A stretch of 64,000 bases of DNA from Sneathiellales bacterium (GTDB taxonomy: Bacteria > Pseudomonadota > Alphaproteobacteria > JANQFL01). Shown in pieces: positions 1-64,000 of the stretch. The DNA lies in the NCBI GenBank assembly GCA_028277845.1, contig JANQFL010000007.1:1-64000 (forward strand). Reading direction: 5' to 3'. Numbering within the stretch: the stretch's first letter is position 1; each line of letters starts with the position of its first letter. The position numbers and the translations under genes are program-made. Below the pieces are notes generated by a model. It was not told the origin of the DNA, did not search any database, and saw nothing but the letters and a program-made list of their open reading frames with translations.

Positions 1-16
1 GGCGGCTGCCGTCTTG

Positions 17-37
17 GCCATACCCCGGGTATGGCCG
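17..37. other. 21-bp near-perfect palindrome
   Basis: Two 10-base arms (GGCCATACCC and GGGTATGGCC) flank a single central C. It lies just outside the dispersed repeat at 47-108 and could fold as a hairpin or cruciform. No T-tract follows on either strand, so it is not a convincing terminator. The rest of positions 1-223 holds the repeat and no gene that can be supported. Confidence 0.4.
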
Positions 38-46
38 TCACCACCA

Positions 47-108
47 GCCTTGGCCTTGGCGCCAATACGCTCCGTCAGAATGCTTCCATCTAAAGAGGAA
101 TTGCTCTA
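47..108 (-). repeat. 62-bp dispersed intergenic repeat, copy 1
   Basis: The reverse complement of this stretch matches 18696-18757 over 62 bases with about seven substitutions and no gaps. The core CATTCTGACGGAGCG is identical in both copies. Both copies are intergenic. Each carries the self-complementary TTGGCGCCAA near one end. Both read through in one frame as a similar short peptide, but this comes from shared DNA and not from a supported gene. Confidence 0.75.
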
Positions 109-223
109 GCAGATCGATAGTCCCGGTCCACCCGTACGCAGCCGGATATTGCGGTGTCGGTGCCAACAGGTTAAACCGTGAGCGCGCCTCTGGGGCGATC
201 GGTCGAACCATTTGCAGCAAATC

Positions 224-1003
224 ATGCCCTCACCCACCCTGTCCGGATTGGTCGTCTGCCACAACGAGGAAGACAATCTCGATGACTGTCTGAGCGCGTT
301 GGCGTTCTGCGACGAAATTGTCGTCGTGCTTGACCGTTGTACGGACCAATCGGCGGATGTGGCGGGCAAGTACACCGACAGGCTCATTCCCGGCGCCTGG
401 CCCATCGAAGGGGACAGGCGCAACGCGGGTCTGGACGCCTGCACCGGCGACTGGGTGCTCGAGGTCGACGCGGATGAACGGATCACGCCGGCCCTGGCCG
501 TGGAAATCCGAACCGCGATCGCATCCGGCCACAGTGGGTATTTTTCCATACCGGTGCACAATTACGTCGGTGGCCGGTTGGTACGTTACGGCTGGGGTGG
601 CTCGATCGGCGTCAACTCGGTCGCCCGTTTGAGCCGCAAAGGCCACAAGCGCTGGGGCCGGCAGCGGGTCCATCCCAGCGTCACTCTGCAAGGGGAACGG
701 AAACGCCTCAACCAACCGCTCGATCACATCGTCGATGACAGCATCTCGGACATGCTGGTGCGACTGGACCGCTATACGACGGCCAGGGCCCAGGATTTGC
801 GGGAGTCCGGCGACCTGGGGTCGTACGGCAACAATATCCGCCGCATCTTTTCCCGTTTCTGGAAATGCTATGTCGGCCGCAAGGGATACAAGGAAGGCGG
901 TTGGGGCCTGCTCATCGCGCTGATGGCGGCGTTGTACCCGATATTGTCCTACCTCAAGGCCCGGCTTGAAACGGACGAGGCTCCTCATCCGTCAGACGAC
1001 TGA
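224..1003 (+). CDS. Glycosyltransferase family 2, WaaE/KdtX-like
   Basis: Probable sugar transferase of lipopolysaccharide core or another surface glycan, acting on the cytoplasmic face of the inner membrane. The 259-residue protein has the GT-A opening VVCHNEE (residues 10-16), the RNAGLD segment (66-71) and the metal-binding DAD in VDADERIT (81-88), as in the WaaE-like branch of GT2. The C-terminus has a hydrophobic stretch that may anchor it. I chose the ATG at 224; an in-frame TTG lies at 212. Its 3' end overlaps the convergent O-antigen ligase-like gene by 50 bp, so the two may belong to one surface-polysaccharide locus. Donor and acceptor sugars cannot be read from sequence. Confidence 0.8.
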   Translation: MPSPTLSGLVVCHNEEDNLDDCLSALAFCDEIVVVLDRCTDQSADVAGKYTDRLIPGAWPIEGDRRNAGLDACTGDWVLEVDADERITPALAVEIRTAIASGHSGYFSIPVHNYVGGRLVRYGWGGSIGVNSVARLSRKGHKRWGRQRVHPSVTLQGERKRLNQPLDHIVDDSISDMLVRLDRYTTARAQDLRESGDLGSYGNNIRRIFSRFWKCYVGRKGYKEGGWGLLIALMAALYPILSYLKARLETDEAPHPSDD

Positions 1004-2213
1004 ATACGGGAAAGAGCAGGAAGGGCAGGCCGAGAGACGCCAGCCACCAGCTTTGCCAAATGCCCCACATCAGATTTACGAGTACGAACGCAAAGCCCAG
1101 GCAAGCCGCCATGGCGGCTTGCCGCCCTCGGTCACTGTCCCATGTCGCGATGGTTCGTCCCACGGCGGCAAGCAGGCCCGCAAACAACAACGCGCCGATA
1201 CCGCCCAGTTCGACCCATATCTGCACCGGCCAGTTATGCGGATGGGTGCCCATCACGGGCTCGGGCCGGGCGGTGCGAAAAAAGTCCGATTGAATGGCGA
1301 TGTCGCCGCCCGGTAGACGGCGGGACGAATCAAATCCCCAGCCCAGAACCGGACGATCAAGGGTTCGGTCCACGGCAAATTCCCACATAAACGTTCGGTG
1401 CAGTGCCGACATGCCGATATTTGGCATCGTGGAATGCAGTCTATCGGGTGTCACTACGGATGAGACCCACACAGGCGCCAACAACAAGATCAGAATCGCG
1501 GCACCCGTAAACACATGAACAACGGGACGCCCCCAGAACCGAACGGCGCCCCAGATTACCGTACCCGCGACAAAGGCGATTTTGATGCTGGCACTCGGGC
1601 TGAATACGACGATGACCACCGCCAAGACGAAAAACCCAAGGCCCATCAGTGTACGCCCGGTCCGGCGCAGGTACCACATAGCCGGCCACAGCAACAGCAA
1701 TGAAAGCGCGATGGCGCGGTTCAAGCGTGGCGCGCGCCAACCCTTTTCACTTCCCGTCAGAGCGGCGAGCCCGCCATTCAACACGCCGTCAAATTCCAGT
1801 TCGATGGCGATCATGAAAAACCCAATACCCAGGCCGGCAATAATCCATTTCCATACGGCGGTATGGCGTTCGCCACCGACTTGCCCCGCCGCCGCACAGA
1901 CAACGGTCAACGCGACCATCACACCGGTCTGCTTGAGAGGCATCCGGGGCGCAACCGACCAAAGGGCCGAAACGGCCGCCCAAAACAGGATGAGCACCAC
2001 CGCGGCAACGATCGCGTTGCGCTGCACTGCCGGGATGCGGCCAAGCGTCACGTATCGTAGGACCACCATAACCGCCGCGATGCCGATCACCGCGGCCGCG
2101 CCGCTTGGCGCCAATACCTGGGCCGGAATGACGAGCGCCCCGATCAGAGCGATCGCCCACATCTCAATCGGATACCGGTTCAAGGCAGAAGTGGATCGGG
2201 CGGCTGGAGCCAA
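954..2213 (-). CDS. O-antigen ligase/Wzy-type polymerase family membrane protein
   Basis: A 419-residue polytopic protein with about ten to twelve hydrophobic segments and one large periplasmic loop in the second half. That loop holds the pattern expected of the Wzy_C/WaaL superfamily: VLGWGFDSS followed by MGTHPHNWPVQIW, with conserved histidines. Such enzymes transfer or polymerise undecaprenyl-linked glycans in the periplasm. The longest frame starts at a TTG (2213); an ATG at 2162, just before the first membrane segment, is an equally good start. It is convergent with the neighbouring glycosyltransferase and overlaps its end. Ligase and polymerase cannot be told apart from sequence alone. 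Confidence 0.75.
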   Translation of the reverse strand: MAPAARSTSALNRYPIEMWAIALIGALVIPAQVLAPSGAAAVIGIAAVMVVLRYVTLGRIPAVQRNAIVAAVVLILFWAAVSALWSVAPRMPLKQTGVMVALTVVCAAAGQVGGERHTAVWKWIIAGLGIGFFMIAIELEFDGVLNGGLAALTGSEKGWRAPRLNRAIALSLLLLWPAMWYLRRTGRTLMGLGFFVLAVVIVVFSPSASIKIAFVAGTVIWGAVRFWGRPVVHVFTGAAILILLLAPVWVSSVVTPDRLHSTMPNIGMSALHRTFMWEFAVDRTLDRPVLGWGFDSSRRLPGGDIAIQSDFFRTARPEPVMGTHPHNWPVQIWVELGGIGALLFAGLLAAVGRTIATWDSDRGRQAAMAACLGFAFVLVNLMWGIWQSWWLASLGLPFLLFPVFSRLTDEEPRPFQAGP

Positions 2214-2675
2214 AACGGATTACACCTGGTTCGTCGAAATCAGCGGCACTTATAGTGGAGAAATTCATCTATCACCAACAGTCTTCGTTTTCGGATGCGC
2301 CACATCGACCCGCCATGCTTGTCCGCATCGGAACGGCTGGAGAATCCGCGCTTGGCGCCGCAAAGCCGGAAAACCAAGGCAAAACAGGAACCGGCGCGAC
2401 CACGTTCGAGAAAATGGGTGCCGTGGCGGCGGCCGAACGGAATTGGTGACGGGCGCAGTCAGGAGCGAACCGGCCTCAGAGGTTGCAGTCTCGGGTTTCC
2501 CCGTCATTCATCGAAAGAACAGGGAGGCGTTGAGCGGGCGGAGTTCTTGGCGGGATGAGCACGGACCGAACGGCCACATCGATCAAAAGTCGGTCACTCC
2601 GTAGGAGATCAAGTCGTGGGACTGACCGACAGGCCCGTAACGCAATAGTTTCACGGGCAATTCCCTGTTTGTGTT
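2214..2675. other. 462-bp gap with no recognisable gene
   Basis: Between the ligase-like gene and the sugar catabolic operon. Short frames exist on both strands but none has a credible start, ribosome-binding site or familiar motif. No clear terminator or repeat was seen. It could hold decayed sequence. Confidence 0.4.
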
Positions 2676-3431
2676 TCAAATGGTCCAGCCGCCGTCGATG
2701 GCAAATGTCTGACCCGTTGTGTATTGGCTTTCGTCACTCGCCAGGTAAAGTGCGAGCTGGGCAATTTCTCCAGCTTCACCGAGACGGCCCATCGGTTGGC
2801 GCGCGATGAAGTCGGACATGGCTTTCTCGTAGTCACCCGTGGCCCGAAGCCGATCGTGCAGGCTCGGGCTGTCGACCGTGCCGGGGCAGATCGCGTTGCA
2901 GCGAATGCCTTTGGTCACGAAATCCGCGGCGATGGACTTCGTCATTCCGACGACGGCCGCCTTGGAGACGCAATAGGCGAACCGGTTCGGTACACCTTTG
3001 AGCGACGAAGCAACCGAGGACATGTTGATTATGGATCCGCCGCCATTTTCCAGCATGCCGGGGAGCACCAGCTTGGTCAGTCGGTACATTGCCTTGACGT
3101 TGAGGTCGAAGCTGAAATCCCAATCGCGTTCGTCACATTCCAAAATACTGCCGGCGGCGACGTAACCCGCGCAGTTGAAGAGAGCGTCAAGCCGAGGCAA
3201 TGAACCAACGGCTTCGTTGACCGCGTCCGCATCCGTCACATCCAACACCATGGTCGTGACATGTTCGGTGCCTTCGAGGTCTTGCAGGGCGTCGGGGTTG
3301 AGATCGCTGGCGACAACCTGTCCGCCTTCGCGCGCCATAAGTTCCGCCGTGGCGCGCCCGATGCCCTGGCCGGCAGCCGTTATCAAAATCGTCTTTCCCG
3401 CCAGGCGGTTTGAAACGGATGTTTTATGCAC
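2676..3431 (-). CDS. Short-chain dehydrogenase, probable 2-keto-3-deoxy-L-fuconate 4-dehydrogenase
   Basis: Classical NAD(P)-dependent SDR of 251 residues. It has the glycine-rich cofactor motif AAGQGIG (19-25), NCAG (86-89), the catalytic serine region NMSS (136-139) and the active-site YCVSK (Tyr153, Lys157). The C-terminus ends with the usual TGQTFAIDGG. Its place in an operon with FucU, a lactonase and an aldose dehydrogenase suggests it oxidises 2-keto-3-deoxy-L-fuconate, the fourth step of the non-phosphorylating fucose route. The start is a GTG at 3431; no in-frame ATG precedes the cofactor motif. It is the last gene of the leftward operon. The SDR call is firm, the substrate is inferred from context. 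Confidence 0.8.
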   Translation of the reverse strand: MHKTSVSNRLAGKTILITAAGQGIGRATAELMAREGGQVVASDLNPDALQDLEGTEHVTTMVLDVTDADAVNEAVGSLPRLDALFNCAGYVAAGSILECDERDWDFSFDLNVKAMYRLTKLVLPGMLENGGGSIINMSSVASSLKGVPNRFAYCVSKAAVVGMTKSIAADFVTKGIRCNAICPGTVDSPSLHDRLRATGDYEKAMSDFIARQPMGRLGEAGEIAQLALYLASDESQYTTGQTFAIDGGWTI

Positions 3432-3437
3432 TTCGGA

Positions 3438-3551
3438 TCACACACTTTCTGGTAATGGTTCGACGGGGATGTTCGAGAGGCTTTCATCGACGTCCCGGCG
3501 ATCAATATGTTCCAACCGGAGTCCGGCGGGGCCCGAAGAGGGTGAGGTCAT
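3438..3551 (-). CDS. Possible 37-residue protein between the lactonase and SDR genes
   Basis: The ATG overlaps the stop codon of the upstream lactonase in an ATGA arrangement, and the frame stops just before the GTG of the SDR gene. All other gene junctions upstream in this operon also overlap, so translation by coupling is plausible. The short product has no recognisable motif. It may be a real small protein, a coupling leader for the SDR gene, or the relic of a lost gene. Confidence 0.25.
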   Translation of the reverse strand: MTSPSSGPAGLRLEHIDRRDVDESLSNIPVEPLPESV

Positions 3552-4384
3552 ATGGCACTCCTCAGATTGTAGGCCCGGGTGGCATTGTCCCCCAGAATGG
3601 CGTCCCGCTGCTGCCCGGAGAGATTGCGCAAGAGTTCGTCCGTCGTGCTGCACCATCGTTCATAACTGCTTGCCAGCGTGCAGACCGGCCAATCGCTGCC
3701 CCACAACAAGCGGTCGGGGCCGAACGTGTCCAATAGGTGCTGAACATACGGCTGCAGATCGGCGGTCGTCCAGTCATGACGGGCCTCGGTCACGAGGCCC
3801 GAAAGCTTGCAAAACGCATTGGTCTCCCGGGCGAGCGCCTTCATGTCTTCGGCCCAGCCGTCCATGGTGTTGTCGCGGATAAGCGGCTTCGATCCATGAT
3901 CGATGACGACCCGCATGTCGGGATAACGCGTCAGTAAACGTCGCAACGGGCCCAGTTGATGCGGCAGGGTGAGCGCGTCAAATGTGAGATCGTTTGCCTG
4001 GAGCGCCTCAAATGCCGGCGCAAGCGCGTCCTTCAGCATCCACTGCGGATCCGGGATGTCCTGGATCATGGGACGCAGGCCGACGAGGGCCGGGTGTTTT
4101 GCCAGCACGGCGATTTGTGCGCCGGCGTCAGCGGCCTCGAAGTCGACCCAGCCGACGACGCCCTTGATAAACGGCGCATCATCGGCCAGTGAGAGCATGA
4201 ACTCGGATTCCGCAACCGTTGGGGCTGCCTGCACCAGCACGGTTCCCTCGATGCCGGCGGCATGCATGAGAGGCGCAAGGTCTTCCGGCAGGAAATCGCG
4301 ATAGATCGGCTCCAGTTCCGGTGTCAACCAGCCATAGTCACCGCGAGCAACCGACCAGAAATGCTGGTGAGCGTCGATTCTCAT
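3548..4384 (-). CDS. Amidohydrolase superfamily lactonase, probable L-fuconolactonase (COG3618)
   Basis: A 278-residue TIM-barrel hydrolase of the amidohydrolase_2/COG3618 type. It opens with the metal-binding DAHQHFW (His6 and His8), has IDHGSKP near 161-167 and the conserved GSDWPV with the catalytic aspartate near 231. Characterised COG3618 members include L-fucono-1,5-lactonase and other sugar lactonases, which open the lactone made by an aldose dehydrogenase. The start overlaps the end of the mutarotase gene (ATGA), and the aldose dehydrogenase is one gene further upstream. This fits step two of L-fucose oxidation. The family is firm; the exact lactone is inferred. Confidence 0.85.
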   Translation of the reverse strand: MRIDAHQHFWSVARGDYGWLTPELEPIYRDFLPEDLAPLMHAAGIEGTVLVQAAPTVAESEFMLSLADDAPFIKGVVGWVDFEAADAGAQIAVLAKHPALVGLRPMIQDIPDPQWMLKDALAPAFEALQANDLTFDALTLPHQLGPLRRLLTRYPDMRVVIDHGSKPLIRDNTMDGWAEDMKALARETNAFCKLSGLVTEARHDWTTADLQPYVQHLLDTFGPDRLLWGSDWPVCTLASSYERWCSTTDELLRNLSGQQRDAILGDNATRAYNLRSAI

Positions 4385-4809
4385 CGGACGACACCTTTCT
4401 TGAGGATTATGTTTCCGTAAAGGCGGCGTTCGCCGGTCTGGACAATCACGAAGGCTTGTGCCGCCCGCTCATAGAAAGCGAACCGTTCCAGCGTGTCGAT
4501 CTTCGCGGGGTTGTCGGCTGACCGGTTGATGATGTTCTGAAAATCGGCGACGGCGTCCGGTATTGCGTCCGGATCGTCCACGACCTGCATGGTGATCGCG
4601 GGATTGGGCACAAACTCGTCAAGCGGCATCACGGACAAAACGGCTTCAAGCATTTCACTGGCGGAGGAGCCGTCGGCGCGGATGCACTCAGGCCCCGTGC
4701 TGGAACCGGGAAAGTTTGCATCGGAGATGACGATTTCGTCGCCATGCCCCATTGCACGCAGGGCATAAAGAAGCTCGGGCGACAGGATAGGGTTGATATT
4801 ACGCAGCAT
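4381..4809 (-). CDS. fucU: RbsD/FucU family L-fucose mutarotase
   Basis: A 142-residue cytosolic protein of the RbsD/FucU fold that interconverts sugar anomers. It shows the family signature MGHGDEIVISDANFP (residues 20-34, catalytic His22) and the C-terminal RLYGNIILKKGV. The second signature matches the FucU branch better than the RbsD branch. The gene overlaps both neighbours, being translationally coupled between the aldose dehydrogenase and the lactonase. It is the strongest pointer that this locus handles L-fucose or a close deoxy or methyl-pentose analogue. Confidence 0.85.
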   Translation of the reverse strand: MLRNINPILSPELLYALRAMGHGDEIVISDANFPGSSTGPECIRADGSSASEMLEAVLSVMPLDEFVPNPAITMQVVDDPDAIPDAVADFQNIINRSADNPAKIDTLERFAFYERAAQAFVIVQTGERRLYGNIILKKGVVR

Positions 4810-5851
4810 CGGTTGTCTCCGATGGCAGCGGCGCGTCCGGGCGAATTAAGCCTTCACTTCGCAGATCGGACCAAAGCCCCGCAGGAATATCGCGCTCCAT
4901 CAAATCGATATTGGCTTGAACCTGGGCCGCGTTCATGGCGCCCGGGATGACGGTCTTGACGCACGGATGGCCCAGCACGAATTGCAGCGCGGCAGCGATC
5001 ATCGGGGTGCCATGGGCCTGGCAAACCGCTTCGATCCGGCGCACGCGTTCCAATATCTCTTCCGGCGCATCGGCATAGTTGTACTTGGCACCCGGTATGG
5101 GGCCGGTCGCCAGGATTCCTGAATTGTAGGGGCCGCCCAGAATGATTCCGACATCGCGTTTTTCGCAAAGCGGCAAAAAGCTCTCGAGCGCGTCCTGCTC
5201 CAGCAAAGTATATCGCCCGGCAAGCAGGAATCCGTCAAAGTCACCCAGGCCGAGCAACTTTTCGCAGACTTGCCATTCGTTGACCCCGGCGCCGATGGCG
5301 GCGATATCGCCGGCCGAACGCAGTTCGGTCAGGGCTTTGTAGCCGCCCCTGTCGAACAATTCGCGAACCTTGGCGTCACTTGCTTCCTGACTTCCCTGGC
5401 TGAATACGCAGACATCGTGTACGAGCAGGATATCGACATTGTTGACGCCCATTCGCTCGAGGCTGGCCTCGTGGCTCCGCATGACGCCATCGTAGGTGTA
5501 GTCGAAAACGATGCGCTTCTGCGGGACGTCGACAAAGGCCTCCGCTGTAACCTCATGCGGTTCACAATCCAGTAGAAGCCGACCGATCTTGGTCGAAAGC
5601 TGGATCGTGTCGCGGTCAAACCTGGTGAAAGCTTCGCCGAACCGGATCTCCGAGCGCCCCAGGCCGTATTGTGGTGCCGTGTCAAAATAGCGGATCCCTG
5701 CGTCGTATGCCGCCTGCAAGGCCGATTGTGCGTCTTCCTCGCTGACTTTCCTGTAAAGATTACCGAGCGGCGCACCGCCGAATCCTATACGAGTCAAGGG
5801 CACGGGACGTGGCGTGCGCGTATTCAACAGTTCCGTTGACGTTGTCTTCAT
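4799..5851 (-). CDS. Aldo/keto reductase, probable L-fucose (aldose) 1-dehydrogenase
   Basis: A 350-residue AKR-fold oxidoreductase. The catalytic tetrad is visible: Asp57 and Tyr62 in FDTAPQYG, Lys88 in STKIG and His145 in LLVHD. The length and the N-terminal GFGGAPLGNLY match the D-threo-aldose/L-fucose dehydrogenase branch. In the proposed pathway it oxidises L-fucose to L-fuconolactone with NAD(P). It overlaps the GntR gene by four bases and the mutarotase gene by eleven, so it is the first enzyme of the leftward operon. A pyridoxal dehydrogenase role is a family alternative, less likely with these neighbours. Confidence 0.8.
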   Translation of the reverse strand: MKTTSTELLNTRTPRPVPLTRIGFGGAPLGNLYRKVSEEDAQSALQAAYDAGIRYFDTAPQYGLGRSEIRFGEAFTRFDRDTIQLSTKIGRLLLDCEPHEVTAEAFVDVPQKRIVFDYTYDGVMRSHEASLERMGVNNVDILLVHDVCVFSQGSQEASDAKVRELFDRGGYKALTELRSAGDIAAIGAGVNEWQVCEKLLGLGDFDGFLLAGRYTLLEQDALESFLPLCEKRDVGIILGGPYNSGILATGPIPGAKYNYADAPEEILERVRRIEAVCQAHGTPMIAAALQFVLGHPCVKTVIPGAMNAAQVQANIDLMERDIPAGLWSDLRSEGLIRPDAPLPSETTDAA

Positions 5852-6588
5852 CTCGATTCAGTCCTCGTTCCGGCGCCGGCGAGGTTGAACAGCTCCGGTC
5901 GTTCGTCCCGTAATTTCTCAAGCCGCGGCAACAGTTGCCCGAGGTGTCGCTTCATCGTGTCGCGAGCCCGTGCCGGATCGCCGGCGCAGACCGCGTCATG
6001 TACGGCACGGTGTTCGTCACGTGTTTCGGTGAGGCGGCCAGGGGTCGGAAGCAATAGTATCCGCGCCCGACTGACGTGCACCAAAACTCTTTCGGACAGT
6101 TCGGAGAGCCCATTGAAGCCAGTGAAGTTCATCAACAGATGGTGGAACTCTTCGTCTGCTTCATAGAATCCCAGGGTATCGTTGTCCTCGACCAACAAAT
6201 CCTGCATCCGGATATTGCGGGTCAGCTTCTTGCGTTGGTCGTCGGTGATGTTGCGTGCGACCTTGTCAACGACGGCGAGTTCCAGCGCCTCCCGGATGAA
6301 GACGCCTTCGCGGATTTCATCCATGGAAAAGTAGGCGACGCGGGTGGCCGATTGCGGAACAACGTCGACGAGCCCTTCGGTCGACAGGCGGGAAATGGCC
6401 TCGGCCACAGGTGCACGGGATACACCCAGTTTCTCACAGATGGGGCCTTTGCGCAGGATCGCGCCCGGAGGGAAGTCGAGGGCAAGGATAGCCTGCTTGA
6501 TAGACTGGTGAACCTGCTGCGCGAGGCCCCCGTTGGCACTCGACAAGTTACGCAGCAGTTTCGCGTTGATTTCGTTCGTTTGATTCAT
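5848..6588 (-). CDS. GntR-family (FadR/FCD type) regulator of the sugar locus
   Basis: A 246-residue repressor with an N-terminal winged helix (about residues 20-85; KLGVSRAPVAEAISRL is the helix-turn-helix) and a C-terminal FCD ligand domain. FCD metal and ligand residues are visible as Asp/His in EADEEFHH, EHRAVHDA and the final KRHLGQ. I chose the ATG at 6588; the open frame extends further upstream but the extension has no domain character. It is the first gene of the leftward operon, diverging from the dehydratase/ABC operon, so it probably controls both through the 73-bp spacer. The effector is probably a pathway sugar acid (inference). Confidence 0.85.
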   Translation of the reverse strand: MNQTNEINAKLLRNLSSANGGLAQQVHQSIKQAILALDFPPGAILRKGPICEKLGVSRAPVAEAISRLSTEGLVDVVPQSATRVAYFSMDEIREGVFIREALELAVVDKVARNITDDQRKKLTRNIRMQDLLVEDNDTLGFYEADEEFHHLLMNFTGFNGLSELSERVLVHVSRARILLLPTPGRLTETRDEHRAVHDAVCAGDPARARDTMKRHLGQLLPRLEKLRDERPELFNLAGAGTRTESR

Positions 6589-6607
6589 GGTCGAACAATT
6601 AGCATAG

Positions 6608-6617
6608 TAACATGTTA
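6608..6617. promoter_or_regulatory. Palindrome in divergent spacer, candidate GntR operator
   Basis: TAACATGTTA is a perfect 10-bp palindrome in the short space between the GntR gene and the divergent UxaA gene. Position and symmetry fit an autoregulatory operator. The sequence is not a textbook FadR-type site, so this is a candidate only. Confidence 0.35.
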
Positions 6618-6661
6618 GTTGACTACCCGTATGGATCAGGGTTATCCAATATTGCAGCCGA

Positions 6662-8227
6662 ATGGAAGGCATGATGCAGATAGCACCGAACGAACGGAAC
6701 CTGGCGGCACCCAAAGTCGACACAATCAAGCTCAGCCCGGCTGATAATGTCGTCATTGCGCTGCACGATCTCCGCGCAGGCGAGCGACCGTCCGGCGTGG
6801 ATACCGAACTCGCATCGAATGTGGCGCGCGGTCACAAAATCGCATGCGAACAAATCGCGGCCGGGCAGAATGTTCTGCGTTACGGCCAAATCATCGGTCA
6901 GGCGACTGCCGATATTGAGCCGGGCGAGCATGTCCACGATCACAATCTCGGCATGGGCGCACACCGGCAAGACTATGCCTTCGCCAGTGCGAACGCTCCC
7001 TTGCCGGTCATCGAACAGGTACGCACGTTCCAAGGTTATCACCGTGCGGATGGCCGGGTCGGGACCAGAAACTACATCGGCATTGTCACGACCGTGAATT
7101 GCTCCGGCTCGGTCGCACGGTTTATCGCCGATGCAGCCGAAAAGTCTGGCTTGTTGGATGAGTTCCCGAATGTCGATGGTGTTGTCCCGATCGTGCACGG
7201 TACGGGCTGTGGCATGGCGGGCGATAACGAAGGTTACCATACGCTGTTTCGGACCCTGGCAGGATATACGCAGCATCCGAATTTCGGTGCTGTTCTGCTG
7301 ATTGGTCTGGGGTGCGAAGTCATGCAGGTCTCCAAGCTCGTTGGCGACAGGCCCATCCGCGGTGATGGTGCGATGCGACACATGACCATTCAGAATGCCG
7401 GTGGTACTCGCCGAACAATCGAGCGCGGCCTCGAGGAGCTAAAGAGCCTTGCCGCACACGCCAACAAGGCAACCCGCGCACCGGCGCCCGTCAGTGAAAT
7501 CACAGTCGGGATGCAGTGTGGTGGTTCGGATGGATACTCCGGCATTACGGCAAATCCGGCGCTCGGCTTTGCATCCGATCTGCTGATTCGTCATGGAGGC
7601 ACGACGATTCTCTCGGAAACCTCGGAGATTTACGGGGCCGAACATCTTCTGACCCGGCGCGCGGAAAACGAGGCCGTCGGTCGGAAATTGGTGGATCGCG
7701 TATTGTGGTGGGAGGACTACACCGCGCGCAACGGCAACGAGATGAACAACAACCCGAGCCCCGGGAACAAGCGCGGCGGGCTGACGACAATCCTCGAGAA
7801 ATCGCTCGGGGCCGTGGCCAAAGGCGGCACCGCCCCACTTCGCGATGTCTATCTTTTTGGCGAACGGATCGACAAGAAAGGGTTCGTTTTCATGGACAGC
7901 CCCGGCTTTGATCCGTGCTCCGTGACCGGCCAGGTGGCGTCCGGCGCCAATCTTGTTGTTTTCACGACGGGACGCGGATCGGTATCCGGTTACAAACCGA
8001 CACCCTGCGTAAAGCTGTCGACGAACTCGGAAATGTACGCTCGCATGCGAGACGATATGGACCTGAACTGCGGCGATATCGTGACCAGTGGTGTGAGCAT
8101 TGAAACCAAGGGGCAGGAATTGTTCGAGCTTCTGATCCGCGTCGCATCGGGAGAGCGGACACGAAGTGAAGAACTCGGATTTGGCGGGGTTGAGTTTGTG
8201 CCTTGGCAGATTGGAGCCGTGATGTAG
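6662..8227 (+). CDS. UxaA-family (altronate dehydratase type) sugar-acid dehydratase, probable L-fuconate dehydratase
   Basis: A 521-residue full-length UxaA-family protein. An N-terminal SAF domain (about residues 20-100) precedes the large catalytic domain, which has RVGTRNY, the cysteine motifs GTGCGM and LGCE, and QCGGSDG. These cysteine and histidine residues are typical of the iron-dependent family that removes water from altronate, galactarate and similar acids. Here it would convert L-fuconate to 2-keto-3-deoxy-L-fuconate, replacing the enolase-type dehydratase known in Xanthomonas. The Campylobacter jejuni fucose locus also carries uxaA-like genes. ATG at 6662; ATGs at 6671 and 6674 are possible. 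First gene of the rightward operon. Confidence 0.8.
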
Positions 8228-8270
8228 GCGCGTGCGGGCGCAGGTTCCATTGTCGCAAGGGGGGGTAGGA

Positions 8271-9794
8271 ATGACACGCTTGGTCGACATGAAGGGGATA
8301 GAAAAGAAATTCCCCGGCGTGCATGCGCTGAAAAACGTGCAGTTCGATCTCAAGTCCGGCGAGGTTCACGCCTTGATGGGCGAGAACGGCGCCGGCAAGT
8401 CGACCTTGATGAAGATCCTCTCGGGTATCTACCAGCGTGATGGCGGCGAGCTGTTGATCGGAGGCCAGGAGGCCAATCCGGTCAGCCCGCGCGAGGCGCA
8501 GGCTCTCGGTATCGGCATCATTCACCAGGAACTGAGCCTGATGAATGATCTGACGGCGGCGCAGAACATTTTCATCGGTCGTGAACCGCGCAGGAGTTTC
8601 GGCCGTCTCGACGAAGCCGCGCTGAATGCCCGGACCGCCGAAATTTTTGCTTCAATGAACCTCGATCTCGACCCGACAGCTGTGGTCGGCGACCTGACGA
8701 TCGCCAAGCAGCAAATGATCGAGATCGCCAAGGCTCTATCCTATCGCTCGAACGTTCTGATCATGGATGAACCGACGGCGGCCCTGAATGACGCCGAGAT
8801 TGCGGAGCTTTTCGTCATCATCCGGCGTCTCCGCGACGAGGGAGTCGGTATCACCTACATCAGTCATAAGATGGATGAGCTGAAACAGATCGCTGACCGC
8901 GTGACCGTGATGCGAGACGGCGAATATGTCGGCACCGTCGTTGCAGCCGATACACCATTGAGTCAAATCATCGCGATGATGGTCGGCCGGGAAGTCAAGG
9001 AAGTTCCCGTTGTTGCCCCTGACCTCAGCGACGCCGAGGTTTCCCTCGAGGTCACGAACCTGTCACGTGGCAAGGACATTCAGGACGTAAGTTTTTCCGT
9101 GCGGAAGGGCGAGATTCTGGGTTTTGCCGGTTTGATGGGAGCCGGGCGAACCGAAGTGGCACGCGCGATATTTGGCGCGGATCCTCGGGACGGTGGGGAA
9201 ATCCGTGTTCACGGACGCCTGGTGGACATCAGATCTCCCGCGGATGCCGTCAATGTCGGTATCGGTTATCTCTCGGAAGACCGGAAGCATTTCGGCCTCG
9301 CGACAGGCATGAACGTGCGCGACAACATCGCTCTCGCCGACATGCGGTCCTTCACCGGGATGGGCGGGATTCTCGACGATGACGGTATGGCTGCCACGGC
9401 ACGAAACTACATTGACCAGCTCGGCATCCGCACCCCGTCCGAGGTGCAGGAGGTCAGACTGCTGTCCGGCGGCAATCAGCAAAAGGTCGTTATTGCCAAG
9501 TGGTTGTTGCGCGATTGCGACGTCTTGATCTTCGACGAACCGACTCGGGGCATCGACGTCGGTGCGAAGTCGGAAATCTACAAGTTGCTGGAGGTTCTTG
9601 CCGATCAAGGCAAGACGATCGTCGTCATTTCCTCCGAACTGCCCGAAATCATGCGGCTGAGTCACAGGATCGCGGTGATGTGCGAAGGGCGATTGACGGG
9701 GATCCTGCCTGGCGGCGAGGAAACCACACAGGAAGACATCATGCACTTGGCAACGCAAAGGGCTGCGGCCATGCAGGTTACGGGGACGCATTAA
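8271..9794 (+). CDS. Sugar ABC transporter ATPase, RbsA/XylG type (two ABC domains)
   Basis: A 507-residue duplicated ATPase of the carbohydrate CUT2 class. The first half has Walker [10 protein letters not shown] (38-46) and Walker [10 protein letters not shown]. The second half has the degenerate GLMGAGRTE loop normal for this class, SGGNQQK and FDEPTRGID. It energises uptake through the permease encoded next. The start is fixed by a strong purine-rich ribosome-binding site just before the ATG at 8271; upstream in-frame codons lack one. The stop overlaps the next start (TAATG). The substrate is inferred to be L-fucose from the linked enzymes. Confidence 0.9.
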
Positions 9795-10792
9795 TGACGG
9801 ACTCAACGATTACGAGCAAGGCATCCGTTCTTGTAGAACGCGGCACCTATCAGAAGCTTTTGGCCTTTGCGAGCCTGGTTGCCTTGCTGATTGGGTTCTC
9901 GATCGCATCGCCGAACTTCATGCAAACATCGAACATGATTGCGATTCTGCAAGCGACCTCGGTGAATGGCGTTTTAGCCGTGGCGGTCACCCTGGTGATC
10001 ATTACCGGCGGCATCGATCTGTCGGTCGGTACACTGATGACCTTTTGTGCCGTGATCGCGGGTGTCGTGCTGACATTCCTTGGTATGCCGCTTTTGATCG
10101 GGGTCGTGGCGGCCATTATCGCCGGAGCCCTTTGCGGACTGTGTTCCGGCACATTCGTGGCGAAAATGAAAATCCCGCCATTCATTGCCACCCTCGGCAT
10201 GATGCTGATTCTCAAAGGCCTGTCGCTGGTGATTTCGGGAACGCGCCCGATCTACTTCAACGACACGCCGGGTTTTCATCTGATTTCCCGCGGGTCGCTG
10301 ATCGGCGAGGTGATTCCGTTTCTGCCGATTCCCAATGGCGTGCTGATCCTGTTTCTCGTCGCGGCCCTCACCGCATACATCCTCAACCGAACCGTTCTGG
10401 GACGCTACACCTTCGCCCTTGGCTCGAACGAAGAAGCCGTGCGTCTTTCCGGCGTAAACACGGATATGTGGAAGATGCGGATTTACGCCCTGGCCGGCGG
10501 TATCTGCGGAATCGGCGGCATTCTCATTGCGTCTCGCCTGAACTCGGCCCAGCCGTCCCTGGGACTGGGTTACGAACTGGAGGCGATTGCCGCCGTGGTC
10601 ATTGGCGGAACATCGCTGTCCGGCGGTCGCGGCACAATTCTCGGCACCTTGATCGGTGCCCTCATCATGGCCGTGCTGACCAATGGTCTGCGCGTCCTTT
10701 CCGTGGCTCAGGAGTGGCAGACCGTCGTCACCGGCGCAATCATCATCCTGGCCGTTTATGCCGACATGGTTCGGCGCAATAAGTCGGCATGA
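9794..10792 (+). CDS. Sugar ABC transporter permease, RbsC type
   Basis: A 332-residue inner-membrane protein with about eight to ten hydrophobic segments. It contains the CUT2 permease motif GGIDLSVG near residue 75 and the C-terminal GGTSLSGGRGTILGT. It forms the membrane pore with the RbsA-type ATPase, whose stop codon overlaps its ATG by one base. A 68-bp gap separates it from the binding-protein gene, as is common when the binding protein is made in excess. Confidence 0.9.
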   Translation: MTDSTITSKASVLVERGTYQKLLAFASLVALLIGFSIASPNFMQTSNMIAILQATSVNGVLAVAVTLVIITGGIDLSVGTLMTFCAVIAGVVLTFLGMPLLIGVVAAIIAGALCGLCSGTFVAKMKIPPFIATLGMMLILKGLSLVISGTRPIYFNDTPGFHLISRGSLIGEVIPFLPIPNGVLILFLVAALTAYILNRTVLGRYTFALGSNEEAVRLSGVNTDMWKMRIYALAGGICGIGGILIASRLNSAQPSLGLGYELEAIAAVVIGGTSLSGGRGTILGTLIGALIMAVLTNGLRVLSVAQEWQTVVTGAIIILAVYADMVRRNKSA

Positions 10793-10860
10793 GCGGTCGG
10801 TGGGAACCGACAAGGCTTGAGTCGAGAACAACAAAATTGAGCAAAAAAGGAGGACTATTC

Positions 10861-11808
10861 ATGCTTACACGTCGATTTATTCTGGGGGTATTGAGTGCGG
10901 CCGTTCTGGCTTCGCCGGCGTCATTCGCCAACGCTGCCGACGAGGTCTACATTCCGCTGGTATCCAAGGGTTTCCAGCACCAGTTCTGGCAAGCGGTTAA
11001 AGCCGGCGCCGAAAAGGCCGCGGGTGAGCTGGGTGTCCGGATCACGTTCGAGGGCCCGGACAACGAAACGATGGTCGACCGGCAGATCGACATGCTGGCG
11101 GCTGCTCTCGCCAACAAACCGAAGGCCATCGGCTTTGCCGCACTGGATAGTCAGGCTGCCATTCCGCTCCTTCGTCAGGCCGATAGCAATGGGATCCCGA
11201 TCGTCGCGTTCGACAGTGGCGTCGATAGCGATATACCGGTCACGACGGCAACGACCGATAACCTCGCCGCTGCAAGTCTCGCGGCAGACAAGATGGCTGA
11301 AAAGATTGGCGGCAAAGGCAAGGTTGCTGTTGTCGCTCACGACCAAACCAGCCGGACGGGCATCGACCGCCGTGACGGTTTTGTGAACCGCATTAAGTCC
11401 AAATACCCGGATATCGACGTGGTCACGATCCAGTACGGACAGGGCGATCACCTGAAGTCGACCGAAGTGACGAAAGCGATCCTGACGGCGAACCCGGACC
11501 TGGACGGCATTTTTGGCACCAACGAAGGCTCTGCCATCGGTGTCGTGAACGGTATTCAGGAACTGGGCGCCAAGGGCGTGGTCATCATCGGGTATGACAG
11601 CGGCAAGGCCCAGAAAGATGCGATCCGAAGCGGTTTGATGGCTGGTGCGATCACTCAGAACCCGGTCGGTATCGGCTATGAAACCGTCAAAGCGGCCGTC
11701 GCCGCCATCAAAGGCGAAAAGGTTCCGCCGCTGATCGACACGGGTTTCTACTACTACGATGCTTCAAACATCGACGACCCGACAATCGCAGCGGTTCTTT
11801 ACGACTAA
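10861..11808 (+). CDS. Periplasmic sugar-binding protein, RbsB type
   Basis: A 315-residue solute-binding protein of the peripla_BP_4 type. It has a Sec signal peptide (positively charged start, hydrophobic core, cleavage near ANA-A at about residue 23) and the two-lobe pattern with IGFAALDS, IVAFDSGV and GTNEGSAIG. An AGGAGG-like ribosome-binding site lies just before the ATG at 10861, consistent with strong translation. It delivers the sugar to the RbsC/RbsA-type transporter. A strong terminator follows directly, closing the operon. Confidence 0.9.
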   Translation: MLTRRFILGVLSAAVLASPASFANAADEVYIPLVSKGFQHQFWQAVKAGAEKAAGELGVRITFEGPDNETMVDRQIDMLAAALANKPKAIGFAALDSQAAIPLLRQADSNGIPIVAFDSGVDSDIPVTTATTDNLAAASLAADKMAEKIGGKGKVAVVAHDQTSRTGIDRRDGFVNRIKSKYPDIDVVTIQYGQGDHLKSTEVTKAILTANPDLDGIFGTNEGSAIGVVNGIQELGAKGVVIIGYDSGKAQKDAIRSGLMAGAITQNPVGIGYETVKAAVAAIKGEKVPPLIDTGFYYYDASNIDDPTIAAVLYD

Positions 11809-11824
11809 TCTCCGCCGTAACCTG

Positions 11825-11852
11825 GGCCCGCCAGCAATGGCGGGCCATTTTT
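11825..11852 (+). terminator. Rho-independent terminator of the sugar ABC operon
   Basis: A perfect 8-bp GC stem (GGCCCGCC and GGCGGGCC) with a 6-nt loop is followed by ATTTTT. It starts 17 bases after the stop codon of the binding-protein gene. Confidence 0.9.
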
Positions 11853-12073
11853 CCGCCTCTCCATTTCCTGTTCCAAAAAAATCTCTCCGCGGTTCGGGGC
11901 TTGACGGTTCGGTGGATCCGGCGGCCATCCGCCACACGGCCGGATGCAGGGGCCAAGGCACATGCCTGCCTGATGCCAATACTTTATGGGCGATATCGAT
12001 CGATCACGCGGTGTTGGAATACGAACCCGGGAAGCACGGGGCATTGTCGGTTTGTCGAATCGATCTCGGTAAA

Positions 12074-12102
12074 TTGACAGCCGACCACACCTATCGTAAG
12101 AA
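12074..12102 (+). promoter_or_regulatory. Sigma-70 promoter of the B12 operon (predicted)
   Basis: TTGACA at 12074-12079 and TAAGAA at 12097-12102 are separated by 17 bp. They lie a few bases before the riboswitch, as expected for an untranslated leader that begins with the aptamer. Confidence 0.55.
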
Positions 12103-12106
12103 TAAA

Positions 12107-12278
12107 GATGACGTTGGTGCCCACCAAAGGTTGGGTGAAAAGGGAAGCCGGTGAAAATCCGGCACTGCCCCCGCAACTGTAAGCGGCGAGCCGACGCTCT
12201 TCGTTAAAGGCCACTGGGAAACCGGGAAGGCTGGAGCGTCGTCTGAGACCCGCAAGTCAGGAGACCTGCCAGCGATCG
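12107..12278 (+). promoter_or_regulatory. Cobalamin (adenosylcobalamin-type) riboswitch aptamer
   Basis: The B12-box architecture is easy to see: GGTGCC at 12116, GGTGAAAAGGGAAGCCGG, then the B12-box region GCCCCCGCAACTGTAAGCGG, CCACTGGGAAACCGGGAAGG and CGCAAGTCAGGAGACCTGCC. The order and spacing match the Rfam cobalamin class. It lies about 340 bp before a BtuB-type receptor gene, so the ligand would lower expression of the uptake operon. The expression platform appears to be the terminator at 12320-12361. Confidence 0.95.
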
Positions 12279-12319
12279 CGTCATCCGTCCGACGAGCGGG
12301 AAGGCTTGTTGGCGTGGCT

Positions 12320-12361
12320 ACCCATCGTGGTGACGCACGTGTCGCTGTGGTGGGTGTTTTT
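12320..12361 (+). terminator. Riboswitch-linked intrinsic terminator (expression platform)
   Basis: Bases 12320-12335 pair with 12340-12355 along all 16 positions, with six G-U pairs, around the loop CACG; GTTTTTC follows. It begins about 40 bases after the aptamer. The position fits transcriptional termination when cobalamin is bound. The many G-U pairs would make the stem easy to replace by an alternative fold. Confidence 0.7.
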
Positions 12362-12485
12362 CGATCTCTCCGAAATCATCCCATCGCTGCCGGCGCCGGA
12401 TCTTCCGGTGCATCGCGGGCCGTTTGCGCCCGCCGTGTTCTCCGATTTTCCGGCTCCGGGACGTGGGCGGGCTTTCCCCCTCCCT

Positions 12486-12605
12486 CGTGAATACACGACG
12501 GCCTCGGCGTCTTGGCGGACCCCCGAGGCCGTTGGGAAGAAGTTGGGGAGCAGTGGCGTCTTGGCGGACCCCCACCGCTCCCCGTGAACGGATGAACCAT
12601 TCACG
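12486..12605 (+). other. Cluster of four hairpins in the btuB leader, two with an identical 15-nt loop
   Basis: Hairpin a is CGTG/CACG (12486-12497). Hairpin b is GGCCTCGG/CCGAGGCC (12500-12530). Hairpin c is GGGGAGCAGTGG/CCACCGCTCCCC with one mismatch (12545-12583). Hairpin d is CGTGAA/TTCACG (12583-12605). Hairpins b and c have unrelated stems but exactly the same loop, CGTCTTGGCGGACCC. The cluster lies after the terminator, so it would be present only in read-through mRNA. No coding sequence explains it. Confidence 0.7.
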
Positions 12606-12620
12606 CAGATGGAGTCTGCA

Positions 12621-14507
12621 ATGAGAAAAGTGATCGAAACGACGACCGATGTCAAAACCACAACAACTCTTTTCGCCGGCGCCCTGGCGGCGACGGCCCT
12701 CGTCATGACCGCGACGACGGCCCGCGCGGAAAGCGATGGGAACGAGACCCTGCCCGAAATGGTGGTGACGGCCAACCGCATCGCCACACCGACAACCAGC
12801 CTGGGCAGTTCGGTGACCGTCATCACCGCCGAGGAACTGGAACGGGAACAGGCAAAGAGCGTCACCGAGGTCCTGCGCAAGGTGCCGGGTCTGGCCGTGT
12901 CGCAGACCGGCGGCACCGGACGCGCAACCGCCGTCCGCATGCGCGGCATGGAGGCCCATCACACCCTGCTGCTGATCAACGGCGTCGAGGTGGCGGATTC
13001 CAGCGCGGCGCAACAGAGTTACGATTTCGGCCATCTGCTGGCCGGCGACATCGAACGCATCGAGATCGTGCGCGGCCCGCAAAGCACCCTCTACGGCGCC
13101 GACGCCATCGGCGGCGTCATCAACATCATCACCCGCAAGGGCAAGGGCACGCCGCGGATCACCGCCGCCGCCGAATACGGCAGCTTCGGCACGGCCAGCG
13201 CCCGCTCCGGCCTGTCGGGATCGCAAGGCATGTTCAACTATGCCGCCGACGTCGCCTATCTGACGGCGGACGGCTTCTCCGCCGCCAGCGAACGCAACGG
13301 CAACAGCGAAAACGACGGGTACCGCAACCTGACGCTCAATGGCCGGTTCGGCGTCGATATCACCGACTGGTTCAGCGTCGACGCCATCGTACGGGTGATG
13401 AATTCGCATCTGGAATACGATGGCTGGTCGGGCGGTATCGCCATCGACAGCGACGACAACATGGACAAGCGCGAACGCAGCGGCAAGCTGAGCGCCAACG
13501 TATCCCTGTTCGACGGCGCCCTGCAGAACAGCGTCTCGGCCTTCGTCACGTCGTCCGAGCGCGACATCTACGACGGGAATACCCAGACGTCGTTCTATGA
13601 CGGCGGCAAGGACAAATTCGAGTACCAGGGTACGTGGACCGTGATCGACAACCACGTGCTGGTGTTCGGCGCCGAAACCGAGCGCGAGAAAGCGGAAACC
13701 AGCGGCGGCATCGACAAAAGCGTCCGCAACAACGGCTTTTACGCCGACTACCAGGTCAATCTGTTGGACGGCGGCCTGGCCTTGACCGTCGGCGGGCGGA
13801 TCGACGACCACGCCTCGTTCGGCCAACACGATACCTACCGAGTCACCGGCGCGTATCTGTTCGACGACTGGGGGACCCGGTTGCACGCCAGTTGGGGCAC
13901 CGGCTTCCGTGCGCCCAGCCTGTTCGAGCTGTTCTCGACGTCTTATGGCAACCCCGATCTCCAACCGGAAAAGAGCAAAGGCTGGGATGCCGGAATCGAA
14001 CAGAGCCTGTGGGACGATCGCGTCGTGCTCGACGTCACCTGGTTCCACAACCGTACCGAAAATCTGATCACCTTCACCTGGCCGGACGGCTACAAGAACA
14101 TCGCCTCCACCCGCGCGTTCGGCCTGGAGACGACGCTGAACGCGGACATCAGCGACAGTGTCGGCCTGTGGGCCAACCACACCTACAGCGAAAGTGAAAA
14201 CACCGCCACCGGCCAGGTGCTGCCGCGGCGGCCACGCCACCAGGCATCGTTCGGCGTCTCGTGGACACCCATCGCCGGCCTGACCGCAGATGCCGACATG
14301 CGGTTCACCGGGCAAAACTACGACAGCGCTACCGGCGCCTACCTCGGCGGTTACACCGTCTTCAATGTCCGGGCTGCGTACGACATCACCGAAAAGGTCG
14401 GCGTCTTCGGACGCATCGAAAACCTGTTCGACAAGAAATACGAGGAAGTGGACACCTACGGCACGGCGGGCTTCTCGGCCTATGCCGGCCTCAAGGTGCG
14501 GTTCTAG
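12621..14507 (+). CDS. btuB: TonB-dependent outer-membrane cobalamin receptor, BtuB type
   Basis: A 628-residue receptor, close to the usual BtuB length. A signal peptide ends near residue 36 (TARA-E). A TonB box follows (LPEMVVTA, 44-51), then the plug with VRMRGM and IVRGPQSTLYGADAIGGVINIITRKG. The rest is beta-barrel and ends in the C-terminal phenylalanine KVRF required for assembly. The riboswitch upstream and the BtuF/C/D-like genes downstream make cobalamin or a corrinoid the likely ligand. I chose the ATG at 12621, where the signal peptide begins. Confidence 0.92.
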   Translation: MRKVIETTTDVKTTTTLFAGALAATALVMTATTARAESDGNETLPEMVVTANRIATPTTSLGSSVTVITAEELEREQAKSVTEVLRKVPGLAVSQTGGTGRATAVRMRGMEAHHTLLLINGVEVADSSAAQQSYDFGHLLAGDIERIEIVRGPQSTLYGADAIGGVINIITRKGKGTPRITAAAEYGSFGTASARSGLSGSQGMFNYAADVAYLTADGFSAASERNGNSENDGYRNLTLNGRFGVDITDWFSVDAIVRVMNSHLEYDGWSGGIAIDSDDNMDKRERSGKLSANVSLFDGALQNSVSAFVTSSERDIYDGNTQTSFYDGGKDKFEYQGTWTVIDNHVLVFGAETEREKAETSGGIDKSVRNNGFYADYQVNLLDGGLALTVGGRIDDHASFGQHDTYRVTGAYLFDDWGTRLHASWGTGFRAPSLFELFSTSYGNPDLQPEKSKGWDAGIEQSLWDDRVVLDVTWFHNRTENLITFTWPDGYKNIASTRAFGLETTLNADISDSVGLWANHTYSESENTATGQVLPRRPRHQASFGVSWTPIAGLTADADMRFTGQNYDSATGAYLGGYTVFNVRAAYDITEKVGVFGRIENLFDKKYEEVDTYGTAGFSAYAGLKVRF

Positions 14508-14519
14508 AAGGAAACAGAC

Positions 14520-15092
14520 ATGACGCAATCACACATCGTCGAAGAACCCGGCGCGGGACGGCTGGAGGTATTTCCCCTCGACACCGCCGAGGATTTCCTG
14601 CACGGCCTGTTGACCGACGTGTTCGAGAACCATTGGGACGAGATCGTCTTCGGCCCCTTGGTGCAGGGCGCGGTGTTCGAGATCCATGCGCCCAACGCGC
14701 CGACGGGAATCCGCACACTCGACGGCTATCTCACCGTCAATTTCGGTGCCTGGCACTTTCATCTCTGCATCGGCGAACACAAGGGATCGAGCAAGTCCCC
14801 GACACCGCCGGACGTCGCCGCCCACCGCCGTTGCAGCCGGGCGGAAATGCTGCGGGTGTTGAATTCCGACGGCTCGCCGCGGAGCTGGCAGATGCGGTTC
14901 CTCAACGGCCATGACGAGCAGATGATGACCGTGTTCTTTCCCAACCCGTTCATCACCAAGGAGGAGAAGGTGCTGAAGACACCCGATTGGTCGCGGCTTG
15001 CCATGTGGGACAAGTTTCGCCGTACTTATCTTGGACTTGAACCGGACCCGCTCGACCGCACTTGCGAAAGGTTCCTCTGTGGCGGTCATTAG
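14520..15092 (+). CDS. Unrecognised protein of the B12 uptake operon
   Basis: A 190-residue protein with no signal peptide or membrane segment, so probably cytosolic. I do not recognise the family. It is rich in His, Trp and Cys in places that look ordered: WHFHLCIGEHKG in the middle and CERFLCGGH at the very C-terminus. These could bind a metal or a corrinoid/tetrapyrrole, which would fit its place between the receptor and the binding-protein genes. It starts 12 bases after btuB with a purine-rich site (AAGGAAA) and overlaps the next gene. A corrinoid-processing or reducing role is only a guess from context. Confidence 0.7.
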   Translation: MTQSHIVEEPGAGRLEVFPLDTAEDFLHGLLTDVFENHWDEIVFGPLVQGAVFEIHAPNAPTGIRTLDGYLTVNFGAWHFHLCIGEHKGSSKSPTPPDVAAHRRCSRAEMLRVLNSDGSPRSWQMRFLNGHDEQMMTVFFPNPFITKEEKVLKTPDWSRLAMWDKFRRTYLGLEPDPLDRTCERFLCGGH

Positions 15093-15912
15093 GCTGGCGG
15101 TCCTGTTTCTCCTCGCCGGTATGGCCGCCACCACGGCGGCGGCGGATGCGGAGGGGCCGAAACGCATCGCCAGCCTCGGCGTCTGCGCCGACCAGTTCAT
15201 CCTCGGTCTGGTCACGCCCGACCGTATCGCCGCCCTGTCGCCTTATGCCGCCGACCCGGCGTTGTCGTTGTTCCGCGACCGAGCGCGCGGGCTGCCCGTC
15301 ACCCGGGGATCCGCCGAAGAGCTGATCGCCCTCAAGCCCGACCTAGTGGTGGCCAATCGCTGGGGCCAATCGAAAACGCTGACGGTCGTGGAGCGGCTCG
15401 GCATTCCGGTCCTCAGGCTGACCCTGCCGACCACTTTCGCGGAGGTGATGGCGGAAACCCGTCGCGTCGCCAAGGCGTTCGGCGTGCCGGAACGCGGCGA
15501 GCGTCTCATCGCCGCCGCACAAGCCCGTATCGCCGCCGTCAGGGCCGCGGCACAGCCCGGCCGGCCGAAGGCCGTGTACATCATGCCGGGCGGATACACG
15601 GCGGGCCGGGAGAGTTTCGTCGATACGGTGTTCACCAATGCGGGCGCCGACAACATCGCGGCCACCCTGGGCAAGACCGGCTGGACGGGGCTGCCGCTCG
15701 AGGAACTGGTCCGCGCCGATCCCGACGTCCTGGTGTTCGGCTTCTTCCGGCCCGGCAAGCATTCGCTGGCCACCCGCTACCGCCGTCACGGCCTGCTGAC
15801 CCATCTTGCCGCGGAGAAATCCGTCATCGACATGCCCGACCGTTTCTGGATCTGCGGCGGCTGGTTCCTGCACGAAGCGGTGTCCCATCTGGCGAAGGGC
15901 CTGCGCCGATGA
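15079..15912 (+). CDS. btuF: Periplasmic corrinoid-binding protein, BtuF type
   Basis: A 277-residue helical-backbone (TroA/BtuF-type) binding protein. It has a signal peptide ending near TTAAA-D, then the domain start KRIASLGVCADQFILGL and the conserved ALKPDLVVA and RADPDVLVFG. The preferred start is the GTG at 15079, which overlaps the end of the preceding gene and has GAAAGG upstream; earlier in-frame starts would place extra residues before the signal peptide. It delivers the ligand to the FecCD-type permease that follows, with overlapping ATGA. An iron-chelate ligand cannot be excluded from sequence, but the riboswitch argues for cobalamin. Confidence 0.85.
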   Translation: MAVIRLAVLFLLAGMAATTAAADAEGPKRIASLGVCADQFILGLVTPDRIAALSPYAADPALSLFRDRARGLPVTRGSAEELIALKPDLVVANRWGQSKTLTVVERLGIPVLRLTLPTTFAEVMAETRRVAKAFGVPERGERLIAAAQARIAAVRAAAQPGRPKAVYIMPGGYTAGRESFVDTVFTNAGADNIAATLGKTGWTGLPLEELVRADPDVLVFGFFRPGKHSLATRYRRHGLLTHLAAEKSVIDMPDRFWICGGWFLHEAVSHLAKGLRR

Positions 15913-16913
15913 CCGCGCCTCGCATGGCCACGATCCTCCTGCACGGCGCTTTGTCGAGCGTGGTGGCCGGTTTGCTGGCGTGGAACCTGAGCCAGGGTTA
16001 CGTCCCGTTGCCGTTGATCGATATCTGGTCCGGCCTTTTGGGCGGTGGCGATGAACAGGCCGTATTGATCGTGCGCGAAATTCGTCTGCCGCGTGCCCTG
16101 CTGGGTATGGTCGTCGGCTTTTCCCTCGGCATCGCCGGCGCCGCCCTGCAGGGCCTGCTGCGCAACCCCCTGGCCGAACCCGGCCTGCTCGGCATAACCT
16201 CCATGGCCGGGTTGGGCGCGGTAATCGTGATCTATTTCGGCTGGGCCGAATTGTCCGCCTACCTGCTGCCCGGCGCCGGCATGATCGGTGCCTTCATCGC
16301 CGTCGGCCTCTTGTTCATACTGTCCGGGCGCGAAGCCAGCGTACTGACCGTCATCCTGGCAGGCGTAGCGATCAACAGCCTGGCCATCGCCCTGACCTCC
16401 CTGGCGATGAACCTGGCGCCCAGTCCCTGGGCGGTGACCGAGATGCTGTTCTGGATCATGGGCTCTCTGAAGGACCGCAGCCTGACCGACATCGGCCTGT
16501 CGCTGCCGTTCATGGCCGTCGGCTGGCTTCTTCTGCTGTCCTGCGCCCGCGCACTGGATGCGTTGACCCTGGGCGAGGAAACCGCTCACAGCCTGGGCAT
16601 CAACCTGACCGGCGTGCACCTGCGTTTGATCGGTGGCACCGCCTTGTGCGTCGGCGCGGGTGTTGCGGTGGCCGGCAGCATCGCGTTCGTCGGCCTGGTC
16701 GTGCCGCACCTGCTGCGCCCCCTGGTCGGCCACCGGCCGAGCCGGTTGCTGATCGTCAGTGGCCTGGGTGGTGCGGCACTGACCATGCTGGCCGACATGG
16801 CTGTGCGCGGTATCGTGACCAATCCCGAGATGAACCTGGGCGTGTTCACGGCGCTGATCGGTGCCCCGTTTTTCCTCTATCTGATCCTCAAGACCCGTCG
16901 GAGCATGCGATGA
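15909..16913 (+). CDS. btuC: FecCD-family ABC permease, BtuC type
   Basis: A 334-residue inner-membrane protein with about ten transmembrane helices. It contains the family signature GAALQGLLRNPLAEPGLLG (near residues 78-96) and the C-terminal FVGLVVPHLLRPLVGHRP. It forms the translocation pathway for corrinoid with the ATPase encoded next. It overlaps both neighbours by four bases, so the uptake genes are translated as a block. Confidence 0.9.
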   Translation: MTAPRMATILLHGALSSVVAGLLAWNLSQGYVPLPLIDIWSGLLGGGDEQAVLIVREIRLPRALLGMVVGFSLGIAGAALQGLLRNPLAEPGLLGITSMAGLGAVIVIYFGWAELSAYLLPGAGMIGAFIAVGLLFILSGREASVLTVILAGVAINSLAIALTSLAMNLAPSPWAVTEMLFWIMGSLKDRSLTDIGLSLPFMAVGWLLLLSCARALDALTLGEETAHSLGINLTGVHLRLIGGTALCVGAGVAVAGSIAFVGLVVPHLLRPLVGHRPSRLLIVSGLGGAALTMLADMAVRGIVTNPEMNLGVFTALIGAPFFLYLILKTRRSMR

Positions 16914-17686
16914 GCGCATCCCTGCAGGCCGAAGGTGTCACCGTCCGCCTGGGTCAATCCGAGGTGCTGACCAATGCCGCGTTCGCCTTGCGCGAAGGGG
17001 AATGTGTCGGTCTGATCGGTCCCAACGGCGCCGGCAAGACCACATTGCTCAGGGTCCTGGCCGGCCTGATCAAACCCGGCTCCGGCAACGTCGCCTTGGA
17101 TGGCCTCCCCTTCGCATCCTGGCCGGCCAGGGAACGGGCGCGCCAAGTCGGCTATCTGGCCCAGGCCGCCATTGCCCATTGGCCGATGACCGTCGAGCAC
17201 ATCGTCGCCCTCGGTCGCCTGCCCCGTCGCGATCCGTTCCGTGGCCTGAGTGAAACGGACACCCGGGCAGTGGACGCGGCACTGGCAAAGGTCGACGCCT
17301 CGCATCTGCGGGACCGTAACGTCACGACGCTTTCGGGCGGTGAACGCGCCCGAGTCATGCTGGCCCGCGTCCTGGCCGGCGAGCCGCGCTTTTTGCTGGC
17401 CGACGAGCCCGGCGCCGGCCTCGATCCGGCCCATCAACTACGCCTGATGGAACACCTGAGTGATTTGGCCCATGGCGGACATGGGGTCGCCGTGGTTCTG
17501 CACGACCTCACCCTGGCCGCCCGCTATTGCGACCGCCTGGTGCTGTTGCAGTCCGGCCGTGTCGTTGCCGACGGAGCGGCCGGAGATGTCATGACCGATC
17601 ACAACATGGCGACGGTGTTCGGTGTGCGCTGCATTCGCGCATCGCAGGCGGGCGAACCGTTGGTCGTGGCATGGCACACGGTTTAA
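16910..17686 (+). CDS. btuD: ABC transporter ATPase, BtuD/FhuC type
   Basis: A 258-residue ATPase with Walker A GPNGAGKTT (37-45), signature LSGGERARV and Walker B FLLADEPGAGLD followed by the H-loop VVLHDLTLA. The ATG overlaps the permease stop in ATGA, and an upstream extension of the frame lies inside the permease gene and is not credible. It energises corrinoid import. The downstream TonB-like gene starts inside its last codons. Confidence 0.9.
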   Translation: MSASLQAEGVTVRLGQSEVLTNAAFALREGECVGLIGPNGAGKTTLLRVLAGLIKPGSGNVALDGLPFASWPARERARQVGYLAQAAIAHWPMTVEHIVALGRLPRRDPFRGLSETDTRAVDAALAKVDASHLRDRNVTTLSGGERARVMLARVLAGEPRFLLADEPGAGLDPAHQLRLMEHLSDLAHGGHGVAVVLHDLTLAARYCDRLVLLQSGRVVADGAAGDVMTDHNMATVFGVRCIRASQAGEPLVVAWHTV

Positions 17687-18681
17687 GGATGCGCCTCGCG
17701 ATGCCGGCGGGTCCGCCGCCGTCGCTGTGGAGCGCGGCATCCGTGTCCATCGCCTTCCACGTGTCATTGGTGGCAGTCGCATTGCTGGCTTTCAATCAGG
17801 TGGCCGAAATTCCCGCCGAGGCGCCGTTGATCGTCGACGTGGTTCTGGTGAGTGAAGCGCCCCGGCCCGGCGAGATGCACGAACCGGCAGGGACGCCCGA
17901 TATTGCCGATGACAACGAAACAGCGAATCAAACAATCGCGTCCGCGCCCAAAATGCCGGTCACGACATTGGACCAGCCAACGCAGCACGTTCCGGGCGGT
18001 GCAACGCCGGCTTCGCACCCACCGCTCGTGCCAGCCATGGTTTTACCGGAACCGATAGCGGACACCGCCACCATGGCGGCAACCGACGACGCAGAGGCCC
18101 CGGCTGATACGGTGAAGGCCGCGATGACGACAACGGCCGTGCTGCGCGAGCCGGTCCGCTATCCGATCGCGATCAGGCCGGCCCCCAAGCCCGAACCGCC
18201 TCGCAAGCCGACAGCGCCGGTTCCGGCAACCGCGGTGACAAGACCATCGCCGCATCCGGCTGGCACGGCGCAGCCGCACACCACGGACCCAGCGGATGAT
18301 GCCGGATCAATCGACCGGGCTTTGCGTACGATGGGCCGGAAAGCCGCACGCAAGGTCGCGGCGGCACAGTCCGGCGCCGCTCAGCGTGGCCGACGCCACG
18401 CCGCCCGTTTCCGCATGGGCAGCAGCGAAAACCCCAAACCCCGTTATCCCCGTTTTGCCCGCCTGCGTGGCTGGCAGGGCCTGGTCATCTTGCGCGTCGC
18501 CGTGGACAGGCACGGCGCGCCCACGGCCGTCAACGTGGACACATCCAGCACGTTCGCCGTCCTGGACAAGGCTGCCGTCAATGCCGTTAAACGCTGGCGG
18601 TTTCAACCCGCCCGCCTTGCCGGCGTCGCCATCGCCGACGACATCCGCATCCCCATCCGCTTCCGGCTGGCAAGCGACTGA
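17671..18681 (+). CDS. tonB: TonB-family energy transducer dedicated to the B12 operon
   Basis: A protein of about 336 residues with the TonB layout: a short cytoplasmic start, one membrane helix (SIAFHVSLVAVALLAF), a long Pro/Ala/Thr-rich periplasmic spacer, and a C-terminal TonB domain of about 85 residues (PRYPRFARLRGWQGLVILRV to AVKRWRFQPA and RIPIRFRL). It couples the proton-motive force to outer-membrane receptors, presumably the BtuB encoded four genes upstream. No exbB or exbD is present here. The start is uncertain: 17671 overlaps btuD, while ATGs at 17689 and 17701 are also possible, the last with AAGGA at good distance. Confidence 0.85.
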   Translation: MAHGLRMRLAMPAGPPPSLWSAASVSIAFHVSLVAVALLAFNQVAEIPAEAPLIVDVVLVSEAPRPGEMHEPAGTPDIADDNETANQTIASAPKMPVTTLDQPTQHVPGGATPASHPPLVPAMVLPEPIADTATMAATDDAEAPADTVKAAMTTTAVLREPVRYPIAIRPAPKPEPPRKPTAPVPATAVTRPSPHPAGTAQPHTTDPADDAGSIDRALRTMGRKAARKVAAAQSGAAQRGRRHAARFRMGSSENPKPRYPRFARLRGWQGLVILRVAVDRHGAPTAVNVDTSSTFAVLDKAAVNAVKRWRFQPARLAGVAIADDIRIPIRFRLASD

Positions 18682-18695
18682 ATTCCCGCCGGATT

Positions 18696-18757
18696 TAGAG
18701 CATTTCCTCCTGAGATGGAACCATTCTGACGGAGCGCATTGGCGCCAACGCCAACGC
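18696..18757 (+). repeat. 62-bp dispersed intergenic repeat, copy 2
   Basis: Same element as 47-108 in inverted orientation, about 89% identical by eye. It begins 15 bases after the stop of the tonB-like gene. It does not look like a terminator, since no T-tract follows. Confidence 0.75.
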
Positions 18758-18806
18758 CCAGGCGCTTGTGCTCGGACGAACGGCGGTACACGAATTATGG
18801 GAGATT

Positions 18807-18883
18807 TGGTGGGCCTGGCAGGACTCGAACCTGCAACCAGACCGTTATGAGCGGCCGGCTCTAACCAATTGAGCTACAGGCCC
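18807..18883 (-). tRNA. tRNA with CAU anticodon, probably tRNA-Ile2 (lysidine type)
   Basis: The minus strand folds as a complete tRNA. It has acceptor arm GGGCCTG/CAGGCCC, a D-arm with GCTC/GAGC, and an anticodon stem GGCCG/CGGTC around the loop CTCATAA. The T-arm CAGG-TTCGAGT-CCTG and an encoded CCA end complete it. The anticodon is CAU. The GGGCC acceptor and absence of initiator features argue against tRNA-fMet. Among the other CAU tRNAs it resembles the Ile2 type, whose C34 is modified by TilS to read AUA. Elongator tRNA-Met is the alternative. Confidence 0.9.
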
Positions 18884-18982
18884 GTTTGGGAGGGGGGAGA
18901 ATACATAAGTCGACGTCCGAGTGCCACAGCACTTTGGCCGGTATTCGGCATTTTTTGCGCGGTCGACTGACTTGTACAGCCG

Positions 18983-21070
18983 TCAGGCCGCGACGTCTTT
19001 TTCCGAGTCGCTGATGATTTGTCCCAGACGCTCGCGCAAGTGTTCCATTCCCGAAGACAGGCCGCGCGACATCTGGTCCACCTTGCCCGACAGGTCTTCC
19101 ACCTTGTCGGATTCCGCTGACACCTCGGCGATGCGGCTGATGACGGTTTGTGTGCCGTCCGCCGTCTCCTGCACCCGGTTCATGATGTTCTCCACCGCGG
19201 TGTTCTGCTTCTGCGCGGCCTCCGCGATGGTCACGGACAGCGTCTCCAGCTTGCCGATGGTTTCGCCGATCCGGACATTGGCGCTGATCGTGCCGTCGGT
19301 CATGCTCTGGATCTGCTCGATGTGCCGGGAGATTTCGTTTGTCGCCTCGGACGTCTTTTGCGACAGCTCCTTGACCTCCATGGCCACGACGGCAAACCCC
19401 TTACCGGCTTCTCCCGCACGCGCCGCCTCAATCGTTGCATTCAGGGCGAGTATATTGGTGCGGCCGGCAATATCCTGGATGATGTCGATCACTTCGGTGA
19501 TTTTCTGGCTCGCGGCCCTGAGTTCCTCGACGGCCTCGGTCGACGTTTGCGTTGCTTCGCTCGCCTGACGGGCGATCGCGTCGCCTTCCGTTGCGTGGCC
19601 GGAAATTTCCTGCATCGTATCGGTCAGGCCGGTCAAGGTCTGCCGGACCTGATCGACATTGCCCGTCGAGTCCTGAGATGACTGCGCGACTTCCGACGAT
19701 CGGCTCTTCACGGCTTCGCTGGAATGTGCCAGCTCACCGGCAATGCCGACCAAGATATCGGCCTGCCCGCCGATATGCTGCACGGAACTCGCCAATTCGC
19801 TTTCCAGGGCATTGGCCACACTCTTCAACTGATCACGAATGGCCGCTTGCCGCGCCCGGTTCTTGGATTCCTCCGAAGCCCGCAGGTCCGTCAACTCCGC
19901 CGCTTTTTGCTGCAGAACCTCAAGCGCGCCGGCCATGACTCCCATTTCGTCGTCGCCGGTCTGCGGCACCTCAACGTCGGAGGCGTCTTCGCTGATCTGA
20001 TGCATGGCGCCCGAGAATCGCTTCATGGTGTTGAATACGATCGTCCGCAACAATGCCCAGCCCACGATCCACGCCAAGACCACACCGGCGAGAATGACCA
20101 TCAACGATTGATTCCGCTGCGTCGCGATCTGTCGGGTGAACCGGGTAACGTCCTTCGTAAGCTTTACATTGACCCAGGTTTCTCCCGCGTCGTCGGGCAC
20201 GGCAATACTGACCGTGTCGAGATTGTCCGCGGGCGGAATCGATTCGGCCACGGCATCGACACTGGGATCAGGCTCCCCGGCGGCAGAAGCGCTTTCTTCC
20301 GATTGTCCGGCGTCACTGTTGTCAACCATTTCAGTCTGCCTGAAAGTGTCGGTCATGAGCACTTGGCCGTTGACGTCGACAATTTCCAGATCGCCCTCAA
20401 GATAGGCGCCCAGTCCCTCAAGCATACCCAACGGGCTGGTGACGATTTCCAGAAATCCGAGAACGCGAAACCCGCCGATGGGCACGATGTAGCTGTGAAC
20501 AGGGGCACCGGCGTCCGTCCGCCAATAGAACCCAACCGGCATGCGCTGGGCCTTTTTGTCCCGCTTGGCGAGCACATCTTCGATGGCCGCCCGCGTGACG
20601 ACCGTTGTGTTGTCCGCCTCGCCGGAAATGACGAGAGGCTTAAGGTCCTTTGCCAGAATATTGGCGCTGACCAACTTGAGATCGCCCATTTTGAAGGCCG
20701 CGTCGTTGTGCAACGCGTCGGCTTCGACCTTCATGCGTTTGGCGTCATTGTCCTTGACGGACTGCATGATCTTGCCGTGACGCGACCAGACATTGGCGCG
20801 CGGTTTGATTTTCTCCTGATACTGCCGGCCGATCCTGTCGCTCACCAGAAGTTTCAACGTCTCGGCGTTGGAGGCGCGCAGATTGTTTAGCGCCAGGTCC
20901 TGATAGGAAAGCGATACCCAAAACTGATTGACGATCACTCCGACCGAAATCGCGGCGGCAACGCATATCACGGCCCGACGCAATGTCCAGAACCGGTACG
21001 TCTTCTTCGGTTCACTGGAATTGGCCTCCAACTCAACGCTGTCGTGTGTCTCTTGCGCATCCGCCGGCAT
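18983..21070 (-). CDS. Methyl-accepting chemotaxis protein, transmembrane type
   Basis: A 695-residue chemoreceptor. The layout is a short cytoplasmic start, TM1 (about residues 33-50), a periplasmic sensor of some 270 residues with an acidic Ser/Asp-rich tail, TM2 ([19 protein letters not shown]), a HAMP region, and a long coiled-coil signalling domain. The domain's tip reads [25 protein letters not shown], which contacts CheA/CheW. The frame opens at a GTG (21121), but the ATG at 21070 has AAGGA at proper spacing and is preferred. The ligand is unknown. The gene stands alone between a tRNA and rpoD. Confidence 0.88.
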
Positions 21071-21180
21071 GTTCCGTCCTTCGTCGACAGGATCAATTCC
21101 CGGACCTGATCGCAGATTCACCTTAATTTTCGCTTAACCATAATGCTTGTGTGCGAACAAATTTGGCTGGAATCCAACAA

Positions 21181-21210
21181 AAAAGGGCGCTCATGAGCGC
21201 CCTTTTTGCA
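21181..21210. terminator. Bidirectional terminator between rpoD and the chemoreceptor gene
   Basis: The self-complementary GGGCGCTCATGAGCGCCC (21185-21202) is preceded by an A-run and followed by a T-run. It can therefore end rpoD transcription on the minus strand and would also work rightward. Confidence 0.85.
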
Positions 21211-21226
21211 GGAAACAACTCTCCGG

Positions 21227-23188
21227 TCACGTATCGAGGAAGCTGCGCAGTTTCCGCGACCGGCTCGGATGTTTCAGCTTGCGCAAGGCTTTCGCCTCGA
21301 TTTGGCGGATACGTTCGCGTGTGACCGAGAACTGCTGGCCGACCTCTTCCAGAGTGTGGTCGGTGTTCATGCCGATACCGAACCGCATGCGCAGGACACG
21401 TTCTTCGCGCGGAGTGAGGCTGGCCAGGACCCGTGTCGTGGTTTCGCGCAAATTGGACTGGATCGCCGAATCGACCGGCAGAATGGCGTTCTTGTCTTCG
21501 ATGAAGTCGCCGAGATGGCTGTCTTCCTCGTCGCCGATCGGCGTTTCGAGGCTGAGCGGTTCCTTGGCGATCTTGAGTACCTTGCGCACCTTGTCCAGCG
21601 GCATGGCCAGCTTCTCGGCCAATTCCTCGGGTGTCGGTTCGCGGCCGATTTCGTGCAACATCTGGCGCGACGTGCGGACCAGTTTGTTGATCGTCTCGAT
21701 CATGTGCACCGGAATACGAATGGTGCGCGCCTGATCGGCGATAGACCGGGTGATCGCCTGACGGATCCACCAGGTGGCGTAGGTCGAGAATTTGTAACCG
21801 CGGCGATACTCGAACTTATCGACGGCCTTCATCAGGCCGATATTGCCTTCCTGGATCAGGTCGAGGAACTGCAGACCGCGATTGGTGTATTTCTTGGCGA
21901 TGGAAATGACGAGGCGCAGATTGGCCTCCACCATTTCCTTCTTGGCTTGGCCGGCCGCCCGTTCGCCGGCCTGCACGGCGTGCACGATCCGTTTGAATTC
22001 GCCGACCTCCAGGCCGGTTTCCTCCGCCGTTTCGGCAATGGAATCACGGATCGTCTTGATTTCCTTGCTGCTCTCCTTGGAGAATTCCTTCCAGCCCTTG
22101 TCCTTGAGCTTGGAAACCCGGCGCAGCCAGTTGGGGTCGAGTTCATGCCCCCGGTAGTTCTCGAGGAAACTTTCGCGCTTGACCTTGTGGGATTCGGCCA
22201 TGCGCAGCAATTTGCCTTCCAAGCCGAGCAGGCGCCGGTTCAGGCCGTAAAGCTGATCGACCAGGGCTTCGATACGGCCGTTGTTCAGGTGAACGGCCTC
22301 CATCAAGGTGATCAGTTCCTTCTTCAGCTTCTCGTAACGCTTTTCCTGGGCCGGCTTGAATTCGCCCTCGCCCCGCGCCGCCAGCAACTTGGCTTCCTGC
22401 AGTTTGTGCAGTTTCTTGTATGTCTTGGCGATATCTTCGAAACCGTCGAGAACGGTCGGCTTGAGGACGGCCTCGAGCGCCGACAGCGACATGGAGTTTT
22501 CCTCATCGGCGTCGTCGTCGTCGTCTTCCGACTCGCCTTCTTCGCTCTCCTCCTCGGACGGCGATTCTTCGTCCTCTTCTTCCGCCTCGGTATTCACCGC
22601 GGTCAATCCGGCGCTGGCGTCCTCGCCCGGTCCACCCGAATAGGTCGCGTCCAGGTCGATGATGTCACGCAGCAGAATCTTGTCGTCCACCAGCAGGTCG
22701 TGCCATTCGATGATCGCCCGAATGGTCAACGGGCTCTCGCAGATGGCGCCGATCATCTTCTCCCGGCCGGCCTCGATGCGTTTGGCGATGGCGATTTCGC
22801 CTTCACGGGACAGCAGTTCGACCGATCCCATTTCGCGCAGATACATGCGAACGGGATCGTCGGTGCGTTCCAGCTCTTCCGAAGCCTGCGGCGCGGTCGC
22901 CGTTTCCTGCGCCTCGTTCTGATTGGCGCTCTCTTCGTTTTCCTCGCTTTCCACGACGTTGATGCCCATGTCGGACAACATCGTCATGACGTCCTCTATC
23001 TTTTCCGACGACATCTGATCGGACGGCAAGGTCGCATTCAGTTCTTCATAAGTGACATACCCGCGCTCCTTGGCGCGGGTGATCATCTTCTTAACCGCTT
23101 GTTCGGTCTGATCGATGAGCGGCCCATCTCCCGCTTCATCACGAGATTCGCGGTTTTCCGCTTCGGCTTCCGATGCTTTGGCTGCCAT
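21227..23188 (-). CDS. rpoD: Primary RNA polymerase sigma factor RpoD (sigma-70)
   Basis: A 653-residue housekeeping sigma factor. Region 1.1 is followed by region 1.2 ([20 protein letters not shown]) and a large non-conserved insert. The insert contains a very acidic Glu/Asp/Ser run near residues 200-230, as is usual in alphaproteobacteria. Region 2 has [30 protein letters not shown] and [11 protein letters not shown], the -10 recognition helix. Region 4 has [26 protein letters not shown] for the -35 element. It directs most transcription. The gene follows dnaG, the usual macromolecular-synthesis order, but with a terminator-like hairpin between them. Confidence 0.97.
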
Positions 23189-23221
23189 TAAGGTCGACTC
23201 CTTGAAGGGTGCCTTAAAAAA

Positions 23222-23260
23222 ACACGAAAAGACGGGCCAACCCCACCGACCCGTCGGTTC
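23222..23260 (-). terminator. Hairpin with T-tract between dnaG and rpoD
   Basis: On the minus strand a 6-bp stem GACGGG/CCCGTC (23231-23255) is followed by TTTTCGTGTTTTTTT. It would partly or fully end dnaG transcripts before rpoD, giving the two genes different mRNA levels. Confidence 0.5.
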
Positions 23261-23293
23261 AATAACATGTCAGACCGGATCCCCTCGATCTGT

Positions 23294-25102
23294 TCAAACT
23301 GCCTCGTCCACGCCTTCCGGGCGCGCCAGCAAGGCCTGCAACTTACAAAACCGCTCCCAGGTCGCTTTGTCGGGATTCCTACCCAACTCCGCTTGCAACG
23401 ATTTCAGTTCCGCCTGCAAGCCGTTCCGCCGATGCAAAGCCAGTACGCGTTTCCACCCTCGATGCGCGTCACTCAGTTGAGCGTCCGATCGAACGAACCG
23501 CTCAAGAACCCGCGCATCACGTCCTGCCAAGCGTTCGACAATGCTTGCAAATCCCCGTTCAGCTAAATGGCCTTTTAGTGTCGAAGAGTCAAGGTCGGGA
23601 CTTTGCGCCGAAATTTCTAGTATCGCATCCTTCAGTCTGTCAAGTTCCGGCGCGGAAAACGTAATGCCTGCAAAGACTTCCAGTTCACTTTCCAGAATGG
23701 CCGGATGATTGAGGACACCGGCCATCAAAACCTGCTCGCCGTGATTGAACGATTGGGCCACGGCGGGCGACAATTTGCGTCTATCATACGGAGCACGGTT
23801 AAAATTTCGTCTCCGATCCGGTTCACGGGTTCTGTCGCCACCGAATATTTCGCGAATTTTCTCGTTGAAAAACGTCTTATAGTAGGATTGCACGGTCGGA
23901 TCAGCGATCCGGTCCGTCAATTTGCGCAGTGATTGCTGCAAGGCTGCGCGTCTTTCCGGGGTTTCGAACCGATGGCCATCGGTTTCGGACCGCCACAGCA
24001 TTTCCGACAGCGGCACGGCGTTGGCCAGGTAGCTCTCCAGCGACGCCACGCCTTGATCGCGGATCATGTCGTCCGGGTCCTGCCCGCCCGGCAACAGAGC
24101 AAACGACAGGCTCAGCCCGGGCTTCAATTCGGCCAGGCATCTGTCCGCGGCCCGAAGGCCGGCGCGCATGCCGGCGGCGTCGCCGTCCAGGCACAGGACC
24201 GGTTCCGGCACCAACCGCCACATCTGCCGCATCTGCGATTCCGTCAGTGCCGTCCCCAGCGGCGCCACGGCGTTTTCCAGGCCGGCGGCCGCCATGGCGA
24301 TGACGTCCATATAGCCCTCGGCGACAATCAGGCCGCCGCTGTCGCGGGCCTTGTCGCGGGCCAGATGCAGGCCGTAGAGAATGTCGCCCTTGTGGAACAC
24401 CGGCGTTTCGGGCGAGTTCAGATACTTGGCCCGGGCGTCGCCCAGGGCCCGCCCGCCGAAGGCGATGACCTGGCCGCGGTGATCCCAGATGGGGAACATG
24501 ATGCGGTTGCGGAACCGGTCGAACGTGGCGCCGCCGTCGTCGGGCTTGATCAGCATGCCCGATTCGACCAGCAGAGCTTCGTCGAGGCCGCGCGCCAGCA
24601 GCGCCTCCTTCAGCGCGGTTCTGCGGTCCGGCGCGAAGCCCAGGGCGAAGCGCTTGACCGTTTCGGCCGACAGTCCGCGCCCTGTCAGATACTCCCGCGC
24701 CGATTTGCCGTGTTCGCCGGCGAGCTGGCTCCGGTACCACTGCGCCGCGGTGTCCAGCACGTCGCGCAGCGTCGCCCGGCGGCTTTCCCGCTCCCGGTCC
24801 TCCGGGGTCTGTTGCGGCATCTGCAGGCCGGCCTGCTCGGCCAGCCGGGCGACGGCTTCGGGAAAGGTCAGATTGTCGGTCTTCTGGACGAACGAGATGA
24901 CGTCGCCGTGCTCGCCGCAGCCGAAGCAGTGAAAGAACCCCTTGTCCTCGTTGACGGTGAACGACGGCGTCTTTTCGTTGTGGAACGGGCACAGGCCCAG
25001 GAACTCCCGCCCCTTGCGCGCCAGCTTGACCCGGCGGCCGATCGTTTCGGCCAGGGATACCCTGAGCCGGATTTCATCCAAGAAAGACGGAGGAAACGCC
25101 AT
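23294..25102 (-). CDS. dnaG: DNA primase DnaG
   Basis: A 602-residue primase that makes RNA primers at the replication fork. The zinc-binding domain shows CPFH (Cys38, His41) and CFGC (Cys59, Cys62). The RNA-polymerase core has the Toprim motifs VAEGYMDVIAM and CLDGDAAG. The C-terminal region, about residues 430-602, should bind DnaB helicase. I chose the ATG at 25102 because the domain begins at FLDEIRLRVSLAETIG; the frame extends upstream without domain content. It precedes rpoD and follows a YqeY gene. Confidence 0.95.
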   Translation of the reverse strand: MAFPPSFLDEIRLRVSLAETIGRRVKLARKGREFLGLCPFHNEKTPSFTVNEDKGFFHCFGCGEHGDVISFVQKTDNLTFPEAVARLAEQAGLQMPQQTPEDRERESRRATLRDVLDTAAQWYRSQLAGEHGKSAREYLTGRGLSAETVKRFALGFAPDRRTALKEALLARGLDEALLVESGMLIKPDDGGATFDRFRNRIMFPIWDHRGQVIAFGGRALGDARAKYLNSPETPVFHKGDILYGLHLARDKARDSGGLIVAEGYMDVIAMAAAGLENAVAPLGTALTESQMRQMWRLVPEPVLCLDGDAAGMRAGLRAADRCLAELKPGLSLSFALLPGGQDPDDMIRDQGVASLESYLANAVPLSEMLWRSETDGHRFETPERRAALQQSLRKLTDRIADPTVQSYYKTFFNEKIREIFGGDRTREPDRRRNFNRAPYDRRKLSPAVAQSFNHGEQVLMAGVLNHPAILESELEVFAGITFSAPELDRLKDAILEISAQSPDLDSSTLKGHLAERGFASIVERLAGRDARVLERFVRSDAQLSDAHRGWKRVLALHRRNGLQAELKSLQAELGRNPDKATWERFCKLQALLARPEGVDEAV

Positions 25103-25298
25103 TTCGCCCTGTTGCTTCCGAGACGCCGAGGTCTGCTTCGGACCGCATCCGGCCGAACGCCGGTGACGGCCGTGTTGTTGGCGGCTGTCGCGAACCGGGC
25201 AGCCACGCATCGAACGGCTCAGTATAGGTTATTTGCAAGGCCTTGAGTAGAACAGGCGACGGTCACACCGGCGCGACCTCATACACGGTCACGCGCCG

Positions 25299-25754
25299 TC
25301 AGCTCAGCAGGTCCTTCACCAGCGCGCTGGCCTTGCCCATGTCGACCTGGCCGGCATAACGCTTTTTGATCTCGCCCATCACCCGGCCCATGTCCTTGAT
25401 GCCAGACGCGTTCAATTCGCCGACCAGCGACTGCGCCACGTCGCGGGTTTCGTCCTCGCTGAGCTGTTGCGGCAGGAAGTCCTCGATGATGGCGATTTCC
25501 TCCTGCTCCTGTTCCGCCAGGTCGACCCGGCCGCCCTGCTCGTACTGGGCGATGGACTCGCGGCGCTGGCGCACCATGGTGGACAGCATCTGCAGGATCT
25601 GGTCCTCGCCGACCTCTTCCGACTCGCCCTTGCCGCGGGCGGCGATGTCCCTGTCCTTCAGCGCCGCCAGGATGAGGCGCAGCGTCGATACCCGCCGGCT
25701 GTCCTTGGCCTTCATCGCTTCCTTGAGCGCGTCGTTGAGCCGTTCACGCAACAT
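25299..25754 (-). CDS. GatB/YqeY domain protein
   Basis: A 151-residue soluble protein of the YqeY family, related to the tRNA-binding tail domain of GatB. Typical residues include MLRERLNDALKEAMKAKD at the start, STLRLILAALKDRDI and a C-terminal MGRVMGEIKKRYAGQVDMG. The family often lies beside dnaG and rpoD, as here, and may take part in tRNA-linked amidation or charging, but its role is not settled. The ATG at 25754 matches the family start. Confidence 0.88.
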   Translation of the reverse strand: MLRERLNDALKEAMKAKDSRRVSTLRLILAALKDRDIAARGKGESEEVGEDQILQMLSTMVRQRRESIAQYEQGGRVDLAEQEQEEIAIIEDFLPQQLSEDETRDVAQSLVGELNASGIKDMGRVMGEIKKRYAGQVDMGKASALVKDLLS

Positions 25755-25876
25755 CGGCAAGAAACCCCGTGGTTGATGAAAGAGCGAACATCCTAACCAA
25801 ACCACCTCCTTAAGGCAATCCACTCCATTCATTATAACAGATTGAAAACAAACGACTTTTCCCACCCATACTTCTC

Positions 25877-25905
25877 TTGACGGGGTGCGGCCTTTTGCTT
25901 ATTTT
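25877..25905 (+). promoter_or_regulatory. Sigma-70 promoter of carAB (predicted)
   Basis: TTGACG at 25877-25882 and TATTTT at 25900-25905 are separated by 17 bp, about 90 bp before the carA start. It lies in the divergent space between the YqeY and carA genes. No pyrimidine-dependent leader was recognised. Confidence 0.5.
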
Positions 25906-25991
25906 GCGCTCCAATTTGCGCCAACCGCAGAATGGGCTGACGGGCGGTCCTGTTGCGGCGCGCATTTCCGCCGCTAGGGACTCTTCACATC

Positions 25992-27191
25992 ATGTCCGAT
26001 TCGCCAGAAACGGCCACCGCGCCGCCTGCCCAGAGCCACCCGGATCAGGGGGCAAGCGCCGTTCTGGTTCTCGGCGACGGCACGTGCATCCACGGCCACG
26101 GCATCGGCGCCACGGGCCGGACGGTGGGCGAGGTGTGCTTCAACACCTCGATGACGGGGTATCAGGAAATTCTGACCGATCCGTCCTATGCCGGCCAGAT
26201 CATCAATTTCACCTTTCCCCATATCGGCAATGTGGGCGCCAACGACGAAGACATCGAAACCACGACACCGGCGGCGCGCGGACTGGTCCTGCGCCAGGAT
26301 ATCACCGACCCCGCCAACTGGCGGTCGCTGCGGCATCTGGATGCCTGGCTGAAATCCCAGAACCTGATCGGCATCGCCGGCATCGACACCCGCCGGCTGA
26401 CACGCCATATCCGCGATGCCGGCGCGCCGACCGGCGTCATCTGCCACGACGAAAGCGGCGCGTTCGATCTGGATGCCCTGCGCGCGGCCGCCGAGGGCTG
26501 GCCGGGCCTCGAGGGCATGGACCTGGCCAAGGAGGTCAGCTGCACGCAGACCTATACCTGGAACCAGACCCGGTGGACCCTGGGTGAGGGATACGGCACG
26601 CAGCACTCGCCGGTGCGCCACGTGGTCGCCGTCGATTTCGGCATCAAGCGCAACATCCTGCGCTGCCTGGCCGCCGCCGGCTGCCGGGTCACCGTGGTTC
26701 CGGCCACGGCAACGGCCGAGGAAATCCTCGGGCACGACCCGGACGGGGTATTTCTCTCCAACGGGCCGGGCGACCCGGCGGCGACGGGACAATACGCCAT
26801 CGCCGCCATCCAGGGCGTGCTGGAGGCGGGGCTGCCGCTGTTCGGCATTTGCCTCGGCCACCAGATCCTGTGCCTGGCGCTGGGGGGCCGCAGCGAGAAA
26901 ATGCACATGGGCCACCGCGGCGCCAACCAGCCGGTCAAGGACCTGGAAACCGGCAAGGTGGAAATCACCAGCCAGAACCATGGCTTCGTGATCCGGGCCG
27001 ATTCGCTGCCCGGCAACGTGGTCCTGACCCACCAGTCCCTGTTCGACGGCTCGCTCGAAGGCATCCGGGTCAAGGAGAGGCCCGTGTTCAGCGTGCAGTA
27101 CCATCCGGAAGCCTCCCCCGGACCGCAGGACAGCCATTACCTTTTCGACCGCTTCATCCGGATGATCGACGACCATGCCCAAAAGGACTGA
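25992..27191 (+). CDS. carA: Carbamoyl-phosphate synthase small subunit
   Basis: A 399-residue glutamine amidotransferase subunit that supplies ammonia to CarB for arginine and pyrimidine synthesis. The N-terminal CPSase domain has [17 protein letters not shown]. The C-terminal class-I glutaminase shows the nucleophile Cys in GICLGHQ and His/Glu in [11 protein letters not shown]. The ATG at 25992 follows a poor purine stretch; an upstream in-frame start would add residues outside the domain. The 3' end overlaps carB by 17 bases in another frame, coupling the two subunits. Confidence 0.96.
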
Positions 27192-30100
27192 CATCGAAAG
27201 CATACTGATTGTCGGTGCGGGGCCGATCATCATCGGCCAGGCCTGCGAGTTCGATTACTCCGGCACCCAGGCCTGCCAGGCGCTGAAGGCCGAAGGCTAC
27301 CGGATCATCCTGGTCAATTCCAATCCGGCGACGATCATGACCGACCCGGGCCTCGCCGACGCGACCTATGTCGAGCCCATCACGCCGGACATCGTCGCCA
27401 AGATCATCGAAAAGGAACGGCCCGACGCCCTGCTGCCGACCATGGGCGGGCAGACCGCCTTGAACACCGCCATGGAGCTGGCGGACCGGGGCGTGCTGGA
27501 CAAATTCGGCGTCGAGCTGATCGGCGCCAGCCAGGAGGCCATCGCCAAGGCCGAAGACCGAGACCTGTTCCGCGCCGCCATGCGCAAGATCGGACTGGAG
27601 CTGCCGAAATCGGCGGTCGCCCACAACATGGACGAGGCCTACGAGGCCCTCGACCTGGTCGGCCTGCCGGCCATCATCCGGCCGAGCTTCACGTTGGGCG
27701 GAACCGGCGGCGGCGTCGCCTACAACCGGGAAGAATTCGACGCGGTGGTGCGGGGCGGCCTGGACGCCTCGCCGACCGACGAAGTGTTGATCGAAGAATC
27801 CATCATCGGCTGGAAAGAGTTCGAGATGGAGGTGGTGCGCGATCGCAACGACAACTGCATCATCATCTGCTCCATCGAGAACGTCGACCCGATGGGCGTG
27901 CACACGGGCGATTCCATCACCGTGGCGCCGGCCCTCACCCTGACCGACAAGGAATACCAGATCATGCGCAACGCCTCGATGGCGGTGCTGCGTGAGATCG
28001 GCGTCGAAACCGGCGGGTCGAACGTGCAGTTCGCGGTCAATCCCGACGACGGCCGCCTGGTGATCATCGAGATGAACCCGCGGGTGTCCCGGTCCTCGGC
28101 GCTGGCCTCGAAGGCCACGGGTTTTCCCATCGCCAAGGTCGCCGCCAAGCTGGCCGTCGGTTACACCCTGGACGAACTGACCAACGACATCACCGGCGTC
28201 ACGCCGGCGTCGTTCGAGCCGACCATCGATTACGTGGTGACCAAGATCCCGCGCTTCACCTTCGAGAAATTCGCCGGTGCCGAGCCGATCCTGACGACGT
28301 CCATGAAATCGGTCGGCGAAGCCATGGCCATCGGCCGCAGTTTCGCCGAATCCCTGCAAAAAGCGCTGCGCTCCATGGAAACCGGGCTGACCGGCCTGAA
28401 CGAGGTCGAGATCCCCGGCGCCGGCGACAACGGACCGGACAGGGAGACGATCGTCGCGGCGCTGGCCCGGCCGACCCCCGACCGCATTCTCGTCATCGCC
28501 CAGGCCTTTCGGGCCGGTTTGACCACGGCCGAGATCAAGGCGGCATGCAAGTACGAGCCCTGGTTCATTGAGCGCATCGGGGAAATCGTCGACGCCGAGC
28601 AAGGGGTCCGGGCCGAGGGACTGCCGGGCGATGCCGGCGCCATGCGTCGCCTGAAAATGCTGGGATTCTCCGATGCCCGCCTGGCCGAGTTGACGGCGTC
28701 GTCGCGGGAAGCCGTGTCCAAGCACCGGCACGCACTGGATATCCGGCCCGTGTTCAAGCGGATCGACACCTGCGCCGCCGAATTCGAGGCCCGCACCCCG
28801 TACATGTATTCGACCTACGAATACCCGGTCGATGGGCAGGTGGAGTGCGAAGCTGCGCCGAGCGAACGGGAAAAGGTCATCATTCTGGGCGGCGGCCCCA
28901 ACCGTATCGGCCAGGGCATCGAATTCGACTATTGCTGCGTGCATGCGGCTTACGCCATGGCGGCGGCGGGTTACGAATCGATCATGATCAACTGCAACCC
29001 GGAAACGGTGTCGACCGACTACGACACGTCGGACCGTCTGTACTTCGAACCGCTGACGGCGGAAGACGTGCTCGAAATCGTCCGGGTCGAACAGTCGCGC
29101 GGGACGTTGAAAGGCTTGATCGTGCAATTCGGCGGTCAGACTCCGCTGAAACTGGCGGCCGCCCTTGAAGCCGCCGACGTGCCGATCCTCGGCACCTCGC
29201 CCGACGCCATCGACCTGGCGGAAGACCGGGAGCGTTTTCAGAAGCTGCTGGCCGACATCGGCCTGCGCCAGCCGCCCAACGGCCTGGCGACATCTGCCCG
29301 GGAGGCCATCGCCGTGGCCGAGCGCATCGGTTTTCCGGTCCTGATCCGCCCGTCCTACGTGCTCGGCGGCCGCGCCATGGAAATCGTGCACGACCACGCC
29401 CACCTCGACCGCTACATCCATGAAGCGGTCAAGGTCTCCGGCGACAGCCCGGTGCTGATCGACGGCTATCTGAGCGACGCCATCGAAGTCGATGTCGACT
29501 GCCTGTCCGACGGCACCGACGTCTACGTCGCCGGCATCATGGAGCACATCGAGGAAGCCGGCGTGCATTCCGGCGATTCCGCCTGCTCCCTGCCGCCCTA
29601 CTCCCTGCCCGAAACGGTCATCGAGGATATCCGCCAGCAGTCGGACAAGCTGGCGCGGGCCCTGAACGTCGTCGGTCTGATGAACGTGCAGTACGCGGTC
29701 AAGGGCGAGGACGTCTATATCCTGGAAGTCAATCCGCGGGCATCGCGCACCGTGCCGTTCGTTGCCAAGGCCATCGGCTATCCAATCGCCGCCATCGCCG
29801 CCCGCACGATGGCGGGCGAAAATCTGGAATCGTTCGAATTGAAACAACGCGACATCGGCCACACGGCGGTCAAGGAGGCGGTGTTCCCCTTCGCCCGGTT
29901 CCCCGGCGTCGACATCATTCTGGGACCGGAGATGCGCTCAACCGGCGAGGTCATGGGCCTGGACAGCGATTTCGAGCACGCCTTCGCCAAATCCCAACTG
30001 GCGTCCGGCCTGAACCTGCCGAAATCCGGCGCCGTATTCGTATCGGTCAAGGATTCCGACAAGCCGGCCATCATCTATCCCATGAAACAACTGGTGGACA

Positions 30101-30417
30101 TGGGATTCACCATCGTTGCCACGCGTGGCACCGCGGAAATCCTGAGAAGAGCGGGTATCGAGGCCACGGTCGTCAACAAGGTGCTGGAAGGCCGGCCGCA
30201 CGTGGTCGACGCCATGAAAAACGGTGCCATCGACCTCGTCATCAACACCACCGAAGGCGGACAGGCCGTGCGCGACAGCTACAGTCTCCGCCGCACGGCA
30301 CTGACGAACCACATTCCCTATTATACCACCGTCGCTGGCAGCCGCGCGGCCGTGCAGGCAATCCGAACAATAATCGCCGGTGGGCTTGAAGTTATGCCGC
30401 TACAGGCATACTTTTAA
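27175..30417 (+). CDS. carB: Carbamoyl-phosphate synthase large subunit
   Basis: A 1080-residue synthetase of normal length. It consists of two homologous ATP-grasp halves ([21 protein letters not shown] at the start, [18 protein letters not shown] near residue 564). They catalyse bicarbonate phosphorylation and carbamate phosphorylation in turn. The allosteric MGS-like domain follows (about residues 945-1080, [10 protein letters not shown]). Ammonia comes through a tunnel from CarA. A long open frame on the opposite strand results from codon bias. A strong terminator follows the stop. Confidence 0.97.
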
Positions 30418-30421
30418 CGTT

Positions 30422-30458
30422 CCGGGCTCACCAAACACGTGGGCCCGGTTGATTTTTT
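30422..30458 (+). terminator. Rho-independent terminator after carB
   Basis: A 10-bp stem (CCGGGCTCAC with GTGGGCCCGG, one G-U pair) and a 7-nt loop are followed by TTGATTTTTT. It begins five bases after the carB stop and separates carAB from greA. Confidence 0.85.
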
Positions 30459-30492
30459 AACGCAAGCACGTTGCCTAGTCGGAATTCTAAGA

Positions 30493-30966
30493 ATGGAAAA
30501 GGTACCGATGACCGCCGCTGGTCACATGCGGCTGGAAGAGGAACTCAAGCGGTTGAAGACGGTCGATCGTCCGGAAGTGATCCGGGAAATCGCCGCCGCG
30601 CGCGAACACGGCGATCTGTCCGAGAACGCCGAATATCATGCCGCCAAGGAACGGCAAGGCCTGATTGAGGCGCGTGTCGCCGAACTTGAGGACAAAGTGA
30701 GCCGCGCCCAGGTCATCGACGTTACCCAGCTTTCCGGCACGTCCGTCAAATTCGGCGCCAAGGTGAAACTGGCGGACGAGGATACCGACGAGGAGTCGAA
30801 GTATCAGATCGTCGGCGCCGACGAGGCGGACATCAAGGAAGGCCTGTTGTCCATCACATCGCCTCTGGCCCGTGCCCTGATCGGCAAGTCCAAGGGCGAT
30901 TCGGTCGAGGTCACCACCCCGACCGGATCCAAGTCCTACGAGATTCTTTCGGTCAAGTTCGGCTGA
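30493..30966 (+). CDS. greA: Transcript cleavage factor GreA
   Basis: A 157-residue factor that enters the secondary channel of stalled RNA polymerase and stimulates cleavage of backtracked RNA. The N-terminal coiled coil carries the catalytic acidic tip ([19 protein letters not shown], two acidic residues at the hairpin turn). The C-terminal FKBP-like domain ends in [16 protein letters not shown] at 30493. It has its own terminator and sits alone after carAB. Confidence 0.95.
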
Positions 30967-30991
30967 CCCGCGCCGCGATACGATGCGTTTC

Positions 30992-31021
30992 AAGGCGCGG
31001 CCCGCTGGCCGCGCCTTTTTC
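30992..31021 (+). terminator. Rho-independent terminator after greA
   Basis: A perfect 11-bp stem (AAGGCGCGGCC and GGCCGCGCCTT) has the tetraloop CGCT. The T-run of the right arm continues into TTTC. It lies 26 bases after the greA stop. Confidence 0.9.
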
Positions 31022-31103
31022 GTTTCGCTGCGAACACCATGCCGTACTGGACCCTTCGGGGATTTGCCGCCATGCTCACGCCGAGCATCAACAGGAAACA
31101 AAC

Positions 31104-32105
31104 ATGACCTGGCCGATCGACAATAACGCCGCCACACTTCACCAAGATGCCTTCGTCTGGGATGCACACGCCTGTCTGCCGCTGTCGCCCGACATCGATA
31201 TCGATGCCCTCGACCGCCACCGTAGTGCCGGCGTGGATTTCGTGTCCGTCAATGTGGGCATGGATATGAACCCGGTCACCGACATCCTCGCCATACTGGC
31301 CGCGTTCCGCGCAGGCCTGCGCCGGTATCCGGAGAAGTATGTTCTCGTCGAGACATTCGCCGACATAGTCGAGGCGAAGAACAGCGGCCGCATGGCCGTC
31401 GCGTTCGACCTGGAGGGCGGTGTCCCGTTGATGGACCGGCCCGAAATGGTGCAACTCTATTACGACCTCGGTGTGCGGCAGATTCATCTGGCCTATAACC
31501 GCAACAACAGCATCGGCGGCGGTTGCCACGACGATGACATCCCTCTAACGGAACTGGGTGGACGGGTGGTCGGCGCCATCAACGCCGCCGGCATGCTGAT
31601 GGATTGTTCCCATACGGGCTACCGCACCAGCTTGGATATCATGGAGCGGTCTGCGGCGCCGGTGATTTACAGCCATGCCAATCCGCGCGCCCTGGTCGAT
31701 CATGGGCGTAATATCACGGACAAGCAAATCGACGCCTGCGCCGGGACCGGCGGGGTGATCGGAATCAACGGCGTCAGCCTGTTTCTGGGGGACACAGGTG
31801 CGGGTGCAGGCATCATCGCGGACCATATCGTGTACGTAGCGGACAGGGTCGGCGCCGATCATGTCGGCCTTGGATTGGACTACGCCTATGATCTGGGTAT
31901 CGACGACCTGCCGGACGGCGTGGATCCCGGTTTTTGGTGGCCGCAATCCGCGGGATATACGGCGGGACTGGACATTCACATCGCGGAACCCGAGACGTTC
32001 CCGGTGCTGACGGAGACCTTGCTCGATCGCGGCCTCCCGGAATCCGACATACGCGGCATTCTGGGTGGGAACTTCCAACGCGTCGCGAAGGACGTTTGGT
32101 CGTAG
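31104..32105 (+). CDS. Peptidase M19 (membrane dipeptidase) family protein
   Basis: A 333-residue TIM-barrel metalloprotein of the renal-dipeptidase family. Metal-site landmarks are FDLEGG (bridging Glu), DCSHTG and YSHANPRAL (His ligands), plus GIN and GLGLDYAYD. The first metal motif, normally HxD, reads WDAHACLPL here, so the aspartate is replaced by cysteine. The enzyme might cleave dipeptides, including D-amino-acid-containing ones, or act on another amide. It has no signal peptide. An EamA-type exporter gene converges on it seven bases away. Confidence 0.82.
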   Translation: MTWPIDNNAATLHQDAFVWDAHACLPLSPDIDIDALDRHRSAGVDFVSVNVGMDMNPVTDILAILAAFRAGLRRYPEKYVLVETFADIVEAKNSGRMAVAFDLEGGVPLMDRPEMVQLYYDLGVRQIHLAYNRNNSIGGGCHDDDIPLTELGGRVVGAINAAGMLMDCSHTGYRTSLDIMERSAAPVIYSHANPRALVDHGRNITDKQIDACAGTGGVIGINGVSLFLGDTGAGAGIIADHIVYVADRVGADHVGLGLDYAYDLGIDDLPDGVDPGFWWPQSAGYTAGLDIHIAEPETFPVLTETLLDRGLPESDIRGILGGNFQRVAKDVWS

Positions 32106-32112
32106 ATACCGT

Positions 32113-33033
32113 TTAACCGGCGGCTGGCTTGATATCCGCCCGTCCCTTGCGTTTGGCCTCGCGGTGGGCGATGTACGTGGCGCTGGCCACGATGACGCCG
32201 CCGCCGGCCAGGGTCCAGACATCGGGTGTCTCCCCGAACATGTACAGGCCCAGCAAGGTCGCCCAAATCAATTGCAGGAATGAGATCGGCTGGGTCACGG
32301 TAATGTCCGCGGCCTTGAACGCTTGGGTCATGGTGTAGTGGCCCGCCGTGGCCAGAACGGCCGTGAGCAGGAGCCAGCCCAGTTCCTCCATGGTCGGCGT
32401 ACGCCACGCCATCATCGCCGGCGGCGCCAGCGCCAAGGTCACGAACACGGCCATGAACGCGATGATCACCGTCGGCGAATCGGTTTCCGTCAGCTTCTTG
32501 GCCATGAGGAACGACACCGCGAACAGCGGCGCCGCCGTCAACTGCGCAACCGCACCCAGATCGATGACCTCGACTCCCGGGCGCAGAATGATGATGGCCC
32601 CGCCGAAACCCGCCAGCACGGCACCGATGCGGCGCAAATGCAGTTTCTCGCCCAAAAACAATGCCGCGCCGACCGTGGTAAAGATCGGCGCCGTAAATCC
32701 GAGTGCCGTCACCTCGGCGATGGGTATGCGCGCCATGGCGTAGAACCAGAGAATGATGGCGATGCCATGCACGATACCCCGCACGGCATGCAGGCCGATC
32801 CGTTGCGTCAGGCCCGAATGCAGGCGCAGTTTGAAGAACACCGGGAGTAGGAGAACGATGCCGAACAGATAGCGGATGAACGCCGCCTGCGCCGGGTTCA
32901 TGTCCGACCCGAGGTGGCGCACGATCCCCGTCACACCGACGAAAAACAGTCCCGTCACCACCATCCAGGCGATACCCTTGGCGGCAGACTGTGAACCATC
33001 CTCGGCGCCGGCGGCACGCACCACGTCGCTCAT
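32113..33033 (-). CDS. EamA/DMT-family transporter
   Basis: A 306-residue inner-membrane protein with ten predicted helices built as two EamA repeats of about 140 residues. Typical segments are SFLMAKKLTETDSP between the repeats and PISFLQLIWATLLGLYMFGE near the end. Family members export amino acids, purines or other metabolites, or import some of them; the substrate cannot be read. Its end abuts the convergent M19 gene. Confidence 0.85.
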   Translation of the reverse strand: MSDVVRAAGAEDGSQSAAKGIAWMVVTGLFFVGVTGIVRHLGSDMNPAQAAFIRYLFGIVLLLPVFFKLRLHSGLTQRIGLHAVRGIVHGIAIILWFYAMARIPIAEVTALGFTAPIFTTVGAALFLGEKLHLRRIGAVLAGFGGAIIILRPGVEVIDLGAVAQLTAAPLFAVSFLMAKKLTETDSPTVIIAFMAVFVTLALAPPAMMAWRTPTMEELGWLLLTAVLATAGHYTMTQAFKAADITVTQPISFLQLIWATLLGLYMFGETPDVWTLAGGGVIVASATYIAHREAKRKGRADIKPAAG

Positions 33034-33073
33034 ACAACGCTCTCGCTCATTGCGGAGTGTCAGAGACTACAGG

Positions 33074-33087
33074 ACGGACGCGTCCGT
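33074..33087. other. 14-bp perfect palindrome
   Basis: ACGGACGCGTCCGT lies between the end of the LivF-type gene and the start of the EamA gene. It could be an operator for the exporter or part of a weak terminator; no T-tract is present. Confidence 0.3.
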
Positions 33088-33146
33088 GTGCATGCCCACG
33101 AAAGCAGGGCAGCTATGCGCGGAATTTAATCCAGATGACGAAAAAA

Positions 33147-34040
33147 TCAGCCGCCGAGGAACAGCCGGCCGACTTCCGGGTTTTCCAACAGCTCCGAACC
33201 TCTGCCCGCCAAAGCCAGTTGTCCGTCCACCAGGACATAGCCGATGTCGGCGAATTCCAAACCTTTCTTGGCGTTCTGCTCGACCATGAGGATGGTCTTG
33301 CCCTCGGTATTCTGCAGATCGTCGAGGATTTCGAACACCATGTCGATAAACCGCGGTTCGAGACCGATGGACGGTTCGTCGACCAGCAGGACATCGGGCT
33401 GCATGACCAGGGCACGGGAGATTTCCAGCAGCCGCCGTTCGCCGCCGGACAACACCCGGGCCGGGTGTTTGCGCCGTTCGGCGAGCCGGGAGTATTTGTC
33501 GAAGACCCGCTCGGCCGCTTCCTTGGCCTCTTGCGGCTTGTCCTTCAGGTACCCGCCCATCCACAGGTTTTCCTCGACGGTCATGTCGGGGAAGACGGAC
33601 TTGTCCTGCAGAATATAGGCGATGCCGGCGGTGCTCAGCTTCTGGCTCGGGCCCATCGCCGTAATGTCGGTGGCCTCCGCCCCGCCGGTCGTGATGCTGC
33701 CGGAGAAGATATTGGTGAAGCCGAAGATCGAGTGCAGGATGGTCGACTTGCCGGCGCCGTTGGGACCGATCAGGCACAGCGACTGGCCCTTGCCGACCTG
33801 CAGGTGGAAATCGTGCAGGATTTCCATCTTGCCGTAGCCGGCCCGCAACGAATCGATTTTCAGGTAAGGGTCGTTGTTGGCGAGCGCCGCCAGTTCCTCG
33901 ACCGTCGGGGCCGTCTCGGCGATCTTCTGGACTTCCTTGACCACGTCGTCGACGGAAATGACGGTGCTGACTCCGCCGCCGCCATAGCCGCGGACCGCCT
34001 TCCCGTCGTTTTCCGGTTTGCTGCCTTGCGTATCGGACAT
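33147..34040 (-). CDS. livF: Branched-chain amino-acid type ABC ATPase, LivF type
   Basis: A 297-residue ATPase of the HAAT class. The ABC domain has Walker A GPNGAGKST (near 93-101), signature LSGGERR and Walker B LLVDEPSIGLEP. The first 58 residues, before YLKIDSLRAGYGKMEIL, are an extra segment (Gly-rich, then a predicted amphipathic helix) that standard LivF proteins of about 235 residues lack. The gene starts one base before the end of livG. It powers the uptake system encoded by the genes upstream. The substrate may be branched-chain amino acids, an amide or urea-like compound. Confidence 0.88.
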   Translation of the reverse strand: MSDTQGSKPENDGKAVRGYGGGGVSTVISVDDVVKEVQKIAETAPTVEELAALANNDPYLKIDSLRAGYGKMEILHDFHLQVGKGQSLCLIGPNGAGKSTILHSIFGFTNIFSGSITTGGAEATDITAMGPSQKLSTAGIAYILQDKSVFPDMTVEENLWMGGYLKDKPQEAKEAAERVFDKYSRLAERRKHPARVLSGGERRLLEISRALVMQPDVLLVDEPSIGLEPRFIDMVFEILDDLQNTEGKTILMVEQNAKKGLEFADIGYVLVDGQLALAGRGSELLENPEVGRLFLGG

Positions 34041-34786
34041 CAGTGCGCCCCGAGATATGCGTCGATGACGCGTTGATCGTTCTGGATTTCCTCCGGCGCG
34101 CCGCTGGCCAGCAATTCGCCGTGCGCCAGGCAGTACATGTGCCGCGCCAGGTTCATGATCACCCGCATATTGTGCTCGATGACCAGCAACGTAATGCCGA
34201 AATCGGCGTTGGCCCGCAGCAGGCGGTCGATCAGACCGTTGATCAGGGTCGGATTGATACCGGCGGTCGGCTCGTCGAGCAACAGGACCTTGGGCTCGTT
34301 CATCAATGCCATGGCGAATTCGAGCAGCTTCTGCTGGCCGAACGAGAGGTCGCCCGACAGCAGTTTACGCTTGGAGTAAAGACCGACGAAATCCAGCAGG
34401 TGCTCCGCCTTTTCCAGGTCCTCGGCGCTGTAATCGGTGAACATGTCCGACCACTTGGCCTTTCGGTGCGGCACCGAAATCAGCATGTTCTTGACGCAGT
34501 CCATCTTACCGTAGATGCGGGTCTGCTGGAACGTGCGCAGCAGACCGAGCCGGGCAATCTGCTGGACGTTGAGGTCGGAAATCTCCTGCCCCTCGAACTT
34601 GATCGACCCCTGGTCGATGGGGTGATAGCCGACGATCGAATTGAACAGCGTCGTCTTGCCCGACCCGTTGGGGCCGATCAATCCGGTGATCTCGCCGTCC
34701 GGCACGGTCAGCGAGATGTTGCGGTTGGCAACGACCCCGCCGAACGATTTGGAGACGTCGGTGACTTCGATGACGGAATTGTTCAT
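34040..34786 (-). CDS. livG: Branched-chain amino-acid type ABC ATPase, LivG type
   Basis: A 248-residue HAAT-class ATPase with Walker A GPNGSGKTT, LRTFQQTRIYGKMDCVKNML typical of LivG, signature LSFGQQK and Walker B LLLDEPTAGINP. The ATG at 34786 shares bases with the end of the permease gene livM, so the upstream extension of the frame is discarded. It works as a heterodimer with the LivF-type ATPase. Confidence 0.9.
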   Translation of the reverse strand: MNNSVIEVTDVSKSFGGVVANRNISLTVPDGEITGLIGPNGSGKTTLFNSIVGYHPIDQGSIKFEGQEISDLNVQQIARLGLLRTFQQTRIYGKMDCVKNMLISVPHRKAKWSDMFTDYSAEDLEKAEHLLDFVGLYSKRKLLSGDLSFGQQKLLEFAMALMNEPKVLLLDEPTAGINPTLINGLIDRLLRANADFGITLLVIEHNMRVIMNLARHMYCLAHGELLASGAPEEIQNDQRVIDAYLGAH

Positions 34787-35838
34787 CACGCCGCCTCCTC
34801 TTTCGCCTGTTCGGATTTGTCTTCGACGACGATACCGAACATGCTGGGCCACTGTTCCATCATCCAGCCGACGATGCCTTGCTGGAAGTAGACCACGATG
34901 ATGATGATCAACGCACCCAGCGCCACCCACTGCCATCCCAGCAGATAGGTCCATGTCAGTTCCTTGATGACGTGGAAGACCACAGCGCCGATGACCGGCC
35001 CCCACAAGGTGCCCTTGCCGCCGAGCAGCACCATCAGCACCATGAAGATGCCGAACGTCACGGTCGGGAAGGCCACTTCGAGCGGTTCGATGAAGCCGGT
35101 CATGTTGCCGAAGATGCCGCCGGAGATGCCGAGGAAAAACGCGGCGATCGACCAGGCGATGGTCTTGTAGCGCTTGGTATGGATGCCCATGCCCTCGGCC
35201 TTCTGCTCGTCGTCGCGGATGGCGTTGAGGGCCAGGCCGAAGCGGGTCGAATAGAGCCAGCGCACAAACAGGAACGTCACGATCGCCAGCGCAAAATTGA
35301 GGAAATAGAACAAATTCGAGCGGTCTTCCGGATCACCGGGGAAGCTGGGCAATGTAATGCCGCCGCCGCCGCCGACATAGTCCCAGGCACCGATCAATTC
35401 GCCGGCGGCGATCGCGACACCGAGGGTGCCGATGGCAAAATATGGACCCCTCAGCCCGAAGACTATCCAGCCAAAAATCACCGCGGCAACAACGCTGACG
35501 AGTGCAGCCAAGCCCAGGCCGACAAAGAGTCCGGTAAAATACTGGCCCATTGTGAAATCGACTTTCACCGCGCCAAAGTGCGCGGTGTATTCCGCCACAT
35601 CGTAATACAGGCCGATTTGAGCGACAGAACAGACGTACATGCCGGCACCAAAGAAAAAAATGTTGCCGAGCGAATTGTAGCCCATCTGCCCACCGAGAAT
35701 GTCCCACGTCAGAGCAAAAACAATCATCAGCCACAGTAAGGCAATTTGGAACGTATACGCCGGGTATTCGAACGGAGCCCAAATGCCGGCGGCGAGGATC
35801 ACCAGGTAAAGCAGTGCTTTAATCCGGCCGCTAATCAT
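34786..35838 (-). CDS. livM: Branched-chain amino-acid type ABC permease, LivM type
   Basis: A 350-residue inner-membrane permease with about ten helices. It includes the family motif GLRGPYFAIGTLGVAIAAGELI and, in the cytoplasmic EAA-like loop, GLALNAIRDDEQKAEGMGIHTKRYK. The C-terminal tail is charged. It overlaps livH by four bases and livG by one base. Confidence 0.9.
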   Translation of the reverse strand: MISGRIKALLYLVILAAGIWAPFEYPAYTFQIALLWLMIVFALTWDILGGQMGYNSLGNIFFFGAGMYVCSVAQIGLYYDVAEYTAHFGAVKVDFTMGQYFTGLFVGLGLAALVSVVAAVIFGWIVFGLRGPYFAIGTLGVAIAAGELIGAWDYVGGGGGITLPSFPGDPEDRSNLFYFLNFALAIVTFLFVRWLYSTRFGLALNAIRDDEQKAEGMGIHTKRYKTIAWSIAAFFLGISGGIFGNMTGFIEPLEVAFPTVTFGIFMVLMVLLGGKGTLWGPVIGAVVFHVIKELTWTYLLGWQWVALGALIIIIVVYFQQGIVGWMMEQWPSMFGIVVEDKSEQAKEEAA

Positions 35839-36821
35839 TGGACCACCTGCCGATGCCGGGCCATCTGAATCTGCCGCCAGATCAATACTGCGATGAGAAC
35901 GCCGACGACGATGGCCTGCTGGAATTCGGCGCCCAGGATAAAGCCGCCGAAGTTTTCGATGACGCCCATGCCGAGACCGGCCATGATCACGCCGGGCAAA
36001 TTACCGAAACCGGCGGCCGTGACGATGACGAAGGCGCGGATCGAATGGCCGATGCCGTAGAACGGCTGAATCACCCATATCATCGAAATCAGGGCCCCGG
36101 CGGCGCCGCAAATGGCGGCATTCAAGGAATAGGTAAAGGCGAAGACCTTGTCGGTATTGATGCCCATAACACGGGCGGCGCGGGCATCCTGGGCCGTCGC
36201 CCTGATCGCTTGCCCCATGCGGCTCATCTTCATGAACGTGACGACCACGGCGGCCAGCAAGCCCGCCAGCAGGAAGGAGATCATCTTGACCTGCGCCACG
36301 GTCACGTTGTTGTCCATGAACGTCAGCACCGGGAAACGGGCGTCGGCGGTCTGGGTTTCCGGACCGAACATCAGGTTCAGAACTTGCTGAATGACGATGG
36401 CCAGGCCGAATGTCGCCAGCAGCGACGTAAACAGGTCTTTATCAATGACCCTGGAAATGATGGTTCGATAAACCGCCCAGCCAAATCCAAACAAAAGGAC
36501 GAAAGCAATCGGAACACCGTACAGCGGATGTATTCGCGGCTTCATGAATTCGAGAAATGTAATTTCTGGGATATAGACGAATAGGAAATCGATTTCGGGA
36601 ATACCGATCCAAATCATGGTTGGGATAGAGAGCCACCAAGAGACATATCCGCCCATAATGACGAATTCGCCTTGGGCCAGGTTCTTGACGTTCATGACGC
36701 CCCAGACCAGGGCAAGGCCGTACGCCGCGAGCGCGAAAATCGCGCCGATGAAGAGGCCGTCGAGCAGCAGCTGCACGTTTAGAAACGGCGCCAAGCCCAG
36801 CAACGAGATATTGTCGAACAT
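35835..36821 (-). CDS. livH: Branched-chain amino-acid type ABC permease, LivH type
   Basis: A 328-residue permease starting at the ATG at 36821 (MFDNISLLG). LivH features are GAIFALAAYGLALVWGVMNVKNLAQGEFVIMGGY, then AIRATAQDARAARVMGINTDKVFA in the cytoplasmic loop. Between them, about residues 58-128, lies a hydrophobic, Ile/Phe-rich stretch (IGIPEIDFLFVYIPEITF) coded by DNA clearly poorer in GC than its surroundings. It lies downstream of the binding-protein gene, separated by a strong hairpin. Confidence 0.88.
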   Translation of the reverse strand: MFDNISLLGLAPFLNVQLLLDGLFIGAIFALAAYGLALVWGVMNVKNLAQGEFVIMGGYVSWWLSIPTMIWIGIPEIDFLFVYIPEITFLEFMKPRIHPLYGVPIAFVLLFGFGWAVYRTIISRVIDKDLFTSLLATFGLAIVIQQVLNLMFGPETQTADARFPVLTFMDNNVTVAQVKMISFLLAGLLAAVVVTFMKMSRMGQAIRATAQDARAARVMGINTDKVFAFTYSLNAAICGAAGALISMIWVIQPFYGIGHSIRAFVIVTAAGFGNLPGVIMAGLGMGVIENFGGFILGAEFQQAIVVGVLIAVLIWRQIQMARHRQVVQ

Positions 36822-36861
36822 GCGTTGCCGCTTTCTTGTATGCGTGGGTCGATAAAAGGCA

Positions 36862-36886
36862 CCCGTCACACGAACCGTGTGACGGG
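36862..36886 (-). terminator. Intercistronic hairpin between the binding-protein gene and livH
   Basis: A perfect 11-bp stem (CCCGTCACACG and CGTGTGACGGG) has a 3-nt loop. On the minus strand it is followed by only a weak T-stretch (CCTTTTATC). It probably stabilises or partly terminates the message, giving more binding protein than permease. Confidence 0.7.
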
Positions 36887-36919
36887 CGGACCTTTCAGAT
36901 CAAAGCGATACAACCGTGA

Positions 36920-38161
36920 TCAGTTCGGTTTACGCGGAAAGTTCACCGGATGGGAAGCCCACTTGGACGGCGCAACGACGTTGAACTTGCCGTTCTGGAT
37001 CTGCCGCAGCACCATCGGCTTTGCGATGTTGTTGCCGGCCGGCGAGAACTTGATGTTGCCGTAGAACGTGCTCATGTTCGTATCGGCCAGGGCCTGACGG
37101 ACCTTGGGGATATCGAACGAATTTGCGCGTTCCAGCGCATCCTTCCAAACCTGGACGGCGGCAGAAGCCTGAGCCGACTGATAGGGCACGTTCTTGTAGC
37201 CGTCGAAGGTTTTCTTGAACAGCGCGTCGTACTGCGCCGCCGTGCCGAACAATTCGTCCTTGTAGGTCAACGTCTCCGCCCATTGTGTCGGGCACAGGAA
37301 ATCGTTGGCAACGGCGCCGAACTTGCTGACAACCTTGGCCGCTTCGCAGTGGGTCATGGCGATCATCGGCACGTCGATCTTCATCTCACCGATCTGCCGG
37401 GCAGCCGTTGCCGCACCCTTGGAGTGACCGGACACAACGAGAATGTCGGGCTTCAACGCTTTCACCTTGGTCAGGGTGGCGGACATGTCGTTTAGGTCAC
37501 GGGGCAGTTTGTCGTCGATGACGATCTTCATGCCGTACTTCTTGGCATCGTCGACAACGCCCGCCCGCACGTCGAGCGAAAACGGATCGTTTTCGAACGC
37601 CATCGCCAGTTTGACGTCGCTGGGCTTGCGGCCGTTCTTTTCAGCCAGTTCCGCGGCCAGATCGATCGAGGAGGCAAGATACTGTTCCGACGTCGACAAC
37701 ACGGCGAACAGATACTTGTAGCCCTGGGTGAACAGAGAGCGCGAGGCGCCTTCCGCTTCCACCATGGGGATCTGGTACTTTTCGGTAACCGGCGCGATGG
37801 CCTTGGTCAGACCCGAGCTGTACGGGCCGAGCATGAATTTGACGCCGTCCTGCTTGATCAGGCGTTCGGCCAACTGGGCGCCACGCGCAGGCGTGGATTC
37901 GTCGTCATAGTAGACGACCTTGAACTTGTAGGATTTGCCGCCGACCTTTACGCCGCCGGACTCGTTGATCATCTTGACGGCCAGTTCGTAGCCGTTCTTG
38001 GCATGGATGCCGTTGGTCGAATACTTGCCGGTGAAGGAGATGGCGGAACCGAGAATGATGGTATCGCCTTCCACTTTGGCCATCGCCGGCGCCGCAAAAG
38101 CGAGGCCCGCGGCCAGGGTGCCCGTCAGCACCATAGACAGACTGTTAAACGCCTTGGACAT
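36920..38161 (-). CDS. Periplasmic substrate-binding protein, LivJ/peripla_BP_6 type
   Basis: A 413-residue binding protein with a clear signal peptide (cleavage near AMA-K at about residue 28). The type-I fold opening is IILGSAISFTGKYSTNG, with YYDDESTPARGAQLAERLI and GPYSSGLTKA in the first lobe. I chose the ATG at 38161, preceded by AGGGAGAA. It is first in the operon and likely the most abundant product. The closest family members bind amino acids, amides or short organic acids; the ligand is open. Confidence 0.88.
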   Translation of the reverse strand: MSKAFNSLSMVLTGTLAAGLAFAAPAMAKVEGDTIILGSAISFTGKYSTNGIHAKNGYELAVKMINESGGVKVGGKSYKFKVVYYDDESTPARGAQLAERLIKQDGVKFMLGPYSSGLTKAIAPVTEKYQIPMVEAEGASRSLFTQGYKYLFAVLSTSEQYLASSIDLAAELAEKNGRKPSDVKLAMAFENDPFSLDVRAGVVDDAKKYGMKIVIDDKLPRDLNDMSATLTKVKALKPDILVVSGHSKGAATAARQIGEMKIDVPMIAMTHCEAAKVVSKFGAVANDFLCPTQWAETLTYKDELFGTAAQYDALFKKTFDGYKNVPYQSAQASAAVQVWKDALERANSFDIPKVRQALADTNMSTFYGNIKFSPAGNNIAKPMVLRQIQNGKFNVVAPSKWASHPVNFPRKPN

Positions 38162-38306
38162 ATTCGTTTTCTCCCTGTTCAAGCGGGCTTCGGCCCGCCG
38201 TCTTTGTTTGCCCCCAAACATAATCCGAATCGAGGCATCTTTTATTGGCCTACAATCCTATCGTCTGAAACCGATCGATCAAGAGGAATGCGCACTAGAA
38301 AACACG

Positions 38307-38330
38307 GTATGTGCATACGCTAATGCATAC
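38307..38330. promoter_or_regulatory. ATAC/GTAT inverted repeats, candidate Lrp-type operator
   Basis: GTATG-TG-CATAC at 38307-38318 is followed by TAATGCATAC. AT-rich inverted repeats of this kind, between an Lrp/AsnC gene and a transporter operon, are where such regulators bind. No precise consensus can be applied. Confidence 0.3.
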
Positions 38331-38348
38331 ATATAGTAGGGTTATAGC

Positions 38349-38834
38349 TTACTCCTCCTCCATCAGTTCGATCGGAACACCCGGCAAGTACTTGGATGTT
38401 CGGATCGTCAGCGACGACCGGACGTGTTCCACATTCGGGGCCGCCGTCAGTTCCTCCGTGAGGAAATGGTGGTAGGTGTCCCAGTCCTTGGCGACGATCT
38501 TCAGAATGAAATCGGTTTCGCCGGCCATCATGTACACTTCGCGCACCAGTGGCCAGGCGGCGACGCGTTCCTCGAAGGCCACCAGATCCGCTTCGGCCTG
38601 GCTGTTCAACCCGACCATGGCGAATACGGTCACCCCGAATCCCAGCGCTTCGGCATCCACGTCGGCATGAAAGCCCTTGATGTAGCCCGATTCCTCCAGC
38701 GCCCGGACCCGGCGCAGGCACGGCGGCGCGGAAATGCCGGCGCGCTTTGCCAAATCGACATTGGTGATACGGCCATCGCTTTGCAGATCGCGAAGAATCC
38801 GGCGATCAATGGCGTCCAGTTTGACCCGCTGCAT
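38349..38834 (-). CDS. Lrp/AsnC-family transcriptional regulator
   Basis: A 161-residue regulator. The N-terminal helix-turn-helix is LDAIDRRILRDLQSDGRITNVDLAKRAGISAPPCLRRVRALEE (about residues 6-48). The C-terminal RAM domain (residues 70-150) has VYMMAGETDFILKIVAKDWDTYHHFL. I start it at the ATG at 38834; the frame continues upstream without domain content. It lies just upstream of the ABC importer operon and reads the same way, so regulation of that operon by an amino-acid effector is likely. Confidence 0.88.
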   Translation of the reverse strand: MQRVKLDAIDRRILRDLQSDGRITNVDLAKRAGISAPPCLRRVRALEESGYIKGFHADVDAEALGFGVTVFAMVGLNSQAEADLVAFEERVAAWPLVREVYMMAGETDFILKIVAKDWDTYHHFLTEELTAAPNVEHVRSSLTIRTSKYLPGVPIELMEEE

Positions 38835-39058
38835 GTTGTTTGCACTCCCAGACGCGATCCCATTGTCACCGGCGTGCATGAGCCGGTATTGATGTCTATT
38901 TCGGGATGCGTGTAACGAAATATTGTTGCGCAATAATATTACACGGATCGTCACCAAGGCCAAGGCCAGGATGGTGATTTCCCATCGAATTCTGTCCTTG
39001 CCGTCGCCCCGTCACATCGCGATGATGCCCCGCCCATGAACACAGACATCAAGCATCC

Positions 39059-40024
39059 GTGACGGCCTCCCAAAAAACGTGCTGGGTTTTGACCGACGGT
39101 CGGCCGGGCAATGAAAATCAGTGCCTGGGCCTGGCGGAAGCCGTCGGTCTGCCCATTACGGTCAAGCGGGTGCGGACGCGCGCGCCCTGGCGTTGGCTGC
39201 CGCCCCGTCTGTGCTTCGGTGCCCTCCGTTCCCTTGCGCACGGCAGCGATCCCGTCGATCCGCCGTGGCCCGATCTGCTCGTCGCCACGGGGCGGCAAAG
39301 CGTCGCGATTGCGGCGGCGGTTCGGCGTGCATCCGGTGGCAAAACCGTGGCGGTGCAAATCCAGTCGCCGCACATATCGCTGAACGCCTTCGACCTGGTG
39401 GTCACGCCACGGCACGATCAACTGAGCGGAGAGAACGTCATGGCCACCCGGGGATCCCTGCACCGGGTAACGCCGCAACTGTTGGAGCGAGCCGCCGAGG
39501 CCTACCGCGACACGCTCGCGCGACTCCCCAATCCGAAGGTGGCCGTCCTGATCGGCGGCACCAACAAGTGTTATGAATTCTCACCGGCGATCGCCTCGTC
39601 GCTGTCGGCGCAACTCAAGGCGCTGGCGCACAATGCCGGCGCCGGCCTGATGATCACGGCATCGCGGCGGACGGGGGCTGAGAACGAGAAGACCCTGCGC
39701 CGTGAACTCACCGGACCCGGCATCGCGTTCTGGGACGGATCGGGCGACAACCCGTATTTCGGCTATCTCGCCTCGGCCGATGCCATCATCGTCACCTGCG
39801 ACTCGGTCAACATGGTGTCGGAAGCCTGCGCGACCGGGAAACCCGTGCATGTGGTCATGCTCGAAGGCGGCAACGCCAAGTTCAGCCGGTTTCACCAGGG
39901 CCTGGCCGAAGACGGTATCACCCGCCCCTTCAACGGCCGCCTCGAGCACTGGGACTATTCCCCGTTCAACGACACGCTCGAGGTCGCCGAACGGGTCAAG
40001 CGGCTGCTGGCGGCGAAAACCTGA
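39059..40024 (+). CDS. Mitochondrial-fission ELM1 family protein (COG3660)
   Basis: A 321-residue protein of the ELM1/DUF1022 family. It begins with CWVLTDGRPGNENQCLGLAEAVG, and later has VAVLIGGTNK and the C-terminal VTCDSVNMVSEACATGKPVHVV, which resembles the UDP-sugar site of GT-B glycosyltransferases. Bacterial members are often near lipid A or glycan genes, but no activity is established. The start is a GTG at 39059; no ATG is in frame upstream. The opposite strand is open over most of its length because of codon bias. Confidence 0.8.
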   Translation: MTASQKTCWVLTDGRPGNENQCLGLAEAVGLPITVKRVRTRAPWRWLPPRLCFGALRSLAHGSDPVDPPWPDLLVATGRQSVAIAAAVRRASGGKTVAVQIQSPHISLNAFDLVVTPRHDQLSGENVMATRGSLHRVTPQLLERAAEAYRDTLARLPNPKVAVLIGGTNKCYEFSPAIASSLSAQLKALAHNAGAGLMITASRRTGAENEKTLRRELTGPGIAFWDGSGDNPYFGYLASADAIIVTCDSVNMVSEACATGKPVHVVMLEGGNAKFSRFHQGLAEDGITRPFNGRLEHWDYSPFNDTLEVAERVKRLLAAKT

Positions 40025-40036
40025 CCTCTGTTGCCG

Positions 40037-40790
40037 GGAAGCGCGGGTTTTCTGCTGGCTGGGAACGCCCAACATCTGATTTCGGCAAACGCCGGTCTTC
40101 CGCCCGCCGGTTGTGCCCACGTTCCATTGTCGGCAGAGGCAGGGCTTCTGCCGGCGGCAAACACGGGACTTCCACCGGCCGGTTGCCCAGGTTCCGTTGC
40201 TGGCAGACGCAGAACTTCCGACGGCGGCAAATACCGGATTTCCGCCCGCCGGCTGTGCCCAATCTGTTGTTGGCAGGCTTCGGGCGTCCGCCGGCTGGGA
40301 ATTGCCCGACGTCCGCCGTGGCCGGTGCCTGACGTCCGCCAGTGGCAGGCGCCGGACGTCTGCCGGCTGGGAATGCCCGACGTCCGCCGTGGTCAGTGCC
40401 TGACGTCCGCCAGCGGGGCACGCCGAACTTTTGCCAGTTGGGAACTGCCCGACGTCTGCCGTGGCCAGTACCCGACGTCCGCCAGCGGCAGGCGCCGGAC
40501 GTCTGCCGGCTGGGAGTGCCCGACGTCTGCCAATGGCGCACGCCGGACTTTTGCCGGCCGGGAATGCCCGACGTCTGCCAGTGGCCAGTGCCCGATGTCC
40601 GCCGTCAGCAGGCGCCGGACGTCTGCCAGCTGGGAATATCCGACGTCTGCCGTGGCCAGTGCCTGACATCCGCCAGCGGCGCACGCCGGACTTCTGCCGG
40701 CTGGGAATATCCGACGTCTGCCGCCGGCCAATGCCCGACGTCTGCCAGCGGCAGACGCCGGACTTCTGCAGAAGAGAACCGCCGGGTGTC
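40037..40790. repeat. Tandem array of about 31 degenerate 24-bp units with a 72-bp higher-order period
   Basis: Each unit begins with a form of GACGTCTGCC and ends in one of three 13-14 bp tails. Tail A is GGCTGGGAATGCCC, tail B GTGGCCAGTGCC(T/C) and tail C AGCGGCAGGCGCCG. In the right half the tails cycle A-B-C about six times with one unit missing. The left half (40037-40290) is more diverged. Unit length varies from 22 to 26 bp. The C units can fold as GTCTGCC-AGC-GGCAGAC hairpins. There are no unique spacers, so it is not a CRISPR. Frames stay open on both strands because 24 is a multiple of three, but none has a convincing start. Confidence 0.85.
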
Positions 40791-40860
40791 CCGGTTTCCC
40801 GCACCCGAGACGAATTTAAGTGCGACAAAACCGCGCAGCCCGATCATCCGTCTTGAAAAA

Positions 40861-40881
40861 TAATTAGAACGTTTCTAATTA
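40861..40881. promoter_or_regulatory. Fur-superfamily operator (Irr/PerR-like) upstream of the peroxiredoxin gene
   Basis: A perfect 9-bp inverted repeat, TAATTAGAA-CGT-TTCTAATTA, lies 67 bp before the start codon. Its inner part TTAGAA-N3-TTCTAA matches the alphaproteobacterial iron-control element bound by Irr, and it also resembles PerR-type boxes. Iron, haem or peroxide control of the peroxiredoxin/thioredoxin reductase pair is inferred. Confidence 0.65.
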
Positions 40882-40948
40882 TCATTTGCGCATTGAATGC
40901 ACCGCGCATCCATACCCCTGATTTAGGTTTTATAACGGAGATTGAACG

Positions 40949-41554
40949 ATGCAGACGCTTGTCGGCAAACCGGCCCCCGACTTCACGGCCGAAGCGGTCC
41001 TTGGCAACAATGAGATCGTCGAGGACTTCAATTTCACCAACTACCGGAACGGCCGTTATGGGCTGGTGTTCTTCTATCCCCTGGATTTCACCTTCGTCTG
41101 CCCCTCGGAAATCCTCGCCCATGACCACCGCATGCCCGTATTCGAGGAAAAGGACGTGGCCGTTGTCTCGGTCAGCGTCGATTCCCAGTTTACCCACCTC
41201 GCCTGGAAAAACACGCCGGTCAACGAGGGCGGCCTGGGCCAGGTCCGGTTCCCCATGGTCGCCGACCTCAACCGGTCGATCGCCGAGTCCTACGGCGTTC
41301 TGACCGAGGACGGCAAGGTGGCCTATCGCGGCACGTTCCTGATCGACCGCGACGGCGTCGTCCGCCACCAGGTCGTCAACGACCTGCCGCTCGGCCGCAA
41401 CGTGGACGAGGCCTTGCGCATGGTCGAAGCGCTGCAATTTCACGAGGAAAACGGCGAGGTGTGCCCCGCCGGCTGGCGCCCGGGAGAGGCCGCCATGACC
41501 GCCAGCCCGGCCGGCGTCGCCGACTACCTTGCGAGCCACGCGGCGGACCTATAA
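40949..41554 (+). CDS. Typical 2-Cys peroxiredoxin (AhpC/Prx1 class)
   Basis: A 201-residue thiol peroxidase that reduces hydrogen and alkyl peroxides. The peroxidatic cysteine is Cys51 in FTFVCPSE and the resolving cysteine is Cys172 in VCPAGW, so disulphide-linked dimers are expected. Pro43-Leu-Asp-Phe-Thr and a downstream Arg complete the active site. The ATG at 40949 follows ACGGAG. The thioredoxin reductase gene 69 bp downstream is the natural electron source. Expression is probably set by the inverted repeat at 40861. Confidence 0.93.
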   Translation: MQTLVGKPAPDFTAEAVLGNNEIVEDFNFTNYRNGRYGLVFFYPLDFTFVCPSEILAHDHRMPVFEEKDVAVVSVSVDSQFTHLAWKNTPVNEGGLGQVRFPMVADLNRSIAESYGVLTEDGKVAYRGTFLIDRDGVVRHQVVNDLPLGRNVDEALRMVEALQFHEENGEVCPAGWRPGEAAMTASPAGVADYLASHAADL

Positions 41555-41623
41555 ATAGGTAAGGATATCTGATCAACTTGACAGTCGGACCGTTGCCCGC
41601 GGTTCGTTGCGAAGGAGTATGTC

Positions 41624-42592
41624 ATGACGGAGCGTCATCACAGTAAGGTTATGGTCCTTGGTTCCGGACCCGCGGGCTGCACGGCTGCCATTTATGCGGC
41701 GCGGGCCAATCTCTCGCCCATGATGGTGCACGGCATCCAACCGGGTGGCCAGCTCACCATCACCACCGACGTGGAAAACTACCCCGGCTTCGCCGAAGCC
41801 ATCCAGGGCCCCTGGCTGATGGAACAGATGGATGCCCAGGCCCGCAATGTCGGCACCGAGGTGTTTCACGACATCGTCACGGACGTCGACCTGTCGGTGC
41901 GGCCCTTCGTGTGCCGTGGCGATTCCGGCACGGTCTACACGGCCGATGCCCTGATCATCGCCACCGGTGCCCAGGCCAAATGGCTGGGGCTGGAAAGCGA
42001 ACAGACCTTCCAGGGATTCGGCGTCTCGGCGTGCGCCACCTGCGACGGCTTTTTCTACCGCGGCAAGGAAGTCGTCGTGATCGGCGGCGGCAATACGGCG
42101 GTCGAGGAAGCCATCTACCTGACCAATCACGCCACCAAGGTCACGCTGATCCACCGGCGGGATTCCTTAAGGGCGGAAAAAATCCTGCAGGACCGGTTGC
42201 TGGCCAATCCGAAAATCGACGTATTGTGGGATCACGTGGTCGACGAGATCGTCGGCGACCAGGACCCGCTCGGTGTCACCGGAGTCAAGATCCGCAACGT
42301 CAAGACGGGCGCGGAGTGCGAATTGGCGACCCACGGCGTGTTCGTCGCCATCGGCCACAGCCCGACCACCGAAGTGTTCAAGGGCCAGGTCGAGATGGAC
42401 GACGAGGGCTATATCCTGACCGCACCGGATTCCACCGCCACCAACATTGCCGGCGTCTTTGCCGCCGGCGACGTGCAGGACAAAATCTACCGCCAGGCGG
42501 TCACGGCGGCGGGCACGGGTTGCATGGCGGCGCTGGAAGCGGAAAAATACCTGGCCGAACTGGAAGCCGGACAGGCGGCCGCAGCGGAATAG
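41624..42592 (+). CDS. trxB: Thioredoxin reductase (NADPH)
   Basis: A 322-residue flavoprotein with FAD motif GSGPAG near residue 13, the redox-active CATCDG, the NADPH motif GGGNTAVEEA and the second FAD motif GVFAAGDVQD. It passes electrons from NADPH to thioredoxin or directly to a peroxiredoxin. GAAGGAG lies at good distance before the ATG. Together with the upstream peroxiredoxin it forms a complete peroxide-reducing pair, lacking only thioredoxin itself. Confidence 0.95.
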   Translation: MTERHHSKVMVLGSGPAGCTAAIYAARANLSPMMVHGIQPGGQLTITTDVENYPGFAEAIQGPWLMEQMDAQARNVGTEVFHDIVTDVDLSVRPFVCRGDSGTVYTADALIIATGAQAKWLGLESEQTFQGFGVSACATCDGFFYRGKEVVVIGGGNTAVEEAIYLTNHATKVTLIHRRDSLRAEKILQDRLLANPKIDVLWDHVVDEIVGDQDPLGVTGVKIRNVKTGAECELATHGVFVAIGHSPTTEVFKGQVEMDDEGYILTAPDSTATNIAGVFAAGDVQDKIYRQAVTAAGTGCMAALEAEKYLAELEAGQAAAAE

Positions 42593-42665
42593 CCGCGGGT
42601 CATCCGGCCGGCGCCGTATCAACCGGACACAGAAACGATCCGGGCTTCGATCATGAGAGGGCCAT

Positions 42666-43559
42666 ATGGGGTTGATGGACTGGGATAAGCTGCGCGTTTT
42701 TCATGCCGTCGCGGAGGCGGGCAGCTTTACTCATGCCGGAGACACCCTGAACCTCAGCCAGTCCGCCGTATCCCGCCAGATCAGCGCCTTGGAGCAGAGC
42801 CTCAAGGTGCCGCTGTTTCACCGCCACGCCCGGGGCCTCATCCTGACCGAACAGGGCGAGATGCTGTACCGCACGGCGCACGATATCTTCGGCAAGCTCG
42901 CCGTTGCCGAAGCCGTTCTGCGCGATACCAAGGACCGCCCGAAAGGCGAATTGAAGATCACGACCACGGTCGGGTTCGGTTCCACCTGGCTGACGCCGCG
43001 GATCCGCGAACTGCTGGAAATCTATCCCGAACTGACGGTCAATCTGATCCTGTCCGACCGGCAGCTCGACCTGAGCATGCGGGAAGCTGACGTGGCCGTC
43101 CGGTTCGGCGCCCCGACGCAGCCGGATCTGATTCAGCGCAAGCTGCTGGCCGTGCACCATCACCTGTTCGCCTCGCCGGAGTATCTGAAGAAACACGGCA
43201 CACCGGTGGACCCCGCCGACCTGAAGGACCACCGGCTGATCGTTTATGGCGAGGCACCACCGCTGCCGATCGCCAACATCAATTGGCTGATGGACCTGAC
43301 CGGCGGCGAAGTGGTTCGTCCGGTGCTGCGGGTCAACAATGTCTACGGCCTGTTGCTGGCGGCCGAATCGGGACTGGGCATTGCCGCTTTGCCCGACTAC
43401 ATCGTGCAGGGCCACAGCAAACTGGTGCAAATCCTGCCAGAAATCGAAACGCCGGAATTCGACGCCTATTTCGTCTATCCGGAGGAATTGCGCCACTCGA
43501 AGCGGATTTCCGTTTTCCGGGATTTCCTGGTGCGCAAGGTCGCGGAGTGGCGGTTCTAG
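42666..43559 (+). CDS. LysR-family transcriptional regulator
   Basis: A 297-residue regulator. The N-terminal helix-turn-helix is LRVFHAVAEAGSFTHAGDTLNLSQSAVSRQISALEQ (about residues 8-43). The C-terminal effector domain has KGELKITTTVGFGSTWLTPRI and AVRFGAPTQPDLIQRKL. It reads in the same direction 73 bp after trxB. No divergent target gene is adjacent, so its targets are not obvious. Confidence 0.88.
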   Translation: MGLMDWDKLRVFHAVAEAGSFTHAGDTLNLSQSAVSRQISALEQSLKVPLFHRHARGLILTEQGEMLYRTAHDIFGKLAVAEAVLRDTKDRPKGELKITTTVGFGSTWLTPRIRELLEIYPELTVNLILSDRQLDLSMREADVAVRFGAPTQPDLIQRKLLAVHHHLFASPEYLKKHGTPVDPADLKDHRLIVYGEAPPLPIANINWLMDLTGGEVVRPVLRVNNVYGLLLAAESGLGIAALPDYIVQGHSKLVQILPEIETPEFDAYFVYPEELRHSKRISVFRDFLVRKVAEWRF

Positions 43560-43699
43560 ATATCTGCCCGGCGATTCACGACGGAATCGGCCTGAAAAAA
43601 CCTTTTATTGCAACTATTTGAACAGCCATGCAGTTCATGCATAGCCGCGTTGAACAGTTGTCGGTGGCAGCGGCCCGGTTCACGTACTAAATACAGTTA

Positions 43700-43861
43700 C
43701 GAGAGATGTTGCAGCGCAGCATCCCTCCTGAGTTTTGGGCGCACGCCCGAAACCGGATGATCCGCCTCCCTCCCTTTTCGCGGATCGTCCCTTTTACGTC
43801 TCCCAGACGTGAAGCCTCCCTGTTTGACTAGCCCCGGTTTTATAACCGGGGCTTTCTTTTT
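43700..43861 (+). ncRNA. Candidate small RNA with CU-rich (anti-Shine-Dalgarno-like) single strands
   Basis: Five hairpins follow one another. Their stems are GATGTTGC/GCAGCATC (43705-43723), TTTTGGGC/GCCCGAAA (43733-43752), an 11-bp stem GGATGATCCGC/GCGGATCGTCC (43755-43790), ACGTCT/AGACGT (43796-43810) and the terminator. The unpaired parts carry CCTCCT (43724-43729), CTCCCTCCC (in the 14-nt loop 43766-43779) and CCTCCC (43815-43820). No coding frame explains the region. The design resembles alphaproteobacterial sRNAs with CCUCCUCCC loops, such as the CcsR group of Rhodobacter. The promoter and 5' end are not fixed. Confidence 0.6.
43830..43861 (+). terminator. Rho-independent terminator of the candidate small RNA
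   Basis: A perfect 10-bp stem (AGCCCCGGTT and AACCGGGGCT) with loop TTAT is followed by TTCTTTTT. It lies about 270 bp after the LysR gene. A further 10-bp inverted repeat, CAGACGTGAA/TTCACGTCTG, encloses it (43804-43813 and 43860-43869). Confidence 0.9.
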
Positions 43862-43952
43862 CACGTCTGAGCCCCGTTACCGGCCTTGAGCCTGCACGCC
43901 GGGCTGACTAGTTTGAACGACAAGGCGTTTCCCCAGCACCGGATGCTTGCTC

Positions 43953-45332
43953 ATGGCCCCTCCCATTGTGATTCTTCGCCGCTTTCTGATGTTCGCGCTG
44001 CCGACCCTGGCCGGCCTGGGCGTATTGGCGGGACTTGTGGCGACAAGTGCGGAACCGACCCGGCGACCGGCAAAGGAAAGAGCCGTACCGGTCCGCATCA
44101 TCGCCGCACCGGAAATCGCCCTGGTTCCCAGGGCCATCGGATACGGCAATGTGGTACCCAGCGAATCCTGGACGGCGATCGCCCGGGTCAGTGGCGAAGT
44201 CATCGAAAAGAACCCGAACCTGCAAAAAGGAATTATCGTTCCCGCCGGCACGACTCTGTTGAAGATCAACCCCATCGACTACGAATTGTCCGCCGTGCGG
44301 GCCGAGGCCGCCTTGCACAGTGCGGAAGCCGATCTGATCAAGCTGGACCAGAACGAAGCCAACGCGCGGGCATTGCTTTCCATCGAGGAGCGGTCGCTGA
44401 AGCTGGTCGGCGAGGACTACAAGCGCAAGCAGGCATTGCGGAAAAAAGGAACCATATCGCAGAGCGCACTGGACGAAGCCGAACGCGGCCTCAATCAGCA
44501 ACGCAGCAAAGTCCGCGATCTGCGCAACCAGATTGCCCTGCTGCCGTCGCAGCGCCGGGTCGCGGCGGCCCTGCGGGATCAGCGCAGCGCGGAACTGGAA
44601 CAGTCGCAACTGGATCTCGACCGGACCATCATCAAGACCCCGTTCGACGGACGGATCGCCAGCGAAAACGTCGCCGAAGGACAATACCTGGCCGCGGGGC
44701 AGTCGGTCGTGGAACTCGACGGCATCGCCGCCGCCGAGGTTTCAACCCAATTGACGGTCGATCAGGCCTTGCCCCTGTTCGATCCCGACAGAATGCCACA
44801 AGTCGGTACATTCGATACGAACACCGTGCGCGAAATGTTCAAGGCCATCAATCTCAACGCCAAGGTCCGATTCACCAGCGGCCGGACGACTTTTGAGTGG
44901 CCGGCCAAGCTGTCCCGCGTCGAAAACGCCCTGGACCCGACGTCGCGCACCGTCGGCTTCGTGTTCAAGGTCGACAGACCCTACCAGGACATCAAACTGG
45001 GTGTTCAACCACCCCTGACCCGCAACATGTTCGTCGAAGTCGAAGTGGCCGGCAATCCGCGGCCCAATACGCTTGTGGTACCGCGGACGGCCGTACGGGG
45101 CGGTAAGATCATGGTTGCGGACGACGACGACAGGCTCCGGATGCGCGACGTCACCCTCGCCTACCGCCAGGGCCCGTTCGTCACCATCAGTAACGGCATT
45201 GCGGCAGGCGACCGGGTCGTCGTCAGCGACCCGGTTCCGGCCATCGAAGGAATGCTGCTGGATATCACCGAAGATGCCAAAGGCCTCGCCAATCTGGTCG
45301 CAACGGCGACGGGCGAAGGCGCGGTGCAATGA
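43953..45332 (+). CDS. RND efflux periplasmic adaptor (HlyD/MFP family)
   Basis: A 459-residue adaptor with an N-terminal membrane anchor (IVILRRFLMFALPTLAGLGVLAGLVATS). A lipoyl/barrel-sandwich region follows (ARVSGEVIEKNPNLQKGIIVPAGTTLLKI), then a coiled-coil hairpin (residues about 110-215) and a beta-barrel with DLDRTIIKTPFDGRI. It bridges the RND pump to an outer-membrane channel; no TolC-like gene is present here. I chose the ATG at 43953 over a TTG at 43947. The stop overlaps the pump start (ATGA). Confidence 0.88.
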   Translation: MAPPIVILRRFLMFALPTLAGLGVLAGLVATSAEPTRRPAKERAVPVRIIAAPEIALVPRAIGYGNVVPSESWTAIARVSGEVIEKNPNLQKGIIVPAGTTLLKINPIDYELSAVRAEAALHSAEADLIKLDQNEANARALLSIEERSLKLVGEDYKRKQALRKKGTISQSALDEAERGLNQQRSKVRDLRNQIALLPSQRRVAAALRDQRSAELEQSQLDLDRTIIKTPFDGRIASENVAEGQYLAAGQSVVELDGIAAAEVSTQLTVDQALPLFDPDRMPQVGTFDTNTVREMFKAINLNAKVRFTSGRTTFEWPAKLSRVENALDPTSRTVGFVFKVDRPYQDIKLGVQPPLTRNMFVEVEVAGNPRPNTLVVPRTAVRGGKIMVADDDDRLRMRDVTLAYRQGPFVTISNGIAAGDRVVVSDPVPAIEGMLLDITEDAKGLANLVATATGEGAVQ

Positions 45333-48300
45333 TCCGGTTTCTCGCCGGCCATCCCACGGCCGCCAATCTGTTGATGATCGGATTCCTGGCGTTCGGCGCC
45401 ATCGCCATGCCGACGTTGAAACGGGAAACCTTCCCGGACCTGCCGCTGGATACGGTCGAAGTATCGGCCGTGTATCGGGGCGCCGCCACGGAAGATGTGG
45501 CCGACACCGTTTGCCGGCGGTTCGAGGACGCCGTCGACGCCGTCAACGGCGTTGAAGAGGTTCGCTGCGAGGCGCAGCAAGGTAAGGCGACCGCCAGTCT
45601 GGAAATGTTGGAAGGCCGCGACATCACGGTCTTTCTCGACGACATCAAAACCGAAATCGACGCCATCGACGATTTCCCGCCGGACGTCGAGGCACCGATC
45701 GTCAAGATCCTCAATCGCAATGAGTTCGTCGCGGCGATTGCGGTCACCGGCGAAATGAGCGATGTGGATTTGAAGTCGTACGCGGAACAGCTCAAGCAGC
45801 GCATGCAGGCGATCACCGCCATCTCGGAAATTCAGATCACCGGGTTCTCCGACCGCCAAATCCGGATCGAAATCCCCGCCCTTGCTCTGGCCCGGCACGG
45901 CCTGTCGATCCTGGACATCGCCAATACCGTCGGCCGGCAATCCCTCGACAGACCGCTCGGCGAATTGCTCCAACCCGACAGCGATATCCTGATCCGCCTG
46001 ACGGAGGAGCGCCGGTCGGTGCGCCAACTGGAGGATCTGGTGGTCGTGGGGTCGGCAACAGGCGCGGAAGTCAAACTGGGCGAAATCGGCACGGTCACGG
46101 CACGGTTCGAAGACGCGTTCGACCGCATCGAATTCGACGGCCGGCGTGCGGCGATGATTCGGGTCTTCAAGAACCGGAGCCAGGATACCCTGACCGCCAT
46201 CGATGCCGTCCGCGCGTTCGTGGCCGAAGAGCGGGCAAGGAGCCCGAGTTCGGTCGCAATGACGGTTACGCAGGACGTCAGCACCATCGTCCGCGACCGC
46301 CTGACCATGCTGATCAAGAACGCCCTGCAGGGCATCATCCTGGTCGCGGCAACGCTGTGGCTCTTTTTCGGCTTGCGGTTCTCGTTCTGGGTCGCCATGG
46401 GCCTGCCGGTGTCGTTCATGGGCGCCTTTGGCGTCATGTCGCTTTTCGGCTTGTCGATCGACATGATCACCATGGTCGGACTGTTGATCAGTATTGGCCT
46501 GTTGATGGACGACGCGATCGTCATCGCCGAAAACATCGCCACCCATTTCAGGGGCGGTAAGTCGCCGTTGGCCGCCGCAATCGACGGCACCCGCGAAGTG
46601 CTGCCCGGCGTCGCCGCCTCCTTCGCCACGACCGTTTCCGTCTTCGGCGCCCTGGCGTTCATTTCCGGTGATATCGGCAATGTCCTGAAGTTCATACCGA
46701 TCGTCCTGATCATCACGTTGGCCGTCAGCATGGTCGAGGCCTTCTTCATCCTGCCCAACCACATGTCGCATGCGGTCCACAAGCGGGGCGAGCCGGGCCG
46801 TATCGGAACAGCCGTGGAGCGGGGTTTGTCTTGGCTGACGGAAAATGTCGCCGGCCATCTCGCGGACTGGGCAGTCAGGCGCCGTTATCTGACTTTGGGT
46901 CTTTCGTTGTTTCTCTTGTTCGCTTCGATCGCCATGCTGGCCGGTGGCGTGGTCAAATTCCAGGCGTTTCCGGACCTCGAAGGCGATGTGGTGGAAGCCC
47001 GCATTCTTCTACCGCAAGGCACGCCTTTGAATCGCACCGTTCAGGTCACCGACCATTTGCTGCAGGCTTTGACGGACGTCGATGCGGACCTGAGCCGAAG
47101 GGAAGCCGAAGGCGAAAAACTGGTGCAGCATGTCAGTGTGCAATACGGCAAGAACGCCGACGCGTTCGAGCGTGGCGCCCATGTCGCGACCATCACGGTC
47201 GACCTCCTCAGTTCCGAACAACGGCATTCACTGAGCGACGAAATCCTCGAACGATGGCGGGCCACGGCGGGTATTATTCCAGACGTCGTCAATATCAAAT
47301 TCACGGAGCTGCAAATCGGCCTGGCCGGACGCGCCATCGAAGTCCGGCTGGCGGGGTTGCCGCTTTCCCAACTCAAGCAGGCATCACAGGACCTGCAGGC
47401 CTGGTTGCGCGATTATGAGGGTGCTCTCGACATCGACGATGATCTGCGTCCGGGCAAACCCGAAATACGGGTACGCATGCGCGACGGCGCTCAGGTTCTC
47501 GGTCTGGATGCCCGGTCGCTAGGCGATCAGTTGTCCACGGCCCTACTGGGACGGGTCGCCAACGAAATTCAGGTCGGCCCGGAGAGCCTGGAGATCGACA
47601 TCAGACTGGCGGCAGAGGACAGGGATAGCCTTGCGGGACTGGAGACCCTGCGCATCAAACTGCCGAACGGCCGCGAAGTGCCTTTGATCACCGTCGCGAC
47701 ACTCGAGGCCGACCGCGGCTGGGCCCGCATACACCGCATCGACAGCCAACCCACCATCACGATTGCCGGAGATATCGACCGGACGCGGGCCAATGCGTCG
47801 GAAGTGGTGCGGCACACCAAGACCCATTTTTTACCCAAACTTCAACAATCGTATCCGGGTCTGTCCGTCATCTTCGAGGGCGAACAGGCATCGGGTGCCG
47901 AAACCCAAGCCTCCATCGTCCGCGCGTTCATGATGGGTTTGATCGGGGTCTTTCTGCTGCTGGCCTATCAGTTCCGATCCTACATACTACCGCCGGTGAT
48001 GATGATGATCATCCCCATGGCCCTGATCGGCGTAATCTGGGGCCATATGATCATGGGCTTTGACATTTCCATGCCCAGCATGGTCGGTTTCGTTTCGTTG
48101 GCCGGCATCGTGGTCAACAACGCGATCCTCATGGTTCAGTTCGTCAATCTCGGACTGGCACAGGGCATGGAGATCGAGGATGCCGCGCGGGCCGCGGCCC
48201 GCCGCCGGTTCCGGCCCATGTTCCTGACCTCGCTGACGACCATACTCGGGCTGTTGCCCTTGCTCTCCGAAACCAGTCTGCAGGCGCAGGTGATGCAGCC

Positions 48301-48460
48301 GCTGGTCGTCAGTCTGGTGTTCGGCCTCCTGGCCACGACCCTTCTGGTACTGGCGCTGGTGCCGGCATTGTTGTCGGTCCTGCACGATTTGCGGTTGGTC
48401 GATCGCCCGACCGCGGCGCCGGAAGAAGGACAACCCGTCGAACGGACCGTTCAGGCCTGA
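45329..48460 (+). CDS. RND-family efflux pump (AcrB/MexB-like)
   Basis: A 1043-residue proton-driven exporter of normal length with twelve membrane helices and two large periplasmic loops. TM1 is at the N-terminus (MIGFLAFGAIAM). In TM4, MVGLLISIGLLMDDAIVIAEN carries the paired aspartates of the proton relay. The second half repeats the plan with GFVSLAGIVVNNAILMVQF. Sequence style is nearer to the pumps of environmental alphaproteobacteria than to AcrB itself. Substrates are unknown. Its end overlaps the convergent HAD gene by ten bases. Confidence 0.9.
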   Translation: MIRFLAGHPTAANLLMIGFLAFGAIAMPTLKRETFPDLPLDTVEVSAVYRGAATEDVADTVCRRFEDAVDAVNGVEEVRCEAQQGKATASLEMLEGRDITVFLDDIKTEIDAIDDFPPDVEAPIVKILNRNEFVAAIAVTGEMSDVDLKSYAEQLKQRMQAITAISEIQITGFSDRQIRIEIPALALARHGLSILDIANTVGRQSLDRPLGELLQPDSDILIRLTEERRSVRQLEDLVVVGSATGAEVKLGEIGTVTARFEDAFDRIEFDGRRAAMIRVFKNRSQDTLTAIDAVRAFVAEERARSPSSVAMTVTQDVSTIVRDRLTMLIKNALQGIILVAATLWLFFGLRFSFWVAMGLPVSFMGAFGVMSLFGLSIDMITMVGLLISIGLLMDDAIVIAENIATHFRGGKSPLAAAIDGTREVLPGVAASFATTVSVFGALAFISGDIGNVLKFIPIVLIITLAVSMVEAFFILPNHMSHAVHKRGEPGRIGTAVERGLSWLTENVAGHLADWAVRRRYLTLGLSLFLLFASIAMLAGGVVKFQAFPDLEGDVVEARILLPQGTPLNRTVQVTDHLLQALTDVDADLSRREAEGEKLVQHVSVQYGKNADAFERGAHVATITVDLLSSEQRHSLSDEILERWRATAGIIPDVVNIKFTELQIGLAGRAIEVRLAGLPLSQLKQASQDLQAWLRDYEGALDIDDDLRPGKPEIRVRMRDGAQVLGLDARSLGDQLSTALLGRVANEIQVGPESLEIDIRLAAEDRDSLAGLETLRIKLPNGREVPLITVATLEADRGWARIHRIDSQPTITIAGDIDRTRANASEVVRHTKTHFLPKLQQSYPGLSVIFEGEQASGAETQASIVRAFMMGLIGVFLLLAYQFRSYILPPVMMMIIPMALIGVIWGHMIMGFDISMPSMVGFVSLAGIVVNNAILMVQFVNLGLAQGMEIEDAARAAARRRFRPMFLTSLTTILGLLPLLSETSLQAQVMQPLVVSLVFGLLATTLLVLALVPALLSVLHDLRLVDRPTAAPEEGQPVERTVQA

Positions 48461-49104
48461 AGCAAGGACGGCAATTCGGTCATATCCGTGAAGACCGATG
48501 CGCCGGCAGCCGCCAGCGCGTCCCCATCGGTGAATTCGCTGCCCGCATAACCGAAGACGGGGATGCCGGCGGCACGGGCCGCCTGCACACCCGGAACCGA
48601 ATCCTCGACGACCACGCATCGGCCCGGTTCCGTGTTCATCCGGTTGGCGGCAAAGAGAAACAGATCGGGATGCGGCTTGCCCCGTTCGACCTGGGACACA
48701 CTGAATATGCGCCCGGCGAAATAGTCCAGCAACCCAGTCTTGCCCAAGGTGAAGTTCATCTTCTTGAACTGGCCCGAGGAGGCGACGCAATCGGGTATGT
48801 CGATGGCGGCAATGGCATCCTTGATACCCGGCACCGGTTGCAGCTCCCGCTCGAACCTTTTCAGCGTTTCGGCGCGCATGTCCTCGACAAAGTTTTCCGG
48901 CAGCGGCCGGCCCAGTTCCTCCTCGATCATCACCACGCAACTGTCCATGGAGCGGCCGACATAGGTGGCGATGGTGCTTTCCAGGGTGTAGGACAGGCCG
49001 ATGCGGTTGAGCGCATCACACATGACCTGGTTCGCCGGGCCTTCACTGTCGACGAGAACCCCGTCGCAATCGAAAATGACAAGATCGGGACGGGATGACA
49101 GCAT
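48451..49104 (-). CDS. HAD-superfamily hydrolase (phosphatase/phosphomutase type)
   Basis: A 217-residue haloacid-dehalogenase enzyme. Motif I is DLVIFDCDGVLVDSE (nucleophile Asp and acid/base Asp), motif II VASSGQ, motif III Lys in ERGKPHPD and motif IV VVEDSVPG. A helical cap lies between motifs I and II. It resembles phosphoglycolate phosphatase, beta-phosphoglucomutase or 6-phosphogluconate phosphatase, which sequence alone cannot separate. ATG at 49104. Confidence 0.85.
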   Translation of the reverse strand: MLSSRPDLVIFDCDGVLVDSEGPANQVMCDALNRIGLSYTLESTIATYVGRSMDSCVVMIEEELGRPLPENFVEDMRAETLKRFERELQPVPGIKDAIAAIDIPDCVASSGQFKKMNFTLGKTGLLDYFAGRIFSVSQVERGKPHPDLFLFAANRMNTEPGRCVVVEDSVPGVQAARAAGIPVFGYAGSEFTDGDALAAAGASVFTDMTELPSLLQA

Positions 49105-49182
49105 GCGATGGGCGCTCCAGTAGTGGGCTTGGTTTGAACTGCGCCTTAACACATACGCGCCGGAGCCGCGCTCTTCAACCCG

Positions 49183-50160
49183 TCAGCGGAACAGTTGCAC
49201 GCCCCGCATACCGTCGTAAAGATGGGCCACCTGTTCGCCGTAGCCGTTCCACTTCAGCGTCGGCACCCTCTCCCCGGTTCCCAATACCCGTTCGGTCGCC
49301 TGGCTCCAGCGAGGATGCGCCACTTCCGGATTGACGTTGGCCCAGAAGCCGTACTCGCTGCTCTGCAGCTTCCACCAGAACGTTTCCGGCGCTTCCTCGA
49401 CAAATTCGAATTCGACGACGGATTTGACCGATTTGAAGCCGTATTTCCACGGCACCGCCAGGCGCAGCGGTGCCCCGTGCTGCTTGGGCAAGGTGTGGCC
49501 ATAGATGCCGGTCACCATGAACGCCATCTCGTTGGTGGCTTCGGCAATCGTCAGGCCTTCCGTGTACGGCCAGGGATACCAGAATTGCTTTTGACCCGGT
49601 GCCATATCTTTATCGAGGAAGGTCCGCATGGCGACGAACTTGGCCGATCCCAGCGGCTTGGCGAGATCGACCAACGCCTTCATGGGGAAGCCGCTCCACG
49701 GGACCGCCATGGACCAGGCCTCGACGCAGCGGAAGCGGTAAAGCCGTTCCTCGAGCGGCATGCGTTTCAGCAGGTCGTCGATACCGATGGTGAACGGCTT
49801 CTCGACCAGGCCTTTGATCTCGATCGTCCAGGGCCGGATCTTCAAGGCCTGCGCGGCCTTGGAAATGGTTTTGTGTGAACCGAATTCGTAGAAGTTGTTG
49901 TACTTGGCGGCGATGTGTTCATCCGTCAGCGGCCGGTCCAGCGTGTATTTCTTGTTTTGTGCGACCGGATACAGATGCGCCGAAGGGTCTTCGGAGGCAA
50001 ATGCGGTTCCGGCCGCCAATCCCGTGACGCCAAGCGGCAATCCGCCTGCAATCAATCCGCCTGCCATGCCTTTAAGCAGCGAACGGCGCTGATGGAAAAC
50101 ATGTTCCGGAGTGGCCGCCGATTCCGGCAGATACCAACTGGGTCGGCTTCTTGTCAACAT
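49183..50160 (-). CDS. msrP: Periplasmic methionine-sulphoxide reductase catalytic subunit MsrP (YedY family)
   Basis: A 325-residue molybdopterin enzyme that repairs oxidised methionine in periplasmic proteins. It has a Tat signal (RRSLLKG followed by a hydrophobic stretch to about residue 55). The molybdenum-ligating cysteine is in RFRCVEAWSMAVPWSGFP, with cofactor residues in KQHGAPLRL and KYGFKSVKSV. The haem membrane partner MsrQ, often adjacent, is absent from this window. ATG at 50160 with AGGGAG upstream. Confidence 0.92.
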   Translation of the reverse strand: MLTRSRPSWYLPESAATPEHVFHQRRSLLKGMAGGLIAGGLPLGVTGLAAGTAFASEDPSAHLYPVAQNKKYTLDRPLTDEHIAAKYNNFYEFGSHKTISKAAQALKIRPWTIEIKGLVEKPFTIGIDDLLKRMPLEERLYRFRCVEAWSMAVPWSGFPMKALVDLAKPLGSAKFVAMRTFLDKDMAPGQKQFWYPWPYTEGLTIAEATNEMAFMVTGIYGHTLPKQHGAPLRLAVPWKYGFKSVKSVVEFEFVEEAPETFWWKLQSSEYGFWANVNPEVAHPRWSQATERVLGTGERVPTLKWNGYGEQVAHLYDGMRGVQLFR

Positions 50161-50411
50161 GGGCGAACTCCCTGCCTGCACTGTTGCGGCAGAGTTAAAC
50201 CCATGGGTATCGATGGCAAGTCAACTGTGCGTGAGAGACCGACCGGCCCTCATTGCCGGCATCCAGGATGCATGAACTTTGGAATTACTTTAAAGTGTAG
50301 ATTGCGCTTGATAAGCGCGGAAAAGATGATACAAGCTTTGGTTTAGTAACAACGGCGTACAGTGAGTAATCTCTCGTACGTATCGAATGATTCTGAGGCT
50401 AGAGGTTGCTT

Positions 50412-51011
50412 ATGTACCCGAACGTAATACAACGTCTGCTTGTTTGTTCTGCCGCGCTGGCCCTGTCGGCCTGCGCCAGTATCGTCAGTGACAACGATAC
50501 ATCCACATACATAGAGACGGACCCGAAAGTCGCCACGTGCGACTTGGAAGGCAAGGACTTCAAGCACAGCATGCAAACACCTGACAGGGTCATTCTCCCG
50601 GCGAACGCGGCCCCGATCTCCGTGACCTGTACGGCGGATGGATACAAACCGTCATCCGATCAGTTGGATACCGAGCTCGACGGTTGGATCTTCGGCAACA
50701 TTATTGTTGGCGGCGTCATCGGCGCGGCGGTCGATCTCGTACGCGGGGCAGGCTTCAAATACCCGCCGTCGTTCCATGTGTTTCTCCAACCCGAGAAGTT
50801 CAAAACCGGCGCCGATCGCGATGCGTGGTTCGACCGCCGACGGAAATTCATCAACGACAAATGGGACGACGTGGTTAAAAAGATCAAAGGTCAATGTGGC
50901 ACGGGCACATGCGAAGACGAGCAAAACCGCGCCAACAAGAAACGTCAGGAAGAACTCGACAAGCTCGAGAGCCTCAAGCAAACGGTTGTCGTCGAGATTC
51001 CGTCGGCCTGA
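50412..51011 (+). CDS. Small lipoprotein of unknown function
   Basis: A 199-residue protein with a lipoprotein signal peptide and lipobox LSAC (cysteine at about residue 20), so it should be anchored in the envelope. A glycine-rich hydrophobic stretch (FGNIIVGGVIGAAVDLVRGA, near residues 95-115) and a charged, Lys/Glu-rich C-terminal helix follow. Similar layouts occur in uncharacterised proteobacterial lipoproteins. ATG at 50412; a TTG six bases earlier is in frame. Convergent with the MarR gene. Confidence 0.75.
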   Translation: MYPNVIQRLLVCSAALALSACASIVSDNDTSTYIETDPKVATCDLEGKDFKHSMQTPDRVILPANAAPISVTCTADGYKPSSDQLDTELDGWIFGNIIVGGVIGAAVDLVRGAGFKYPPSFHVFLQPEKFKTGADRDAWFDRRRKFINDKWDDVVKKIKGQCGTGTCEDEQNRANKKRQEELDKLESLKQTVVVEIPSA

Positions 51012-51032
51012 GGCTGCTTCGGAACGACCGGG

Positions 51033-51527
51033 TCAATCCAGGGACGCCATACTTTGATACACACGGCGGAGCAGCGACTTCAACTGCTCCGTCTCCGCGT
51101 CCGACAGATCCGACAGCGCCGTCGATTCATAACGTTTGGCAATGGGAATGATGCGGTCGGTCACGTCAATGCCCGTCTGGGTCAGCGCCACTCTGACCGA
51201 CCGGGCGTCGCTGGTCTCCCGCCGCCGCACCACAAGGCTTCTCTTTTCCAAGCCGTCCACCACACGCGACAATGTCGAAACCTCGATCGTCGTGCGTTCG
51301 GAAATGTGGCGCATGCGTGACGGCCCGTCATCCCGAAGCACCGCCATCACCCGCCACATGGGCAGTGTCAGTCCGTAGTCTCGTACCACCTCGGTAAAGG
51401 CGGCGGCGATCTTGGCGCCGGCCCGGTTCAACAAATACGGAACGTACTCTCCCAGTTCCAGGCCACCGGTACTTTCGTGGCGTTCCCCGATGGTGTCGCC
51501 GGGCGCGGTCGCGTCGCTGTCGGACAT
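51033..51527 (-). CDS. MarR-family transcriptional regulator
   Basis: A 164-residue winged-helix repressor. The recognition region is MRHISERTTIEVSTLSRVVDGLEKRSLVVRRRETSDARSVRVALT (about residues 72-116), with dimerisation helices at both ends. It is the last gene of a leftward group, nine bases after the flavin oxidoreductase gene. It probably controls that gene through the repeats at 52654-52680. Confidence 0.88.
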   Translation of the reverse strand: MSDSDATAPGDTIGERHESTGGLELGEYVPYLLNRAGAKIAAAFTEVVRDYGLTLPMWRVMAVLRDDGPSRMRHISERTTIEVSTLSRVVDGLEKRSLVVRRRETSDARSVRVALTQTGIDVTDRIIPIAKRYESTALSDLSDAETEQLKSLLRRVYQSMASLD

Positions 51528-51536
51528 TGGCGATCC

Positions 51537-52619
51537 CTACTGCGCCGCGACCAACGACTGGTGGGCGCCATCGAACGCCGGGGCGATGTCTTCCATGAAA
51601 CGCTGCATTTGTTCCTTGACCATGGTGTCGGGTTTGAGACCGTAGTTGAAATAGAGAATGACTTCGGAAATTCCGGCCGCCTCGACCTCCTTGAGGTCGT
51701 CGATGATCTTCTGCGTGCTGCCGACAAGAACGGATTTCGACGTCAGGTCTTCCGGTTTCATGTTCCGCAGTATGTCGACGATCTCGAGAAAGTACTTGTA
51801 GGTCGGCGGCACCGTCTTGGCGTTTGCCGGAAACGCGGCGATCAGCGCGTCGTGGAAATAGCGTACGAGGGACTGCCTGCCATAGGCCTCCTCGCCGGGC
51901 GTGTCGGCGATATGGATGAAGTAGGAGCACATGGCCCGGCGGGCCGGCCGCTGATGTTTGGTTTCGCATTCCTCGCGGTAAACCCGAACAGCGTCGGCCA
52001 GGGAACCGTAGACCATGGCGGCGGCGAAGGGTGCATAGATGATGTTCCAGTCCTTGGCCGCGGCAAGCTCCATGCTGGGGCGGGAGAAGCAGGCGACATA
52101 CGGCCGCAGCGGATTCTGCATCGGCTTCGGCCGGACCTCGATGTCCTCGAACTGATAGAACTGGCCCTTGTGGGACCACTTGCCTTCCTCGGTCCAGGCC
52201 CGCCAGAGAATGTCCATGCCTTCGGCAAACATTTCGGCCGATTTGTCGAACGGCACCTGAAACGGCCCGTATTCCAGCTTGTCGTATCCGCGGCCGGCCG
52301 AAAAATCGACCCGGCCGCCCGACAGAAGGTCGAGCGTCGCCCATTCCTCCGCCACGTCGAGTGGATGATGCACGGGCAGCAGCACGACACCGGGCGCCAA
52401 ACGAATGCGGCTGGTCGCACCGGCCAACTTGGCCAGTATGATATGCGGGCAGGCGTTGACTCCGAGCAGATTGAAGTGGTGTTCGCCGATCCAAGCCGAA
52501 TGCAATCCCACTTTTTCGGCCCATAATGCCTGTTCGTAGATTTCCTGGACGAACTTTTCCGGTGTCCGGGGATTGTCGGGGTAGCGGTTGTCACTGAGCG
52601 TGAAATAACCGAATTCCAT
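51537..52619 (-). CDS. LLM-class flavin-dependent oxidoreductase (bacterial luciferase-like)
   Basis: A 360-residue TIM-barrel monooxygenase of the luciferase superfamily. Landmarks are the N-terminal EFGYFTLSDN, GEHHFNLLGV, RIRLAPGVVLLPVHHPLDVAEEWATLDLLSGGRVDFSAGRGYD and the C-terminal VGSTQKIIDDLKEVE. It uses FMNH2 supplied by a separate reductase and oxygen; the substrate is unknown. It lies between a hydratase and a MarR gene, so catabolism of an organic substrate is plausible. ATG at 52619. Confidence 0.87.
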   Translation of the reverse strand: MEFGYFTLSDNRYPDNPRTPEKFVQEIYEQALWAEKVGLHSAWIGEHHFNLLGVNACPHIILAKLAGATSRIRLAPGVVLLPVHHPLDVAEEWATLDLLSGGRVDFSAGRGYDKLEYGPFQVPFDKSAEMFAEGMDILWRAWTEEGKWSHKGQFYQFEDIEVRPKPMQNPLRPYVACFSRPSMELAAAKDWNIIYAPFAAAMVYGSLADAVRVYREECETKHQRPARRAMCSYFIHIADTPGEEAYGRQSLVRYFHDALIAAFPANAKTVPPTYKYFLEIVDILRNMKPEDLTSKSVLVGSTQKIIDDLKEVEAAGISEVILYFNYGLKPDTMVKEQMQRFMEDIAPAFDGAHQSLVAAQ

Positions 52620-52653
52620 GCCTGCCTCCTTGTTGTTGTGAAGGCAATATTAT

Positions 52654-52680
52654 TTGCAAATACAATAATTGCAAATACAA
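52654..52680. promoter_or_regulatory. Two direct 12-bp repeats, candidate MarR operator
   Basis: TTGCAAATACAA occurs at 52654-52665 and again at 52669-52680, a 15-bp period. The palindrome ATTTGCAAAT overlaps the first. The AT-rich stretch stands out from its GC-rich surroundings and lies in the gap just before the flavin oxidoreductase gene. Confidence 0.5.
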
Positions 52681-52688
52681 ATAAATCC

Positions 52689-53486
52689 TTACTCCGGCAC
52701 GAATGTAATGTCGACGTTACCCAAGGACCCAAATTGCGCCGACACATGATCACCCGGTTCGGCCATGTAGACGTCGATGCACGTGCCGGTCGAGACGAAG
52801 TCACCCGCGCGCAATGTCTTGCCGCGCGATGCCAGATGATTGGCCAGCCAGGTCAATGCATTCAGCGGATGACCCAACACGTTCGCGGCGGTACCGACTC
52901 TGACGCGCTCCTGATCGACAAACAGTTCGACATCGATATCCGCGAGATCGTGAGTCCGCCAGCTCTCGACGGGCACGCCATGGACCCAGTGTCCGTGCGA
53001 CCCGTTGTCGGCGATGTTCGCCGCCGCGCCGGCGGTTGTCCAATTGGTGTAGCGGCTATCCACCACTTCGATCGAAGGCAACACCGCGCCGACGCTCGCC
53101 GCGACTTGTTCGCGCTCGTACGGAACCGAAACGTGCGGCAGGTCCTCGGCCATGCGGAAGGCGTATTCGGCCTCGATACATCGAAAGAAGAACGACGAAG
53201 TCGGCAACCGTGCGGGACTGGCATGGCATGTCGCGTCCAACAGGCAACCGGCGAACGGTTCGGATATTCCCAGCAGGGCCTGCGCCGTCCGATTGGTGCA
53301 ACCGATTTTGTAACCGACCGTGGTCGAACCCAACCACCCGGTCAATGCCGAAACGTGCCGGTCCTGAACCATGTAGCCTTGTTCAAGGGACAAAAAGACA
53401 TCCGCCGGCGGCGCGGCCACCGGCGAATGCATTTTGCGGGCTTCGACCAGCGCCGCCAAGGCCCGGTCGAGGTCCGTATCGTGCAC
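52689..53486 (-). CDS. 2-keto-4-pentenoate hydratase family protein (FAH superfamily)
   Basis: A 265-residue protein resembling MhpD-type hydratases and 4-oxalocrotonate decarboxylases. Typical parts are GYKIGCTNRTAQALLGISEPFAG, EAEYAFRMA with the metal-binding Glu pair, PSIEVVDSRY, and the final RAGDFVSTGTCIDVYMAEPGD. It would add water to a dienoic keto acid or decarboxylate it. The start is a GTG two bases after the stop of the EF-G-like gene, so it is probably coupled to that gene. Confidence 0.85.
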   Translation of the reverse strand: MHDTDLDRALAALVEARKMHSPVAAPPADVFLSLEQGYMVQDRHVSALTGWLGSTTVGYKIGCTNRTAQALLGISEPFAGCLLDATCHASPARLPTSSFFFRCIEAEYAFRMAEDLPHVSVPYEREQVAASVGAVLPSIEVVDSRYTNWTTAGAAANIADNGSHGHWVHGVPVESWRTHDLADIDVELFVDQERVRVGTAANVLGHPLNALTWLANHLASRGKTLRAGDFVSTGTCIDVYMAEPGDHVSAQFGSLGNVDITFVPE

Positions 53487-53488
53487 GG

Positions 53489-55510
53489 CTATTCGGCCGC
53501 TGCCGCCTGCAGAACCTGATCGGCCAGACGGCCCGTCAATTCCTGCAAGTGGTCGTATTCGAACTCGTAGCTGCCGACGCCATGGGTGATCGATCTGAGT
53601 TCGACGACCAGGTCATGGATTTCCGATTGCGGCATATGTGCCGAAACCGTATCCCAACCGAGCCAACCGTCGCGGGCCTCGAAGCCGAGAATTTGACCGC
53701 GCCGCCCCGAGATCAGATTGTTGATCTTGGATGTGAACTCGGATGGGATGTGGATGTTGACCGAATAAATCGGTTCCAGCAACACGGGACCGCAGTTCGG
53801 CATGCCTTCCGACATGGCGATGCGCCCCGCCGTCTTGAACGCCTGCTCCGAACTGTCCACGGAATGGTATTGGCCATCGGTCAGCGTGACCGAGACATCC
53901 ACCACGGGGAATCCCAAGGGACCTTTGTGGAGAAACTCCTTCACGCCCGCTTCCACCGCCGGGATGTACTGGCGCGGGATGGCGCCGCCGACGATCTTGT
54001 CGTGAAACTGGAAACCCGAACCGCGCGGCAGTGGCGCGATATCGATATGCACGTCGCCGAACTGGCCGTGCCCGCCGGACTGGCGCTTGAAGCGGCCATG
54101 TTGGGACGTCGATTTCTTGATGGCTTCCTTGTACGGCACCTGCGGTTTTACGGCATTGACCGAAATGCCGTATTTGTTCTGCAGCCGGTCGAAGGCGACC
54201 TTGAGGTGAATGTCCCCCTGACCCCACAGGATCAATTCCTGGGTATCCTGGTTGTGATCGATGGTCAGGGACGGGTCTTCGTACTGCAGTTTCGACAATG
54301 CGCCCGACAGCTTGACTTCGTCGTTGCGGTTGGCCGCCGTGATTGTCAGCGAAAATACCGGAGGAATGGCCTGTGCGCGGCCGAGGGATTCGCCGCCCTT
54401 GCCCTCCACCAACGTATCCCCGGTCTTGGCCTCTTCCAGGCGGCCCAGTCCGACGATCTGACCGGCCGACGCTTCGGTCAGTTTTTCGGTCTGCTGGCCG
54501 AGCATCCTGAATACCCCGGACACGCGCTCGCCGTTCAGGGTCATACCGTCCTTGATGGTGCCGCGCCAGACCCGGGCCAGGGAGATTTTGCCGCCGCGCG
54601 GCGTGATGTATGTCTTGAGAATCTGTGCCGTCGGCTCGCCGGCGGCCTCGATACCGACCCGTTCGGCGGCCCGTTCCGCTGACGGCGATTCCCAGCGCAG
54701 TGCCTTCAGTAGCCGCCGTACGCCGTGGTCGCTGTCCGCCGACCCCATCAGCACCGGGACGATCAGATCGTCCTGCAGTTCCTTACCGAGATCCTCGAAG
54801 ATCTCGTCTTTCTCGGGCTCGACATCCTCGAGCAGTTCCTCCATCAGCTTGTCGTCGAAGTCGGCCAGTTTTTCCAGCATCTCATAGCGGGCCTCGGCCT
54901 TCCGGTCTTCCAGGTCATCGGGCAGGTCGATGATTTCCGACGGAGCGCCGTCCTTGTAGACAAAGGCGCGCTCGGAAGCGAGGTCGACATAGCCGGTGAT
55001 CTCCTCGCCATCGCGGATGGGGATCTGGCGCAGGACCAGGGGTTTGCTCGATACGCTTTGCAGGACGTCAAGCAGTTCGCGCATGCTGCCGGTCGCCTTG
55101 TCGATCTTGTTGACGAACAACAGATGCGGGATGTCCTCTTCGTCGAGAAACTTCAGCAGCGGCGCCAGCGGCAGCACCTTGCTGGTATCCGGTTCGCAGA
55201 CGACCACGGCGGCGTCCACGCCGATCAGCGCATTGTAGGCTTCCTGCAGGAATTCGATGGAACCGGGGCAATCGATAAAGGTGAATTCGTCACCCATGTG
55301 ATCCGTTGTCGCGACATTGACTTCGACGCTCATGGAACGGGCGCGTGCTTCGGCGGAACTGTCACCGACAGAGTTTCCTTCGGTAACCGAACCCTTGCGC
55401 CCGACGCGTCCCGTGACAGACAGGATGCTTTCGAGAAGCGTCGTCTTGCCGCACAAATAGGGTCCGACAAGCGCAATGTTACGTGGTCCGGAGGGCTTGG
55501 TTTGGGTCAT
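53489..55510 (-). CDS. Elongation factor G-like translational GTPase (EF-G paralogue)
   Basis: A 673-residue GTPase with the full EF-G domain order: G domain (GPYLCGKTTL; switch II DCPGS; NKID), domain II (about residues 290-370), III (SLTITAANRNDEVKLSGALSKL), IV (KRQSGGHGQFGDVHI) and V (EPIYSVNIHIPSEF to GSYEFEYDHLQEL). Canonical EF-G has DTPGH at switch II with a catalytic histidine; here that residue is serine. It is thus a divergent paralogue rather than the main translocase. The neighbouring ribosomal genes rpsL, rpsG and tuf are missing, which supports this. A role in recycling or in stress is possible. Confidence 0.88.
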   Translation of the reverse strand: MTQTKPSGPRNIALVGPYLCGKTTLLESILSVTGRVGRKGSVTEGNSVGDSSAEARARSMSVEVNVATTDHMGDEFTFIDCPGSIEFLQEAYNALIGVDAAVVVCEPDTSKVLPLAPLLKFLDEEDIPHLLFVNKIDKATGSMRELLDVLQSVSSKPLVLRQIPIRDGEEITGYVDLASERAFVYKDGAPSEIIDLPDDLEDRKAEARYEMLEKLADFDDKLMEELLEDVEPEKDEIFEDLGKELQDDLIVPVLMGSADSDHGVRRLLKALRWESPSAERAAERVGIEAAGEPTAQILKTYITPRGGKISLARVWRGTIKDGMTLNGERVSGVFRMLGQQTEKLTEASAGQIVGLGRLEEAKTGDTLVEGKGGESLGRAQAIPPVFSLTITAANRNDEVKLSGALSKLQYEDPSLTIDHNQDTQELILWGQGDIHLKVAFDRLQNKYGISVNAVKPQVPYKEAIKKSTSQHGRFKRQSGGHGQFGDVHIDIAPLPRGSGFQFHDKIVGGAIPRQYIPAVEAGVKEFLHKGPLGFPVVDVSVTLTDGQYHSVDSSEQAFKTAGRIAMSEGMPNCGPVLLEPIYSVNIHIPSEFTSKINNLISGRRGQILGFEARDGWLGWDTVSAHMPQSEIHDLVVELRSITHGVGSYEFEYDHLQELTGRLADQVLQAAAAE

Positions 55511-56001
55511 GCTATCCCTCTAGTGGTTTGAGTCTCCCTGTACGAGCGGATATCCGGCATGCGGACCTGTCGCCTGTTGCGGCGATATGTACTGGGAATT
55601 GCGAGGTGCAGACCGGAACATCGAAAATCACTCGACAGATATGTTTTCAAGGGCTGGCCCACCATGCAAGCAGATTCGCAACCAAACAACGCGACACGTT
55701 GCCGCCAACGGCCTGGAACCGTTCGAAAAGCACCGAAACGATCGGCAACAAATCGAATTATGCCAATGATTTTATAGGTTTGAACAAAGTTGGAGTGGCC
55801 GGCCGAGAATTTGCACCACACGCAAAGGTTAATCCCTTAACGGATCGGCCGGATTTCGCGATCCGTCCCGGTCCGACCCGATTGCCGGCCGCGCACCTGG
55901 GGCGGTCTTGAAGGGCGGCATGGATCTGCCGCGGCGGCATCCCAACCCACACCAGGAACCGGTCCGAAAGCCCCCGGTTCGATTTCCGCCACTGGAGAGA
56001 C
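55511..56001. other. 491-bp gap with no recognisable gene
   Basis: Between the EF-G-like and aminotransferase genes. It presumably holds the EF-G-like gene's promoter. The stretch is less GC-rich at 55600-55830. No tRNA fold, repeat or credible gene was seen. A weak inverted repeat AACCGG/CCGGTT near 55961-55979 could help end the aminotransferase message. Confidence 0.4.
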
Positions 56002-57327
<1,326 letters not shown>

Positions 57328-57367
57328 TTAAGAATTCGTTCAGCAAATCCCTCTATTTTTTACAGAT

Positions 57368-57410
57368 AATAAAACCGAAACGGAGGGCTCCGGTTTCGAA
57401 CGGTTTTATT
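57368..57410 (+). other. Nested inverted repeats in the leader of the soluble chemoreceptor gene
   Basis: The outer arms AATAAAACCG and CGGTTTTATT (10 bp, perfect) enclose an inner imperfect stem GAAAC-GGA/TCCGGTTTC. The structure ends 30 bases before the ATG. It is either a regulatory leader or an operator. Confidence 0.5.
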
Positions 57411-57440
57411 GGGGGATTGCAGCAACAAGAAGATAAGATC

Positions 57441-58922
57441 ATGACAGCCTCGGCCGCCGCTCAGGTGATACCTATCGACGACGAAATTCCGCTCGACAAC
57501 CAAGACTCTCAAACAGATTCGCACAGCCAGTCCGAGTCACGTTCGGACGACGGCTCCTTTGCCGCCAAGCTGACCGACGGTGTCGCCGGTTTGGGTGTCA
57601 AGGTTGCCGACGTCGCCGGACGTATCGACGACATCTCCGCCCGGCTGCGTGATCAATCCAGCGGCTTCCAGCGATTGGGCACCGCCGCCGACGAGATGAC
57701 GGCCACCAACCACCGGATCGACGAGGCCGCCAAGTCGGCGCACGCGTCGGCGGACGAGACGGCCCGGCTGATGTCGGAGTCCGAAAACACGATGGACTCC
57801 GCACTGGCCGATATCCAAGGCCTGGTCGAAAACGTCGGCACCCTGACCGAACGCCTGACCAACCTGGAGAGCGCCTTGGAGCGGGTCACCAAGGTGACAT
57901 CGGTCATCGACGCCATCGCTTCGCAAACCAATCTCCTTGCCCTGAACGCCACCATCGAGGCGGCCCGGGCCGGCGAGGCCGGGCGCGGGTTTGCCGTCGT
58001 GGCGGGCGAGGTCAAATCGCTGGCCGGGCAGACCACCAAGGCGACGGACGAAATCAACGAGACCATTACCGAACTGACGACCGAATTGACGGCCCTGCGC
58101 GATGCGACCGGCGCCGCGTCGGAAAAGGCCAACGCCGTATCCGGCGGCGCCAACACCATCGGGCAGGTCCTGTCGGAAGTCGGCGGCCAGGTCGCGGCAT
58201 CGAATACGCAGATCAGCCAGATCGTCGACGCCACGGCGTCCAACGTCGAACATTGCCAGGAAGTCATCGATGATCTCGGCATTTTGACCTCCGGCATCGA
58301 GGAGTCCGCCTCGGATCTAAAACAGGCGGAAGGGCACGTCACCGATTTGCTGGAGTTGAACGAATCGCTGATGGAGATCGTCGCCGACAGCGGCTACGAG
58401 ACCGTGGACTCCCGTTTCATCGCCAAGGCCAAAGACGTCGCGGCGGACATCACCGCAATCTTCGAGCAAGCCGTGGACAGCGGCGAGATCACCGTCGATG
58501 CGCTGTTCGACGAAAACTACGACCCGGTTCCCGGCTCGGATCCGCAGCAACTGATGGCACGGTTCACGACGTTGACCGACAAATATCTGCCGGCCGTGCA
58601 GGAGCCGCTACTGGACTTCGATCCTCTCGTCGTCTTCTGCGCGGCGGTGGACCGCAACGGATACCTGCCGACGCACAATCTGAAATTCAGTCATCCGCAG
58701 GGCGGCGACCCGGTCTGGAATGCCGGCAATTGCCGCAACCGGCGGATCTTCGACGACCGCACGGGGCTGGCGGCCGGCACCAATACCAAACCGTTCCTGC
58801 TGCAGACCTACCGTCGCGACATGGGCGGCGGCAAGTTCGCCATCATGAAGGATCTGTCCGCCCCGATCTTCGTCAACGGACGGCATTGGGGCGGCGTGCG
58901 CCTCGCCTATCGCTGCGAGTAG
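57441..58922 (+). CDS. Cytoplasmic methyl-accepting chemotaxis protein with C-terminal sensor module
   Basis: A 493-residue chemoreceptor without membrane segments. After an acidic, Ser/Gln/Asp-rich start comes a coiled-coil signalling domain (about residues 60-310, tip [35 protein letters not shown]). A sensory module of about 170 residues follows it, ending [34 protein letters not shown] and HWGGVRLAY. This tail recurs in chemoreceptors of several proteobacteria, but I cannot name its ligand. I chose the ATG at 57441; the frame extends upstream through the structured leader. Confidence 0.82.
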
Positions 58923-58933
58923 CCGGCTCTACC

Positions 58934-59767
58934 TCAGCGGCCGGTTTTGCGGATATAGACGATCCAATAGACCAAGGCGACGAAGGCGCTGCCGCCGACG
59001 ATGTTGCCCAACGTCACCGGCACCAGGTTGCCGATGAAGCCGGCGATGGTGATGCCGCTCGCCGGATCGCCGCCCGACGCCAGATAGGCCAGCGGGATGA
59101 AGTACATGTTGGCGACCGAGTGTTCGTAGCCCAGCGCCACGAACCCCGATATGGGAAACAGGATCGACAGGATCTTGCCGCTGACCGTGTGGGCGGCGAA
59201 GCACAGCCAGACCGCCAGACACACCAGCGTATTGCACAATATGCCGCGGAAAAATGCCTCGCCGAAGCCCAGCGCGACCTTGCCCCTGGCGATGGTCATG
59301 GCCGTCTCGCCCACGGCGCCGCCGCCGATCTCCAGCGCCCCGGATAGCACGACAAGGATGGCGGCGCCCACCGATCCGACGAAATTGCCGGCATAGACCA
59401 GCACCCAGTTGCGCAGCATCTGCATGGTCGTGATCTTGCGGTCCGCCCAGGCCATGATAATGAGGTTGTTGCCGGTGAACAGCTCGGCGCCGCCGATGAC
59501 GACGAGTATGAGGCCCAGGCTGAACACCAGGCCGCCCAGCAACCGCGTCGGCCCGAAGCCGAAGGGCGATCCGGTCGTCACCAACGTGAAGAACATGGCG
59601 CCGAAAGCGATGAAGGCCCCCGCCAGGACCGCCAGGGTCAGGGTCTGCAGCGTCGGCATCCTGGCCTTGGCGACGCCCGCGTTCTCGACCCGGGCCGCGA
59701 TCTGCGGCGGCGCGTAGGCGTCCACGCTGAAATCGGGCTTTGCCGTGGCCTGACCTTCGTCCCCCAT
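58934..59767 (-). CDS. Formate/nitrite transporter (FNT) family channel
   Basis: A 277-residue inner-membrane protein with six helices forming the FNT fold. Signature regions are AELFTGNN, GNFVGS, LCNTLVCLAVWL (central selectivity region) and GYEHSVANMYFIPL. The Asn in the last two is conserved in the family. FNT pentamers move formate, nitrite or hydrosulphide. No formate or nitrite enzyme gene lies nearby to identify the substrate. Confidence 0.9.
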   Translation of the reverse strand: MGDEGQATAKPDFSVDAYAPPQIAARVENAGVAKARMPTLQTLTLAVLAGAFIAFGAMFFTLVTTGSPFGFGPTRLLGGLVFSLGLILVVIGGAELFTGNNLIIMAWADRKITTMQMLRNWVLVYAGNFVGSVGAAILVVLSGALEIGGGAVGETAMTIARGKVALGFGEAFFRGILCNTLVCLAVWLCFAAHTVSGKILSILFPISGFVALGYEHSVANMYFIPLAYLASGGDPASGITIAGFIGNLVPVTLGNIVGGSAFVALVYWIVYIRKTGR

Positions 59768-59975
59768 TTGAACTCTCCCTCTTGTCCCCTGTCCGACCTA
59801 TGGGATGACAGATGAAGCCGGCGTTTTCAATAGCGCAAGACCGCGCCGCCGGTCGCTTTGCCTCCATTTTGCCGTGATTGATCCCGGCGCTGCCGCAATG
59901 CCGCGCCAATTCAGCCCAACCGTTGGGTTTGCCTGATCGTCGAGGGCTATCCACACGGGACAATGGGGAACACGC

Positions 59976-62123
59976 ATGAAACCACGATCCGCCCACAGGC
60001 GCCTGCTGGGCGCCGGAACGCAAATTCTGTATGGCACGCTGTCGCTGCTTTGCCTGGCCTTGCTGTTGGCCATTTCGGCACCGCAAGCCCGGTCGGCCAC
60101 GATGGGCGCCGAGGACAAGCCGGCGACGCGGCTGAACGAGGTGGAAGGCGGATCGCTGTTGTTCCGGACGGACACCGGCGGGATCTACGACGTGGCGCCG
60201 ACGGTGGACACCGACGTGCACATGGACATCAGCGGCACCATCGCCCGGGTGACCGTCAAACAGGCGTTCTTCAACGACAGCCCCGACTGGCGGGAAGCCA
60301 TCTACGCCTTTCCCCTGCCGGACAATGCCGCCGTCGACCGCATGCGGCTGCGGGTGGGTGACCGTCTGATCGAAGGGCAAATCAAGGAAAAGCGGAAGGC
60401 CCGCAAGACATACGAGAAGGCGCGCGCGGAAGGCAGGCAGGCCGGATTGGTGGAACAACAGCGGCCGAACATGTTCACCACGTCCGTCGCCAACATCGCG
60501 CCGAACAGCCGAATCGCCGTGGAGATCGAATACCAGCAGACCGTGCGGGTCGACAACGGCCGCTTCGATCTGCGCTTTCCGCTGGTCATCGGCCCGCGCT
60601 ACATCCCCAGGCCCCGCCTTATCGCGGCGGAGGATTTCACGGTGGTGGTCGACCCGGTGCCGGACGCCGCGGACATCACGCCGCCCGTCCGTTCGGAAGC
60701 AGAAGGCCTGGGCAATCCGGTTACGTTGACGATCCGGCTCGACCGCAAGGTACCGCTCGGCGACATTGCCAGCCCCTCGCATGCCATCGCCGTCGACGAT
60801 GAAGGCGCGGCATGGAAGACGGTGACACTGGCGCACGGCGACGTGCCGGCGGACAGGGACTTCGTGCTGCAATGGTCCCCGGCGCCCGGTGAAGGCCCAG
60901 CGCCGGCCCTGTACAGCGAAACCAAGGACGGTCATCGGCATGTGCTTCTGTCTCTCATGCCCAGACCGGCGGCGGCCGGCACAACCCTGTCGCCGCCCCC
61001 GGCGCGCAGCATCGTCTTCGTCATCGACACCTCGGGCTCGATGCACGGCGAATCCCTGCGCCAGGCGAAGGCGGCGTTGATCCTGGCCCTCGGCCGGTTG
61101 CGTCCCGAAGACAGCTTCAATGTCATCCAATTCAACAGTGTCACCAGCAGCCTGTTCCGCGCGCCCAGGCGCGCCGACGCGTCAACCTTGAACGCGGCCA
61201 AACGCTATGTGGCCAATCTGGAATCCACGGGCGGCACGGAAATGCTGACGGCCTTGACGGCGGCTCTCGAATCGTTCGCGGCTAATGACGAGACATTGCA
61301 CCAAGTCGTTTTCCTGACGGACGGAAGCGTCGGCAACGAGCGGGAACTGTTCGGCCGGACGAAGGCGCTGATCGGCGACACCCGACTATTCACCGTCGGC
61401 ATCGGATCCGCGCCCAATTCCTATTTCATGACCCGCGCAGCCCAATTCGGCCGGGGTTCCTACACCTTCATCAGTACGCCGACCGAGGTCAGCGAGAAGA
61501 TGAATGTTCTCCTGCGCAAACTGGAACGGCCCGTATTGACCGATCTACAAGTGATTTGGCCGGACGGATCAAACCCGGAAACCTGGCCGACGCGGGTCCC
61601 CGACCTGTACGACGGTCAACCGTTGACCTTGGCGGCGCGATTCCAGGAAAACACGGTACTGGATGGACAACAGGTCATGGTCACCGGACGGTTCGACGGC
61701 CGTCCGTGGCAAGCGGCGGTGCCTCTTGCCATGAGCGATACCGACAATCCCGGCATCGCCGCCGTATGGGCGCGGCGCAAGATCGCGGCACTGATGGACA
61801 GTGTCATCGAAGGCGCCGACTTCGAAGCGGTGAAACGTCACGTGACTGACACGGCGCTCGACTACAAGCTGGTCAGCAAGTACACCAGCCTCGTCGCCGT
61901 CGACGTGACACCCGTCCGGCCCGCCGCCGAGCCCGTGCATGCATCACGACTGGCAACCAATCTGCCCCATGGCTGGTCGCGCGGCAAAGTGCTCGGCGCC
62001 GCCCAGCAGGGTTATGTTTTGCCCCGCGGCGCGACACCGGCGGCCATGCATCTGGCCTGGGCTCTGGCGATGACGATGCTGGCAGGTATTCTGTTCGTCC
62101 TTTACCGGCGCAGATCGGCATGA
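59976..62123 (+). CDS. Marine proteobacterial sortase target protein (VIT and vWA domains)
   Basis: A 715-residue surface or envelope protein. A signal peptide ends near residue 42. An inter-alpha-trypsin inhibitor (VIT) domain covers about residues 50-175. A von Willebrand A domain (about 345-510) has the MIDAS motif DTSGS. The C-terminus is a sorting signal: LPRGATP, a hydrophobic helix and a RRRSA tail. This is the LPxGATP-type signal of the proteobacterial class-GN sortase system. The stop overlaps the sortase gene in ATGA, so enzyme and substrate are made together. Confidence 0.9.
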   Translation: MKPRSAHRRLLGAGTQILYGTLSLLCLALLLAISAPQARSATMGAEDKPATRLNEVEGGSLLFRTDTGGIYDVAPTVDTDVHMDISGTIARVTVKQAFFNDSPDWREAIYAFPLPDNAAVDRMRLRVGDRLIEGQIKEKRKARKTYEKARAEGRQAGLVEQQRPNMFTTSVANIAPNSRIAVEIEYQQTVRVDNGRFDLRFPLVIGPRYIPRPRLIAAEDFTVVVDPVPDAADITPPVRSEAEGLGNPVTLTIRLDRKVPLGDIASPSHAIAVDDEGAAWKTVTLAHGDVPADRDFVLQWSPAPGEGPAPALYSETKDGHRHVLLSLMPRPAAAGTTLSPPPARSIVFVIDTSGSMHGESLRQAKAALILALGRLRPEDSFNVIQFNSVTSSLFRAPRRADASTLNAAKRYVANLESTGGTEMLTALTAALESFAANDETLHQVVFLTDGSVGNERELFGRTKALIGDTRLFTVGIGSAPNSYFMTRAAQFGRGSYTFISTPTEVSEKMNVLLRKLERPVLTDLQVIWPDGSNPETWPTRVPDLYDGQPLTLAARFQENTVLDGQQVMVTGRFDGRPWQAAVPLAMSDTDNPGIAAVWARRKIAALMDSVIEGADFEAVKRHVTDTALDYKLVSKYTSLVAVDVTPVRPAAEPVHASRLATNLPHGWSRGKVLGAAQQGYVLPRGATPAAMHLAWALAMTMLAGILFVLYRRRSA

Positions 62124-62704
62124 CATCGAAACTCATTCCGGCTTTGTCCGGGGCGGCGCTCGCCGCCGCCCTGTGGCAAGGCGGACAGGGCCTGTATATT
62201 CACGCCAAGGCCCAGCTGGCGCAGGTGCTGATCAAAGATGCCTGGGCGGAGTCCCTGTCCAGCGGCCGGGCGATCAAGCCCTGGTCTTGGGCCGACACGG
62301 CACCTATCGCACGCCTCATCGTTCCCGGCCATGATATCGACCTGTTCGTTCTGGCCGGCAGCAGCGGCAGGACACTGGCATTCGGTCCCGGACACATGAC
62401 GGGCACGCCGTTGCCCGGAGCGCCGGGCCGGAGCCTGATCGGCGGACACCGCGACACCCATTTCCGGTTTCTCAAGGACCTTGCACCCGGCGAACACCTG
62501 ATCGTCCAGCGGCGCGATGGACAGCGTTTTCGCTACAAGGTCACCGGGCGCCGGATCGTCGACCACCGCCGGCACGGCCTTGCGCCGGTGGAGGACACGT
62601 CCGTTCTCAGCCTGGTCACCTGCTACCCGTTCGATGACTGGGAGCCGGGTGGCCCCTTGCGTTATGTGGTTAACGCCGTGCCCGTTGAAGAGACCGCCGG
62701 CTAA
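62120..62704 (+). CDS. Class GN (marine proteobacterial) sortase
   Basis: A 194-residue membrane-anchored transpeptidase. An N-terminal hydrophobic segment is followed by the sortase fold, with the catalytic histidine in GGHRDTHF, the cysteine in LVTCYPF and the arginine in GGPLRYVV. It should cut the LPxGATP signal of the preceding protein and join it to an envelope acceptor that is not known in Gram-negatives. It overlaps its target gene at the start and the following small gene at the end. Confidence 0.92.
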   Translation: MTSKLIPALSGAALAAALWQGGQGLYIHAKAQLAQVLIKDAWAESLSSGRAIKPWSWADTAPIARLIVPGHDIDLFVLAGSSGRTLAFGPGHMTGTPLPGAPGRSLIGGHRDTHFRFLKDLAPGEHLIVQRRDGQRFRYKVTGRRIVDHRRHGLAPVEDTSVLSLVTCYPFDDWEPGGPLRYVVNAVPVEETAG

Positions 62705-62757
62705 TGGCAAGCGGTTTGCAAGGTAGAAAACGGTCCCGATGGTTCTGGAGTTTGTCC

Positions 62758-63108
62758 ATGCCGCACTTCGACAATACGCCCCGCATCTTCGTATCGCCGG
62801 TATTCCGCGAAAATGACGGCTGGGTATGGGATTGGCGCCTGATCGGCGGTGACGGCACCAATCGAAACTACTACGACAGCCGACATTCCGCCTGGCGCGA
62901 CAGGGAGGCAACTATTGCCGAGTTCGTAGGCAATAATGGTCCCACCCTGGTGGTCGACGTCAGCCCGGGCATGGAGTGTTTCACGCCGGAACCGCTGCCC
63001 TGCCCGACCATAAACACGTATTACACGCCGTCGGAACACAGGGAACGCCAAGCCGGCCTGCGCAGTGCGGAACCATGCGGCGGTCATCTCCGGCTCGTCG
63101 CGTCCTGA
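62758..63108 (+). CDS. Hypothetical 116-residue protein downstream of the sortase
   Basis: An acidic and aromatic small protein (NDGWVWDWRLIGGDGTNRNYYD, then VVDVSPGMECFTPEPLPC) without signal peptide or membrane helix. I do not recognise it. The ATG at 62758 has GGAG upstream; an ATG at 62704 overlapping the sortase stop would add 18 residues. Codon use looks like that of real genes in the first two thirds, less so at the end. Confidence 0.4.
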   Translation: MPHFDNTPRIFVSPVFRENDGWVWDWRLIGGDGTNRNYYDSRHSAWRDREATIAEFVGNNGPTLVVDVSPGMECFTPEPLPCPTINTYYTPSEHRERQAGLRSAEPCGGHLRLVAS

Positions 63109-63177
63109 CGCGGGTCGTTCAAAAAAACGCGCCGTCCCCATCTGGCCTTTTCCCATCGGGATAGGCATATATGAGGG

Positions 63178-64000
63178 ATGAGCGAGCCACGTCCCCAATC
63201 CGACCAGACCCCGCCAGTCTTCGTGCCGCCGCGCCACGAGCGGCCGGTGAAGACGGAGGGCGGCATTCCCTTCAAGCTTCGGTCCGAGTTCACGCCGTCG
63301 GGCGACCAGCCTCAGGCGATCGAGCAACTGACCGAAGGCCTGTTGCAGGGCGAGCGGGATCAGGTTCTGCTGGGCGTGACCGGATCGGGCAAGACCTTTA
63401 CCGCCGCCCATGTCATTCAGAACCTGCAGCGGCCGAGCCTGGTACTGGCGCCCAACAAGACGCTGGCGGCGCAGCTTTACGGCGAGATGAAGTCGTTCTT
63501 CCCGGACAACGCCGTGGAATACTTCGTTTCCTACTACGACTACTACCAGCCTGAGGCGTACGTCCCCCGTACCGACACCTATATCGAAAAGGACGCCGCC
63601 ATCAACGAGCAGATCGACCGCATGCGCCATGCCGCGACACGGTCCCTGCTGGAGCGCGACGACGTGGTCATCGTGGCCAGTGTCTCCTGCATCTACGGTA
63701 TCGGCGACGTGGAAACCTATTCGGACATGGCCCTGTCCCTCTCCGTCGGTGCAACCATCGAACGCAATGCCCTGCTGCGCCGCCTGGTGGAAATCCAGTA
63801 CCGGCGCAACGACCAGAACTTCATCCGCGGCACGTTCCGGGTGCGCGGCGACTCGGTGGAAATCTTCCCGGCCCACTTGGAGGACCGGGCCTGGCAATTG
63901 TCCCTGTTCGGCGACGAAATCGAATCGATCACCGAGTTCGATCCGTTGACCGGGGAGAAGACCGGCGCGCTGGAAGCCATCAAGGTCTATGCCAACAGCC
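63178..64000 (+). CDS. uvrB: UvrABC excision nuclease subunit B, 5' part
   Basis: The first 274 codons of UvrB, cut by the window edge. The helicase-like domain 1 shows Walker [23 protein letters not shown], and the beta-hairpin region [18 protein letters not shown] with its aromatic residues that grip damaged DNA. Domain 2 follows with [19 protein letters not shown]. The ATG at 63178 gives a start extension of about 25 residues before the conserved [18 protein letters not shown]. UvrB verifies damage delivered by UvrA and recruits UvrC. Confidence 0.95.

Follow-up and report, generated by a model that had tools for sequence, protein, structure and literature searches.

A Single-Copy, Non-Coding Tandem Array with Nested Periodicity, Probably a Minisatellite Acting as a Passive Spacer, Lies between an ELM1-Family Gene and a Peroxiredoxin Gene in a Sneathiellales Bacterium

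The gap between an ELM1-family protein gene and a peroxiredoxin gene in a Sneathiellales bacterium holds a tandem array of about 740 bp, in which 24-bp units are ordered into 72-bp trimers and an 11-unit stretch of 263 bp is itself duplicated. The array does not code for protein, is present once in the genome and is absent from the relatives that we searched. It is probably a minisatellite, non-coding and specific to its lineage, whose periods are nested and which acts as a passive spacer. The array preserves a clean record, made in nature, of nested duplication between bacterial genes in steps of 24, 72 and 263 bp. Its main value as it stands is that a striking pattern can be explained without a new system. 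Coordinates below refer to the window, the whole 64-kb stretch of DNA that was analyzed.

Split by its core, the array at 40046-40784 (no strand assigned to it or its parts) consists of 31 units of 22-25 bp each. The units run head to tail and are each longer than 10 bp, as in bacterial intergenic minisatellites. In the right half, most units carry GACGTCYGCC, either exactly or altered at one or two positions. The tail that follows sets the unit type, A (GGCTGGGAATGCCC), B (GTGGCCAGTGCCY) or C (AGCGGCAGGCGCCG), and the types succeed one another in an A-B-C cycle. To the left, positions 40037-40045 are not clearly of repeat character. All seven rows that Tandem Repeats Finder (TRF) returned for the window sit on the array interval. 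Base-level self-match over 40046-40785 was 0.499 at lag 24, 0.484 at lag 72, 0.526 at lag 143 and 0.532 at lag 263. These values are 10-12 SD above the mean of about 0.286 (SD 0.02) for Markov null sequences generated from the array itself. An earlier note on this DNA, made from the sequence, had described about 31 contiguous 24-bp units at nearly the same position; TRF, the unit count and the self-match all bear this out.

The order of the units is not random. Likeness between units three places apart was matched in none of 2000 order permutations when all units were used and in 4 of 2000 for the right half; when only the ten units on the left were permuted, 15 of 2000 matched it. This upholds the A-B-C cycle of the earlier note. 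The 72-bp super-period that it drew from this cycle exists as well, but is not confined to the right half, since the 70-72-bp trimers of the left half align in phase with those on the right. The left part (40046-40282) has ten units with a trimer period of 70-72 bp and cores that mostly read CTTC rather than CGTC. The proposal that the older, diverged units lie on the left is supported.

The right half is an 11-unit block of 263 bp (40283-40545; order A B C A B C A B C A C) followed by its tandem duplicate, which starts at 40546 and runs to about 40785, with its last, degenerate unit at 40761-40784. One B unit is absent from the cycle, between 40498 (A) and 40522 (C). The two block copies share 199 identities, 84% of the aligned bases, and no other lag in the right half reaches the self-match seen at lag 263 (0.733). 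Periods of 143 and 191 bp, also given by TRF, score lower. This block duplication, which had previously been missed, is the strongest layer of the array. With the copies 16% diverged, the last large duplication is not recent; their differences comprise 29 transitions versus 8 transversions.

These patterns suggest that duplication of a 24-bp sequence was followed by divergence of the copies into types A, B and C, that the 72-bp trimer was then amplified across the whole 740 bp, and that the 11-unit, 263-bp stretch in the right half was later duplicated in tandem. We infer this order from relative divergence. The repeats probably multiplied by replication slippage or by unequal exchange with one another, after which the copies would have drifted, mainly by transitions. 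Repeated unequal exchange of a three-unit block had been suggested before; repeated block duplication is supported by our results, and exchange would be one way to achieve it.

Units of bacterial minisatellites or VNTR loci are longer than 10 nt (PMC3899988). The array resembles these loci in its head-to-tail units of more than 10 bp, its intergenic position and the expectation that it changes by slippage or recombination. It differs in having three unit types in a fixed cycle plus an 11-unit block duplication, and in that its units are not near-identical but 12-50% diverged. Apart from this unusual layering, it has the look of an ordinary bacterial minisatellite. A non-exhaustive literature search on nested tandem repeats in bacteria returned only work on eukaryotic genomes. 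In eukaryotic satellites such as alpha satellite, diverged monomers follow a fixed cycle and a multi-monomer block is copied as one. The array shares with such higher-order repeats the fixed monomer cycle followed by block copying. Unlike alpha satellite, it spans only 740 bp in one bacterial gap, its largest block is present twice, and it shows no sign of a centromere role.

To determine how widely the repeat occurs, we searched the whole 5.39-Mb assembly, related genomes, and phage and plasmid sequences. BLAST gave only one 38-bp match elsewhere in the assembly, matches to a degenerate pattern were at background level outside the array, and a profile of the 72-bp trimer found the array locus only. 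The array is single-copy in this genome. A role in chromosome organization, raised previously, is therefore not favored. Neither BLAST nor a profile search recovered the repeat from 385 genomes of the class, and a pattern of two cores did not recover it from 399 genomes of the phylum. No comparable array was present among 25 related ELM1 loci. The array is thus lineage-specific in that it is absent from the relatives searched, none of those returned for comparison being nearer than class. Weak matches in other genomes were short and isolated; seven such loci were inspected and none carries a comparable array. Four profile matches in other genomes lie in open frames. The phage search gave no match. 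Two 35-bp matches in a plasmid collection (E 5e-3) are not credible as an array, and two viral contigs have one core pair each without an array. An origin from a phage or plasmid was rejected, as there was no phage match and only these two plasmid matches.

On the left, the array is flanked by an intact gene for an ELM1-family protein (PF06258; 39059-40024, plus strand), the stop codon of which lies about 20 bp before it. To its right is a gene on the same strand for an AhpC/TSA peroxiredoxin with a 1-cysPrx_C domain (40949-41554). Upstream of the peroxiredoxin gene and outside the array, the plus strand has promoter-like hexamers (40853-40882) that overlap a perfect 10-bp inverted repeat, ATAATTAGAA-CGT-TTCTAATTAT (40860-40882). 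The array thus sits between the ELM1-family gene (ending at 40024) and the peroxiredoxin operator (40860-40882), where it had been placed before. A literature search returned nothing direct on the 40860-40882 palindrome, which we take, as a lead only, to be akin to Irr/ICE-type operators. One other locus (L031) has a similar palindrome, ATTAGAATAACTCTAAT, upstream of its own peroxiredoxin gene (upstream of 10174). As the peroxiredoxin gene has its own promoter-like site and inverted repeat, and a similar palindrome is found in L031, regulation of the gene does not appear, judged by these sites, to need the array.

Many alphaproteobacterial loci share the gene order Lrp, ELM1, thioredoxin reductase, LysR (window 38349-43559; L024-L048). 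Among the loci seen, this one and L031 alone have a peroxiredoxin gene inserted in this order. Three Microvirga loci (L036, L039, L040) have a gap of about 70-85 bp between ELM1 and the reductase. In L031 the gap exceeds 3 kb and holds the peroxiredoxin gene; here it contains both the array and the peroxiredoxin gene. Positioned upstream of the peroxiredoxin operator in a gap of variable length and content, the array is most likely only a passive spacer.

The main rival to the minisatellite reading is a clustered protein-binding array, in which a protein would recognize GACGTCYGCC, which holds the palindrome GACGTC, at about 21-31 sites spaced some 24 bp apart, with the tails as spacers. Such an array might insulate or tune the neighboring peroxiredoxin promoter or titrate the protein. 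The motive for this reading is a contrast between core and tail among the right-half units. Over the contiguous core, positions one to ten of the unit, differences amount to 12% within unit types and 14% between them, while the tails differ by 24% within and 49% between, and unit length stays near 24 bp. We simulated nested duplication at uniform rates with no exchange between units. With settings close to the observed divergence, 0-0.6% of runs reached the observed contrast; with the most divergent setting, 1.8% did. Simple neutral drift in which units exchange no sequence leaves the contrast unexplained, which counts against the minisatellite reading. The contrast could reflect constraint on binding sites or short-tract exchange that homogenized the cores but not the tails, from which the same pattern is expected. 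Because exchange was not part of the model, the simulations do not separate the two, and both readings remain compatible with them.

Other observations argue against binding sites. When the two block copies are compared, the difference between core and tail is not significant (p = 0.10). The palindrome is broken in several cores (GACTTC, GATGTC, GACATC), and a 1.0-Mb sample from elsewhere shows no clear enrichment of the core (14 sites versus a mean of 9.7 for shuffled cores). The relatives searched lack the array. In iteron and clustered operator arrays, a short conserved core recurs at regular spacing with more variable sequence between. The array is similar in its regularly spaced short core and variable intervening sequence; it differs in having no adjoining replication gene or known cognate protein, and in that many of its cores are degenerate. 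A binding array is a possible but on balance unlikely reading of the core pattern. We consider it rather unlikely that the array is, more specifically, a dedicated cluster of about 21-31 putative sites with the GACGTCYGCC core, built by nested duplication, selected in one lineage, and controlling or insulating the peroxiredoxin and thioredoxin reductase genes. If the conserved core were under selection, this would be an unusual single-locus binding array beside redox genes.

We also considered whether the array might act as RNA, either as a transcribed 3' region of ELM1 or as a non-coding RNA in its own right, with a chain of hairpins that would stabilize or terminate transcripts. Hairpins are predicted on both strands, as had been proposed, with RNA folds more stable than those of dinucleotide shuffles (z = -3.7 for the plus strand and -6.4 for the minus strand); the plus DNA strand also folds better than such shuffles. 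This is expected of a unit that is partly self-complementary. A functional chain of hairpins is not supported. Column-permuted arrays with the same unit consensus folded more stably than the natural array in 200 of 200 cases for the plus strand and 197 of 200 for the minus strand. The covariation term in a consensus fold of eight trimers was unfavorable, and no covarying pairs were detected in the array, pair counts equaling those of shuffled controls, in a comparison with power limited by all units coming from one locus. Neither covarying base pairs nor a match to a described family, as expected of a structured non-coding RNA, was found; the best Rfam match of the array fell well under the gathering score. 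No intrinsic terminator was found on the plus strand after ELM1, and the C/G ratio of the array (about 1.04) lacks the signature of Rho loading. A function as a hairpin RNA is accordingly quite improbable.

A mobile element that bears a minisatellite is very improbable. The precedent is BrickBuilt of Porphyromonas gingivalis, a MITE that occurs 19 times per genome, with a 23-bp tandem unit and small inverted-repeat ends (PMC4596501). Like the array, BrickBuilt has no spacers between units of similar length, is always intergenic and is species-limited (PMC4596501). Unlike BrickBuilt, the array lacks both the terminal inverted repeats and the several copies per genome of a MITE-borne minisatellite: the best inverted match between its flanks scored 7, a score equaled in 169 of 300 shuffles, and no second genomic copy was found.

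That the array encodes a short repeat protein, as the earlier note had also suggested, is just as improbable, and is excluded in practice by the 263-bp period and the 70-71-bp trimers. The suggestion has in its favor that long frames stay open over the array on either strand, the longest reaching 415 aa on the minus strand and 211 aa on the plus strand. The 24-bp unit has a high GC content and almost no stop codons. The 415-aa frame, however, runs antisense across about 440 bp of the ELM1 gene. Furthermore, 263 bp leaves a remainder of 2 when divided by 3 and several trimers are 70-71 bp long, so that the frame is broken, units are read in differing frames and no repeat peptide is maintained. 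The array therefore does not have the period in multiples of three, read in one frame, of a tandem-repeat protein. In none of five readings that span the array did a Pfam match exceed the cut-off; a match to cornifin in a reading of the array looked significant yet was below the curated score. Lying between genes (40024 and 40949) and without an accepted domain, the array is intergenic and untranslated. Together with the flanks devoid of inverted ends and the single genomic copy, the Pfam result supports the earlier view that no known protein family or mobile element accounts for it.

In a survey of 1.39 of the 5.39 Mb of the same genome, all other arrays of comparable score had a period divisible by three and an open frame across them. 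The 24-bp array thus stands apart from them as non-coding. Contig C2 of this genome has three loci with repeats in open frames. A 165-bp tandem repeat with 3.9 copies lies inside a frame that stays open for about 0.9 kb (L062:14523-15162; C2:14523-15162). At L067:12066-12728 (C2:112066-112728), NPCAAK-like tandem repeats within some 1.4 kb of open frame encode a cysteine-rich repeat protein. The third locus, L071:1262-19999, has a frame open over at least 18.7 kb, with repeats of 300 bp (4.8 copies) and glycine- and aspartate-rich repeats of 27 bp, and it probably encodes a giant surface or secreted protein.
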